Position numbers and translations under genes: made by a program | NCBI GenBank assembly: GCA_012032775.1 | Contig: JAAUQO010000023.1 | Span: 1-42,610, forward strand | DNA from: Oscillochloris sp. | Lineage (GTDB): Bacteria; Chloroflexota; Chloroflexia; Chloroflexales; Chloroflexaceae | Direction of reading: 5' to 3' | Length of the DNA stretch: 42,610 nt | Notes under the pieces: model-generated | Databases searched by the model: none | The model's input: only the letters and a program-made list of their open reading frames with translations | Told to the model about the DNA's origin: nothing | Part shown: positions 1 to 42,610 of the stretch, one piece after another | How positions within the stretch are numbered: position 1 is the first letter of the stretch | Layout: each line of letters opens with the position of its first letter

Positions 1-2
1 AA

Positions 3-275
3 CGCGGCGGCCGGCGCGAACGACGGCCGCAGCAGGCTCCGGTTGCCGAAAGCTATAGCTCGCCGGACTTCGAAGAGGAGTTCACCGGTGATGCGACGCT
101 CGAAGACTTGTTGTCGAAATTCGGCGGCCCGTCAAGCAATCGGAAGGATCGCCGTGGCCGCGACAGCGACAATGACAACGACGAGGAAGACGAAGAGGAG
201 TACAGCGATCGGCAGGAGCGCCGCCAGCGCGATGCCATTCGTCGTACGTTGCAGCAGGTCGGCCGCGACGATTAA
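3..275 (+). CDS. C-terminal part of an unknown charged protein (5' end outside window)
   Basis: An open frame runs from the window edge to a TAA at 273-275 and gives about 90 residues. It begins with an Arg-rich stretch, has a short middle segment (FEEEFTGDATLEDLLSKFGG), and ends in a highly charged tail: a run of Asp/Glu/Asn followed by an Arg/Gln-rich helix ending GRDD. Codon use matches the neighbouring genes, with GC-rich third positions, so I take it as real coding sequence. The charged, low-complexity tail suggests a disordered or nucleic-acid/ribosome-associated C terminus, but I do not recognise the family and assign no function. It is separated from rpmH by a terminator-like hairpin and a promoter, so it belongs to a different transcription unit. 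Confidence 0.6.
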   Translation, partial: RGGRRERRPQQAPVAESYSSPDFEEEFTGDATLEDLLSKFGGPSSNRKDRRGRDSDNDNDEEDEEEYSDRQERRQRDAIRRTLQQVGRDD

Positions 276-292
276 CGTCGGTTGATGTGTGG

Positions 293-329
293 CGCGGGGT
301 GTCGGCCCCTTCCTTGCCGATACCCCGCG
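293..329 (+). terminator. Hairpin ending the upstream unit
   Basis: A 13-bp stem (293-305 with 317-329, one G-T wobble) encloses an 11-nt loop, 18 nt after the stop of the first gene. No clear T-tract follows (TTGCTATG), so an intrinsic terminator is likely but not certain. It lies just before the rpmH promoter. Confidence 0.5.
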
Positions 330-341
330 TTGCTATGTCAT

Positions 342-371
342 TTGACATCGTCCTGACGCGGCGAGTATAAT
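342..371 (+). promoter_or_regulatory. Sigma-70-type promoter of rpmH
   Basis: TTGACA at 342-347 and TATAAT at 366-371 are separated by 18 bp, a full match to the housekeeping consensus. The predicted start near 378 leaves a leader of about 60 nt before rpmH, suited to a strongly expressed ribosomal protein gene. Confidence 0.8.
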
Positions 372-436
372 ATTCTGAGCTTTTTTGATCGCTTATTATC
401 GCGCCAGTGGCGTGAAGTAATGTTAGGAGTAACGTA

Positions 437-610
437 ATGCCGAAGCGAACATGGCAGCCAAAGCGCATTCCGCGCCGGCGTAAGCATGGATTTTTGTCGC
501 GGATGGAAACCAAAGACGGGCGCGAAGTGCTGCGCCGCCGCCGCGCCAAGGGCCGTTGGAAGTTGTCGGTTAGCGACGAGCGGCGGGCGGTTCGACGCGG
601 CCACCGTTAG
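437..610 (+). CDS. rpmH: 50S ribosomal protein L34
   Basis: A 57-residue, very basic protein that binds 23S rRNA in the large ribosomal subunit. The start [18 protein letters not shown] and the following [22 protein letters not shown] match the L34 family signature almost end to end. The family is usually 44-50 residues; the excess is a C-terminal extension of about 12 residues ([12 protein letters not shown]), so the extra length lies outside the conserved core. The start is set by TAGGAG at 424-429 with 7 nt spacing. It is the first gene of the classical rpmH-rnpA-yidC-jag order and sits behind a consensus promoter. Confidence 0.95.
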
Positions 611-641
611 GCCGACGTGGTGAACGGATTGTGCCTTCAGT

Positions 642-683
642 CAGGGTACAGAGTTGGCCGGCTAACGCTCGCTCTGTACCCTG
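642..683 (+). promoter_or_regulatory. Long-loop hairpin between rpmH and rnpA
   Basis: A perfect 12-bp inverted repeat (CAGGGTACAGAG at 642-653 with its complement at 672-683) encloses an 18-nt loop and ends about 10 nt before the rnpA Shine-Dalgarno sequence. There is no T-tract. It could be a processing site or partial attenuator lowering rnpA expression relative to rpmH; that role is inference. Confidence 0.5.
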
Positions 684-704
684 CGGTTTGTCCGGGGTGG
701 ATCG

Positions 705-1076
705 ATGAAGCGTTCGTATCGGCTGCGCCGGCCCGATCAATTTCGGCGGGCACGTCGTGAGGGCCGATCGTTCAGTACTGCTCTGCTGACGTTGTATGTT
801 GTGGCCGGTCGGCGGCGGAAGACACGCTGTGGGTTTGTAGTCGGAAAGCATGTCGGTGGTGCTGTGGAGCGTAATCGGGCTAAGCGGCGCGTACGTGAAG
901 CGGTACGGTTGGCATTGCCGATGATCGCTTCCGGTTATGATCTGGTTTTTGTAGTTCGTGGCTCCACAGTGATCGAGGCCGCCTTCCCCGCGATTCAGAC
1001 AAGCGTTGAGCAGTTGTTGCGCCGGGCCGGTCTCTGGAATGTGCCGGCAGTTCCAACCACGGCGATGATACAATAG
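705..1076 (+). CDS. rnpA: Ribonuclease P protein component
   Basis: A 123-residue basic protein that binds the RNase P RNA and helps mature the 5' ends of tRNAs. The N-terminal MKRSYRLRRPDQFRRARREG matches the family. The diagnostic RNR motif is present as VERNRAKRRVREAVR, followed by the YDLVFVVR strand. Length is normal for the family. GGGGTGG at 694-700 supports the ATG at 705. It follows rpmH and precedes yidC, the usual order, but yidD, often found between rnpA and yidC, is absent from the 129-nt gap that follows. The last residues (VPAVPTTAMIQ) are not conserved. Confidence 0.93.
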   Translation: MKRSYRLRRPDQFRRARREGRSFSTALLTLYVVAGRRRKTRCGFVVGKHVGGAVERNRAKRRVREAVRLALPMIASGYDLVFVVRGSTVIEAAFPAIQTSVEQLLRRAGLWNVPAVPTTAMIQ

Positions 1077-1205
1077 ACGCTTGATTGCAACCAGGACAGT
1101 CCCGCTGATCGTCAAAGTTCTTACCTTGTTCGATGTACGGCTCGTTCGTTTATGTATGGCCTGATGGCTTCGCATAAGCGATATTTACGCGAAGAGGTTT
1201 ATTCT

Positions 1206-2222
1206 ATGGGTGCTATCTGGTCCGGTTTTGTCGGCTTTCTTGAACAGGCGTTGCTCTGGTTTTCGACGGTAACCGGCAGTGTGGCCCTGGGAATCGTGCT
1301 CTTTACTGTTTGTGCTCGCCTGGTAATCTTGCCGTTGACGCTTACGTCGCTGCGTTCTAGTCGCCGCATGCAGGAGATCCAACCGCTGATCAAAGAGTTG
1401 CAGCGGAAATATGGCAAGGAGCCGCAGCGGCTGCAAGAAGAGACGCTGAAGATTTATCGCGAGCAGAAGATCAACCCGTTGGGCGGATGTCTGCCGCTGT
1501 TGTTGCAGTTGCCGATCTTTTTCGGTGTGTACCAGGCCGTCTATCACCTGATGGTGCCTGAGCAACGCATTAATCTGAGCGCCGACGCTGCTGCTGCATT
1601 GCAAAATCCCGAAATCGCGGCGATGTTTAATGAGCAGTTGTTCGGATTTATCGATCTTGGTACAGCTACCTTCGGCGCAGCCGGTTTCGCCGGAATTGCC
1701 TATGTGATTCTGCCGCTGCTTTCGATTCTTTTGCAGTTCTTGCAACAGTTGATGGCGACGCCGCGAGTGCAGGATCCGCAGCAGAAGGCGATGATGCAGG
1801 CAATGATGTTTATGCCGTTCATCTTTGGCTATATCGCCTTTACGTTCCCTACCGGCGCTGTGTTGTACTGGGTGGTGAGTAGTCTTGTCGGCGTGGTGCA
1901 GCAGTATTTCACGTCCGGTTGGGGTTCGTTGGCCAATTACTTGAAATTTCTGCCGCCTGATGGCCGGATTACAACGGCGTCTGCGCTGTCGCCGGCTGTT
2001 GTCGGTGCGACTGCCGGCGGCGCTGAGGCTGCGGCTCCGGCTCCGAAAACAGATTTCTGGTCGGTGATGCGCCCGTTGACGGAGACAACGTTGTCGAATG
2101 CGCCGCAAACAGTGGAATCCGAAGGGGTTACAGATGTCGATGCGGTTGAGTCGGCGATGAAAGAAGCCCGTAGTCAGGGCCGAGCACAAGCGAATCTGCG
2201 CCGACCGCGCCGACGGCGATAG
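1206..2222 (+). CDS. yidC: Membrane protein insertase YidC/OxaI family
   Basis: A 338-residue polytopic membrane protein that inserts and folds proteins in the cytoplasmic membrane, alone or with SecYEG. It shows the OxaI core: a first transmembrane segment carrying the conserved groove arginine (CARLVILPLTL), the cytoplasmic coiled-coil hairpin (EIQPLIKELQRKYG), the hallmark GCLPLLLQLPIFFGVYQ, and later hydrophobic segments ending in PTGAVLYWVVSSLVGVVQQY. It is the short Gram-positive-like form without the large periplasmic domain of proteobacterial YidC. The tail is Ala/Pro-rich, then very basic (ANLRRPRRRR), as in forms that contact the ribosome. An in-frame ATG exists at 1152, but GAAGAGG at 1191-1197 with good spacing favours 1206. 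Confidence 0.92.
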   Translation: MGAIWSGFVGFLEQALLWFSTVTGSVALGIVLFTVCARLVILPLTLTSLRSSRRMQEIQPLIKELQRKYGKEPQRLQEETLKIYREQKINPLGGCLPLLLQLPIFFGVYQAVYHLMVPEQRINLSADAAAALQNPEIAAMFNEQLFGFIDLGTATFGAAGFAGIAYVILPLLSILLQFLQQLMATPRVQDPQQKAMMQAMMFMPFIFGYIAFTFPTGAVLYWVVSSLVGVVQQYFTSGWGSLANYLKFLPPDGRITTASALSPAVVGATAGGAEAAAPAPKTDFWSVMRPLTETTLSNAPQTVESEGVTDVDAVESAMKEARSQGRAQANLRRPRRRR

Positions 2223-2345
2223 CCGGGCTTATTTCAGGTAGGCACTGTTTCGTCTTGCATTGATACGCCTGAACCGTCGGTGGCGCAAGCCTTGCCTGAA
2301 CAGTTGTAAACATCGATTACCAGCACAGTGTTTGCGAGGGAAGGT

Positions 2346-3029
2346 ATGAAGAGCATCGAGATCAGCGCGCGTACGGTCGCCGAAGCCGTCGAGCTCGCGC
2401 TTGCGCAGCTCGGCAAGGATCGCGACGAGGTTATGATCGCGGTGCTGGAATCCGGCGAGCAAAGCGATGAGGCGCTGGTACGGGTGACGGTGGTTGATGA
2501 TGAGGAAGAAGAAGAGGCGGTTGCGGCGCCTTCACCGGCAACCGGTACCGTTACCGGGATCGCCCAGGGCATTCTGGAAGATTTGCTTGAGCGCATGGAT
2601 ATCCACGCCTATGTGACGGCGGTTCTCAACCGGGTGCCCGGCCAGAAAGGTGATATCGAGGAGACGGTGACGCTGCATGTGGAAGGCGCCGATGAGGAGG
2701 CGATGGGCTTGCTGATCGGTCGGCGCGGTGAAACGTTGCGCTCGTTGCAGTTCTTGCTTAACCTGTTGGTTAGCCGGCGGGTGCAGAAGTGGCCGCAAGT
2801 GGTGGTCGATGTCGGGAATTATCGTCAACGCCGCCAGGAGTCGCTCGAAGGCCTGGCACGGCGTATGGCGGAACGGGTACGACAGACCGGCCGGCCGATC
2901 ATGCTTGAGCCGATGGCTGCCTATGAGCGGCGGATTGTGCATCTGGCGCTGCGCGAAGATAAAACGATTTATACCGAGAGCAGCGGCGAAGGTGAGAATC
3001 GCAAGATTGTGATTTATCCCGTTCGCTAG
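2346..3029 (+). CDS. jag: Jag/KhpB-type RNA-binding protein
   Basis: A 227-residue cytoplasmic protein with the three-part Jag (EloR/KhpB) architecture: an N-terminal Jag_N domain (about residues 1-50, MKSIEISARTVAEAVELAL), an acidic linker with a run of Asp/Glu, a KH domain (about 75-150, with GLLIGRRGETLRSLQFLLN) and a C-terminal R3H domain (about 155-225, with the R...H pattern in YERRIVHLAL). The family binds RNA and affects cell elongation and division in firmicutes; its role in Chloroflexota is not established. A GTG at 2328 is in frame, but GAGGGAAGG at 2336-2344 fits the ATG at 2346. Placement directly after yidC is the classical context (spoIIIJ-jag). Confidence 0.93.
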   Translation: MKSIEISARTVAEAVELALAQLGKDRDEVMIAVLESGEQSDEALVRVTVVDDEEEEEAVAAPSPATGTVTGIAQGILEDLLERMDIHAYVTAVLNRVPGQKGDIEETVTLHVEGADEEAMGLLIGRRGETLRSLQFLLNLLVSRRVQKWPQVVVDVGNYRQRRQESLEGLARRMAERVRQTGRPIMLEPMAAYERRIVHLALREDKTIYTESSGEGENRKIVIYPVR

Positions 3030-3054
3030 TGTTCGTTGACAGCCGTCAATTCGC

Positions 3055-3078
3055 AGAGGCGCCCTCAGGGGCGTCTCT
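3055..3078 (+). terminator. Hairpin after jag
   Basis: A 10-bp stem (3055-3064 with 3069-3078, one wobble) with a TCAG tetraloop starts 26 nt after the jag stop. The following bases are pyrimidine-rich but not a clean T-tract. Its presence argues against starting the next gene at 3036. Confidence 0.55.
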
Positions 3079-3092
3079 GTCTATCTTCAACC

Positions 3093-3911
3093 GTGATACA
3101 GTATCTTGCAATCGGTCATCTGACACGCGATGTGTTGCCGCAAGGCGGCTACGCACCCGGCGGAAGTGTGTTGTATGCAACGGCAACTGCGCAACAACTG
3201 GGCTTGCAGAGCGGTTTGCTAACAGTTGCGGCTCCAGAGGATGTCCCGCAATTACCGATCGATCTGCTCGTGCAGGCAGCGCCGCAGTCAACGACCTTCG
3301 AGAATCGCTATAGCAGCGCCGGGCGGCGACAAGTGCTGCACGCCGTCGCACCGCCGATTGATATCCGCCGGTTGCCACGAGATTGGTACGATGTGCCGCT
3401 GGTGCATCTGGCGCCGGTGGTGCATGAATGTAGCCTGGCGTTGGTGAACGATTTTCCTAACGCCTTGATTCTTGTTACGCCACAGGGCTGGATGCGTGAT
3501 TGGGATCGGACGCTTCCTGCTGAGGTGCGTCGTCGATCCTGGCATCCTGATCCTGCGCTCTTGCGGCGCTTGACGGCGCTGGTATTGAGTATCGAGGATG
3601 TGGACGGCGATGAGGCGTTGCCTGCTGCGTTCGCCGCTGATTGCCCGCTGGTGATTGTGACGCGTGGCGCAGCGGGGGCTACCGCCTATCTGAATGGGCA
3701 TCCCCATGCCGTTGTGGCCTATCCGGCGATCGAACGTGATCCGACCGGCGCCGGCGATGTGTTCGCAGCGGCGCTGTTGATCGGGTTGCACGAGTTGCAC
3801 GATCCGCTGGCCGCAGCGGCATTTGCGGCAGCGACGGCAGCCTGTTCGGTTGAGGCAGTTGGGATGGCCGGAATCCCCGATCGTGAGACGGTTCTGCAGC
3901 GGCTCTACTAA
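3093..3911 (+). CDS. PfkB-family carbohydrate/nucleoside kinase
   Basis: A 272-residue cytoplasmic protein of the ribokinase/PfkB fold. The N terminus (VIQYLAIGHLTRDV) fits the family's first strand and substrate motif. The C-terminal signature DPTGAGDVFAAALLIGL gives the anion hole and the catalytic Asp at about residue 222. The phosphorylated substrate cannot be told from the sequence; candidates range from fructose-type sugars to nucleosides. The GTG at 3093 is chosen because the longer frame from 3036 would be translated through the hairpin at 3055-3078. No strong Shine-Dalgarno sequence is visible. It faces the minus-strand signalling operon across a shared terminator. Confidence 0.8.
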   Translation: MIQYLAIGHLTRDVLPQGGYAPGGSVLYATATAQQLGLQSGLLTVAAPEDVPQLPIDLLVQAAPQSTTFENRYSSAGRRQVLHAVAPPIDIRRLPRDWYDVPLVHLAPVVHECSLALVNDFPNALILVTPQGWMRDWDRTLPAEVRRRSWHPDPALLRRLTALVLSIEDVDGDEALPAAFAADCPLVIVTRGAAGATAYLNGHPHAVVAYPAIERDPTGAGDVFAAALLIGLHELHDPLAAAAFAAATAACSVEAVGMAGIPDRETVLQRLY

Positions 3912-3916
3912 CGGAT

Positions 3917-3955
3917 GCTGGGCCTGTTGACAGCGAAGTTGCCAACAGGCCCAGC
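3917..3955. terminator. Bidirectional terminator between convergent units
   Basis: A perfect 13-bp stem (3917-3929 with 3943-3955) with a 13-nt loop, followed by GCATTTTAT on the plus strand. It lies between the stop of the PfkB kinase and the stop of the minus-strand FHA protein and can serve both. Confidence 0.75.
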
Positions 3956-3960
3956 GCATT

Positions 3961-5286
3961 TTATAGGTGGAACGTCGCCGCGATCCGGCCAAACTGGATC
4001 TTCGCGCCGTCGCTTAGCGGATTCGGCGTGTTTGGTTCAAGGCGTGCACCGTCTACGCGCGTATAATTGGTGCTGTTCAAGTCGGTGATCGTCCACTGAT
4101 CGCCTTTGTGGTTGATCCGAGCATGCTGCCGGCTCACACCGCCGGTCTCGCCGCCGTGTGGCGTGAGATCAACTTCTGGGAAGATGTTGCTGACCGGATC
4201 TTCACGCCCGATGATGATTTCCTCGCGATCGGTAGGCAGCTTCATCTCCTGGCCGTCGCTCAACACAAGCCGGGGGCCGGCCGCCTGAGGTGCCGGCGTA
4301 GGTGCGGCTGCAGCCGGAGTCGGTGTTGCTTCAGGAGTTGCAGGCGGCGGCGTTGCGGTCGGGGCCGCAGCAGCCGGCATCGTTCCACCGCTCAGCGCGG
4401 CGAGATCGCTCCTGGCCTTGGCAAGGGCCGTGCGGGCTTCGTCGAGGCCGGCGAGCACGGCGGGTGGTGTGGCGGCGCCGAAGGTGGACTGCATCTGCTC
4501 GAACTGGCTGATAATCTGCTGCTGGCGGGCAATCTCGGCTTCAAGTTCAGCTTTACGAGCCGGATCGACGGCGGGTGCCGGTGCGGGTGTTGCTGCGGGC
4601 TCCTCGGTAGGCGGCGGTGCAGCCTCAGCGGGGGTTGGCGCGGCGGTTGCACTCTCAGCCGGGGCAGGTGCGGCTTCAGGCGGGGGCGCCGTCGCAGCAG
4701 CGATCTCCTCCGGGGTTGCCGCGATGGTGGGCATATCGGCCGCATCAGGCGGTGTAGCCTCTGCCGTTGCTGGTGGCGCTTGATCGACCGGTGGATTGGC
4801 CGCGTCGATTGGCGCGACAACCGTTGCCTCCATATCGTCGGCGGTTTGTTCAGGCGCCGGGGTTGCGACGGCGGAGATCGGTGTTTCGTGTTGCGAACTT
4901 AAATCCGCGCCGCAATTATCACAGAAGCGTTCGCCCGGCAGCACGGCTGAACCACAAACTTTACAAATTAACTGATTGGCTGCCGAGGCCGGCGCGGTGT
5001 CGGCCGGCGGCGATGCGAGCATCGTTGGGGCATCGGCGGAGCTTGCAACAACCGGAACCGGCGTCGGCGCAATTGCGCTCAAGCTGGCGCCGCAATTCTC
5101 GCAGAACGCTTCGCCGGGCAGGACAGTTGTGCCGCAGCTTGGGCAATTCGGTGCAGCCATTGTCGGTTGATCGGGCGAGACCGAGGCCGCCGGCTGGGCG
5201 GCTTCGCCCCCAAGGCGCGCTCCGCACTGATCGCAGAAGCGATTGGCGGGGTCGTTCTGCGCGCCGCAGTTAGGACATGTGCTCAT
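3961..5286 (-). CDS. Triple zinc-ribbon protein with C-terminal FHA domain
   Basis: A 441-residue protein with three Cys4 zinc ribbons (Cys 4/7/18/21, 48/51/62/65 and 108/111/122/125), a long Ala/Pro/Thr-rich linker, a short coiled coil (about residues 240-300, ARKAELEAEIARQQQIISQF) and a C-terminal FHA domain (about 335-441) with the motifs IIIGRED, GVSRQHARI and DLNSTNYTRVDG. FHA domains bind phosphothreonine peptides, so this is a probable reader for the Ser/Thr kinase encoded in the same operon. GAGGAG at 5295-5300 with 8 nt spacing fixes the ATG. It is the last gene of the five-gene minus operon. The ligand is unknown; the kinase link is inferred from co-location and domain logic. Confidence 0.85.
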   Translation of the reverse strand: MSTCPNCGAQNDPANRFCDQCGARLGGEAAQPAASVSPDQPTMAAPNCPSCGTTVLPGEAFCENCGASLSAIAPTPVPVVASSADAPTMLASPPADTAPASAANQLICKVCGSAVLPGERFCDNCGADLSSQHETPISAVATPAPEQTADDMEATVVAPIDAANPPVDQAPPATAEATPPDAADMPTIAATPEEIAAATAPPPEAAPAPAESATAAPTPAEAAPPPTEEPAATPAPAPAVDPARKAELEAEIARQQQIISQFEQMQSTFGAATPPAVLAGLDEARTALAKARSDLAALSGGTMPAAAAPTATPPPATPEATPTPAAAAPTPAPQAAGPRLVLSDGQEMKLPTDREEIIIGREDPVSNIFPEVDLTPHGGETGGVSRQHARINHKGDQWTITDLNSTNYTRVDGARLEPNTPNPLSDGAKIQFGRIAATFHL

Positions 5287-5360
5287 TGAGATAACTCCTC
5301 AGCTATCAAAAAGGATTCGGTGATGCGACGGCAAGCGTGTTGTGCTGACGCATCGCACCC

Positions 5361-5840
5361 TTATTCCTCAAGTTTTTGGGTGAGCCGACGGGTGGCGTAC
5401 TTCAGCTCTTTCTGGGTTTCGGCACTGATTTTGGCGCCCTGTTCAAGTTGTTCGGCTTGCTGGCGCGTTTTCTCGGCCAATTCCAATTCGCCCAGATCAA
5501 GCAGGCGGGTGGCGGCGGCGCGCAGTTTCTGGGTTGCGCCGCTGGTATTGCCTACTTCGGCTTCGGCCAGCGCCCGTGTCTGGAGTTTGAAGGCGGTCAC
5601 TTTCTCGACCAGGTTCATCACCCGCGGATCATAGGCGGCCGCATTTGCGTCGGCGGTAAACTCCAGCAGCACATCTTGCTTCACGATCTGCTCTTTTTCC
5701 TCACCGACCAGGGTTGCGTGCAATTCGGCCTGGGCAATGCGGAAGGCGCCGGTGGCTCGTGCCGGCAACATCATATCGATGACAATGCTGGCGGTATCGC
5801 CATAGATCAGATCACCCAACCGCACAGCAACCTCATTCAC
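5361..5840 (-). CDS. C-terminal half of a VWA-domain protein (separate frame)
   Basis: An open frame of 159 residues starting at a GTG that overlaps the stop of the upstream VWA frame in a GTGA arrangement (5837-5840). The first 75 residues look like the beta-sandwich that usually follows a VWA domain in the same polypeptide (VAVRLGDLIYGDTASIVIDMMLPAR, in parts); the rest is an alpha-helical region rich in Ala, Glu and Gln (LDLGELELAEKTRQQAEQLEQ). Reading the upstream frame with one extra base in the CC or AA at about 5849-5853 joins GY..TIGVNEVAV into a continuous protein. I therefore read this as the 3' part of one gene split by a single-base frame break. Natural translational coupling through GTGA is the alternative. 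Confidence 0.7.
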   Translation of the reverse strand: MNEVAVRLGDLIYGDTASIVIDMMLPARATGAFRIAQAELHATLVGEEKEQIVKQDVLLEFTADANAAAYDPRVMNLVEKVTAFKLQTRALAEAEVGNTSGATQKLRAAATRLLDLGELELAEKTRQQAEQLEQGAKISAETQKELKYATRRLTQKLEE

Positions 5841-6604
5841 GCCGATCGTTGGTAGCCGAGGTTGGCGATTGTTGGTGTGACACGATGCACGGCACGTGGA
5901 GTTACCTCGCGTACCAACCGTAGCAGCAGGCGTGCATCTTTGGCGGCGGTGCCCTGAGCGCTGCGCACGGCGCGTTGGAAAAACTGGTGGATGTGGTTCG
6001 GCTCGGCGATATAGTCGGAGTTTCCTTCGGTGAATTCGGCCAGATCGTCGAGTAACTTCTCATTCCATTCGGCACCGAGGCCAAGGGCCGTGATCCGCAC
6101 ACCGGCCTGACCAAGACTACGTGCGATATTGCGGCAGGTCTCCTCATCGCCCCAGGTCTGCCCATCGGTAAGCAGGAGCATATAACCAAGCCGATCAGGC
6201 CCGGCGTGCTTCTGCAACTCAGTCTGGCCGGCCTGCATCCCGAGCGACATCGCCGTGCCGCCCGACTCGACGATTGTATCGATCGCGGCGAGCAGCGCGG
6301 CCTTGTCGGCGGCGGGAGTTGCCGGCACCAGTGTTTGCACCGTATCGTCGAAGATCACGATCGAGACAACATCGTCGGCGGTGAGGGTTTCGATCACGCG
6401 CCTGGTGGCGGCCTTCATGCTCTCAAGCTTGGCGCCCTGCATCGAACCCGAGTGGTCGAGTACCAGGCAGAAATTGAGCGGCACAGCAACCGACGGCGGA
6501 GCGGTGGGTGTTGCTTCAACCAGGAGATAGGCTACCTGTGGTCCGCCCGTTACCGGGATCGGCGCACGCCCCCAGGTACAGGTGAGCGTTACGGCATCGG
6601 CCAT
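5837..6604 (-). CDS. Von Willebrand factor A domain protein, N-terminal part
   Basis: A 255-residue frame containing a complete VWA domain. The metal-ion-dependent adhesion site is intact: DHSGSM (DxSxS), the Thr in SGGTAM and the Asp in LLTDGQ. Such domains bind partner proteins through Mg2+. No signal peptide or transmembrane segment is visible, so a cytoplasmic location is likely. It is the only member of the five-gene operon without an N-terminal zinc ribbon. The start at 6604 (MADAVTL) is set by a strong AAGGAGG at 6611-6617 with 6 nt spacing, against a longer in-frame start at 6622. The frame stops after IANLGYQRSA where the family normally continues; see the adjacent entry. Confidence 0.85.
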   Translation of the reverse strand: MADAVTLTCTWGRAPIPVTGGPQVAYLLVEATPTAPPSVAVPLNFCLVLDHSGSMQGAKLESMKAATRRVIETLTADDVVSIVIFDDTVQTLVPATPAADKAALLAAIDTIVESGGTAMSLGMQAGQTELQKHAGPDRLGYMLLLTDGQTWGDEETCRNIARSLGQAGVRITALGLGAEWNEKLLDDLAEFTEGNSDYIAEPNHIHQFFQRAVRSAQGTAAKDARLLLRLVREVTPRAVHRVTPTIANLGYQRSA

Positions 6605-6675
6605 CGAGATCCTCCTTATCACAGTTGCAGTTGTTGATCCGGCGGCGAGGCCGTACCATCAACAATCACAATCTT

Positions 6676-8103
6676 CTAAACGTGCGGTACAGCTTTCGTT
6701 GCGTCGTAGAACGTGGTTGCGGCGGGCGAACGCAACATGCCGTTATCGTCGTCGCTGTCGGGCAGCGCAGCGGCGACCCCGCAACACAGAAACAGTGTCA
6801 TAATCCCGGAGATAATTCCGATTAATGCATCGCGGCGTCCATGGCGTGAGTTGCGAACCGGTTCCCCGAAGAATGCAACGGCGCCGATAATCGCTGCAGT
6901 GGGGCCAAGGATCGTCGGCGGTAGCGCAAGTAAAACGCCGAAGCCGCTCAACACTTCGTTCGGATCACCGGTTCCTGCGCCGATAATGACGAATATCAGT
7001 GCAACCAGCATCCAGACGGCACTCACGGTGCCGAGCCAGAAACCGACGCGGGCCAGCGTTGTGCTGCCCGCTTGAGTAGACGGCGGCAATGCTCCACCGG
7101 TTGCGGGATGGGGCGGCAATGTTGGGATATTGCCGAGCATCGCGCCTGATTGCGGCGTTATGGCAATGGTTGAGCCGATCGCCGGGGCTGCCGCCGCACC
7201 GGCAGCCGTTTGCACCAGATAGCCGGTGCCGAGCAATGCGCGCCGGAACTCGCCGATACTGCTGAAGCGTTGTTCGGGATCGTTATCGGTGGCGCGGGCG
7301 ATCGTGGCCGCCAGATCGGCCGGCAAGGCCGGATTGAGTTGCGTGAGCGGGGGCATGCGAAACGGCGTCATCGCGGGATCATGGCCGCTGAGAAGATGAT
7401 GCAGCAGCACGCCGAGGCTGTAAATATCGGAGCGGGCATCGGTCTGACCGCGGCCATACTGCTCCGGCGCACTGTAGCCCATGGTGCCGTAGGCCTGCGT
7501 ATCTTTGGTCTGACCGGCCTTGAAGAGGCGGGCGATGCCGAAATCGATCAGCTTGAGCTGCCCTTCGGGTGTGATCATCACATTCGCCGGCTTGAGATCG
7601 CGGAAGATCACCGGCGGCTGTTGGGCGTGCAGGTAGGCCAACACATCACAGAGTTGCAATGCCCAACCCTGAACCTCGGGCAGCGGGCGCGGGTATCCTT
7701 CGCGCTGCGCGTAGGCATGCAAGGTTTCGCCGGGGACGAACTCCATCACCAGATAGTTCTTGCCGTCCTCGGTGAAGTGGTCGGTCACGCGGGGCAGATT
7801 GGGATGGCTGAGCCGGGCCAGCAATTCGGCCTCGTACTTGAAGGCATCGCCGGCTTGCTGACGTTCAAGCGGCGAAGTGATCTGAGCGTCGCTCATCTCC
7901 TTGACCGCCCAGCGCACCGTACTGAGCCGGCGGTCGGCGGCGAGATAGACGGCGCCCATGCCGCCCTGACCGAGTTTTTTGGTCAGTTCGTAGCGATTTT
8001 GCAGCACGCGCAGCGGCGCAGCGCTGGTTGGCAGGCGAGTACCGCACTCGGGGCAAAATGCGATCCCGGGCGACACCTGGGTATTGCAACTCGGACAATT
8101 CAT
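6676..8103 (-). CDS. Zinc-ribbon serine/threonine protein kinase with C-terminal membrane segments
   Basis: A 475-residue Hanks-type kinase. Residues 1-25 form a Cys4 zinc ribbon (Cys 3/6/17/20). The kinase domain (about 38-300) has the glycine loop GQGGMGAVY, the ATP lysine (Lys68 in AVKEM), the catalytic loop FRDLKPANVM (Asp169, Lys171, Asn174; the usual His of HRD is Phe), DFGIAR (187-189) and the YSAPEQYG substrate loop, so it should be active. After a Pro/Thr linker come three hydrophobic segments (about 345-465), which put the kinase at the membrane with no sizeable external sensor domain. It lies 16 nt after the PP2C gene, and the pair would set phosphothreonine levels read by the FHA proteins nearby. 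No clear Shine-Dalgarno sequence precedes the ATG. Confidence 0.92.
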   Translation of the reverse strand: MNCPSCNTQVSPGIAFCPECGTRLPTSAAPLRVLQNRYELTKKLGQGGMGAVYLAADRRLSTVRWAVKEMSDAQITSPLERQQAGDAFKYEAELLARLSHPNLPRVTDHFTEDGKNYLVMEFVPGETLHAYAQREGYPRPLPEVQGWALQLCDVLAYLHAQQPPVIFRDLKPANVMITPEGQLKLIDFGIARLFKAGQTKDTQAYGTMGYSAPEQYGRGQTDARSDIYSLGVLLHHLLSGHDPAMTPFRMPPLTQLNPALPADLAATIARATDNDPEQRFSSIGEFRRALLGTGYLVQTAAGAAAAPAIGSTIAITPQSGAMLGNIPTLPPHPATGGALPPSTQAGSTTLARVGFWLGTVSAVWMLVALIFVIIGAGTGDPNEVLSGFGVLLALPPTILGPTAAIIGAVAFFGEPVRNSRHGRRDALIGIISGIMTLFLCCGVAAALPDSDDDNGMLRSPAATTFYDATKAVPHV

Positions 8104-8119
8104 GGTTCAGACTACAGTA

Positions 8120-9898
8120 TTATTCCGCGAATCGCACCAGCACCGAGGCGATATTGTCTTCGCCGCCGGCCTGATTGGCGGCCGAAATCAGGTCGGCGCA
8201 GATACGCTGCGGATCGTCGGTACGCCCAATGATACGCTCCATCTCGGCGTCGCGGGTCATCTCCCACTGGCCGTCGGAGCAGAGCAGCAACGCATCGCCG
8301 GGACGCATCCGCTCGCTGAAGACATCAACCTCGACATCGGACTTATCGCCGAGCGAGCGCAGCACCGCATTCCGCTGCGGATGCGTATAGATGTCCTCGT
8401 CGGCGATCTGGCCGAGATCGACCAGTCGCATCACCAGCGAATGATCTTTGCTGATCCGGCGAAGTTTGCCGTCCCGATACAGATACGTACGACTGTCGCC
8501 GACGTTTCCGACAATCGCCCGATCACCGATCAGCAACGCCATGGTGATCGTGGCGCCCATATCGTTGCCCTGGCTGTTGCCTTCGTCGATAATGGCCTGA
8601 TTGGCGCGCAAAACGGCTCGACGCACCAGATCGCGGGCGGCGTCTTCGGCATACAGTTCATCGGGGCCGATCGCGCGGGTGAGATACTCGCCCAGGATTA
8701 CCTCGGCGGCGCCGCGTACAGCCAGCCCGCTCGCAACCTCGCCGGCGGCGTGGCCGCCCATGCCGTCGGAGACAATATAGACACCCCAGCCATGGAGCTG
8801 ACCGTCGTTATTTAGGCTCAGGTTCAGGGTAAAATAGCTGTCTTCGTTGTGATCGCGCACAATTCCGGTGTCGGTCGCAGCTCCAACGAGTTGGCGCAGC
8901 GCTGTCGGACGGGTGCGATCGGCGAGCATCTGTTCGAACTGTTCGGCGAGTTCGTGGGCAGTGGTAAGCGTGCCGGTGCGCAGGCCGCGCAACAATTGCG
9001 GCAGTTTGTATTCGGCAGCTTCGGCGTTGTCTTCGTCGAGGCGCTGCGTCGTACGAGGCGTGGCGGTGAGCTGTTCGAGCAGTTCGGCCAGGGCGTTCAG
9101 ATCGGACTTGACGGCGGCCGCATAGCCATCGTCGGGGATGCGGCGCAGGCCGGGCACATCGCGCAGGCGTGCCACCCCGCCGGCGAGTGGTTCGACATCG
9201 GCGGGTGTGATTGGGCCGAGGGCCATGTCGCGCTGATGCAAGGCCGCCACAAGGCGCGCCAGGCTTAGCCCAACTGCGAGGGCCGTCGTTTCGTCGAGCG
9301 GTACTTCGATCGCGGTACGCCCACTATCGTGCAGCAGAGTCAGGGCACGATCACCGGCGACGACATGATCCCAGACTTCGGGCAGTTGGGCGCGCAACGG
9401 CTCGCCATCGATGGTTGTGATCAGCGCCGGACCCGAGTCGACGCCGGCGGAACCAAGCACCCCGCGATAGTTGCGTTGCTCCAGAGCGGCACCGCAATCC
9501 ATACAGAACGACTCACCGGCTTCATTTGCCGTCGAGCCGCAGGCCCAGCACTGGCGCCAGGGTTGCGTATCCCGCACCATCACCCGGCCCTCGGCCGGCG
9601 CGTCGGCGGACAACGCATACCGTTCGGCAAACAGCGTCGGCCCCGCAGCATCATTCGGCGGAGTGGTGTTATCTTCCATCATTTCTTCCTCCTGGGCAGC
9701 GGCATGAGCCGAATCGTCCAGCGGTGCGAGCGGGCCGGTAGTGCCGGTAGCTGCGGGCGGCTCGGAATCGACCAATGAGGCGACAAGCCAGGCGTGATCA
9801 TCGGCGCTGGGATGAAACGCCGGCAACGGCGCGGCACAGTTGAAGCAGAAACGAGCGCTATTGCGGTTGGTTGCGCCGCACGAGTTGCAGGTCGGCAT
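8120..9898 (-). CDS. PP2C-type phosphatase with two zinc ribbons and a kinase-like central region
   Basis: A 592-residue protein. It has two Cys4 zinc ribbons (Cys 4/7/18/21 and 117/120/132/135), a central region (about 180-330) and a C-terminal PP2C/PPM phosphatase domain (about 340-592). The phosphatase motifs are complete: HNEDSY, VSDGMGGHAAGE, NVGDSRTYLY, CSDGQWEM and GGEDNIASVLV, supplying the metal-binding aspartates. The central region resembles a degenerate kinase C-lobe: LVAALHQRDMALGPITPADV recalls the HRDxKPxN loop with catalytic residues lost, then RLRDVPG and KSDLNALAELLEQLTA recall DFG and the SDIYSLG helix. GGAGGAAGG just upstream selects the ATG at 9898 over a longer frame. 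It probably dephosphorylates substrates of the adjacent kinase. Confidence 0.9.
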   Translation of the reverse strand: MPTCNSCGATNRNSARFCFNCAAPLPAFHPSADDHAWLVASLVDSEPPAATGTTGPLAPLDDSAHAAAQEEEMMEDNTTPPNDAAGPTLFAERYALSADAPAEGRVMVRDTQPWRQCWACGSTANEAGESFCMDCGAALEQRNYRGVLGSAGVDSGPALITTIDGEPLRAQLPEVWDHVVAGDRALTLLHDSGRTAIEVPLDETTALAVGLSLARLVAALHQRDMALGPITPADVEPLAGGVARLRDVPGLRRIPDDGYAAAVKSDLNALAELLEQLTATPRTTQRLDEDNAEAAEYKLPQLLRGLRTGTLTTAHELAEQFEQMLADRTRPTALRQLVGAATDTGIVRDHNEDSYFTLNLSLNNDGQLHGWGVYIVSDGMGGHAAGEVASGLAVRGAAEVILGEYLTRAIGPDELYAEDAARDLVRRAVLRANQAIIDEGNSQGNDMGATITMALLIGDRAIVGNVGDSRTYLYRDGKLRRISKDHSLVMRLVDLGQIADEDIYTHPQRNAVLRSLGDKSDVEVDVFSERMRPGDALLLCSDGQWEMTRDAEMERIIGRTDDPQRICADLISAANQAGGEDNIASVLVRFAE

Positions 9899-9988
9899 CG
9901 CCTTCCTCCAAAATGCAAAAACCAAAAGCGAACAACTTCACCGTTCCGTGAGCCTACGTGTTACGCCCAACAGCCCACGCTCGCTGTC

Positions 9989-11272
9989 TTATCCCTGCGG
10001 CGTTGTGGTCTCGCCGGCGACGCGTGCGATCACCACACTGATATTGTCGCGGCCGCCGCGCCGATTGGCCAGTGCGATCAACTGTTCAGCCAGCCGCGCC
10101 GGATCAGTCTCGGTTTCGACCATATGGCTCAACTCCGCATCTTCGACGTGATTGGTCAATCCATCGGAGCAGAGCACAATTACGTCGCCGACGGCAAGTG
10201 ATTGGCTGCGCAAATCAACCTCGATCGTTGGATCTGCGCCCAGCGAGCGATAAATCATATTCCGCTGCGGATGCACGCGGGCCTCTTCCGGAGTGAGTTG
10301 GCCGATATCGACAAGCCGTGCCACGATACTATGATCGTGGGTAAGCTGCATAAGCGGGTTGGCGTCGCCATTGACGCCGGCCGGATTGATCAGATAGGCT
10401 CGACTATCGCCGACATGGGCGATATGCGCGCGGCGTTCGGTGAGCAATGCGATCGTCAGTGTTGTGCCCATACCCTGTTGCGGGCCGGCCTTGTGGGCGG
10501 CCGCGTAGATGCGCTGGTTCGCCTGTTGAACCGTTCGATTCAACAAGGCATGCCAATCCTCGTCATTGGCCGGTACCCCATGTTCAAGCGCAGCGCGCAA
10601 GGCCTGTTTGATGGTTTCACTGGCCCACTGCGAGGCGACATCACCGGCGGCGTGGCCGCCCATGCCGTCGGCAACCAGCAAAAGCGTACCGATGGTGCCG
10701 TCGGCGGTGGAGAACTCGCCGCTGTAGCAGGTATCTTCATTCACCTGCCGCACCATCCCGCGATCACTGCGGGCGACAACGGCGAGGTTCAGCCGCGGCG
10801 GCGTGCGGGGTGCGCCGGTTGCGCCGGCGGCCAGTGACGTACCACATGCAATACAATATTTTGCCGCAGCCCGATTGCCGCGCCCGCAAACCCCGCATGG
10901 GCGCACCGATGCACGCATGGCCGGCAGCCGCCCGGTGATGCGGACGGTCTCACGGCCGATGGCGATCTGCTCGGCGAGGCTATTGAGAATACGCGACAAC
11001 TCGCGGATCGCTTCGGCGGCCTGATCGCGGGCCACACCCTCGGCGCTCTCCAGCCGGCGGCGCCAGTAGGCGACACCATTCTCAACCAGGTTCAGCAGTT
11101 CGCGCAGGCTAAGGGTATCGGCCGAGATGCGCAAGCGCCCGCTGCCGGGCAGCATCACCTCGTCGGACGCCGCATCAACCACGACCGCAGCGCCGCAGCG
11201 CGTACAAAAGCGGGCGGTCGGCAACAACGGCGCACCACAGGCGGCACAAGTTCGGGTGGCATCGCTAATCAA
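9989..11272 (-). CDS. PP2C-type phosphatase with two zinc ribbons
   Basis: A 427-residue protein and the first gene of the minus operon. Residues 9-26 form one Cys4 zinc ribbon; a helical region follows (about 50-115, AVEGVARDQAAEAIRELSRIL type), then a second ribbon (PCGVCG...YCIACG), and the PP2C domain fills the C-terminal 250 residues with VNEDTCYSG, VADGMGGHAAGD, GMGTTLTIALL, HVGDSRAYL, CSDGLTNHV and GGRDNISVV. All metal-binding positions look intact. The start is a TTG (11270-11272) preceded by GAGGGG at 11281-11286 with 8 nt spacing; no in-frame ATG fits as well. It differs from the downstream PP2C in lacking the kinase-like middle. Two phosphatases beside one kinase suggests distinct substrates, which is inference. 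Confidence 0.9.
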   Translation of the reverse strand: MISDATRTCAACGAPLLPTARFCTRCGAAVVVDAASDEVMLPGSGRLRISADTLSLRELLNLVENGVAYWRRRLESAEGVARDQAAEAIRELSRILNSLAEQIAIGRETVRITGRLPAMRASVRPCGVCGRGNRAAAKYCIACGTSLAAGATGAPRTPPRLNLAVVARSDRGMVRQVNEDTCYSGEFSTADGTIGTLLLVADGMGGHAAGDVASQWASETIKQALRAALEHGVPANDEDWHALLNRTVQQANQRIYAAAHKAGPQQGMGTTLTIALLTERRAHIAHVGDSRAYLINPAGVNGDANPLMQLTHDHSIVARLVDIGQLTPEEARVHPQRNMIYRSLGADPTIEVDLRSQSLAVGDVIVLCSDGLTNHVEDAELSHMVETETDPARLAEQLIALANRRGGRDNISVVIARVAGETTTPQG

Positions 11273-11457
11273 CGCGACAACCCCTCGTCAGGTCGTGGAG
11301 AGAATTGATCGCTCACGGTTTTGCACTGCATCTCCGGCTCCTCTGGCGGCGACGTTCCGGTGCTAAGACGACGGAAATTCGGCGCAGGATGCGCCTACAA
11401 GTTGCATTCAACGGTGAGCTATACTATCTAAAAGAGGCGAAAATTGGGGCCAGCCTG

Positions 11458-11488
11458 ATTATAGCATAGGAGCTACGGCGCGTGTCTA
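11458..11488 (-). promoter_or_regulatory. Candidate promoter of the minus-strand signalling operon
   Basis: On the minus strand TATAAT (11463-11458) is preceded at 19 bp by TAGACA (11488-11483). It would overlap the start region of the divergent FHA-ABC gene and give a leader of about 180 nt before the first PP2C gene. The spacing is long, so this is tentative. Confidence 0.35.
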
Positions 11489-14079
11489 CCCCCTCTGCAC
11501 TCTGTATTCATTGCGGGCAACCGCTTAATCGGGCCGATGCTCGGTTTTGTACCCATTGCGGCAAGGCGCAGGTTCACGCTGCGCCGGCCAATGCTCCGGC
11601 GGCGACTGCGGCCCTTGGCGCGGCGACTCTGCATCTGCAGGAGGAAGGCCAGAGCCGCGATCTTACGCTTGCCGACAAGCAGATCAGCCTTGGTCGCGCC
11701 GCCGACAACGATATTGTCTGTACGTCGCGCTTCGTCTCCGGACGCCATGCCCGGATCGAGCCGCTCGGTGTGAGCCACCGGATCGTCGATCTGGGTTCGA
11801 CCAACGGCATGCTTTACGAGGGCCGGCGGGTTGCGCAGCACGATCTGGCCGACGGCGACGTGATCCGGATCGGCGATCCGGCCAGCGGCAGCTTTGTGAC
11901 GCTGACGTACCATAATTCGGCGGCGCAGCGTGCGCCACAGGCAGCGCAGGTTTCCCACAGCTACCCGCTCGATCCGAACGACCCCCAGATCACGATCGGC
12001 CGCGTTGGCTGCGACGTGGTGCTCGATAATCCGCAGGTGTCGCGCTTTCATGCCCAGATCGATCGGGCGCCGGGCGGCGGGGCGATTCTGCGTGACGCCG
12101 GCTCAACCAACGGCTCCTTTGTGAATGGGCAACGGATCAGCGCGCCACAGCAATTGAACGCCGGTGACGTGATTCAGGTCGGTCCATTCAAACTGGTCTA
12201 CAATCTCGCCAGCCTCGATCAATACGATCAGCGCGGCGCCCTACGGATCGACGCCACCGGCCTGACTCGTCGCGTGACCTACAAAAGCAAGCAGCGGATT
12301 ATTCTGCACGATGTCTCGATCAGCATCGCGCCCCGCGAGTTTGTGGCTCTGGTGGGTGGATCGGGGGCCGGCAAAAGCACCTTGATGAAGGCGCTCTGCG
12401 GCTATTTACCGGCCGACGGCGGCACGCTACGGGTGAACGGCGACGATTTCTATCGCAACTTCGACGCCTATCGCACCATGCTGGGTTATGTGCCGCAGGA
12501 CGACATTCTGCATCGCGGCTTGCCGGTGAACCGGGCACTTGACTACACGGCTCGTATGCGACTGCCGACCGATACTTCGGATCAGGAGATCGAGGCGAAT
12601 ATCGACCGGGTGCTGGAAGATGTCGAGATGAGCGGGCATCGCAGCGCCCGGATCGACGATCTTTCCGGCGGCCAGCGCAAGCGTGTCAGCATCGGCGCGG
12701 AGTTGTTGGCCGAGCCGAGTCTGTTTTTTCTTGATGAACCGACCTCCGGCCTCGATCCGGGCCTGGAGAAGAAAATGATGTACACCATGCGCCGCCTGGC
12801 CGACAGCGGGCGCACGGTAGTGCTGGTGACCCACGCCACGGCGAACATCAAGGAGTGCGACCATGTGGCGTTTATGGCGGCGGGCCGCCTGGTATTTTTC
12901 GGGCCGCCGGCCGAGGCCCTGAGCTACTTCGGAGTTGCCGATTTTGCCGATATTTATACCAAACTGGAGAACCCGAAAGGCCCGAATGCGCCGCTCGAGC
13001 CACAGAGTGCCGTGGTGCAGCGCGATCTGAGTGAAGAGTATACCCGCTGGCGGGCGGCACATACGCAGGGCGAGCCGACCCTGGCTGAACTCTGGGAACA
13101 GAAGTACCGGCGCTCGGAGCCATACCGGCGCTATGTGGCCGAACGCTTGCAGCAGGCGCCGGCCGGGCCGGTTGTGGCCGCAACACCAACCCAAATCCGC
13201 ACCACGAAAGTGTCGCCGTTGCGTCAGTTGGCGATCCTGACCCGGCGCTATATCGACATAACGCGCAATGATGGGCGTAACCTGTTGATCTTGCTGTTGC
13301 AGGCGCCGCTGATCGCGGTATTGCTTTTGTTGGTGGCCCGCAGCGATGCGCTGACCGGAGTGCAGGCGATCGACTTGATTCAGCGTGGCGAAGCGAAGAA
13401 AGTGCTGTTCATGCTGGCAACGGTGAGTGTCTGGTTCGGGATTATCAATGCCGCCCGCGAGATCACAAAGGAGCTACCGATCTACCGGCGCGAGCGATTG
13501 GTGAATTTGCGCATCGTTCCATATCTGGCCTCTAAGGTGGCGGTTCTTAGCCTACTGATCCTGTTGCAAACGGCGGTGCTGGTCGGCATACTGGCGCTGA
13601 AGGTGCAATTCCCGGCCGATACCGGGCTTGTGTTGCCGGCGCTGCTGGAAGGGTTTGTCACCCTGGGGCTCAGCGCATTTGCCGGCACGGCGCTGGGATT
13701 ACTGATCAGCGCCGCCGCCGACAGTGGTGATCGCGCGATCAGCATCGTGCCGCTGGCATTGATCCCGCAGATTCTTTTCGCGGGGTTGATCTTTGCGATT
13801 GAGGGGTTGGCCGAGCCGCTTTCATGGCTGACGATCAGTCGCTGGTCGATGGATGGATTAGGGGCGAGTATGAATTTGAACGCGCTTTGTAACCTGCCGA
13901 ACACCGACGATCGCGGTGGCGTGCCGCCGGGATGTACGCCGAATTTCCTGGAGATCGAGGCGGCTTACAGCCATACACCGGGACACCTGCTTGGGCGTTG
14001 GGCGATCCTGTTGGTATACGCACTGGTGTGTCTTGCGATCACCGCATGGCTGTTGCGCCGGCGCGATCGACAGGTTTAG
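11482..14079 (+). CDS. Zinc-ribbon, double-FHA, ABC transporter (ATPase and permease fused)
   Basis: An 865-residue protein with a Cys4 zinc ribbon (Cys 8/11/23/26), two FHA domains (about 50-125 with ISLGRAADND, SGRHARIE and DLGSTNGM; about 165-245 with ITIGRVGCDV, VSRFHAQID and AGSTNGSF), an ABCG-like ATPase (about 265-500: Walker A GGSGAGKST near 292, signature LSGGQRKRV near 394, Walker B LFFLDEP) and a C-terminal ABC2-type permease with about six hydrophobic segments. It is a half-transporter, probably an exporter, whose activity may be tuned by phosphothreonine partners. The start is GTG with TAGGAG at 11467-11472. It is divergent from the kinase/phosphatase operon and shares its ribbon type, so a functional link is likely. 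The substrate is unknown. Confidence 0.9.
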   Translation: MSTPSALCIHCGQPLNRADARFCTHCGKAQVHAAPANAPAATAALGAATLHLQEEGQSRDLTLADKQISLGRAADNDIVCTSRFVSGRHARIEPLGVSHRIVDLGSTNGMLYEGRRVAQHDLADGDVIRIGDPASGSFVTLTYHNSAAQRAPQAAQVSHSYPLDPNDPQITIGRVGCDVVLDNPQVSRFHAQIDRAPGGGAILRDAGSTNGSFVNGQRISAPQQLNAGDVIQVGPFKLVYNLASLDQYDQRGALRIDATGLTRRVTYKSKQRIILHDVSISIAPREFVALVGGSGAGKSTLMKALCGYLPADGGTLRVNGDDFYRNFDAYRTMLGYVPQDDILHRGLPVNRALDYTARMRLPTDTSDQEIEANIDRVLEDVEMSGHRSARIDDLSGGQRKRVSIGAELLAEPSLFFLDEPTSGLDPGLEKKMMYTMRRLADSGRTVVLVTHATANIKECDHVAFMAAGRLVFFGPPAEALSYFGVADFADIYTKLENPKGPNAPLEPQSAVVQRDLSEEYTRWRAAHTQGEPTLAELWEQKYRRSEPYRRYVAERLQQAPAGPVVAATPTQIRTTKVSPLRQLAILTRRYIDITRNDGRNLLILLLQAPLIAVLLLLVARSDALTGVQAIDLIQRGEAKKVLFMLATVSVWFGIINAAREITKELPIYRRERLVNLRIVPYLASKVAVLSLLILLQTAVLVGILALKVQFPADTGLVLPALLEGFVTLGLSAFAGTALGLLISAAADSGDRAISIVPLALIPQILFAGLIFAIEGLAEPLSWLTISRWSMDGLGASMNLNALCNLPNTDDRGGVPPGCTPNFLEIEAAYSHTPGHLLGRWAILLVYALVCLAITAWLLRRRDRQV

Positions 14080-14259
14080 GAACCGCTTGTGGTTGTTGCA
14101 TTCATGCCTGATCGGCACTGCGACAACCCGCGCTGGAAATGTGAATTATTGTTTATAATCACAAAAGGCGGTTTCTGCATCCTGTGCAACAGAATCCTGT
14201 TTTTCGCCTAACATGGCGATATAATGCGGATATAGCGTAAGCCAATTCTGTGCATGCCC
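14080..14259. other. AT-rich intergenic region
   Basis: No gene is seen between the ABC transporter and the XRE regulator. The stretch is AT-rich. It contains an imperfect dyad around 14141-14161 (GTGAATTAT...ATAATCAC with one bulge) and TATAAT-like boxes at 14153 and 14220 that lack good -35 partners. Confidence 0.4.
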
Positions 14260-14289
14260 TTGACAGCCTGATTCTGTGTGGAGTATAAT
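14260..14289 (+). promoter_or_regulatory. Consensus promoter of the XRE-cupin regulator
   Basis: TTGACA at 14260-14265 and TATAAT at 14284-14289 with an 18-bp spacer match the housekeeping consensus exactly. Transcription should start near 14296, leaving a leader of about 80 nt. Confidence 0.8.
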
Positions 14290-14312
14290 CCAAAGGGATT
14301 TTAGTAAATGCT

Positions 14313-14329
14313 GGGGGCAACATGCCCCC
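14313..14329 (+). promoter_or_regulatory. Dyad in the XRE leader, candidate operator
   Basis: GGGGGCA at 14313-14319 and TGCCCCC at 14323-14329 form a perfect 7-bp dyad with a 3-nt centre, about 17-34 nt downstream of the predicted transcription start. XRE-cupin regulators often control their own gene, and this position would block transcription. It could equally act as an RNA hairpin, since TTTGCC follows. Confidence 0.4.
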
Positions 14330-14378
14330 TTTGCCATGCTTATGGCTCCGGCGGCGCATGGACGAAGGCGGTGAAGGA

Positions 14379-14924
14379 ATGTCGCTAGGGCAGAAAATCG
14401 GTCGCCTCCGCCAGGAGCGAGGGTTGACACTTCAGGAAGTTTCCGATGGTTCGGGCTTGACGCCCTCGTTTCTGAGTCGGTTGGAGCGCGATAAAGTCAA
14501 TATTTCGGTCGCGAATCTGCGTAAGCTGGCGCAATTTTTCAGCGTCCAGATGACGCACTTTTTTGAAGGCGAGGACAATCAACAGGTTGGGCAGGTGGTT
14601 GGTGTGGCCGACCGTATTCGGCTCAGTCTTGATGATGCACCCGTCCAGGTGTATTCGTTGTTGCCTCCCAATAGCGATCTGGAGACACGGCTGATCGAAG
14701 CGCGCCCCGGCGGCACGCACCAGGGATTTTCCGGCCGCGGCAGCCAGATGGTGCTGGTGTTGGAAGGGTGTGTGCGCTTTGTCCTGGGCGAAGAAGCGTA
14801 CGAACTCCAGTCCGGCGACACGCTCTTCTATCGCGATGATGTTGCGCATAGCTGGACGAATATCGGTGAGGCGCCGGCATCGGTTCTCGCTGTGAGTGCC
14901 TTGAACAGCCGTGACGATCGTTGA
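14379..14924 (+). CDS. XRE-family regulator with cupin sensor domain
   Basis: A 181-residue transcription regulator. Residues 5-60 form an XRE helix-turn-helix (GQKIGRLRQERGLTLQEVS, then SGLTPSFLSRLERDK), and residues about 100-178 form a cupin_2 barrel (ARPGGTHQGF, VLEGCVRFVLGEE, SGDTLFYRDDVAHSWTN) that usually binds a small metabolite. Some family members control amino-acid, polyamine or sulfur metabolism; the ligand here is not predictable. The frame is open upstream to 14322 with another ATG at 14358; 14379 is chosen because family members begin just before the helix-turn-helix, and AAGGCGG lies at 14365-14371. The gene has its own consensus promoter and a terminator, so it is monocistronic. 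Confidence 0.88.
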   Translation: MSLGQKIGRLRQERGLTLQEVSDGSGLTPSFLSRLERDKVNISVANLRKLAQFFSVQMTHFFEGEDNQQVGQVVGVADRIRLSLDDAPVQVYSLLPPNSDLETRLIEARPGGTHQGFSGRGSQMVLVLEGCVRFVLGEEAYELQSGDTLFYRDDVAHSWTNIGEAPASVLAVSALNSRDDR

Positions 14925-14971
14925 AGTTTGGGGTTCAGCCCTGATCCATGGTGTATGGGATGTCGGGAACG

Positions 14972-15005
14972 GGCGCGCAATCGCAACTGCGCGCCTTTTG
15001 TGTTT
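14972..15005 (+). terminator. Rho-independent terminator of the XRE gene
   Basis: A perfect 8-bp GC-rich stem (GGCGCGCA at 14972-14979, complement at 14988-14995) with an 8-nt loop, followed by TTTTGTGTTT. Confidence 0.8.
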
Positions 15006-15035
15006 CCTGGCTGTAAACTTGCTAGCTAAGTTGTT

Positions 15036-16349
15036 ATGACAATGCCAACCTTTCAAATACCGTGGCGAGCCATTGCCCGCTGGTTGTTGGTTTTCGCCGC
15101 GCTTTACGGCGTCGGATGGCTGTTATGGAGTGCGCGAAGTGCGCTGACTCCATTTCTTGTTGGTGTGATTCTGGCCTATTTGCTGTTGCCGCTGGTTAAT
15201 CGCTTCGATCGGAGCATGCCGCGTTGGGCGGCGATCCTGAGTGTCTATGTGCTTGGGATTGTGGTTGTGACGCTCTTTTTCAGCTTTCTGCTCCCGCCGC
15301 TGATCGATCAGGTGAATCAGTTGATCCGCTCGACGCCCTCGATCGACCAGTTGCAGCTCTGGGCCGATCAATTGATCGACGAGTATGAGCAACTCCTGGC
15401 AACGCTGCCGCCGGCAATCGAGGAACAGGTGCGCGCCGGAATCAGTTCTGCACTCAGCCAGGGACTCGATACAATTCGCTCGAACCTGGTTGATTATGTG
15501 CGCGGCCTCGGGACGTTTCTGGTCAATAGTGTGCTCTCGGTCGTCAATACAGTCACATTTTTGCTCGGTTTCTTTCTGATCCCCTTCTGGTTGTTCTATG
15601 TGTTGATGGACCATCAGAACGGGATCGAGACGATCGATAAGCTGATCTATCATCGCCTGCGGGCCGACTTCTGGGCGCTGATGACGATCATCGATAAGGT
15701 GTTCAGCGGGTATCTGCGCGGCCAGTTGATTCTTGGAACGGCGGTCGGCACTGCGGCCGGCGGCGGCTTGTTGATCCTGAGTATGTTCGGCCTGGAAGTA
15801 GATTATATCTTGTTGTTGGCGGTGATTGCCGGTATCACCGAGTTGGTGCCGGTGATTGGGCCGATTCTGGGCGCGATTCCGGCGGTTATTCTCGGCTTTA
15901 TCGACTCGCCGACCACTGGGATTGCGGTACTGATTCTGTATATCCTGATCCAGCAGTTGGAGAATAATTTCCTGGTGCCGCGGATCGTCGGTGAAAGTGT
16001 CGGGATTCATCCGGCGGTGCTGATGGTGTTGCTGGTGGTGTGTGCGCAGGTGTTCGGCTTACTTGGTGCCATCCTCTCCGCCCCGCTCGGCGCCGTTTCG
16101 CGCGATGTGTTGGCCTACCTGTTCGGTCGTCTGAGTGATCCGCCCCGGCCCGCCGGCCTGTTGCCCGACCGCTTGCGTGAGGTGATCACGCCGCCTTCGC
16201 CGGTAATGATTTCGCCGAAGCCGTTGAGCGACGAGGTGGTGACGACGGAGTTGCCGGGCGAGGATCTGGAGCAGGAATCACAGGCTGTGGCGCCGAAACC
16301 GGATCAATCCGAGCCGCGCGATAAGCCCGGTTCGCCGGAACCGGCATAG
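15036..16349 (+). CDS. AI-2E family transporter (PerM/UPF0118)
   Basis: A 437-residue membrane protein with the AI-2E family pattern: two N-terminal hydrophobic helices, a third helix and an amphipathic central segment (residues about 90-165), a tight cluster of helices with GTAVGTAAGGGLLILSMFGLEVDYILLLAVIAG and ELVPVIGPILGAIPAVI in parts, and IVGESVGIHPAVLMVLLVV near the C-terminal helices. Members include the autoinducer-2 exporter TqsA and Na+/H+ antiporters, so the substrate is open. The last 70 residues are a Pro/Glu-rich tail, probably cytoplasmic. No good Shine-Dalgarno sequence is seen before the ATG at 15036; a second in-frame ATG lies 6 nt later. The gene is bounded by terminators on both sides. 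Confidence 0.85.
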   Translation: MTMPTFQIPWRAIARWLLVFAALYGVGWLLWSARSALTPFLVGVILAYLLLPLVNRFDRSMPRWAAILSVYVLGIVVVTLFFSFLLPPLIDQVNQLIRSTPSIDQLQLWADQLIDEYEQLLATLPPAIEEQVRAGISSALSQGLDTIRSNLVDYVRGLGTFLVNSVLSVVNTVTFLLGFFLIPFWLFYVLMDHQNGIETIDKLIYHRLRADFWALMTIIDKVFSGYLRGQLILGTAVGTAAGGGLLILSMFGLEVDYILLLAVIAGITELVPVIGPILGAIPAVILGFIDSPTTGIAVLILYILIQQLENNFLVPRIVGESVGIHPAVLMVLLVVCAQVFGLLGAILSAPLGAVSRDVLAYLFGRLSDPPRPAGLLPDRLREVITPPSPVMISPKPLSDEVVTTELPGEDLEQESQAVAPKPDQSEPRDKPGSPEPA

Positions 16350-16353
16350 ATTC

Positions 16354-16409
16354 AATGCGGAATCCGGAATGCAACACGCAGAATGCGAACTGTAAACTGC
16401 AACATGCAA
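16354..16409. repeat. Degenerate heptanucleotide tandem repeat
   Basis: Eight consecutive 7-bp units in strict phase fill the gap between the AI-2E gene stop and its terminator. The consensus is roughly AATGCRR (units include AATGCGG, AATGCAA and ACTGCAA). The same family, in the other orientation, occurs at 30607-30634. Confidence 0.7.
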
Positions 16410-16447
16410 AAGCCGCTGTCGATAAATTTTCATCGACAGCGGCTTTT
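16408..16447. terminator. Strong bidirectional terminator
   Basis: A perfect 16-bp stem (16408-16423 with 16432-16447) with an 8-nt loop. The arms begin AAAA and end TTTT, so it works as an intrinsic terminator in both directions, between the AI-2E gene and the convergent HD-domain gene. Confidence 0.9.
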
Positions 16448-16464
16448 GTATCTGTGCGTCGGCC

Positions 16465-17004
16465 CTAGCCCTCGATCTGCGGCATCGGTGTGCCGGCCCG
16501 GCTACGTCGGCGCCAGACTTTTCCAATCGGGCGGTGCGTCGCCCGTCGAGCCAGGACATAAGGATCGCTGGCGCAGAGTTGACGGCGTACACGCAGACTG
16601 CGTCCGGTGAACAGCCCACCCATAAACCAGCTCAAGTCGTGCAACGAAGCTAATTTGTCGGCCACCACCAGAACCCAGCCCTCGGGGGTGGTTGGCCGCG
16701 GGCCGAATGGGTACATATGGCTGATGATCGCCGCCGCTACGTCCTCGGGTTCGCCGAGTTCGGTGGCGACACGGGCCGCGATCGCGCCGTGGCTGGTAAG
16801 TGTGCCGAGCCGCGAGTCGAGATCGTGCAGGATCGCGGCGCGCACAGCAGTACGCCGATCAGCACCCATCAATGGCGCCAGGTAATGGGCGAAACGCGCG
16901 ACACGCATCATATGGTCGTGCTTGGGAATACTGTGATGGATGTGCTCCCGCGTTTCGATAACACGGGGGTGAGCAAGAAGATCCTCGATCGCCAGCAAAA
17001 ACAC
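16465..17004 (-). CDS. HD-domain metal-dependent hydrolase
   Basis: A 179-residue cytoplasmic protein with an HD-superfamily core: His31 (KHDHMMRVARFAHYL), His60-Asp61 (AILHDLDSR), His72, His96 (ISHMYPFG) and Asp116 (VVADKLASLHD). These residues would hold one or two metal ions for phosphohydrolase activity. Such small HD proteins often act on nucleotides; the substrate is unknown. The C-terminal 35 residues are basic and unconserved. The start is a GTG (17002-17004) with AGGAGG at 17011-17016 and 6 nt spacing. It is a single-gene unit on the minus strand between the AI-2E gene and lipB. Confidence 0.85.
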   Translation of the reverse strand: MFLLAIEDLLAHPRVIETREHIHHSIPKHDHMMRVARFAHYLAPLMGADRRTAVRAAILHDLDSRLGTLTSHGAIAARVATELGEPEDVAAAIISHMYPFGPRPTTPEGWVLVVADKLASLHDLSWFMGGLFTGRSLRVRRQLCASDPYVLARRATHRPIGKVWRRRSRAGTPMPQIEG

Positions 17005-17159
17005 TCAATTCCTCCTGAAGCCGGGATTTCGGTGGACGATACTGAGGCGAAACGGCTGCGGTTCGCTCGACGCCATTGTTAGGACGTTATACCACCGGGC
17101 GGGGTTGCACTTCAATTCTACCATGGGTCCTGTTGTTGGGGATACTTCTGGTGACTCTT

Positions 17160-17168
17160 TGTTATACT
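17160..17168 (+). promoter_or_regulatory. Extended -10 element upstream of lipB
   Basis: TGTTATACT (TG at 17160-17161, TATACT at 17163-17168) is an extended -10 box with no obvious -35. The expected transcription start, 6-7 nt downstream, falls on or next to the A of the lipB ATG, which has no Shine-Dalgarno sequence. This suggests a leaderless mRNA. Confidence 0.45.
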
Positions 17169-17174
17169 GATGGT

Positions 17175-17849
17175 ATGACGATCATCACCACAACGCGCAG
17201 CGTGCGCCTGATGCGGCTCGGGCGGATTGCCTATCAGGCGGCATGGCAACGCCAACGTGAATTGGCGGCGGCCCGTTCCGGCGGCGGTTCCGATTGTCTG
17301 CTGTTGCTGGAACATCCGCCCACCATTACGCTCGGCAACAAGGCCGATCCGGCCCATGTATTATTCCCCGCTGAAGATCTTGCCCGGCGTGGTGTCGAGG
17401 TTGTGCAAAGTGATCGCGGCGGCGATGTAACCTACCATGGCCCTGGTCAAATCGTCGGCTATCCGATCCTTAAACTTGGCCCACTCGGCCTCGGCGCCGT
17501 CGATTACGTGCGCCGGCTGGAAGCGGTGATCATGCATACTCTGGCCGATTTCGGGATCGCCGCCGATCGGGTTGCCGGCCTGCCGGGTGTCTGGACGGCC
17601 GACGGCAGTGCGAAGATCTGTGCGATCGGGGTGAAGTTGAGCGCCGGTGGGATTAGTACGCACGGCTTTGCACTGAATGTCGCGCCGAATCTGGCCGACT
17701 TCGACTTGATTGTGCCGTGCGGGATCTCCGGCCGGGCGGTTACGTCGATGACGCAATTGCTTGGCCGATCACTCGATCGCGATGCAGTTGCCGCACGCCT
17801 GATCGCCCATTTTGCGGCAATATTCGCGGTTGTGTTGGAGACGGAATGA
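17175..17849 (+). CDS. lipB: Lipoyl(octanoyl) transferase
   Basis: A 224-residue cytoplasmic enzyme that moves octanoyl groups from octanoyl-ACP to lipoyl domains of 2-oxoacid dehydrogenases and the glycine cleavage H protein. Family motifs are present: EHPPTITLGNKA, SDRGGDVTYHGPGQIVGYPI, the lysine in KICAIGVKLSAGGISTHGFALNV, and the catalytic Cys182 in IVPCGISG. Length is normal. The frame is open 33 codons further upstream, but that extension is hydrophobic and unlike the family, so MTIITTTRSV at 17175 is taken as the start. It overlaps the next gene by four bases (ATGA). lipA lies 630 nt downstream, and together they form the endogenous lipoate synthesis pathway. Confidence 0.93.
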   Translation: MTIITTTRSVRLMRLGRIAYQAAWQRQRELAAARSGGGSDCLLLLEHPPTITLGNKADPAHVLFPAEDLARRGVEVVQSDRGGDVTYHGPGQIVGYPILKLGPLGLGAVDYVRRLEAVIMHTLADFGIAADRVAGLPGVWTADGSAKICAIGVKLSAGGISTHGFALNVAPNLADFDLIVPCGISGRAVTSMTQLLGRSLDRDAVAARLIAHFAAIFAVVLETE

Positions 17850-18316
17850 TCAATGGTGTGGCATTTGCGCTGGTGATTATCGGCTTGAGCGTGGCCGCTC
17901 TCGGCCTTGGGCTTTCGCCGCGCGGCCGGGTGCCGGCGCTTTCGCGATCCGTCCGTGCCGTATTGGTGCTGGTTGGCTTGCTTATGCTCGGCGGCGGTGG
18001 TGTTCTGGCTTCGCGGCCGGCTCCAACACCACAGGGCGAATTGCGTGGCGGCGGGCCGACGGCTTTGCCCGCCCCCACCCTGGAACCGGTAGCGTTTGTG
18101 CTTACGCCCGATGTGCGTGGGCTGATACCCGCCGAGGCGACGGCGAGTTTGCAAGCCGCCGGGATGGCATTGGGCCAGTCCCAGGCATCGTGCCGTGGGC
18201 TTGGAGCCGCGCCGCTCGATCCATTGCCGCCGGCCGGCGCGATCGTTTGTCAGTCGCCGGCGCCTGGTGTGATGGCTGCCGTCGGCGTGCCGGTTGCGTA
18301 TGTGCTCATGCGCTGA
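17846..18316 (+). CDS. Small membrane protein with a PASTA-like domain
   Basis: A 156-residue protein whose ATG overlaps the lipB stop (ATGA at 17846-17849), with GGAG at 17837-17840; the two genes are translationally coupled. Residues 1-28 and about 35-58 are hydrophobic segments (NGVAFALVIIGLSVAALGLGL and the VLVLVGLLMLGGGGVL stretch), followed by a Pro-rich linker. A PASTA-type repeat occupies about residues 88-156: TPDVRGLIPAEATASLQAAGMALG, then GAIVCQSPAPGVMAAVGVPVAYVL (in parts). PASTA domains are best known on kinases and penicillin-binding proteins that sense cell-wall fragments; here the domain stands alone. It also has a Cys pair in the PASTA region. A link to lipoylation is not obvious. 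Confidence 0.7.
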   Translation: MINGVAFALVIIGLSVAALGLGLSPRGRVPALSRSVRAVLVLVGLLMLGGGGVLASRPAPTPQGELRGGGPTALPAPTLEPVAFVLTPDVRGLIPAEATASLQAAGMALGQSQASCRGLGAAPLDPLPPAGAIVCQSPAPGVMAAVGVPVAYVLMR

Positions 18317-18407
18317 TCGGGCCAAGTGCGGTACAATAGAAGTGTCGATCCGAACGGGCCGGCCCGCCGGCTAGTACCGGTCGGCCTCCGTCCGTCGCGG
18401 GTTTGTA

Positions 18408-18467
18408 ACGGCCTTGCGGCCGTCACCGGGCGAGGTGCGTCGGAGACGTACGTACGCTTGAGCGTAC
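18408..18467 (+). promoter_or_regulatory. Structured leader of lipA
   Basis: Two perfect hairpins precede the lipA Shine-Dalgarno sequence: ACGGCC/GGCCGT with a TTGC loop (18408-18423), and GTACGC/GCGTAC with a TTGA loop (18452-18467). The second ends 1 nt before AGAGGA (18469-18474). The leader is GC-rich and could control ribosome access. No known riboswitch is recognised. Confidence 0.4.
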
Positions 18468-18482
18468 TAGAGGAACTATCTG

Positions 18483-19400
18483 ATGGCTGAATTGATCCCC
18501 CTGATTTCCGGCGACGAATTGCGCACCCAGGCGGCTCCGGCGCGTCCGCGCCGCCCCGAGTGGCTGAAGGCCCGCGCACCTTCGGGCGAGAACTACAGCG
18601 ATGTGTTTCGCCTGATGCGTGAAAAGGGCTTGAATACGGTTTGCGAAGAAGCACGCTGCCCCAACATCGGCGAGTGCTGGAATAGCCGTACGGCGACGTT
18701 TCTGTTGCTCGGCGATACCTGCACCCGCGGTTGTCGCTATTGCGCGATCGGCAAGGGTAAACCACAGCCGATCGATGAGCTTGAACCGGAACGGGTTGCC
18801 GAATCGGTCGCGCATCTACGGCTCAAGTTCGCGGTACTCACGTCGGTTAATCGCGACGATGCGCCCGACGGCGGCGCCCATATCTTTGCCCGCAGCATCG
18901 AGTTGATCCGTGAACGGGTGCCGGATTGCAAGATCGAGGTACTTATCCCCGACTTCGACGGCAACTGGGAGGCGTTGCAACTGGTGCTTGAGGCCGGGCC
19001 CGATGTGTTGAACCATAACATCGAGTCGATCCCGCGGCTTTTCCGGCGCTTCCGCCCGCGCGCCCGTTTCGAGCAGAGCATTGAATTGCTGGCTCGCGCT
19101 CGCGCCTTTGGCCCGCAGTTGGTCACGAAAAGCGGCATGATGGTCGGCGCCGGTGAGACGAACGCCGAGGTGCTGGAGGTGATGGACGCACTGCGCAGCG
19201 CCGACGTGAATGTCCTGACGATCGGTCAGTATCTCGCGCCCGATGCTTCGTACTGGCCGGTGGATCGCTACGTTACTCCGGCTGAATTCGACATGTTCCG
19301 GCGTGAAGCCCTGGCCCGCGGCTTCCGCCATGTTGAAAGCGGCCCGCTGGTGCGCTCAAGCTACAACGCCCACAAGCATGTGGGCGCGGAGCAACACTGA
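18483..19400 (+). CDS. lipA: Lipoyl synthase (radical SAM)
   Basis: A 305-residue cytoplasmic radical-SAM enzyme that inserts two sulfurs into octanoyl groups on lipoyl domains. Both 4Fe-4S sites are visible: the auxiliary cluster motif CEEARCPNIGECW and the radical-SAM motif CTRGCRYCAI. The C-terminal RSSYNAHK supplies the serine ligand of the auxiliary cluster. Other family signatures are TSVNRDDAPDGGA, NHNIESIPRL, KSGMMVGAGET and TIGQYLAP. Length is typical. AGAGGA at 18469-18474 with 8 nt spacing supports the ATG. It acts directly downstream of LipB in lipoate formation and ends at a strong terminator. Confidence 0.96.
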   Translation: MAELIPLISGDELRTQAAPARPRRPEWLKARAPSGENYSDVFRLMREKGLNTVCEEARCPNIGECWNSRTATFLLLGDTCTRGCRYCAIGKGKPQPIDELEPERVAESVAHLRLKFAVLTSVNRDDAPDGGAHIFARSIELIRERVPDCKIEVLIPDFDGNWEALQLVLEAGPDVLNHNIESIPRLFRRFRPRARFEQSIELLARARAFGPQLVTKSGMMVGAGETNAEVLEVMDALRSADVNVLTIGQYLAPDASYWPVDRYVTPAEFDMFRREALARGFRHVESGPLVRSSYNAHKHVGAEQH

Positions 19401-19465
19401 TCGGCCTGAAAGGCCTGCGCAACGCGGCTATCGTTTCCTTTGGAATTAGTTGTCGGTTTGATCGA

Positions 19466-19506
19466 ACCGGGCGCAGACGAGCATATTCGTCTGCGCCCGG
19501 TGCTTT
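19466..19506 (+). terminator. Rho-independent terminator of lipA
   Basis: A perfect 15-bp stem (19466-19480 with 19487-19501) with the 6-nt loop GCATAT, followed by GCTTTTC. It lies inside the open frame upstream of hemW and so rules out the distal hemW start at 19440. Confidence 0.88.
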
Positions 19507-19532
19507 TCGGGTTTGTGGTACCATGCGTCACA

Positions 19533-20729
19533 ATGAAACATCTCTACATTCATATTCCGTTCTGCCATCGGCGTTGCGCGTATTGCGACTTCAATACCTA
19601 CGCCAACATGGAGGATCGGATCGAGGCATATGTGCAGGCGCTCTGCAGCGAGTTGCGCATGCTCGCCGCCGAACCGCCGCCGCCTGCGCCGATTTCGCCG
19701 GAAGCTGCCGCACTGCCGCCGACGATCTTTTTCGGCGGTGGGACGCCGACCATGCTCGCGCTCGATCAGTTCGAGCGGGTGCTGAACGCGGCACATGCAC
19801 TGGTGCCGCTGGAGGGCGCCGAGATCAGTAGCGAGGCCAATCCCGGCACGGTGCTTGGACGTGACTACCTGCGCGGCCTGCGCAGCCTCGGCGTGAACCG
19901 GCTCAGTATGGGCGTGCAAAGTCTTCACGACCCGACCCTGCGCATCCTTGGGCGTATTCACACCGCCGATGAAGCCTATCGTAGTTATGTGGAGGCCCGT
20001 GAGGCCGGGTTCGCGAATATCAACCTCGACTTTATCTTCGGCTTGCCCGGCCAGGAGTTGGCGCAGTGGGAAGCGACCCTGAATGCAGTTACGGCCTGGG
20101 GCGTCGATCACTTTGCGCTGTACTCGCTGATCCTGGAGGAATCCACGCCGTTGTACGCTCAGGTAACCAGCGGCCGCATGCAGGTTCCCGACGACGAAGC
20201 GACCGGCGCGATGTACGAGGCTGCGCTTGGGCACTTCGCCGCCGCCGGCTATATGCAGTACGAGATCTCGAATTGGGCGTACGAGCAGGCAGAAGGCAGC
20301 AGGCAGCAGGCAGAAGTGCGCTTTCCCCAATTTGCCTGCCGCCACAATATCGCCTACTGGCTCAATAGCGACTACCTTGCGGCGGGGGCCGGCGCCCATG
20401 GCCACGTCTTTCCCAGGCGTTACTACGACATCCTCGGCATCGATGAGTATATTCGCGCCGTGAACGAGGGCCGGCGCCCGGTTGCCGAAACCACGCCCCT
20501 AACCCCGGCTGATCTGGCGGCCGAGACGATGATGATGGGGATGCGCTTAAATATCGGCGTGGGCGAGGCCCATTTCGCGGCCCGTTGCGGCCGTCCGCTC
20601 GACGAGGTTTATGGCGAAGCCATCAGCGAATTGGTCGATCAGGGCCTGGTTGAACGGGTGGCTGGCCGGGTGCGATTAACGCCGCGCGGGCGTATGTTCG
20701 GCAATCGTGTGTTTGCGCGCTTTTTGTAG
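19533..20729 (+). CDS. hemW: Heme chaperone HemW (radical SAM, formerly HemN-like)
   Basis: A 398-residue radical-SAM protein with the HemW-type motif HIPFCHRRCAYCDFNTY, FFGGGTPTML, EANPGTV, MGVQSLHD, NLDFIFGLPGQ and CRHNIAYWLNSDYLAAGAGAH. HemW binds heme and delivers it to respiratory enzymes; true coproporphyrinogen dehydrogenase HemN has a different N terminus. The ATG at 19533 is used because a terminator occupies the upstream frame. No Shine-Dalgarno sequence is present, so a leaderless or weakly initiated mRNA is possible. An unusual insert (EQAEGSRQQAEVRFP, about residues 249-263) is encoded by a 28-bp heptanucleotide repeat and lies between the YEISNWA and CRHNIAYW motifs. Confidence 0.92.
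   Translation: MKHLYIHIPFCHRRCAYCDFNTYANMEDRIEAYVQALCSELRMLAAEPPPPAPISPEAAALPPTIFFGGGTPTMLALDQFERVLNAAHALVPLEGAEISSEANPGTVLGRDYLRGLRSLGVNRLSMGVQSLHDPTLRILGRIHTADEAYRSYVEAREAGFANINLDFIFGLPGQELAQWEATLNAVTAWGVDHFALYSLILEESTPLYAQVTSGRMQVPDDEATGAMYEAALGHFAAAGYMQYEISNWAYEQAEGSRQQAEVRFPQFACRHNIAYWLNSDYLAAGAGAHGHVFPRRYYDILGIDEYIRAVNEGRRPVAETTPLTPADLAAETMMMGMRLNIGVGEAHFAARCGRPLDEVYGEAISELVDQGLVERVAGRVRLTPRGRMFGNRVFARFL
20285..20312. repeat. Heptanucleotide repeat inside hemW
   Basis: Four 7-bp units in phase (GCAGGCA, GAAGGCA, GCAGGCA, GCAGGCA), encoding part of a family-atypical insert between two conserved HemW motifs. The unit (rotated, GCAGAAG) differs by one base from the GCAGAAT rotation of the intergenic heptads. 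Confidence 0.7.
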
Positions 20730-20803
20730 GATGAGGATACAGCCGGCCATGATGAACCACGCAGAACACAAAGGTTCCTAAGGCCCCTCAGCTTGTCACC
20801 CGG

Positions 20804-21610
20804 TCACTCCTCTCCTTGTTCGGCTGTCTCCGGTTGCCGGTTAGGGGTTGCCTGTTCCAGCACATCGGGCAGCCGTTCGATCACGAACAACGTACCTGCG
20901 GTGACGCACAATGGGATCGCAAGCAGGTTGATCAGCGGGATACTGATCAAGCCGAGCGCTACCAGTCCGAAGCCGATGCTGGCCGGCACGCTGCGCCGGA
21001 TCAGCGCCAGTTTGCTGCGAAACGTGATCCGCCGGCGCTCCAAAGGCGAGTCGAAGAAATCCAGACATGTGATCACGATGCCGAGCGAAATTCCGCCGCT
21101 GATCGCCAGCACTTGCCCGGCCACAGGGATCAGATTCAACAACAGCACCGGCACCCCGATACTGATGGTTAAGGCCAGTTTCTTCAGTTCGAAGCCGAGT
21201 GCTCGCCAGATATCGTAGGCCACCGACTGCGTCGTTAAGGGACTGCTGGGCGGCGGGCTGCCGCGTAACTGCGACTCCAGGTGCTCGGAAAGCTGGCCGT
21301 ACCAGGGCGAGCCAAGCACCACGCCGAAGCGCACCAGCAACCATGCGATCCCCAGGGGCAGACCGATCACCAGAATCAGGGTAATCAGAAAGGTGAGGAA
21401 CCCGGCCAACCACGGCGCCGCCGCCGGTTCGAGCAGGCCGAGCACCCAGGCGCGCAAACTCAGAAAAAGCCCGGCGTAGAGGGCGATCCCAACAACAATA
21501 TTCACCCCGATCGGCACCAGGATGAAACGCCAGATCCGACGATTGCGATTGATCAATGCCAGAGCGCGGAACGGATAGAGCGCGCCGGCCAGCAATTCAG
21601 ACGGTGCCAT
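20804..21610 (-). CDS. EI24/CysZ-like integral membrane protein
   Basis: A 268-residue protein with the EI24-domain layout: the N-terminal PFRALALINRNRRIWRFILVP motif (in parts), two adjacent hydrophobic segments, a central soluble region (residues about 115-150, SPWYGQLSEHLESQL), two more hydrophobic segments with NLIPVAGQVLAISGG, the basic SPLERRRITFRSKLALI segment, and a last hydrophobic helix. CysZ in proteobacteria transports sulfate; in other phyla the family role is unclear, so I do not claim sulfate transport. No Shine-Dalgarno sequence is visible before the ATG at 21610. It follows the NADH dehydrogenase gene on the same strand across an 80-nt gap that contains a 20-bp palindrome. 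Confidence 0.75.
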   Translation of the reverse strand: MAPSELLAGALYPFRALALINRNRRIWRFILVPIGVNIVVGIALYAGLFLSLRAWVLGLLEPAAAPWLAGFLTFLITLILVIGLPLGIAWLLVRFGVVLGSPWYGQLSEHLESQLRGSPPPSSPLTTQSVAYDIWRALGFELKKLALTISIGVPVLLLNLIPVAGQVLAISGGISLGIVITCLDFFDSPLERRRITFRSKLALIRRSVPASIGFGLVALGLISIPLINLLAIPLCVTAGTLFVIERLPDVLEQATPNRQPETAEQGEE

Positions 21611-21621
21611 ACTCTATTGTG

Positions 21622-21641
21622 GGGCGGAGCATGCTCCGCCC
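21622..21641. repeat. Perfect 20-bp palindrome
   Basis: GGGCGGAGCATGCTCCGCCC reads the same on both strands with no central spacer. It lies between the ndh stop and the EI24-like start (both minus strand). It lacks a T-tract. It could be a dispersed repeat, a protein-binding site or a cruciform-forming sequence. Confidence 0.6.
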
Positions 21642-21690
21642 ATGATTCGGATCTAACATTCGTCACATCAGCGCGCATGCAGCACGCGAG

Positions 21691-23118
21691 TTACCGTTCC
21701 ACTTCGCGGCGTTCATACGCCCAGACCGGTCGTTCGTCGGTGTGGCTCTGGATCGTATCGGGTTTCCAGCCGGTGATCAGGCGTACGCCGCGATCATAAG
21801 TGAAGTAGCTGTAAGCCCAATTTAGCAGCACAATCACCCGATTACGGAAGCCGACCAGATACATCAAATGTACCACCAGCCATCCGGCCCAGGCCAGATA
21901 GCCCGTCAGGCGCACATTAAATGCATCGAGCACAGCGGCCCGCCGGCCGATCGTGGCCATGTTGCCTTTATCGAAATAGATGAAGGGCTTCATCGGCCGG
22001 CGTTTGGTACGGGCAATGATATTGCGCGCGGCATGGCGGCCCATCTGCATTGCCACCGGCGCCACCATTGCGTAAGCTTTGCCCTTGTCCTTGATATTCT
22101 CCAGGTGGGCCATATCACCGATCACAAACACATCGGGTTGCTCCGGCATGGTCAGAGTCGGCTCGATCCGCACCCGGTAGCCGCGCTCCAGTTTCACCCC
22201 CAATGTGTCGGCCAGGGGCGCAGCGCGCACACCGGCAGCCCAGATCACCGTCGCGGCCTGAAGGGTTGTTTCGTCGCCGAACATAACGGTTGTGCCGTCT
22301 ACCTGGGCGACGATTGTTTTGGTGCGAACTTCGACACCCATACGATTCAGGCGGCGCATAGCGCTGATGCGCAAATTTTCGGGGAACGTCGCCAGCACGG
22401 TTGGGCCGGCCTCAACCAGAATCACCCGCGCCTCCGAGATATCGAGCATCGGGTAATCGCGTACCAGCACATGGTTGATCAATTCAATAAATGCCCCGGC
22501 CAACTCGACGCCGGTAGGCCCGCCACCCACGATCACAATCGTCATCAGGCGGCGGCGGATCCTGGGATCTTGTTCGCTGACGGCATATTCAAAATTCGCC
22601 AGCACCTGATTGCGCAATCGTTCAGCGTCTTCAATATCCTTCAAACCAAAGGTATGCTCGGCCAGTTTGTCGTTGCCGAAATAGTTGTTTGAGCTGCCGG
22701 CGGCGATAATCAGATAATCGTAGGGCAGCGACAACATCGAGGTATGTACCAACTTGCGATCCAAATCGACACCGATCACCTCGGCCATCATAAACCCGAT
22801 ATTGCTGTGCTTGCGCACGATGGCTCGCACCGGATACGCGACAGAGTCGGGTTCGAGGCCGGAGGTCGCAACCTGATAAAGCAATGGCCAGAAGCCGTGG
22901 TAATTGTTGCGATCGATCACCAGCACATCGACATCTTTGCCGGCAAGCTCGCGCGCGGCATTCAGCCCGCCGAACCCGGCGCCGATGATCACCACCCGTG
23001 GGCGGGCTGAAGGCCAGGTACGAGCACCGTTGCGGCTGTACTCGCTGGCCACGGGTTGCTCGGTGGGTGCTTCCGTTCGCTCCCGCCCGTTTGAGGGAGG
23101 TATCTGTGCTCCATTCAT
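21691..23118 (-). CDS. ndh: Type II NADH:quinone oxidoreductase (NDH-2)
   Basis: A 475-residue flavoprotein that oxidises NADH and reduces quinone without pumping protons. After a 40-residue unconserved N terminus there is an FAD Rossmann motif (VVIIGAGFGGLNAARELAG), the FWPLLYQVATSGLEPDSVAYPVR segment (in parts), a second Rossmann motif for NADH (IVIVGGGPTGVELAGAF), ATVIWAAGVRA and the FAD-binding VFVIGDMAHL. The C-terminal region carries hydrophobic, amphipathic helices (LVVHLMYLVGFRNRVIVLLNW) for membrane attachment. AGGAG-type spacing (23125-23130) supports the ATG at 23118. It is divergent from the alternative complex III operon and would supply menaquinol to it. Confidence 0.92.
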   Translation of the reverse strand: MNGAQIPPSNGRERTEAPTEQPVASEYSRNGARTWPSARPRVVIIGAGFGGLNAARELAGKDVDVLVIDRNNYHGFWPLLYQVATSGLEPDSVAYPVRAIVRKHSNIGFMMAEVIGVDLDRKLVHTSMLSLPYDYLIIAAGSSNNYFGNDKLAEHTFGLKDIEDAERLRNQVLANFEYAVSEQDPRIRRRLMTIVIVGGGPTGVELAGAFIELINHVLVRDYPMLDISEARVILVEAGPTVLATFPENLRISAMRRLNRMGVEVRTKTIVAQVDGTTVMFGDETTLQAATVIWAAGVRAAPLADTLGVKLERGYRVRIEPTLTMPEQPDVFVIGDMAHLENIKDKGKAYAMVAPVAMQMGRHAARNIIARTKRRPMKPFIYFDKGNMATIGRRAAVLDAFNVRLTGYLAWAGWLVVHLMYLVGFRNRVIVLLNWAYSYFTYDRGVRLITGWKPDTIQSHTDERPVWAYERREVER

Positions 23119-23145
23119 GCTCCACTCCTTTCGCTAGATATCTGT

Positions 23146-23174
23146 ATCCTACCGTCTGACGCAGCATCCGGCAA
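23146..23174 (-). promoter_or_regulatory. Possible ndh promoter
   Basis: On the minus strand TTGCCG (23174-23169) and TAGGAT (23151-23146) are spaced by 17 bp, about 28 nt upstream of the ndh start. Both boxes match only in part. Confidence 0.3.
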
Positions 23175-23204
23175 GAGGCATGGGTATGGCTTGGCTCATG
23201 TATA

Positions 23205-23232
23205 GCACGATGCCTGATGCGTGATGCCTGAT
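23205..23232. repeat. Heptanucleotide tandem repeat upstream of ndh
   Basis: Four 7-bp units in phase: GCACGAT, GCCTGAT, GCGTGAT, GCCTGAT. Related units flank the actA-actB junction at 24464-24477 (same orientation) and 24526-24560 (opposite orientation). Confidence 0.7.
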
Positions 23233-23721
23233 ACCGCGCTGCCGCGCGGCTCGCCAGCCCGGTATACGCTCCGCGATCAGGCTCAAGTGTGATGCTCACC
23301 GCTATAGTGGCCCAAATGTGGGCAGACATAATCATGCATGCTTGTGCCTGCCGCGCCGGTAGGCGCAGTGATCCTGCGTTCGCGTCGGCAAGATCGATGC
23401 CGTGGGATCTAAGTACATACTATGTGAATTTATTCTCAATCTTATCGGTAGAAAGACCGATTTAGCGCACTGCTTTCACCTATGTGACATAAAGAACAAA
23501 GCGTGGTAGACTACCCGCGCTGTCCAGGGATTGCACTGGATTTTGTTCAGGATTTTCCCCCGCCTGAAGACCGAAAAACGGCTCTTAAAGCCAGGGCACA
23601 TTGCATCAAATGTCAAAATACGAAGCATCAATGATCCGGAAGAAGTAAGCATTGACACATAAACTTGTGCATTATATCGCGAAATTGTTGCGCTTCCCAA
23701 TGACGAAACCGCGTTCGTCGG

Positions 23722-23750
23722 TTGACACAAAATGAAGACAGTTCTATAAT
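23722..23750 (+). promoter_or_regulatory. Perfect consensus promoter of the act operon
   Basis: TTGACA at 23722-23727 and TATAAT at 23745-23750 with an optimal 17-bp spacer. The predicted start near 23757 gives a leader of about 40 nt. This implies strong housekeeping expression of the complex. Confidence 0.85.
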
Positions 23751-23798
23751 AGAAACAGTTTCCTGCTGTGCACAGCCCTGGCCAGAAAGTAATCAGGC

Positions 23799-24458
23799 AT
23801 GGGACAGATTTTCCCCCGCAATGCGAACCTGATCGCTCGGTTGAGTATCTTCGGCGGATTGTTACTGGTGGTTGAGTTGTTGCTGATCACCGGGGTGTAC
23901 TTTCGCTCGAACTACTTCCGACAGATCAATGTCGCCGTCCAGCAGCCGGTGTCCTTCAGCCACCAACTTCACAATGGTGTTCTTGGCATCGACTGTCGTT
24001 ACTGCCATGTTTCGGTTGCGGATTCCTACTTCGCAAACATCCCCGCCACTGAGACATGTATGACGTGCCATTCGCAGATCGCGACTAATCGAGAGACACT
24101 GGCGATTGTGCGCGAGAGTTATGCGACCGGCCTGCCGATTGAGTGGGTCAAGGTGCATAAAGTTCCCGACTTTGTGTACTTCAATCATTCGATCCACGTC
24201 AGCAAAGGCATTGGTTGTTCAAGTTGCCATGGCCAGGTGGATCAGATGGCGGTCGTCTGGCAGACGCAGGCGTTCTATATGGGCTGGTGTCTTGATTGCC
24301 ATCGCGCCCCCGAGCAGCATATCCGCCCCCGCGAAGAAGTCTATAACATGGACTATGTCGCGCCTGCGAACCAGTTGGAGATTGGGCGGCAACTGGTGGC
24401 CGAATACGGCATTATGCCGCCGGATCAGCTGACGAATTGCTACGTGTGTCACCGCTAG
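23799..24458 (+). CDS. actA: Alternative complex III subunit ActA, pentaheme cytochrome c
   Basis: A 219-residue membrane-anchored cytochrome. Residues 17-33 form a transmembrane helix (FGGLLLVVELLLITGVYF), and the rest lies on the periplasmic side with five CxxCH heme sites: CRYCH (66), CMTCH (87), CSSCH (140), CLDCH (164) and CYVCH (214). This matches the five-heme ActA of alternative complex III, which passes electrons from the Fe-S subunit towards the exit cytochrome. Additional His residues (FNHSIHVSKG, FSHQLHNG) are probable distal ligands. The Shine-Dalgarno sequence is weak. It is the first gene of the operon, and hemW in the same window is a plausible general support for heme delivery, though not specific to c hemes. 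Confidence 0.95.
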   Translation: MGQIFPRNANLIARLSIFGGLLLVVELLLITGVYFRSNYFRQINVAVQQPVSFSHQLHNGVLGIDCRYCHVSVADSYFANIPATETCMTCHSQIATNRETLAIVRESYATGLPIEWVKVHKVPDFVYFNHSIHVSKGIGCSSCHGQVDQMAVVWQTQAFYMGWCLDCHRAPEQHIRPREEVYNMDYVAPANQLEIGRQLVAEYGIMPPDQLTNCYVCHR

Positions 24459-24463
24459 GCGAT

Positions 24464-24477
24464 GATACCTGATGCCT
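24464..24477. repeat. Two heptanucleotide units after actA
   Basis: GATACCT and GATGCCT are adjacent in the actA-actB gap, in the same orientation as the units at 23205-23232 (rotated GATGCCT/GATGCGT). Confidence 0.5.
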
Positions 24478-24525
24478 GTGTGTCGATGGAAGTGATCGCC
24501 AATGGCTGATCGCCCATTACAGCTC

Positions 24526-24560
24526 AGGCATCACGTATCGAGCATCGCGCATCAGGCATG
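24526..24560. repeat. Five heptanucleotide units reaching the actB start codon
   Basis: Units AGGCATC, ACGTATC, GAGCATC, GCGCATC and AGGCATG follow in strict 7-bp phase. They are the reverse complement of the GATGCCT family. The ATG at 24558-24560, the first possible actB start, is the end of the fifth unit. Confidence 0.7.
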
Positions 24561-27500
24561 AATGTTATGACGAGCACAAACCCCGATTTTGAGTCCATCC
24601 GCGAGCAGTTGCGTACCGCCCGTGGACCGCATTTCTGGCGATCTCTCGACCAATTGGCTGATGCGCCGGCGTTCCGCGAGTTTATCGAACGCGAGTTCCC
24701 CCGCGGCGCCAGCGAGATGGCCGACCCGGTATCTCGACGCACGTTCCTGAAGTTGATGGGTGCCTCGATGGCGCTAGCCGGCGTGAGTGCCTGTACCTAT
24801 CAGCCGCGTCAGACGATCTTGCCCTTTGCCGAACAGCCCCAGGGCCGCATCCCCGGCGTGCCGAACTATTATGCTTCGGCGGTGACGCTTGGAGGCTTTG
24901 CTAATGGCGTGATCGTGCGCTCGAATGAGGGCCGGCCAACCAAGATCGAAGGTAATCCGCGCCATCCCACCAGCCTTGGTGCCACCGATATCTTTGCCCA
25001 AGCCGAGATCCTGACGATGTACGACCCGGATCGCTCGACCCGGGTGCTGAATCGCGGCACCGCTGCGGCCTGGCCCGATCTGACTCGTACGCTCTCCGAT
25101 GCGTTGCAAGCTCAGAGTGCCACCGGCGGTGCGACGCTGCGTATCCTCACCGGCACGGTTACTTCGCCGACGCTCAGCGATCAGTTGGCGCAGATTCAGG
25201 CCCGCTTCCCGCAGGCGCGCTGGTATCAGTACGAGCCGATCAATCGCGATAATGTCTATCTTGGCGCCGTGCAGGCTTTCGGTCAGCCGGTGCATACGCG
25301 CTACAATTTTGCCGAAGCCCGGGCGGTCGTCGCGCTCGATGCCGATTTTCTCGCCCCCGGCACCGGTTTCCTGGCCTACGCCCGCGAGTTTGCGGCGGCA
25401 CGTAAGGTGACGAAAGATACTCAGGAGATGAACCGGCTCTATGTTGTCGAGCCGAGTCCTTCCAATACCGGTATCACCGCCGACCACCGCTTGCCCTTGA
25501 AGGCGGCACAGGTAGCTGTTTTTGCGCGGGCATTGGCCAATCGGCTTGGTGTCGGCGGCGCGGCCGGAGCCGGTTTGTCCGAGAAGGCTGAGTCATTCCT
25601 GAATGCGCTGGTTGAGGATCTTGAGGCCAATCGCGGCGCATCACTGGTGATCGCCGGCGACCAGCAACCGCCTGAGGTGCATGTGCTGGCCCACGCGATC
25701 AACGCCGAACTCGGCAATGTCGGCACAACGGTAATCTATACCGAGCCGGTTGAAGCACGCCCAACGAATCAAACCAGCGAGATCGCCGGCCTGACGAACG
25801 AGATCGCCGCCGGTCAGGTGGAGTTGCTGCTGATCCTCGGCGGCAATCCGGCCTATGATGCCCCGGGCGATCTGCGCTTCGCCGATCGACTGATTCAGGT
25901 GCCGCTCAGTGTCCATCTGAGCCTGTATGTCGATGAAACCTCGGCACTCAGTAGCTGGCATGTGCCGGCGGCCCATTTGCTCGAAAGTTGGAGCGATGCC
26001 CGCGCGCACGACGGCACGGTCAGCGTTATTCAGCCGCTGATCGAGCCGCTTTATGGTGGGAAGACTGCTCACGAACTTCTGGCTGCCGTGCTTGGCCGGC
26101 CGAATGCCGAAGATTACACGATCGTTCGAGAATATTGGCAGGCCCAACAGATCGGCAACGGAAACTTCGAGGCGGCCTGGCAGAGTGCCCTGGCGAGCGG
26201 TGTGATCGCCGAGACTGCGGCGGCGCCGGTTGATGTGACGTTGCAAGTACAGCCTGCCGGAGCGGTAGTAGCACCTGCCAACGAGAGCCTGGAACTGGTC
26301 TTCCGGCCCGATCACACGCTCTACGACGGTCGCTATGCCAACAATGGCTGGATGCAGGAGTTGCCGCGCCCGCTCACCAAGCTGGTGTGGGACAATGCGC
26401 TGCTGATGAGTCCGCGTACGGCGATGAAGTTGCTGAACTTGCCCTTCGAGCCGGCGCGGTTGATCGAGCCGGTCGATCACGACCACGAGGCCGAGTTGGC
26501 GCGCCAGGTTTACCTTGAGCAGTTGACCAGGGTGAATGGTCGGGTGGTGCGGGTGAGCTATCGCGGTGGCACGCTGGAGTTGCCGATCTGGTTGTTGCCC
26601 GGCCACGCCGAAGACTCGATCAGCGTGAACCTGGGTTACGGGCGCACGAATGCCGGTCGGGTCGGTGATGGCGTCGGTGTGAATGTCTACCCGCTTCGTA
26701 CCTCCGATGCGCCCTGGTTCGGCCCGATCGAGTCGGTCAGCGACACCGGTCGCACCTACGACCTTGTCAGCACGCAGGATCACTGGACGCTGGAAGGGCG
26801 TGATATTTATCGGGTCGGTGTCTTTGAGGAATTTAAGGCAGATCCAAAATATATTGCAAAAGAAGTTTACAAAGAGGAATATGGAAAGGAGACTCCCGGC
26901 CCCGGCACCGATGGCTATTTATCGCTGCAACCGGGCGATGAATACGCCGGCCGGAACGCCTGGGGTATGACGATCGACCTGAGTGCGTGCATCGGCTGTA
27001 ATGCCTGTGTTGTCGCATGTCAGGCCGAGAACAACATCCCGGTGGTTGGCAAAGATCAGGTGGCGGTAGGCCGTGAGATGCACTGGATCCGGATCGATCG
27101 CTACTTCGCCGGCGAGGATCTCGACAATCCCGACACCTATGTTATGCCGATGGCATGTATGCAGTGCGAGAAGGCGCCATGTGAGCTTGTTTGCCCGGTC
27201 GCGGCAACCGTCCACGACTATGAGGGGCTGAACAACATGGTGTATAATCGCTGCGTCGGTACGAAATATTGCTCGAATAACTGTCCGTATAAGGTGCGAC
27301 GCTTCAACTTCCTGCAGTACACGGATCTGAACACCATCTCGCTGACCCTGGCACGTAACCCCGATGTAACTGTGCGCAACAAAGGTGTGATGGAGAAATG
27401 CACGTACTGTGTACAGCGGATCAGCGCGGCTCGCATCACCGCCAAGAAAGCGGCAGTCGCCGCCGGCGAGGACACATACACGATCGAGGATGGCGCGATC

Positions 27501-27707
27501 GTCACCGCTTGTGAAGCCGTGTGTCCGACGGAAGCGATCGTCTTCGGTGATATCAACGATACAACAAGTCGCGTGGCAAAGACCAAGGAAGAGCCGCATG
27601 CATATGGCTTGTTGGGCTTCCTGAACACCGTTCCGCGTACAAGTTACCTGGCTCGGGTGCGTAACCCGAATGAAGAACTGACGAGTCATACTGAATCTGC
27701 CGGCTAG
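24558..27707 (+). CDS. actB: Alternative complex III subunit ActB, molybdopterin-like and Fe-S fusion
   Basis: A 1049-residue periplasmic-side subunit. The twin-arginine motif SRRTFLK occurs late (Arg60-Arg61), followed by a hydrophobic stretch ending in SAC (Cys79), an extended Tat signal typical of this family; Cys79 could be lipid-modified, which is inference. Residues about 85-780 resemble molybdopterin oxidoreductases, which in this family no longer carry molybdenum. The C-terminal part holds ferredoxin-type motifs: CIGCNACVVAC (811), CMQCEKAPCELVC (867), CVGTKYCSNNC (899), CTYC (948) with CEAVC (985), consistent with four Fe-S clusters that take electrons from quinol to ActA. An alternative ATG at 24567 may be the true start, because 24558 lies within a repeat. 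Confidence 0.95.
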   Translation: MNVMTSTNPDFESIREQLRTARGPHFWRSLDQLADAPAFREFIEREFPRGASEMADPVSRRTFLKLMGASMALAGVSACTYQPRQTILPFAEQPQGRIPGVPNYYASAVTLGGFANGVIVRSNEGRPTKIEGNPRHPTSLGATDIFAQAEILTMYDPDRSTRVLNRGTAAAWPDLTRTLSDALQAQSATGGATLRILTGTVTSPTLSDQLAQIQARFPQARWYQYEPINRDNVYLGAVQAFGQPVHTRYNFAEARAVVALDADFLAPGTGFLAYAREFAAARKVTKDTQEMNRLYVVEPSPSNTGITADHRLPLKAAQVAVFARALANRLGVGGAAGAGLSEKAESFLNALVEDLEANRGASLVIAGDQQPPEVHVLAHAINAELGNVGTTVIYTEPVEARPTNQTSEIAGLTNEIAAGQVELLLILGGNPAYDAPGDLRFADRLIQVPLSVHLSLYVDETSALSSWHVPAAHLLESWSDARAHDGTVSVIQPLIEPLYGGKTAHELLAAVLGRPNAEDYTIVREYWQAQQIGNGNFEAAWQSALASGVIAETAAAPVDVTLQVQPAGAVVAPANESLELVFRPDHTLYDGRYANNGWMQELPRPLTKLVWDNALLMSPRTAMKLLNLPFEPARLIEPVDHDHEAELARQVYLEQLTRVNGRVVRVSYRGGTLELPIWLLPGHAEDSISVNLGYGRTNAGRVGDGVGVNVYPLRTSDAPWFGPIESVSDTGRTYDLVSTQDHWTLEGRDIYRVGVFEEFKADPKYIAKEVYKEEYGKETPGPGTDGYLSLQPGDEYAGRNAWGMTIDLSACIGCNACVVACQAENNIPVVGKDQVAVGREMHWIRIDRYFAGEDLDNPDTYVMPMACMQCEKAPCELVCPVAATVHDYEGLNNMVYNRCVGTKYCSNNCPYKVRRFNFLQYTDLNTISLTLARNPDVTVRNKGVMEKCTYCVQRISAARITAKKAAVAAGEDTYTIEDGAIVTACEAVCPTEAIVFGDINDTTSRVAKTKEEPHAYGLLGFLNTVPRTSYLARVRNPNEELTSHTESAG

Positions 27708-27799
27708 GGTGGGGTCTGGGGAGGGGAACCCAGGCTCCTCCCAGCCATCGTTTTGCGGCCCCGCGCTGTTTGACGCAGCAAAGACTAGAAGGATAGTCG

Positions 27800-29263
27800 A
27801 TGGCACAGGCGCAACCTCTTCGCACACGGCCACAGGCCGACAACGGCGAGCAGTACCTACTGCCCGGCGAGACGTACGGCTCCATGAGCCAGAAGATCGG
27901 TGATGTACCCCTCACCGCTCCGCTGAAGACGCCAAGGGGCTGGTTAGTCGGCTTTACAGTCGCCTTCCTGCTGCTGATGGTCTTCTTGATGTCGGTCACC
28001 TGGCTGTTTATCCGCGGCGTCGGTATCTGGGGTATTAATATCCCGGTCGGCTGGGGTATGGACATCATCAACTTTGTGTGGTGGATCGGTATCGGCCACG
28101 CCGGAACCCTGATTTCAGCCATTCTGCTGTTGCTGAATCAGGGTTGGCGTAACTCGATCAACCGCTTTGCCGAGGCGATGACGCTTTTCGCCGTCGCCTG
28201 CGCCAGTATGTACCCGATCCTCCATCTCGGGCGGCCCTGGCTGTTCTACTGGCTGATCCCGTATCCGAATACCCACGGTATGTGGCCGAACTTCCGCTCG
28301 GCCCTCGACTGGGACGTGTTCGCAATTTCGACCTACGCCAGTGTGTCGCTGGTCTTCTGGTTGGTCGGTCTTCTGCCCGACTTCGCCACCCTGCGTGACC
28401 GGGCGACTAACATCTGGGTGAAGCGGCTTTACGGCCTCGCCGCCCTTGGTTGGCGCGGTTCGGCCCGCCATTGGCACCGTTACGAGATGGCGTCGCTGTT
28501 GCTGGCCGGTCTCTCGACCCCGCTGGTGGTTTCGGTGCATTCGATCATCTCGCTGGACTTTGCAATTTCGCAAGTGCCCGGTTGGCAGGTGACGGTCTTC
28601 CCGCCCTACTTCGTGGCCGGTGCGGTGTTTGCCGGTTTCGCGATGGTGCTGCTGCTGATGATCCCGATCCGCTCCTTCTATGGGTTCCAGAACTACATTA
28701 CGGTGCGCCACCTTGATGTGATGGCGAAAGTGATGCTGGCGACCGGCATGATTGTGGTCTATGGCTACTTCATGGAAGTGTTTGCGTCGCTGTACAGCGG
28801 CAACACGTATGAAGAATATTTGCTCTACAACCGCCTTTCGGGGCCGAGTGCATGGGCGTACTGGGGCTTGCTCTTCTGTAACGCCGTCGCGATCCAGCCG
28901 CTCTGGTTCCGCAGAGTGCGCCAGAGCATCCCGGCATTGCTGGTGATCTCGGCGATCGTCAGTGTTGGTATGTGGCTTGAGCGCTATGTGATTATCGTGA
29001 TCTCGCTGGAGCGCGAATTCTTGCCGTCATCGTGGGATGTTTACATTCCGACATTCTGGGACTGGTCGCTGTATCTGGGTACATTCGGGCTGTTCTTCAC
29101 GCTGCTGTTCCTTTTCATCCGCGTACTGCCCATGATCAACATCTTCGAGATGCGGTTGTTCTTGCGCCAGGAAGAAGAGCGATCACGCATGCGGGCCGGC
29201 CACCACGACGATGATCCCGGTACCGGCCGTGATATTGCCAGCGGTACGGCAAGTGCAGATTAG
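27800..29263 (+). CDS. actC: Alternative complex III subunit ActC, NrfD-like quinol-site protein
   Basis: A 487-residue NrfD/PsrC-family membrane protein with about ten hydrophobic helices. It is expected to hold a menaquinol-oxidation site near the periplasmic Fe-S subunit and a candidate proton path. Recognisable parts are GWGMDIINFVWWIGIGHAGTLISAI, the LGRPWLFYWLIPYP segment, and ISLDFAISQVPGWQVTVFPPYFVAGAVFAG (in parts). The cytoplasmic tail is polar and His-rich. AAGGA at 27789-27793 with 6 nt spacing sets the ATG. It follows actB by 92 nt. It is a paralogue of ActF, as in all complexes of this type. Confidence 0.94.
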   Translation: MAQAQPLRTRPQADNGEQYLLPGETYGSMSQKIGDVPLTAPLKTPRGWLVGFTVAFLLLMVFLMSVTWLFIRGVGIWGINIPVGWGMDIINFVWWIGIGHAGTLISAILLLLNQGWRNSINRFAEAMTLFAVACASMYPILHLGRPWLFYWLIPYPNTHGMWPNFRSALDWDVFAISTYASVSLVFWLVGLLPDFATLRDRATNIWVKRLYGLAALGWRGSARHWHRYEMASLLLAGLSTPLVVSVHSIISLDFAISQVPGWQVTVFPPYFVAGAVFAGFAMVLLLMIPIRSFYGFQNYITVRHLDVMAKVMLATGMIVVYGYFMEVFASLYSGNTYEEYLLYNRLSGPSAWAYWGLLFCNAVAIQPLWFRRVRQSIPALLVISAIVSVGMWLERYVIIVISLEREFLPSSWDVYIPTFWDWSLYLGTFGLFFTLLFLFIRVLPMINIFEMRLFLRQEEERSRMRAGHHDDDPGTGRDIASGTASAD

Positions 29264-29290
29264 CCCGATAGGGGCCTGAAAGACACAGCT

Positions 29291-29836
29291 ATGCAGAATC
29301 GAAACGATGTCTATGGCGTGATTGCCGAGTTTGCGACGCCCGATGATCTGATCGCGGCGACGCATCAGGCGAAGAGCGCCGGCTACAGCAAAATGGACGC
29401 CTATTCGCCTTTTCCGATCGAAGAGGTGATCGAGGAGATCGCTCCCGGCGATACCGGTGTGCCGCGAGTAACCCTGATCGCCGGGCTTGTCGGTGCTTCA
29501 AGTGGGTTTATCCTGCAATATGTCGGCAATATCATCGACTATCCGCTGATTATCGGCGGCCGTCCGCTCGATATTTCGAACTGGCCGTCGATGATCCCGA
29601 TCACCTTTGAGATGGGCATTCTGTTCGCGGCTTTCACCGCCGCCTTCAGTATGATCGCATTCAATGGATTGCCGCAGCCGTATCATCCGGTGTTCAATAC
29701 GCCGCGGTTTGAGCAGGCTTCGCAGGATGCATTCTTCTTGTGCATCGAGTCCACCGATCCCCTGTTCGATCGTAGCCAGACCTCGCAGTTCTTGCGTGGC
29801 TTGAAGCCGCTCCAGGTCTCCGAGGTACCGTATTAA
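29291..29836 (+). CDS. actD: Alternative complex III subunit ActD (DUF3341)
   Basis: A 181-residue protein with a soluble N-terminal part (VYGVIAEFATPDDLIAATHQAKSAGY, DAYSPFPIEEV), two transmembrane helices (about 60-80 and 107-130) and the family motif NGLPQPYHPVFNTPRFEQAS with DAFFLCIES.DP. It belongs to the DUF3341 family, found only in alternative complex III operons, where it packs against the NrfD-like subunits on the cytoplasmic side. No redox cofactor is predicted. The gene is 27 nt after actC, and its stop overlaps the actE Shine-Dalgarno sequence. Confidence 0.93.
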   Translation: MQNRNDVYGVIAEFATPDDLIAATHQAKSAGYSKMDAYSPFPIEEVIEEIAPGDTGVPRVTLIAGLVGASSGFILQYVGNIIDYPLIIGGRPLDISNWPSMIPITFEMGILFAAFTAAFSMIAFNGLPQPYHPVFNTPRFEQASQDAFFLCIESTDPLFDRSQTSQFLRGLKPLQVSEVPY

Positions 29837-29843
29837 GGAACAG

Positions 29844-30482
29844 ATGATGCAGACGCTTCGCTTGCGTGGTTCGCTGCCGCTCACGCGTCTTCTCCGCTAC
29901 GGCTGGGTTGGCCTGTTAGTGTTGCTGCTGGCGGCTTGCCACCAGGACATGTACAATCAGCCGCGGATTCAGGCGTATGAGCCAAGTAGTTTCTTCGCCG
30001 ACGGACGCGGTTCGCGGCCTTCGGTGCCCGGTGCGGTCGCCGTGAATGGCGTGCAGACGGATGAGTATCTGTACACCGGGTTTGTCGAGGGCGAACTGGG
30101 AGATGTGATGCCGTTCCCGGTCACCGATGAGTTGTTGTTGCGCGGTCAGCAGCAATACAACATCTATTGTGCGGTGTGCCACGGCGAAGCAGGCTATGGC
30201 CAGAGTATGGTCGCCCAGCGCGGCGGTATCGTACCGGCCAATTTCCACCAGCAGCGTCTGCGCGATGCGCCGATCGGCCACTTCTTCAATATCATCACCA
30301 ATGGTGTCTATCGCGGTGATCCGGAAAACGGCGGCTATCAGTCGATGTACTCATACGCTTCACGGGTCGAGGCTGAAGACCGCTGGGCGATCGCGGCCTA
30401 TATCCGTGCGTTGCAGTTGAGCCAGAATGCCGAAGAAGCAGATGTGCCGGCAGATCAGCGTGCGACGCTCGGCCAGCCCTGA
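29844..30482 (+). CDS. actE: Alternative complex III subunit ActE, monoheme cytochrome c lipoprotein
   Basis: A 212-residue protein with a lipoprotein signal (hydrophobic WVGLLVLLLA followed by AC, Cys32) and one heme site CAVCH (109-113) in a class I cytochrome c fold; the Met in YQSMYSYA is the likely sixth ligand. ActE is the probable exit point for electrons to a soluble acceptor such as auracyanin. AAGGA at 29835-29839 overlaps the actD stop. Two consecutive ATG codons (29844 and 29847) are possible; the second has better spacing. The C-terminal 25 residues are a polar tail. Confidence 0.94.
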   Translation: MMQTLRLRGSLPLTRLLRYGWVGLLVLLLAACHQDMYNQPRIQAYEPSSFFADGRGSRPSVPGAVAVNGVQTDEYLYTGFVEGELGDVMPFPVTDELLLRGQQQYNIYCAVCHGEAGYGQSMVAQRGGIVPANFHQQRLRDAPIGHFFNIITNGVYRGDPENGGYQSMYSYASRVEAEDRWAIAAYIRALQLSQNAEEADVPADQRATLGQP

Positions 30483-30606
30483 TTGGCCGGTCGTGGATAC
30501 GGTGGTTCATTCGGCACGATCCGATATGGTATGGTCTAGTGCAGAATCAGGCGGGATGGTTCGGATCGGCGATCAGGTATCTAGTCTTACGAACCGGCTG
30601 ATCGGC

Positions 30607-30634
30607 TTCTGCATTCTGAATTCTGCATTCGCAC
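30607..30634. repeat. Heptanucleotide tandem repeat between actE and actF
   Basis: TTCTGCA, TTCTGAA, TTCTGCA and TTCGCAC follow in 7-bp phase just upstream of the actF Shine-Dalgarno sequence. The reverse complement TGCAGAA is a rotation of AATGCAG, matching the family at 16354-16409. Confidence 0.65.
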
Positions 30635-30649
30635 TAGCAAGGTTGAGGT

Positions 30650-31876
30650 ATGGCTACGACCAGTATTGCTCCAACGCGGGTGCCGCAGCTCTCGCGCCTG
30701 CAGATGATCGGGATTGGCGCCGGCGCAGTTGGCATTGTGCTGCTCGCGATTGGCTTCTTTATCGATCCGACGCAGTTCGCCGAATCGTATATCTTCGGCT
30801 TCTATTTCTCGATGGCCTTCCCGATCGGCTGCCTCGGATTTCTGATGTTGCAGCATCTCACCGGTGGTGCCTGGGGTGTGACGGCCCGCCGTATGCTCGA
30901 AGCCGGCGCACTGGCGATGCCGGTGATGTTTCTGCTCAGCCTGCCGGTGATTGCGACGGCGTTTAACGCCTGGGGCCTTGATCACTACATTTATCACTGG
31001 GCCGATCCCGCAGTTGTAACGCCCGGCGGCGCCGAGTTCGATCCGATCATCGCACACAAGGTGCCCTGGCTGAGTCCGCTCTGGTTTACCGGCCGGTTGC
31101 TGATCTACTTCGCGCTCTGGTCGGTGTTGGCCTATCTGCTGCGGAGTTGGTCGTTGGCGCAGGATCGCGGCGCCGGTAGCGAGGCTATGTCTTCGCGGAT
31201 GCGGATGCTCAGCGGTATCGGTGTGGCGCTGTTCGTAATCAGTGTGACCTTCTTCTCATTCGATGTGGCAATGTCGCTCGATGCCCACTGGTTCTCGACG
31301 ATCTACGGCGCACACTATATGGTCAACTCCGGTCTGACGGTGCTGGCCTTTTTGCTTCTGGTGATGACGCAGATCCGCAATACCAGTGTGTTCCACGACA
31401 ATGTGCCGATCAAGCCGATCCACGATATCGGTAAGTTGATGCTGGCTTTCACGATTTTGTGGACGTACATGTCGTTCGGCCAGTATGTGATTATCTGGTC
31501 GGGTGATGTGGCCGAGTTCACACCCTGGTATGTTCATCGTACCGAAGGCGGCTGGCTAACGGTGGCGATGCTGCTGATGGCATTCGCTTTCTTTGGTCCG
31601 TTCTTCGCGCTGCTCGGTCGTAAGCCCAAGCGGAACCTGAACTACCTGGCGATCGTCGCAGTTGTGATCTTGATTATGCGCGTGATCGATATGGCCTGGA
31701 TTATTCTGCCCGAATTCCACGAGACGGTGCTGGGTATCCATTGGCTCGATTTCGCCGCGCCAATCGGTGTGTTCGGGATCTGGTTGGCGTTGTTCGCCTT
31801 CAATCTCCAGCGCGCTCAGTTGTTGCCCTTTAACGCCCCGCAAATGGAGACGCTGCAATCTGGAGGTCACCACTAA
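30650..31876 (+). CDS. actF: Alternative complex III subunit ActF, NrfD-like protein
   Basis: A 408-residue polytopic membrane protein with about ten hydrophobic helices and the second NrfD-like fold of the complex. Typical segments are LDHYIYHWADPAVV, the SPLWFTGRLLIYFALW helix, FSFDVAMSLDAHWFSTIYGAHYMVNSG (in parts), IKPIHDIGKLMLAFTILWTYMSFGQYVIIW (in parts), and PEFHETVLGIHWLDFAAPIG. Buried His and Asp residues suggest a proton path, but coupling is not provable from sequence. AAGG at 30639-30642 sets the start. The stop overlaps the actG ATG by one base (TAATG). Confidence 0.94.
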   Translation: MATTSIAPTRVPQLSRLQMIGIGAGAVGIVLLAIGFFIDPTQFAESYIFGFYFSMAFPIGCLGFLMLQHLTGGAWGVTARRMLEAGALAMPVMFLLSLPVIATAFNAWGLDHYIYHWADPAVVTPGGAEFDPIIAHKVPWLSPLWFTGRLLIYFALWSVLAYLLRSWSLAQDRGAGSEAMSSRMRMLSGIGVALFVISVTFFSFDVAMSLDAHWFSTIYGAHYMVNSGLTVLAFLLLVMTQIRNTSVFHDNVPIKPIHDIGKLMLAFTILWTYMSFGQYVIIWSGDVAEFTPWYVHRTEGGWLTVAMLLMAFAFFGPFFALLGRKPKRNLNYLAIVAVVILIMRVIDMAWIILPEFHETVLGIHWLDFAAPIGVFGIWLALFAFNLQRAQLLPFNAPQMETLQSGGHH

Positions 31877-32145
31877 TGAGCTATCGTTATGGCAACGACG
31901 GCTATACTCGGCGTCCAGTGCGCGCACCGAGTGCCGTCAGTCTTATGACTGCATTTCTGATCACGTTCGTGGTGCTCTCGTTGATTGTGCTGTTCGCGGG
32001 CGCATTGCCGATCCAGCCGTCGGCGGTGCCAATCCAGGGTCCCAACTATCGCGAGTATGTCGGCGACGATCGCGCGTTGCTCAGTAGCTATGGTTATACG
32101 CTGGAAGGCCGCGTGCATCTTCCGATCGATCGGCGATGGAATTGA
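31876..32145 (+). CDS. actG: Alternative complex III small subunit ActG, 3' end frame-broken
   Basis: An 89-residue frame with one transmembrane helix (about 22-44, LMTAFLITFVVLSLIVLFAGALP) and a periplasmic tail. GGAGGT at 31862-31867 precedes the ATG. The frame ends LPIDRRWN at 32145, but the next frame continues directly from 32133 with AMELTAERGLPVRDNPTATP to a TAA at 32193-32195, and IDRAMELxxERGLP is the expected ending of small subunits in these complexes. Restoring one G in the GG at 32132-32133 joins both parts into a protein of about 106 residues. I therefore annotate a single-base deletion, either a consensus error or a recent mutation. Confidence 0.85.
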   Translation: MSYRYGNDGYTRRPVRAPSAVSLMTAFLITFVVLSLIVLFAGALPIQPSAVPIQGPNYREYVGDDRALLSSYGYTLEGRVHLPIDRRWN

Positions 32146-32216
32146 CCGCCGAGCGTGGCCTGCCGGTGCGCGATAATCCGACGGCAACGCCGTAACGGGT
32201 TGCTTGCGTGATTAGG

Positions 32217-32270
32217 ATGCGGTGGTAGAGATGCAATATTTTGTGTCTCTACCACCGCATTTCGATTTTT
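32217..32270. terminator. Terminator between actG and the convergent regulatory kinase gene
   Basis: A perfect 15-bp stem (32217-32231 with 32246-32260) with a 14-nt loop, followed by TTCGATTTTT. It ends the act operon and can also serve the minus-strand gene that stops at 32272. Confidence 0.85.
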
Positions 32271-32271
32271 G

Positions 32272-33117
32272 TTATTTCCCTTCCTGGTGCTTAAACCAGC
32301 GAGTGATCAATGCGATAATCTCGTCGGCGCTCTCCTCGATCGAGTGATCGGTGAGATTCACCATCGCCCAGCCCTGCCGCCGGTATAGCCGCTTCGCCCA
32401 CTCAACCTCTTCTTCGGCAGCATTCATATCGGTGTAGCGTTGCCCGAGCGAGACACCGATACGCCGCTGCCGCCAGCGCCGCCGTGCCGTAATCTGCTCC
32501 GCATCGACGAACAGGCCGATCACGCGTCGGCGATCCAGTTGCAGCAACTCCTTCGGCGGCGGGATGTCTTTTACCAGTGGGATGTTCGCTACTTTCCAGC
32601 CCATCACCGCCAGGTACATGCTTAGCGGCGTTTTCCCGGATCGCGAAATACCCACCAGCACAATCTCGGCCTGGTCGAGATCAATCACGCCTGCCCCATC
32701 GTCGTGACGCATCGTGAATTCGATCGCCTCCAGCCGGTCGAAATGGGTCGCTCGGCGTTGGTGGTAAAGCCCCGGCTTTCCAACCGGATCTTTGCCGAAG
32801 GCCGTCGCTAGGCGCGATAAAACTGTGCCTACAAGATCAACCTCAACCACATTGTAGTCACGGGCCTGGCGCATCAGTTCGCGGCGTAACGCCGTTTCCA
32901 TCAGGGTGTGCAGAATCGTGCCGCCATTGGACGCCGCCTTTTGCACAACCTCGATCACTTGTTGTGATTCGCGGACATTCGGTACAATAATCACCGGCAC
33001 GTCGGTCTCTTCAAATTGTGAAAGCGCCAGGCGCGCGATCTGCTCGCCTACCGTTCCAATCCCGCCGGAGACCACATACACGGGCGCCGCCAGCGCAACC
33101 TCTTCGTCTGGACTCAT
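32272..33117 (-). CDS. Pyruvate,water/phosphate dikinase regulatory protein (DUF299 kinase-pyrophosphorylase)
   Basis: A 281-residue cytoplasmic protein of the DUF299 family, whose members switch PEP synthase or pyruvate phosphate dikinase off by ADP-dependent phosphorylation and on by phosphate-dependent dephosphorylation. Matching parts are YVVSGGIGTVGEQIARLAL, the P-loop VGISRSGKTPLSMYLA, GWKVANIPLV, and GLFVDAEQI..RR. Length is typical. AAGGAG at 33126-33131 supports the ATG. It would control the pyruvate-PEP branch point; whether PEP synthase or PPDK is the target cannot be told, as neither gene is in the window. Confidence 0.9.
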   Translation of the reverse strand: MSPDEEVALAAPVYVVSGGIGTVGEQIARLALSQFEETDVPVIIVPNVRESQQVIEVVQKAASNGGTILHTLMETALRRELMRQARDYNVVEVDLVGTVLSRLATAFGKDPVGKPGLYHQRRATHFDRLEAIEFTMRHDDGAGVIDLDQAEIVLVGISRSGKTPLSMYLAVMGWKVANIPLVKDIPPPKELLQLDRRRVIGLFVDAEQITARRRWRQRRIGVSLGQRYTDMNAAEEEVEWAKRLYRRQGWAMVNLTDHSIEESADEIIALITRWFKHQEGK

Positions 33118-33214
33118 CGGCTTTGCTCCTTATCGGAGAGGAAATCGTGGTTGATACCGTTGCCGGCTCACTAGCATCAACCAGAGACGTGATCACACTC
33201 AATCCCCAACCGGC

Positions 33215-33245
33215 TTGATCGTCGTGCATGCTCTGAATGTATAAT
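33215..33245 (+). promoter_or_regulatory. Possible promoter of the hydrolase-cNMP gene
   Basis: TTGATC at 33215-33220 and TATAAT at 33240-33245 with a 19-bp spacer. The -10 box is perfect, but the spacing is long. Confidence 0.45.
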
Positions 33246-33310
33246 ACCAGCGAAAGGTCTCTTAATCCTTGATCTTGTGTTCAAATTGATGTAACAGAAC
33301 TGAGGCGTGG

Positions 33311-34708
33311 ATGGCGACCTACACGATTGACGGGGTTCGGATCTATGCCCGTGAAGAAGGCCGCAAGAACGCTCAGTTGGCGGTGCTTATCCATGGCTGG
33401 AGTAGTTCATGGTATGCGCTCTCGCCGCTGATCGATCTGCTCAGCCGGCGCTTTCGGGTGTTGGCGGTAGATTTGCCCGGCTACGGCAATTCCGAACGCC
33501 TCCGCGAGCGTACCACCATCCCACGCTACGCCGATCTGCTCGCCGAGTTGATCCGTGAGCAGACGGAAAGCCCGGTGGTGCTGGTTGGGCATTCGATGGG
33601 CGGTATGACTAGTATCAACCTGGCCCTTCAGTATCCGCAACTGATCGAACGTATGGTGCTGCTTTGCCCAACGATCAGCGGGCATCTCAGCACCTACATC
33701 GAACTCTTCATTTCACCGATTACGATAATCGAGCGCTATCCGATCGCGGGGCGGATTGTGAGTGGTTTGGAACCGTATATGGTGCGCGTCACCGACCGTT
33801 TGATGCGCCCGGCCTCGTTTGCCGAACGCACCGGGATCACCCAGGCCGATTACGAGCGGCTGCGCGCCGATGCCCGCCGTCCTGGTCAGGGCCGGGTGCG
33901 GGCCGAGTGCTACTGGGCGATGCGCGAAAACGATCTGCGCGGGCGTTTGCATCAACTTGAAACCCCGGCTCTGGTGATCTGGGGTGCTGAAGATAATACG
34001 GTGCCGCTGCGCGATGCCGGTGTGGTGGCTGATGAGTGGCGCAACGTCGATCTGCGGATCATCCCAAAGGCCGGACACTGGCCCCAGTTCGAGGCGCCCG
34101 AGATTACTCGGCGCTACCTGGCTTCATACCTTGGTTTGCCGGTGATCACGACCAGCATCGAGGATTCGTCCAATCCCACCGAGGTTGTCAGTCGCGCGGC
34201 GGCGTTTCTTGCCAATTCCGATGTCGGCAACCGCCTGACGTTGCAACAGCGCACCCGTCTGGCTGCGCAGTGTCGGGTGCGGGTTTTCACAGCCGGTGAT
34301 CTGATCGCGGCCGTGAATGAGGAAAGCACCGATCTGATGGTGGTTCAGGATGGCTCGATCGAGGTGCTGTTCCCCGACGACAGTGAGATGCCCGGCGAGA
34401 GCCGGTTGTTACAGACGGTGCTGCCCGGCCAGATCACCGGCGAAATGTCGTTGCTCGACGGTGCCCGGCGTAGCGCCGAGTTGCGCGCCGGCCCCGATGG
34501 TGCTACCGTGTTGATCCTACGCCGTGATCGGTTGCTGGCTTTGCTTGAGGATGATCCGCAGCTCGGCAATCTGGTGGTCTGGAATATCGCCACGGCACTG
34601 GCATTACGGCTGCGATTGGCAAACTGGCAGCAACAGATGCTTGCCAACGAATTGCGGAGCGTACGCGCTTCCGATCCAACTTCCGGAGTTTCCTATGGCA
34701 ACGATTGA
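33311..34708 (+). CDS. Alpha/beta hydrolase fused to a cyclic-nucleotide-binding domain
   Basis: A 465-residue protein. Residues 1-280 are an alpha/beta hydrolase: oxyanion HGW motif (LIHGWSSSWYALSPL), nucleophile Ser95 in GHSMGG, acid Asp228 (WGAEDNTVP) and base His256 (KAGHWPQF). Residues about 300-445 form a CAP/cNMP-binding barrel with a well-kept phosphate-binding cassette, GEMSLLDGARRSAEL, including the Glu and Arg that contact cyclic nucleotides. No DNA-binding domain follows. The hydrolase may therefore be gated by cAMP or cGMP; this is inference. The hydrolase half is closely similar to the C-terminal domain of the minus-strand gene at 37047-39557. GAGG at 33302-33305 precedes the ATG. 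The stop overlaps the next gene by 14 nt. The substrate is unknown. Confidence 0.88.
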   Translation: MATYTIDGVRIYAREEGRKNAQLAVLIHGWSSSWYALSPLIDLLSRRFRVLAVDLPGYGNSERLRERTTIPRYADLLAELIREQTESPVVLVGHSMGGMTSINLALQYPQLIERMVLLCPTISGHLSTYIELFISPITIIERYPIAGRIVSGLEPYMVRVTDRLMRPASFAERTGITQADYERLRADARRPGQGRVRAECYWAMRENDLRGRLHQLETPALVIWGAEDNTVPLRDAGVVADEWRNVDLRIIPKAGHWPQFEAPEITRRYLASYLGLPVITTSIEDSSNPTEVVSRAAAFLANSDVGNRLTLQQRTRLAAQCRVRVFTAGDLIAAVNEESTDLMVVQDGSIEVLFPDDSEMPGESRLLQTVLPGQITGEMSLLDGARRSAELRAGPDGATVLILRRDRLLALLEDDPQLGNLVVWNIATALALRLRLANWQQQMLANELRSVRASDPTSGVSYGND

Positions 34709-35108
34709 ACACAATCAACCGACATTTAGCCGGGTCGCAACCCTGCTGAGTGGTGATGTAACGGCGTTTCTGGTGTTTGCCGCGATCGGCAGGCGCTCGC
34801 ATGGCGAGGCGGCCGGGCTTGCTGCGCTGGGCGAAGTGGCGCTTACTGCGGCGCCGTTTCTCGCCGCGTGGTTGTTGGCCTCGCCCTGGCTAGGCGCCTA
34901 CAACCCGCGTCGTACCGGCGCACCCGCGATGCTGCGGATCGTTGTGCTCGGCTGGCTCCTGGCACTGCCGATCGGCGCTGTCTTGCGGGCAGCGATTGTC
35001 GGGCGCTTCAGCCCGCCCTCGTTCTACATTGTGACGTTTCTGGCGGTTCTGGTGATCCTGGGCGCTTGGCGCACCACTTACGGCTGGCTTGAAGCGCGGC
35101 GGCGGTAG
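34695..35108 (+). CDS. DUF3054 family membrane protein
   Basis: A 137-residue protein with four predicted transmembrane helices and the DUF3054 pattern: GDVTAFLVFAAIGRRSHGE near the N terminus, then APFLAAWLLASPWLGAY, VVLGWLLALPIGAVLRAA and FYIVTFLAVLVILGAWRTTYGW. The role of this family is unknown. The ATG at 34695 with GGAG at 34685-34688 lies inside the end of the hydrolase-cNMP gene (14-nt overlap), so the two are co-translated. The longer open frame upstream (to 34524) overlaps coding sequence in another frame and is not used. Confidence 0.8.
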   Translation: MATIEHNQPTFSRVATLLSGDVTAFLVFAAIGRRSHGEAAGLAALGEVALTAAPFLAAWLLASPWLGAYNPRRTGAPAMLRIVVLGWLLALPIGAVLRAAIVGRFSPPSFYIVTFLAVLVILGAWRTTYGWLEARRR

Positions 35109-35145
35109 AGGCTGAGCAGGTTCAGCCCCACCGCCACATTTCTTT
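35101..35145. terminator. Composite terminator after DUF3054
   Basis: Nested stems GGCGGT/ACCGCC (35101-35106 with 35130-35135) and GGCTGA/TCAGCC (35110-35115 with 35122-35127) around the DUF3054 stop, followed by ACATTTCTTT. It sits between convergent genes and may serve both. Confidence 0.6.
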
Positions 35146-36880
35146 ACTGACAAATGAGCGCGGGAATGCGGCCCAGCCGCAGCACATCTTCCACCGCCGA
35201 GCCGATCATCAAGCCGCTGAGTTGATTCTTGCCGTAGCCGCCCATCACAATCAATTCGGCGCACGCCTCCTCGGCCGCCGCCAGAATCGCCGGCCCCGCT
35301 GAACCGTCGCCGCGCACAAATGCAATATCGGTGACACCGTGTTCCTGCAGGTACGCACGCGCCTGCAACCGCGGCCCCTCGATCCCGCGCCCATCCTCCG
35401 ATACCGTCAGCACGGTTACCGGATAGTGCCAACGTGCCGCCAGGTAGGTCGCCAGATACAGCGCTTCGTTCGATTTGGCGCTGCCGTCGTAGGCCAGCAA
35501 CAGCCGGGTAAGCTGATTGATCGGTTGCGGCACCGTCAGAACCGGGCGAATCGAGCTGCGGATCAACCCTGTCAGACTCGATGTCAGCCGAGCCAATGGG
35601 TTCGGGCCGGGCGGATGCCGGATCTGAATTGCCACCAGATCGGCCCAGCGACTGCGGTCGCGGATGCAGCGTGCCACCGGGCCGTCGTCGATCGCCATCT
35701 GGCCGGCTACGCCTGCTTCGGCGCAGCGCCGCGCGAACTCTTCCTGAACCGCTAATGCCTGCGGGGCGTTCCGCTGGGTCGCTGTCGGCACCACATGCAG
35801 ACCAAGCAGTTTCGCGCCTTCGCGTTGGGCAACCGCAAGCGATTGCTCAAGTGCCGCCCAACCGTCGGGTTGCCCGTTCACCGGCACCAGAATGTCGCGG
35901 AACAGCCATGTATCGCTGCGCAGGGGCTGTGCCTGGCGCCAGTTACCGGTTGGTGGGCCGCTGTCCAGATTGTCGGGGATCACCATCTCCAACATGTGCT
36001 CGCCGGTGCGGCGCACCTGATCCAGCGAGTCGCAGCCTTTGCGCTCGGCCAGATCGTCTGCCGCGCGATCGGTCGTTACATCCCAGCCAAGGTGCTCCTG
36101 TAACTCGGCGCGATGTTCAGCCAACCAGAGGTACAGATCCGCCTCGGTGCGGCCGGGAAACTCCCGTAGCAGCCCCCGCTCGCGGATCAACTGCGCGATC
36201 GGCAGATACACCGTATCGTACCAACTGACGGCGGCTTCTTCCGGTGGTACCGGCTGCTGCAACTCCAGGCCGCGATAATAGCCATGCACTTCGATATGCT
36301 CGCGTAGATTGGCGTACTGGCCTGGTGCAGTCAGCGCCATGTCACTTGTGGGGCGGCTCTCATCGAGTTTGGCCCACTCTAGAAATGCCGCCTGTTCGCC
36401 GCGCAGAATCAAGTCGTCGGCGTTGTCGGCGGGGGTGAGTGAGACGCGGGTGCGGAACGGTAACACATAGGCCTGGATCATCGTGGCGCCGTTCTGGCGC
36501 GCCACCGACACCCGATGGTTGCCGTCGGCCACAAAGTAGGCATCGCCGATCTGATACACTTCGATCGGCGGCAGCCCGCTGAAATCGTTGCTGGCCAGCA
36601 TAACCCGTGCCCAACGGCCTTCGTCGCTGTCCTGGCGCGGCAAAAAACCGCGCGTAAAATCGTGATACCGCCCGACACTCCCTACAATTGCGTCTAAGGG
36701 AATCTCACGTAGCTGGTGATCGGAGCTGGCGGTGGCTCGTAACCGGCGACGGATTTCCTCAAACGGCAATAGATCAGCCGAATGCCCGCGTATGCGCGCC
36801 AACAGGCGTTCGATATCAGCCTGACGGCGCAGGCGGCGAAAATCGGCCACCGCCGCCGCAAGCTGACTCATTTGCGTCAT
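35144..36880 (-). CDS. ParB-like domain fused to two universal stress domains
   Basis: A 578-residue cytoplasmic protein. After a helical N terminus, residues about 58-150 look like a ParB/sulfiredoxin-type nuclease-like domain (LREIPLDAIVGSVGR and the motif VADGNHRVSVAR). A middle region (about 190-310) contains FPGRTEADLYLWLAEHRAEL, seen in DUF4032-like proteins. Two universal-stress-protein domains follow (about 328-445 and 450-578); the second has the ATP-binding pattern GGYGKNQLSGLMIGSAVEDV. The start MTQMSQL at 36880 is supported by AAAGGGG with 5 nt spacing; the longer frame to 37099 runs through hairpins. It may be an ATP-sensing regulator; the target of the ParB-like part is unknown. 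Confidence 0.82.
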   Translation of the reverse strand: MTQMSQLAAAVADFRRLRRQADIERLLARIRGHSADLLPFEEIRRRLRATASSDHQLREIPLDAIVGSVGRYHDFTRGFLPRQDSDEGRWARVMLASNDFSGLPPIEVYQIGDAYFVADGNHRVSVARQNGATMIQAYVLPFRTRVSLTPADNADDLILRGEQAAFLEWAKLDESRPTSDMALTAPGQYANLREHIEVHGYYRGLELQQPVPPEEAAVSWYDTVYLPIAQLIRERGLLREFPGRTEADLYLWLAEHRAELQEHLGWDVTTDRAADDLAERKGCDSLDQVRRTGEHMLEMVIPDNLDSGPPTGNWRQAQPLRSDTWLFRDILVPVNGQPDGWAALEQSLAVAQREGAKLLGLHVVPTATQRNAPQALAVQEEFARRCAEAGVAGQMAIDDGPVARCIRDRSRWADLVAIQIRHPPGPNPLARLTSSLTGLIRSSIRPVLTVPQPINQLTRLLLAYDGSAKSNEALYLATYLAARWHYPVTVLTVSEDGRGIEGPRLQARAYLQEHGVTDIAFVRGDGSAGPAILAAAEEACAELIVMGGYGKNQLSGLMIGSAVEDVLRLGRIPALICQ

Positions 36881-36890
36881 AGTTTCCCCT

Positions 36891-36927
36891 TTTTTCGTTT
36901 TGCCGGTTGTGCCGCCAAAACGAAAAA
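36891..36927 (-). promoter_or_regulatory. AU-rich hairpin against the Shine-Dalgarno sequence of the ParB-USP gene
   Basis: TTTTTCGTTTTG (36891-36902) and CAAAACGAAAAA (36916-36927) form a perfect 12-bp stem with a 13-nt loop. On the minus-strand mRNA the 3' arm ends next to AAGGGG. An AU-rich stem touching the ribosome site is typical of thermosensor-like or translational control elements; this is inference. Confidence 0.45.
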
Positions 36928-37006
36928 CCGATCTTCGCTGCAACCCTTTCGGAAAAGTATAGCATGGGCCTCTGCCCTGAGGGCGGACGCGGGGCCGAAT
37001 CCACTG

Positions 37007-37040
37007 TGAGGTTCGGCGCACTGACGTGCGCCAAACCTCA
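37007..37040 (-). terminator. Hairpin after the sensory hydrolase gene
   Basis: A 14-bp stem with one mismatch (37007-37020 with 37027-37040) and a 6-nt loop, 6 nt downstream of the stop at 37047 on the minus strand. No T-tract follows, so termination would be partial or factor-assisted. Confidence 0.55.
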
Positions 37041-37046
37041 CAAGGA

Positions 37047-39557
37047 TTAGAATCCGGCTCGCAGGAGTTTGAGCGGGGTGCTGAGGAAGCCGCGTACATA
37101 GCGACTGGTTAAGTCGGGGGTTTCGAATTGCGGCCAATGGCCTGCTTTGGGGATCACACGCAACTCGGCCTGCGGCCATTCATCGGCCACCACACTTGCG
37201 TCGCGTAGCGGCACGGTGTTGTCCTCCATGCCCCACACTACCAGCGACGGGATGCTGATTGCGCCGAGCCGCCCGCGCAGGTCGTTCGCCTGCATGGCAC
37301 TGTAGCACTCGGCTCGTACTCGGCCCTGGCCGGGGCGGCGGGCATCGGCGCGCAGCCGCTCGTAATCGGCCTGATTGATCCCGGTGCGCTCGGCAAACGA
37401 GGCCGGACGCATCAAGCGGTCGGTGACGCGCATCATATACGGTTCCAAACCACTCACAATCCGCCCGGCAATCCGTGATCGTTCCAGGAGCGTGATCGGC
37501 GAGATAAAGGTCTTGATCCAGAACGACAGGTTCCCGCTAATCGTTGGACAGAGCAAGACCATACGCTCGACCAGTTCCGGATGGCGTAGCGCCATGGTCA
37601 GGCTGATCATACCGCCCATCGAATGCCCGATCAGCACCGCCGGTTGCTCCGGACTCAGTTGCCGAATCAAATTGGATAGCAGATCGGCGTAATCAGGGAT
37701 GGTGGTGCGATTCGGCAAGCGCGGCGAGTCGCCGTAACCCGGCAGATCGACCGCCACACAGCGGTAACGATCGCGCAATGTCGTCATCAGCGGCGAGAGC
37801 GCATACCATGAACTGCTCCAACCATGCAGCAGCAACAAGAGCCGGCGCCGCTCGTTTCCCTGCATCCGCACGACAATCCGCTGGTCGCCGACCATCACCT
37901 CGGCTCGCTCCGGACCGCCGCTGCTGCGTCGTGTTGCTGGAAGCGCTTGCTCAGTCGCTTCGGCGCCGGCCTCGTTCGCGCTCCGCAACTGTCGCGACTT
38001 CTCCTGAATCTGCTGGAAAAACGGCGTATTCGTGATCGAAGCGACTTCGCGCTCCTTGCGGGCCTGATCGACTTCGATCTGGAGATCGGCGATCTCTTCG
38101 CGCAGTTGTTGTTCACGGGCGTAGGCCGAGAGTGCCGCCGCCGCCAGGGCGCCCAGCGACTCCAACATCTGTTCGGCGATCTCATCAAACGGGATTACCT
38201 CGCCGGCTTCATTATGTGCGTTCAACAGTTGCAACACACCGATCACCCGGTCTAGCCCGTCCTTGAGCGGCAAGGTCAGCAGCGAGGTGGTTTTGTAGCC
38301 GGTTCGATGATCGAAGTCACGCGTGCCGGAGAAGTCGAAGCCCTCGGCATGATAGGCATCGGCGATATTGATCGTCTTGCCGTCGAGGGTAACGTGGGTC
38401 ACCACATAGGTGTGTAACGGCGCGCCACTATGCTCATCGTAAAGCCGCAGCGGGGGGAAGGGAATATCTTTCCCGCTTGCGCCGCCCATGGCAATATTCA
38501 ATGTTCGGTTACGCACGATCACAAAGCGCAGGCGTTGATCTTCAGTTTTCAGGTAGAGCGTGCCGCCATCGGCGCGACAGAGATTCTGCGCCTCGACCAC
38601 GATCCGCTCTAACAGCGCATTGAAATCCTTCTCGACCGAAAGCGCCACCCCGATCGGGATAACGACATGGAGCAGATCATCGGCCCGCCGGCGCTCTTGT
38701 TCGATCCGCTTGAGATAGGCGACTTCCAGATCACGCAGGTGCTTCTTGAACAGACATGCGCTGATACGTGCTTTCAGCAGCACCGGATCGAATGGCTTCG
38801 GCAGATAATCGTCGGCGCCCAGTTCCACGGCGCGCACCACACTCGCCATATCGTCGAGTGCCGAAAGCACAATCACCGGAATGCGCCTCAACTCCGTATC
38901 GGAACGCATCTCCTGCAACACGGCATAGCCGTCCATCACCGGCATCATCAGATCGAGCAATACCAGATCGAAGGATGCGCTCCGCAAGCGATCAAGCGCC
39001 TGCCGGCCATCACCGGCCGTGGTTACCGGATACCCCAGGCGTTCCAGGCGGCGCACCAGCATCTCGCGGTTGAGTTCATTATCGTCAACCAACAGCAGGT
39101 GCCCGCTCTCACTTCCGTCGATCATTGTCAGAGGCGATTCCGGTTCGTATTCCGCTTCAACTTCGATGCTGCGCGGAAGGCTTGCGGTAAGCTCGTCGAG
39201 GCGTGTCGCCGCCTGAACAATTTTCTCCAGATCGGCGGCTCGTTCGGCGTCGCCCGCGAGCAATGCCTGTTGGCGTACCACGCTGATAGTTGTGATCGTA
39301 GCCGCGATATGTGGGGTAACCTGCTGATGAAGTTGTTGCAGCGCCTGGATACCGTTGTGTTCGCTGCCGTTTAGTCCGGTTTGAATCGCCTGCAGCATTG
39401 CATGACCGTATTGCACGGCCAGATTCAGGGCGTTGCGGTCGGCTTCCGCAGTTGACTCATCTTCGAGCAGCATTTCACTGTACCCGATAATATGATTTAC
39501 CGGCGTACGTAATTCGTGACGTAGAAGCTGAAGGGTCGGCGCGTGTTCCGTATCCAT
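37047..39557 (-). CDS. HisKA-like, receiver, GAF and alpha/beta hydrolase fusion
   Basis: An 836-residue protein. Residues 8-75 resemble a histidine-kinase dimerisation helix with His14 (LLRHELRTPVNHIIGYSE), but no ATPase domain follows. Residues about 152-270 are a receiver with Asp158/Asp159, phospho-acceptor Asp202 (LLDLMMPVMDG) and Lys254. A GAF domain (about 300-478, GYKTTSLLTLPL and DRVIGVLQLLNA) resembles those before cyclase domains. A coiled coil (480-525) leads to an alpha/beta hydrolase (about 553-836) with HGWSSSWY, Ser646 in GHSMGG, WGMEDNTVP and AGHWPQF. In this layout an output cyclase is replaced by a hydrolase. The start at 39557 (MDTEHAPT) is favoured over 39623 by AGGA at 39563-39566 and homology. 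The substrate is unknown. Confidence 0.88.
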   Translation of the reverse strand: MDTEHAPTLQLLRHELRTPVNHIIGYSEMLLEDESTAEADRNALNLAVQYGHAMLQAIQTGLNGSEHNGIQALQQLHQQVTPHIAATITTISVVRQQALLAGDAERAADLEKIVQAATRLDELTASLPRSIEVEAEYEPESPLTMIDGSESGHLLLVDDNELNREMLVRRLERLGYPVTTAGDGRQALDRLRSASFDLVLLDLMMPVMDGYAVLQEMRSDTELRRIPVIVLSALDDMASVVRAVELGADDYLPKPFDPVLLKARISACLFKKHLRDLEVAYLKRIEQERRRADDLLHVVIPIGVALSVEKDFNALLERIVVEAQNLCRADGGTLYLKTEDQRLRFVIVRNRTLNIAMGGASGKDIPFPPLRLYDEHSGAPLHTYVVTHVTLDGKTINIADAYHAEGFDFSGTRDFDHRTGYKTTSLLTLPLKDGLDRVIGVLQLLNAHNEAGEVIPFDEIAEQMLESLGALAAAALSAYAREQQLREEIADLQIEVDQARKEREVASITNTPFFQQIQEKSRQLRSANEAGAEATEQALPATRRSSGGPERAEVMVGDQRIVVRMQGNERRRLLLLLHGWSSSWYALSPLMTTLRDRYRCVAVDLPGYGDSPRLPNRTTIPDYADLLSNLIRQLSPEQPAVLIGHSMGGMISLTMALRHPELVERMVLLCPTISGNLSFWIKTFISPITLLERSRIAGRIVSGLEPYMMRVTDRLMRPASFAERTGINQADYERLRADARRPGQGRVRAECYSAMQANDLRGRLGAISIPSLVVWGMEDNTVPLRDASVVADEWPQAELRVIPKAGHWPQFETPDLTSRYVRGFLSTPLKLLRAGF

Positions 39558-39821
39558 AGCCCATCCTGTCCCGGTTGATATGAGCGTGCGGGCCGGTATA
39601 GGATAAACGCCGGTTGTTACCATCTATAGCATAGTCGCGCGGTATCCCACCCTGAAACGGAATATTCGCGCGGGCTGCCCTATGGAACCCACGGAACAAA
39701 TACACGATTTATCTTCGGGTAGGACTTACAAGCTATGGTTCTCTCAGGGAAGGTAGGGTAAACTGGTAATAATCTGTGCAAAAGATGAACAATTTATGTT
39801 AGTCCGTGTGAGGAGCGCGCA

Positions 39822-40913
39822 ATGGATATTTCACTCTACCGAACCATCCCGCCCGAGGCCGGTAATGCTGTTTTTGTGAACAGCGTGTCGTTGATGAATG
39901 TGATCAGCCATGAGATCGAGGATGTGGTGATTAACAATCAGCTGCCGGTGGATTTCTATGCCGGGTTCCAGCGGTTCTCGTTCTTCTTGCGGCAGGTGCC
40001 GCGCTATCGCAAATTGGCGGCTGTCTGTCGGCGCATTTATGTGTGGGGAGTGCCCGATGTCGATCCGCCGGCGATTCCCGGCATCGAATATATCCCGCTT
40101 GCCCCAGATGCGGAACTGGCCCGCGAATGGTTTCTTGTGGTTGATACCCCGCAGTTTTATACGGCGCTTCTTACCCGCGAGGAGAGCTTCGGCCTGGATC
40201 TGCCGAAAGACGCCCGTCGTTTTCGTGGGATCTGGACGTACGAGCCGGAGCTGGTTGGCCGGGCCTATTTGCTGATCTCGCAGATCCTCGGCCGAAATTT
40301 CGCCCCCCACAACCAACGCCTCTATGAGCACCAGAATCGTTATATTGTCGAGATCTCCAATCGCCTGGTGAAGCGCCAGGATCTTGTTGATCAGGCGGTA
40401 CGACGGGTAACCCTGTTGCAACATGGCATTGCCGCCGGATCCTCGCCGCTGCTGGTGCTCGATGCGATGCGTTCGGTGATCGGCGCCAGCGAATCGGCTG
40501 CGGCGATCCTGGGCATGGCGGTTCCCACCGTGGTCGGTCAGTCGATCGAGCAGCTTGCCGGTGGCGTGCTTGCCGATCTGGATCTGTCTGATCCCGCCGC
40601 CCGCAAGCAGTTTCTCTCGGCCGATCGCGCTGTCATCGATGTGCATCCACTGCCGATCACCAACAAGTATGGCGATGTGATCGGCTATGTGATTGTGATG
40701 CGCGGCGAATATGCGCCGGTGATTCTGGCGCCGGAAAACGGCGTCGATCGCCAGATGTTGCAGCGCTATCTAGCCGGCGTTAACCAGCTCTTAACCATGA
40801 TGCCATCATTGGTTAGTCGGCCTGAAGTGCAACTACGGGCCATCAATCAGATTCAGCGCATGCTTGATGAATTGGGCGATCGAACCCAACTTCCGTCCGG
40901 TCGCGTAAGTTAA
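39822..40913 (+). CDS. DICT-domain sensory protein with PAS-like C terminus
   Basis: A 363-residue cytoplasmic protein. Residues about 1-165 match the DICT sensory domain, found in cyanobacterial and Chloroflexota signalling proteins (FQRFSFFLRQVPRYRKLAAVC, RIYVWGVPDVDPPAI, EWFLVVDTPQFYTALLTRE). A helical linker (EHQNRYIVEISNRLVKRQDL) precedes a PAS-like domain (about 205-300, PLLVLDAMRSVIGASESAAAILG, DVIGYVIVMRGEY), and the last 60 residues are helical. There is no kinase, cyclase or DNA-binding output, so it must act through a partner. GAGGAG at 39810-39815 with 6 nt spacing sets the ATG. A second DICT protein follows 490 nt downstream. Confidence 0.82.
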   Translation: MDISLYRTIPPEAGNAVFVNSVSLMNVISHEIEDVVINNQLPVDFYAGFQRFSFFLRQVPRYRKLAAVCRRIYVWGVPDVDPPAIPGIEYIPLAPDAELAREWFLVVDTPQFYTALLTREESFGLDLPKDARRFRGIWTYEPELVGRAYLLISQILGRNFAPHNQRLYEHQNRYIVEISNRLVKRQDLVDQAVRRVTLLQHGIAAGSSPLLVLDAMRSVIGASESAAAILGMAVPTVVGQSIEQLAGGVLADLDLSDPAARKQFLSADRAVIDVHPLPITNKYGDVIGYVIVMRGEYAPVILAPENGVDRQMLQRYLAGVNQLLTMMPSLVSRPEVQLRAINQIQRMLDELGDRTQLPSGRVS

Positions 40914-40956
40914 TTCTGCTGCGGCATTGTAGGAGCCACATACGCTTTGCTGCAGT

Positions 40957-40986
40957 AGCACACCGGGTTCACAGGCCCGGTGTGCT
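40957..40986 (+). terminator. Hairpin after the first DICT gene
   Basis: A perfect 11-bp stem (AGCACACCGGG at 40957-40967, complement at 40976-40986) with an 8-nt loop, 43 nt after the stop. The downstream sequence GCTCTGTTG is only weakly T-rich. Confidence 0.6.
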
Positions 40987-41372
40987 GCTCTGTTGATCTG
41001 ATTCCGCTTTGTCTAGCGCCCGCTGCCCCCCGGCTATTCATTCGATTATGTCATTCTTTTAAGAACGAAATAGAACCATGCCTAGTAATTGCAGGTTTTC
41101 GGACTACGCATCCCAGAGCCAAAAGTCCTATTGCTGCTCGTGGCATTATTGTTTATAGTATATTACAAAGGGTTTGCAAAAGTTCGACATTCTTTGTTCA
41201 GTACTTCCTTTCGGATCAACTATCCTCGCCGGCAAGCTGATAAAGTTCGTCACATTCTGGTAAGCCCGCCGGATATCATAGATTCTGATACTCTGTAAAG
41301 CCCGCACTTCATTTTGTCATGTCAGCAGCCTAACAATGACACCGATAGACAACGTCGTCTAGGAGTTTCCTG
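40987..41372. other. AT-rich intergenic region with a doubtful small membrane ORF
   Basis: No convincing gene. The composition is clearly more AT-rich than its surroundings. A 69-codon plus frame at 41089-41298 starts at TTG right after an in-frame stop and encodes one hydrophobic segment (VLLLLVALLFIVYYKGF) with a basic tail, but it has no Shine-Dalgarno sequence and unusual codons. It could be a decayed or foreign fragment. Confidence 0.35.
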
Positions 41373-41405
41373 TTGAAGCTAATCATGCGTATCGGGGAAG
41401 ATGGT

Positions 41406-42610
41406 ATGACAGTTCTTTCTACCTCACCTGCCGCTGCCGCGCGAAACGCCGGCCCCTCGTTGTACAAACTGGTCGCCGGTTTGCCCGATGAACGCAGAAT
41501 GCGCCAACCCGCCGATGCTCTGGTGATTATTGGTCGCCAATTGGAATTGGTGATGCAGGATCAGGGTCTTGAAGCGCATGTTGCCATTGGTACACTGCGT
41601 TTCTCGCTCTTCCGCCTTCATCAGGGCCGGATCGCCCAATTGGTGCCTCACTGTCGCAGCATTACGGTCTATGGCGAAGCCGACGTAGAACCGCCGAAGG
41701 TTCCAGGGGTCGAGTTTGTCGCGTTGCCGCATGGTTCTCCGCTGACGCAGGAATGGTTTCTGGTGATCGACAGCCCGTATTTCTGGGGAGCATTGCTGAC
41801 CCAGGCGGTTCCTGATCGCACCAACGGTAATATGCGGCGCTATCTGTTCGATGGTGCCCTGAGCGCCGACGAGCGGATTGTCAACCGCGCGAACTTGTTG
41901 CTTAGCCTGGTAAGCCGGCGCCCGGCCCCTGATGTCGGTGTTCGCTATGCCATGGCTAATCGTGCTCATTGGGCGCTGGTGGCGTATCAGCTTGCAACCC
42001 ATGGTGAGTCGGAGCGTCTGAATCTGGCTCAGAGCCTGAGTGAGTTGCCTGAACTGGCCGCGATCTCGTCGCTGGTGCAGTTACCGAACGAGGATCTGTT
42101 GCCGCAGGCGATTTTCGCATTGCAACACTATACGCAAACCCCCGGCCATGTCTTGTATCACGTCGAAGGGCCGCAACTCAACCCGGTTGTCTGGAGTACT
42201 TCGATCCAACCGCCGGTACTGGATCGCCATACTGGTTTGTTGGGCCGCGCGTTGGATGAGAATGCGCCGGTGATGGCCGGACTGACCGGCGCGGATCAGG
42301 AGCATAGCCTGCTGCCGGGAGCTAACTCGGCCGTTGCGGTGCCACTGCTGGTTAGCGAGCAGCCCTGGGGTGTGCTGTTGGTTGGGATGAATGAGGCCGA
42401 CCCGCACGAGACGCCGACGACGGCAGCGGTGATTGGGGTTGCGGCATTGCTTGAGCAGATCCTTTCTGCTCGCTCGCATCGCGCGAAGGGGTATGCTGTG
42501 CCCGCACCGCCGAGTGCCGGCTTTACCCCACCGATGCCCGGGGCGACACCGGCCGATGCCTGGGGCGACACCGCCGAGTGCCGGCCTTACCCCACCGATG
42601 CCCGGGGCGA
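41406..42610 (+). CDS. DICT-domain protein with GAF-like region, truncated by the window end
   Basis: An open frame with no stop before the window edge (401 codons). Residues about 15-175 match the DICT domain and parallel the preceding gene (RFSLFRLHQGRIAQLVPHC, EWFLVIDSPYFWGALLTQA). A helical middle part (SELPELAAISSLVQLPNED) leads to a GAF-like domain (about 240-355: GLLGRALDENAPVMAG, NSAVAVPLLVSEQPWGVLLVG, AAVIGVAALLEQIL). The tail is Pro-rich and runs into a 64-bp tandem repeat. ATG 41406 has GGGGAAG at 41394-41400; in-frame alternatives are ATG 41385 and TTG 41373, the latter with AGGAG at 41361-41365. The output domain, if any, lies outside the window. Confidence 0.8.
   Translation, partial: MTVLSTSPAAAARNAGPSLYKLVAGLPDERRMRQPADALVIIGRQLELVMQDQGLEAHVAIGTLRFSLFRLHQGRIAQLVPHCRSITVYGEADVEPPKVPGVEFVALPHGSPLTQEWFLVIDSPYFWGALLTQAVPDRTNGNMRRYLFDGALSADERIVNRANLLLSLVSRRPAPDVGVRYAMANRAHWALVAYQLATHGESERLNLAQSLSELPELAAISSLVQLPNEDLLPQAIFALQHYTQTPGHVLYHVEGPQLNPVVWSTSIQPPVLDRHTGLLGRALDENAPVMAGLTGADQEHSLLPGANSAVAVPLLVSEQPWGVLLVGMNEADPHETPTTAAVIGVAALLEQILSARSHRAKGYAVPAPPSAGFTPPMPGATPADAWGDTAECRPYPTDARG
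42505..42610. repeat. 64-bp direct tandem repeat at the window end
   Basis: The 42 bases at 42505-42546 recur at 42569-42610 with one difference (T/C), a period of 64 bp. Each unit also contains a 22-bp sub-repeat (GATGCCYGGGGCGACACCG). As 64 is not a multiple of three, successive copies are read in different frames of the DICT-GAF gene. The window ends inside the second copy. Confidence 0.8.

Follow-up and report, generated by a model that had tools for sequence, protein, structure and literature searches.

Fusions of the Rv1900c/LipJ type combine an alpha/beta hydrolase with a cyclase, and proteins of the PNPLA6/7 type are patatin lipases that carry CNB domains. The P-loop of MinD/ParA ATPases usually has a signature lysine. 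Signalling by RsbQ requires its catalytic triad, and RsbQ-PAS modules are linked to a variety of outputs (PMC3183031).

Here, we have analysed a window, by which we mean the whole stretch of 42,610 nucleotides of Oscillochloris sp. DNA, and describe two hydrolase fusions in it, type A and type B. We consider it likely, on balance, that the two hydrolases belong to separate circuits, and that in type B a hydrolase has been added to a sensor that partners a MinD-like ATPase. The type A features are as follows.

33311..34708, + strand: type A gene, alpha/beta hydrolase with a C-terminal CNB domain, 465 aa (Pfam, homologues, AlphaFold2)
33311..34132, + strand: type A hydrolase domain (triad invariance, Foldseek)
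33593-33595, 33992-33994 and 34076-34078, + strand: S95, D228 and H256 of the type A triad
34268..34669, + strand: CNB barrel (residues 320-414) and long C-helix (416-453) (Pfam, predicted structure)
34439..34477, + strand: phosphate-binding cassette GEMSLLDGARRSA (alignment of 58)

The type A open reading frame is real and conserved. Its product matches Abhydrolase_1 (E=4.3e-31) and cNMP_binding (E=1.2e-10) in Pfam, its AlphaFold2 model has a pLDDT of 81.6, and the Foldseek matches of its hydrolase domain are esterase-type alpha/beta hydrolases. The CNB domain is kept in all 58 CNB-fusion homologues scanned, and the S95/D228/H256 triad, which was assigned from motifs, is invariant in 58/58. 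That the phosphate cassette is intact, as first described, is borne out by the same 58 sequences, in which G377, E378, R387 and A389 are invariant and position 388 is S or T; E378 and R387 are the Glu and Arg expected in the cassette of a CNB-domain receptor. No DNA-binding domain follows the C-helix in Pfam or in the predicted structure. The fusion is present in Chloroflexales and Anaerolineae, and is kept from Chloroflexus to Anaerolineae. We propose that the CNB domain could bind cAMP or a similar nucleotide and thereby switch the hydrolase. The host genome has 24 class III cyclase matches, and these cyclases could be a source of cAMP. Type A is a candidate for a cAMP-controlled enzyme outside transcription.

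The second fusion lies on the opposite strand and has the following features.

37047..39623, - strand: type B gene, with HisKA-like, receiver, GAF, coiled-coil tail and alpha/beta hydrolase parts, 858 aa (Pfam, alignment of 13)
39183..39542, - strand: HisKA-like N-terminal helices, residues 28-147, four predicted (HisKA in 11/13; model)
38763..39095, - strand: receiver domain with invariant Asp224 (Pfam E=7e-30, alignment)
38130..38624, - strand: GAF domain (Pfam E=6.3e-11; 13/13 homologues)
37980..38135, - strand: 53-residue coiled-coil tail module (profile match E=9.7e-26)
37077..37901, - strand: type B hydrolase domain with diagnostic M/S/R residues and FLSTPLKLL end (alignment, subfamily comparison)

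This open reading frame is also real and conserved. Since all of 13 homologues keep Met23 of the 858-residue product (codon 39555-39557), the true start is probably at 39557, giving 836 aa, which is where the preliminary description had placed it. Pfam (HisKA 34-78, Response_reg 177-287, GAF 334-498, Abhydrolase_1 595-835) and the alignment agree with the order described there, in which the hydrolase follows HisKA-like, receiver and GAF domains. The HisKA match sits exactly at the Pfam cut-off; the region has an RHELRTP H-box and, by Pfam, no accompanying ATPase domain, and its helices have pLDDT values mostly of 64-93 in a model that is weak for the protein as a whole (pLDDT 66). Receiver and GAF domains are found in 13/13 receiver fusions and HisKA in 11 of them. 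Asp224 of the receiver and the S668/D801/H829 triad are invariant in all 13, so that the triads, described as complete from the window proteins, have withstood a search for triad loss among the homologues of both fusions. An invariant Asp224 together with a C-terminal hydrolase, in 13 of 13, is what is expected of a response regulator with an enzymatic output. Direct allostery from the tail to the hydrolase is doubtful, because the linker between them is variable in the alignment of 13 and predicted to be disordered in the model. In relatives, a membrane-protein gene often lies beside the receiver-fusion gene; it has no match in the host genome.

How the two hydrolases are related bears on whether they could form one system. 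The preliminary description had noted long stretches identical between them, which are present, and had taken them as a sign of recent duplication. The tree and the identities rule this out. The family splits into two clean subfamilies, type A (CNB-fused) and type B (on the sensor side), which fall on opposite sides of one branch (SH-aLRT 96) and are told apart by markers that are almost fully fixed, namely A226/G237/A271 in type A versus M226/S237/R271 and an FLxxPxKLL end in type B. The window hydrolases are 78% and 75% identical to their own orthologues and 69% identical to each other. Judged from these comparisons, they are ancient, divergent paralogues of one Chloroflexota alpha/beta-hydrolase family. 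Most of the long identical stretch falls in a short tract present in both genes.

33749..33879, + strand: gene-conversion tract, type A copy (nucleotide identity, shuffles)
37336..37466, - strand: gene-conversion tract, type B copy (nucleotide identity)

The two copies are identical at 125 of 131 nucleotides, compared with 65% outside the tract, and none of 2000 shuffles reached so high an identity. By this pattern, the long stretch is mostly a local gene-conversion tract between old paralogues, and the shorter identical blocks largely reflect family-wide conservation.

Two further genes lie between the fusions.

34695..35108, + strand: DUF3054 gene, probable membrane protein (Pfam E=1.4e-24)
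35144..36883, - strand: gene for a ParB-like and USP protein, probable start 36883, longest open reading frame to 37099 (Pfam Usp)

The first suggestion was that a recent duplication had given a single pair of sensor-gated hydrolases, which may act with both of these genes. The close spacing of the fusions here (3.5 kb) and the near-identical 131-bp tract speak for it, as does DUF3054, which also comes after the CNB fusion at 19 further loci of Chloroflexaceae. The age of the paralogues speaks against it. Moreover, types A and B do not co-occur above chance: among 41 Chloroflexaceae genomes, type A is found in 28, type B in 14 and both in 8 (odds ratio 0.47, p=0.31), and the two are neighbours only in this window. 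Type B is found also in the Herpetosiphonaceae-like family f2 and in family f4. We regard the duplicated pair as highly improbable and already largely refuted. What stands of the original proposal are the conserved sensory fusions with intact triads and apparent catalytic competence, not the pairing. A link of DUF3054, which overlaps the end of the CNB-fusion gene, to that fusion is plausible because the order recurs in those 19 loci. The ParB-like part of the neighbouring product has no Pfam match; the long form of ParB-USP occurs in about 20 Chloroflexaceae genomes, mostly unlinked to the hydrolase, which it adjoins only here and in genome G031. On this distribution we rejected ParB-USP as a component, and it is probably not part of the system. 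That types A and B serve different signalling circuits is, in our judgement, the probable state of affairs.

The coiled-coil tail, absent from the preliminary description, tells more about the type B protein than any of its other parts. The 53-residue tail is common to many unrelated Chloroflexota sensors, and the type B protein has the only profile match in the host genome. In a sample of 400 Chloroflexota genomes, the tail was found in 51, one particular MinD/ParA-like ATPase in 49 and both in 48, and among 158 genomes of the class the counts were 40, 37 and 37, phylogeny not being corrected for in these co-occurrences. Of the 48 genomes with both, 39 have the two genes at most 10 kb apart; the host genome is not among the 39. 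The MinD-like ATPase is present in 13 of 14 Chloroflexaceae with type B versus 9 of 27 without (p=3e-4, kinship ignored). Eight receiver-fusion genomes, including the host, each carry a single tail and a single MinD-like ATPase of this kind. The host's only gene for such an ATPase (G000:C61:60728-61477) is on a contig other than that of the type B gene, and the two genes are unlinked in several receiver-fusion genomes. Type B thus has the tail, and the ATPase in the same genome, and its gene does not have the ATPase gene within 10 kb.

Gene orders elsewhere place the tail beside the ATPase. In genome G085, a HisKA-receiver-HAMP-tail protein that has neither GAF nor hydrolase is encoded 2 bp from the ATPase gene. 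In Herpetosiphon, the order is MinD, MinD, MFS/TLC-like, GNAT, HAMP sensor with tail, and type B hydrolase, the last being a separate gene 22 bp after that of the sensor. As the hydrolase is absent from most tail sensors, it is an optional add-on. We infer that the tail binds the MinD-like ATPase and would be the hallmark of its sensor partner. Because the tail marks that partner, the effect of receiver phosphorylation or of a GAF ligand in type B is probably relayed by the coiled coil to the ATPase, where the hydrolase would be placed or activated. It is possible, if somewhat short of probable, that tail and ATPase are the core of an undescribed Chloroflexota signalling module in which interchangeable sensors (CNB, receiver, HAMP, GAF) use the shared tail to dock on a single ATPase, the type B hydrolase being an enzymatic output carried there.

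Two other readings concern what the hydrolases do. The hydrolase might act as RsbQ may, making or destroying a small ligand that is read by the attached GAF or CNB domain, and so not be an output. This would suit the need of RsbQ signalling for a catalytic triad and the ties of RsbQ-PAS modules to diverse outputs (PMC3183031), and in some Chloroflexia the MinD neighbourhood contains an Rsb-like set of STAS, RsbW-like and receiver-PP2C genes. We nevertheless consider it unlikely, as Pfam finds a PAS domain in neither protein, in type B the hydrolase occupies the C-terminal place of an output domain, behind a variable linker, and many tail sensors have no hydrolase. It is improbable that both are ordinary metabolic esterases whose fused domains affect only stability or location. 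The fold and sequence do resemble those of many plain esterases and the type B enzyme is free-standing in Herpetosiphon, but the invariance of the CNB cassette residues and of the receiver Asp, and the persistence of the fusions across orders and classes, speak against this reading.

If separate circuits, with type B on the sensor partner, is the right reading, bacterial signal sensing would be joined to MinD/ParA-type ATPases, which are usually studied apart. The near-perfect co-distribution of tail and ATPase provides a directly testable partner pair, and the link suggests a role for many orphan sensors that end in the tail. No prior description of such hydrolase fusions or of the tail/ATPase pair was found in the literature, open-access papers being covered, and the tail/ATPase signalling module is apparently unstudied. 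A plasmid search outside the phylum with the GAF-tail region and the CNB fusion gave only generic GAF and hydrolase matches.

Compared with described enzymes, the window hydrolases share the fold of the meta-cleavage-product hydrolases HsaD, BphD and MhpC, their best sequence matches among solved structures (E about 1e-24). HsaD has an Asn before the nucleophile serine (GNSLGG), whereas this family has an invariant His94. Identity with HsaD (93.9 bits against a curated cut-off of 400), BphD (56.9 against 462) or BchO (86.7 against 172.55 for TIGR03056) was rejected. Like Rv1900c/LipJ, type A joins an alpha/beta hydrolase to cyclic-nucleotide signalling, but through a predicted nucleotide receptor domain and not a cyclase. 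Like PNPLA6/7, it is a putative ester hydrolase fused to a CNB domain, but the patatin catalytic fold is unrelated and Pfam finds no patatin match in the window proteins. With RsbQ/RsbP (PMC3183031), both fusions share a triad-intact alpha/beta hydrolase tied modularly to a sensory protein. RsbQ is separate and paired with PAS, whereas the window hydrolases are fused to CNB or to receiver-GAF-tail, a hydrolase gene of its own beside the sensor being seen only for type B of Herpetosiphon, and the associated gene here is that of a MinD-like ATPase. This co-distributed ATPase matches the ParA/AAA_31/CbiA families and in that resembles MinD/ParA proteins, but its P-loop, FRGGTGKSN, has Arg in place of the signature Lys, and the proteins associated with it are signal sensors.

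Two fusion proteins in the window carry an alpha/beta hydrolase domain, one fused to a cyclic-nucleotide-binding domain (the CNB fusion) and the other preceded by sensor domains (the receiver fusion).

32272-33117: Kinase-PPPase family gene, lying upstream of the CNB fusion here and at ten other Chloroflexaceae loci
33311-34708, forward strand: CNB fusion, 465 aa, alpha/beta hydrolase then CNB domain
33749-33879 and 37336-37466: gene-conversion tract of 131 bp, inverted copies 3.5 kb apart, 125 identical positions
37047-39623, reverse strand: receiver fusion, 858 aa; domain order HisKA-like, receiver, GAF, alpha/beta hydrolase
39822-40913: gene for a protein with DICT and CHASE6_C domains, adjoining the receiver fusion and transcribed divergently from it

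Both architectures are as the preliminary description gave them, and the domains were confirmed. The start of the receiver fusion is put at 39557, because Met23 is invariant in the homologue alignment. The catalytic triads had been judged complete and the phosphate cassette intact; indeed, the triad is invariant in 58 CNB fusions, the equivalent residues are invariant in 13 receiver fusions, and the cassette is intact throughout the CNB fusions. These two are the only close family members in this genome; the hydrolase that comes next shows 32% identity.

The identical blocks that had suggested recent paralogues are present, but a recent duplication is refuted by the orthologues and the tree. 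The hydrolases of the CNB and receiver fusions are 78% and 75% identical to their nearest orthologues, respectively, against 69% to each other. A branch with SH-aLRT 99 sets the 13 receiver fusions apart, and an enlarged tree, to which two free-standing genes of the Herpetosiphon type and two contig-end fragments were added, splits all sensor-side hydrolases from all CNB-fused ones (SH-aLRT 96). Positions 226 (A/M), 237 (G/S) and 271 (A/R) are diagnostic of CNB-fused versus sensor-side hydrolases, and the latter have a distinct C-terminal FLxxPxKLL. The shared stretch coincides with the 131-bp tract; since nucleotide identity is 65% across the remaining alignment, this is the pattern left by local gene conversion between inverted copies. 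None of 2000 codon shuffles scored as high, and among seven other two-gene genomes only G003 has a comparable tract, weaker and of 68 bp. The two hydrolases are thus old paralogues with a local gene-conversion tract.

That the two fusions form a paired system is not borne out, sound as the underlying observation is. Among 41 Chloroflexaceae genomes, the CNB-fused hydrolase occurs in 28, the sensor-side one in 14 and both in 8, with no positive association; outside this genome the two are never adjacent. The intervening genes had been put forward as possible parts of the same system, which is plausible for one of them: at 19 other Chloroflexaceae loci the gene after the CNB fusion is DUF3054, whereas the long ParB-USP protein, found in about 20 family genomes, is linked to the hydrolase only in the window and G031. 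The recurrence of DUF3054 and the Kinase-PPPase gene shows that the CNB-fusion neighbourhood is conserved within Chloroflexaceae. Two MAG records (L038, L072) are titled Gracilibacteria, probably wrongly: their genes are of Chloroflexaceae type, and G020, the genome that matches them, groups in the window's family.

The predicted structure of the CNB fusion (pLDDT 81.6) comprises a complete hydrolase, a short linker, a CNB barrel and a 38-residue C-helix, with no DNA-binding domain. With identities of about 17-28%, its neighbours in structure and sequence are esterases, PHB depolymerase and C-C hydrolases, and it reaches no curated family cut-off. Conservation of the cap, in the DARRPGQGRVRAEC region, is unusually high, which suggests a single particular substrate. 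Most likely, nucleotide bound by the CNB domain would shift the C-helix and alter hydrolase activity; class III cyclases are matched 24 times in this genome.

In the receiver fusion, the hydrolase follows a coiled coil. With the GAF and coiled coil as query, the same region was found, lacking the hydrolase, in membrane HAMP-GAF proteins, and in what we take to be Herpetosiphon a separate hydrolase gene begins 22 bp after a HAMP sensor ending in the same coiled coil. A profile of this tail (profile A3) matches in 40 of 158 class genomes, where it ends CNB, receiver, HisKA-receiver-HAMP, HAMP and ECF-like membrane proteins. A gene of ~600 aa, solute-binding-lipoprotein-like by appearance, precedes HAMP-GAF-tail sensors at eight loci (L147, L149, L150, L152-L154, L156, L157).

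Most tail genes in class genomes adjoin a gene for a MinD/ParA-like ATPase, which occurs in 37 of the 158, all tail-bearing. Among 400 genomes sampled from the phylum, the tail occurs in 51, the ATPase in 49 and both in 48 (raw counts, uncorrected for shared ancestry); of these 48, 39 have a tail within 10 kb of an ATPase gene. Some genomes are common to the class and phylum samples, whose counts are therefore not independent. Presence also varies within the family (22 genomes with both, 2 with the tail alone, 17 with neither). The single tail in this genome is that of the receiver fusion, and the single ATPase gene of this kind lies on contig C61 beside an amylosucrase-like gene and the following gene.

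L216:7546-7887 (contig C61): gene for an acyl-CoA-binding protein, immediate neighbour of the MinD-like ATPase gene

By eye, G003, G033 and G036 have similar small genes beside the ATPase. Exactly one tail and one ATPase are also found in the receiver-fusion genomes G003, G020, G031, G033, G036, G039 and G040. Chloroploca and G053 have, around the ATPase gene, an Rsb-like set of STAS, RsbW-like and receiver-PP2C genes; at L235:8476-10600 and L229:3876-6742, STAS, RsbW-like ATPase, receiver-SpoIIE phosphatase and MinD-like ATPase genes lie in series. At L233:1913-5392 a 1160-aa HEAT-repeat protein with a C-terminal CNB domain adjoins the ATPase, and L227 has a similar long gene.

Most likely, the receiver would be phosphorylated by a histidine kinase, or the GAF domain would bind a ligand, and the coiled coil would then relay the signal to the MinD-like ATPase or be recruited by it. 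The linker is variable in the alignment and disordered in the predicted model, which favours tethering over rigid allostery; the hydrolase would be carried along on this flexible linker. No description of the tail and ATPase pair was found among open-access papers, and this association, reached via the receiver fusion, merits follow-up.

The nearest precedent for the window hydrolases is RsbQ with RsbP-PAS, in which a hydrolase with an active triad serves signalling (PMC3183031), although no PAS partner is present in this case. Hydrolase-cyclase fusions and CNB-patatin lipases follow a similar principle, but are not relatives by test.
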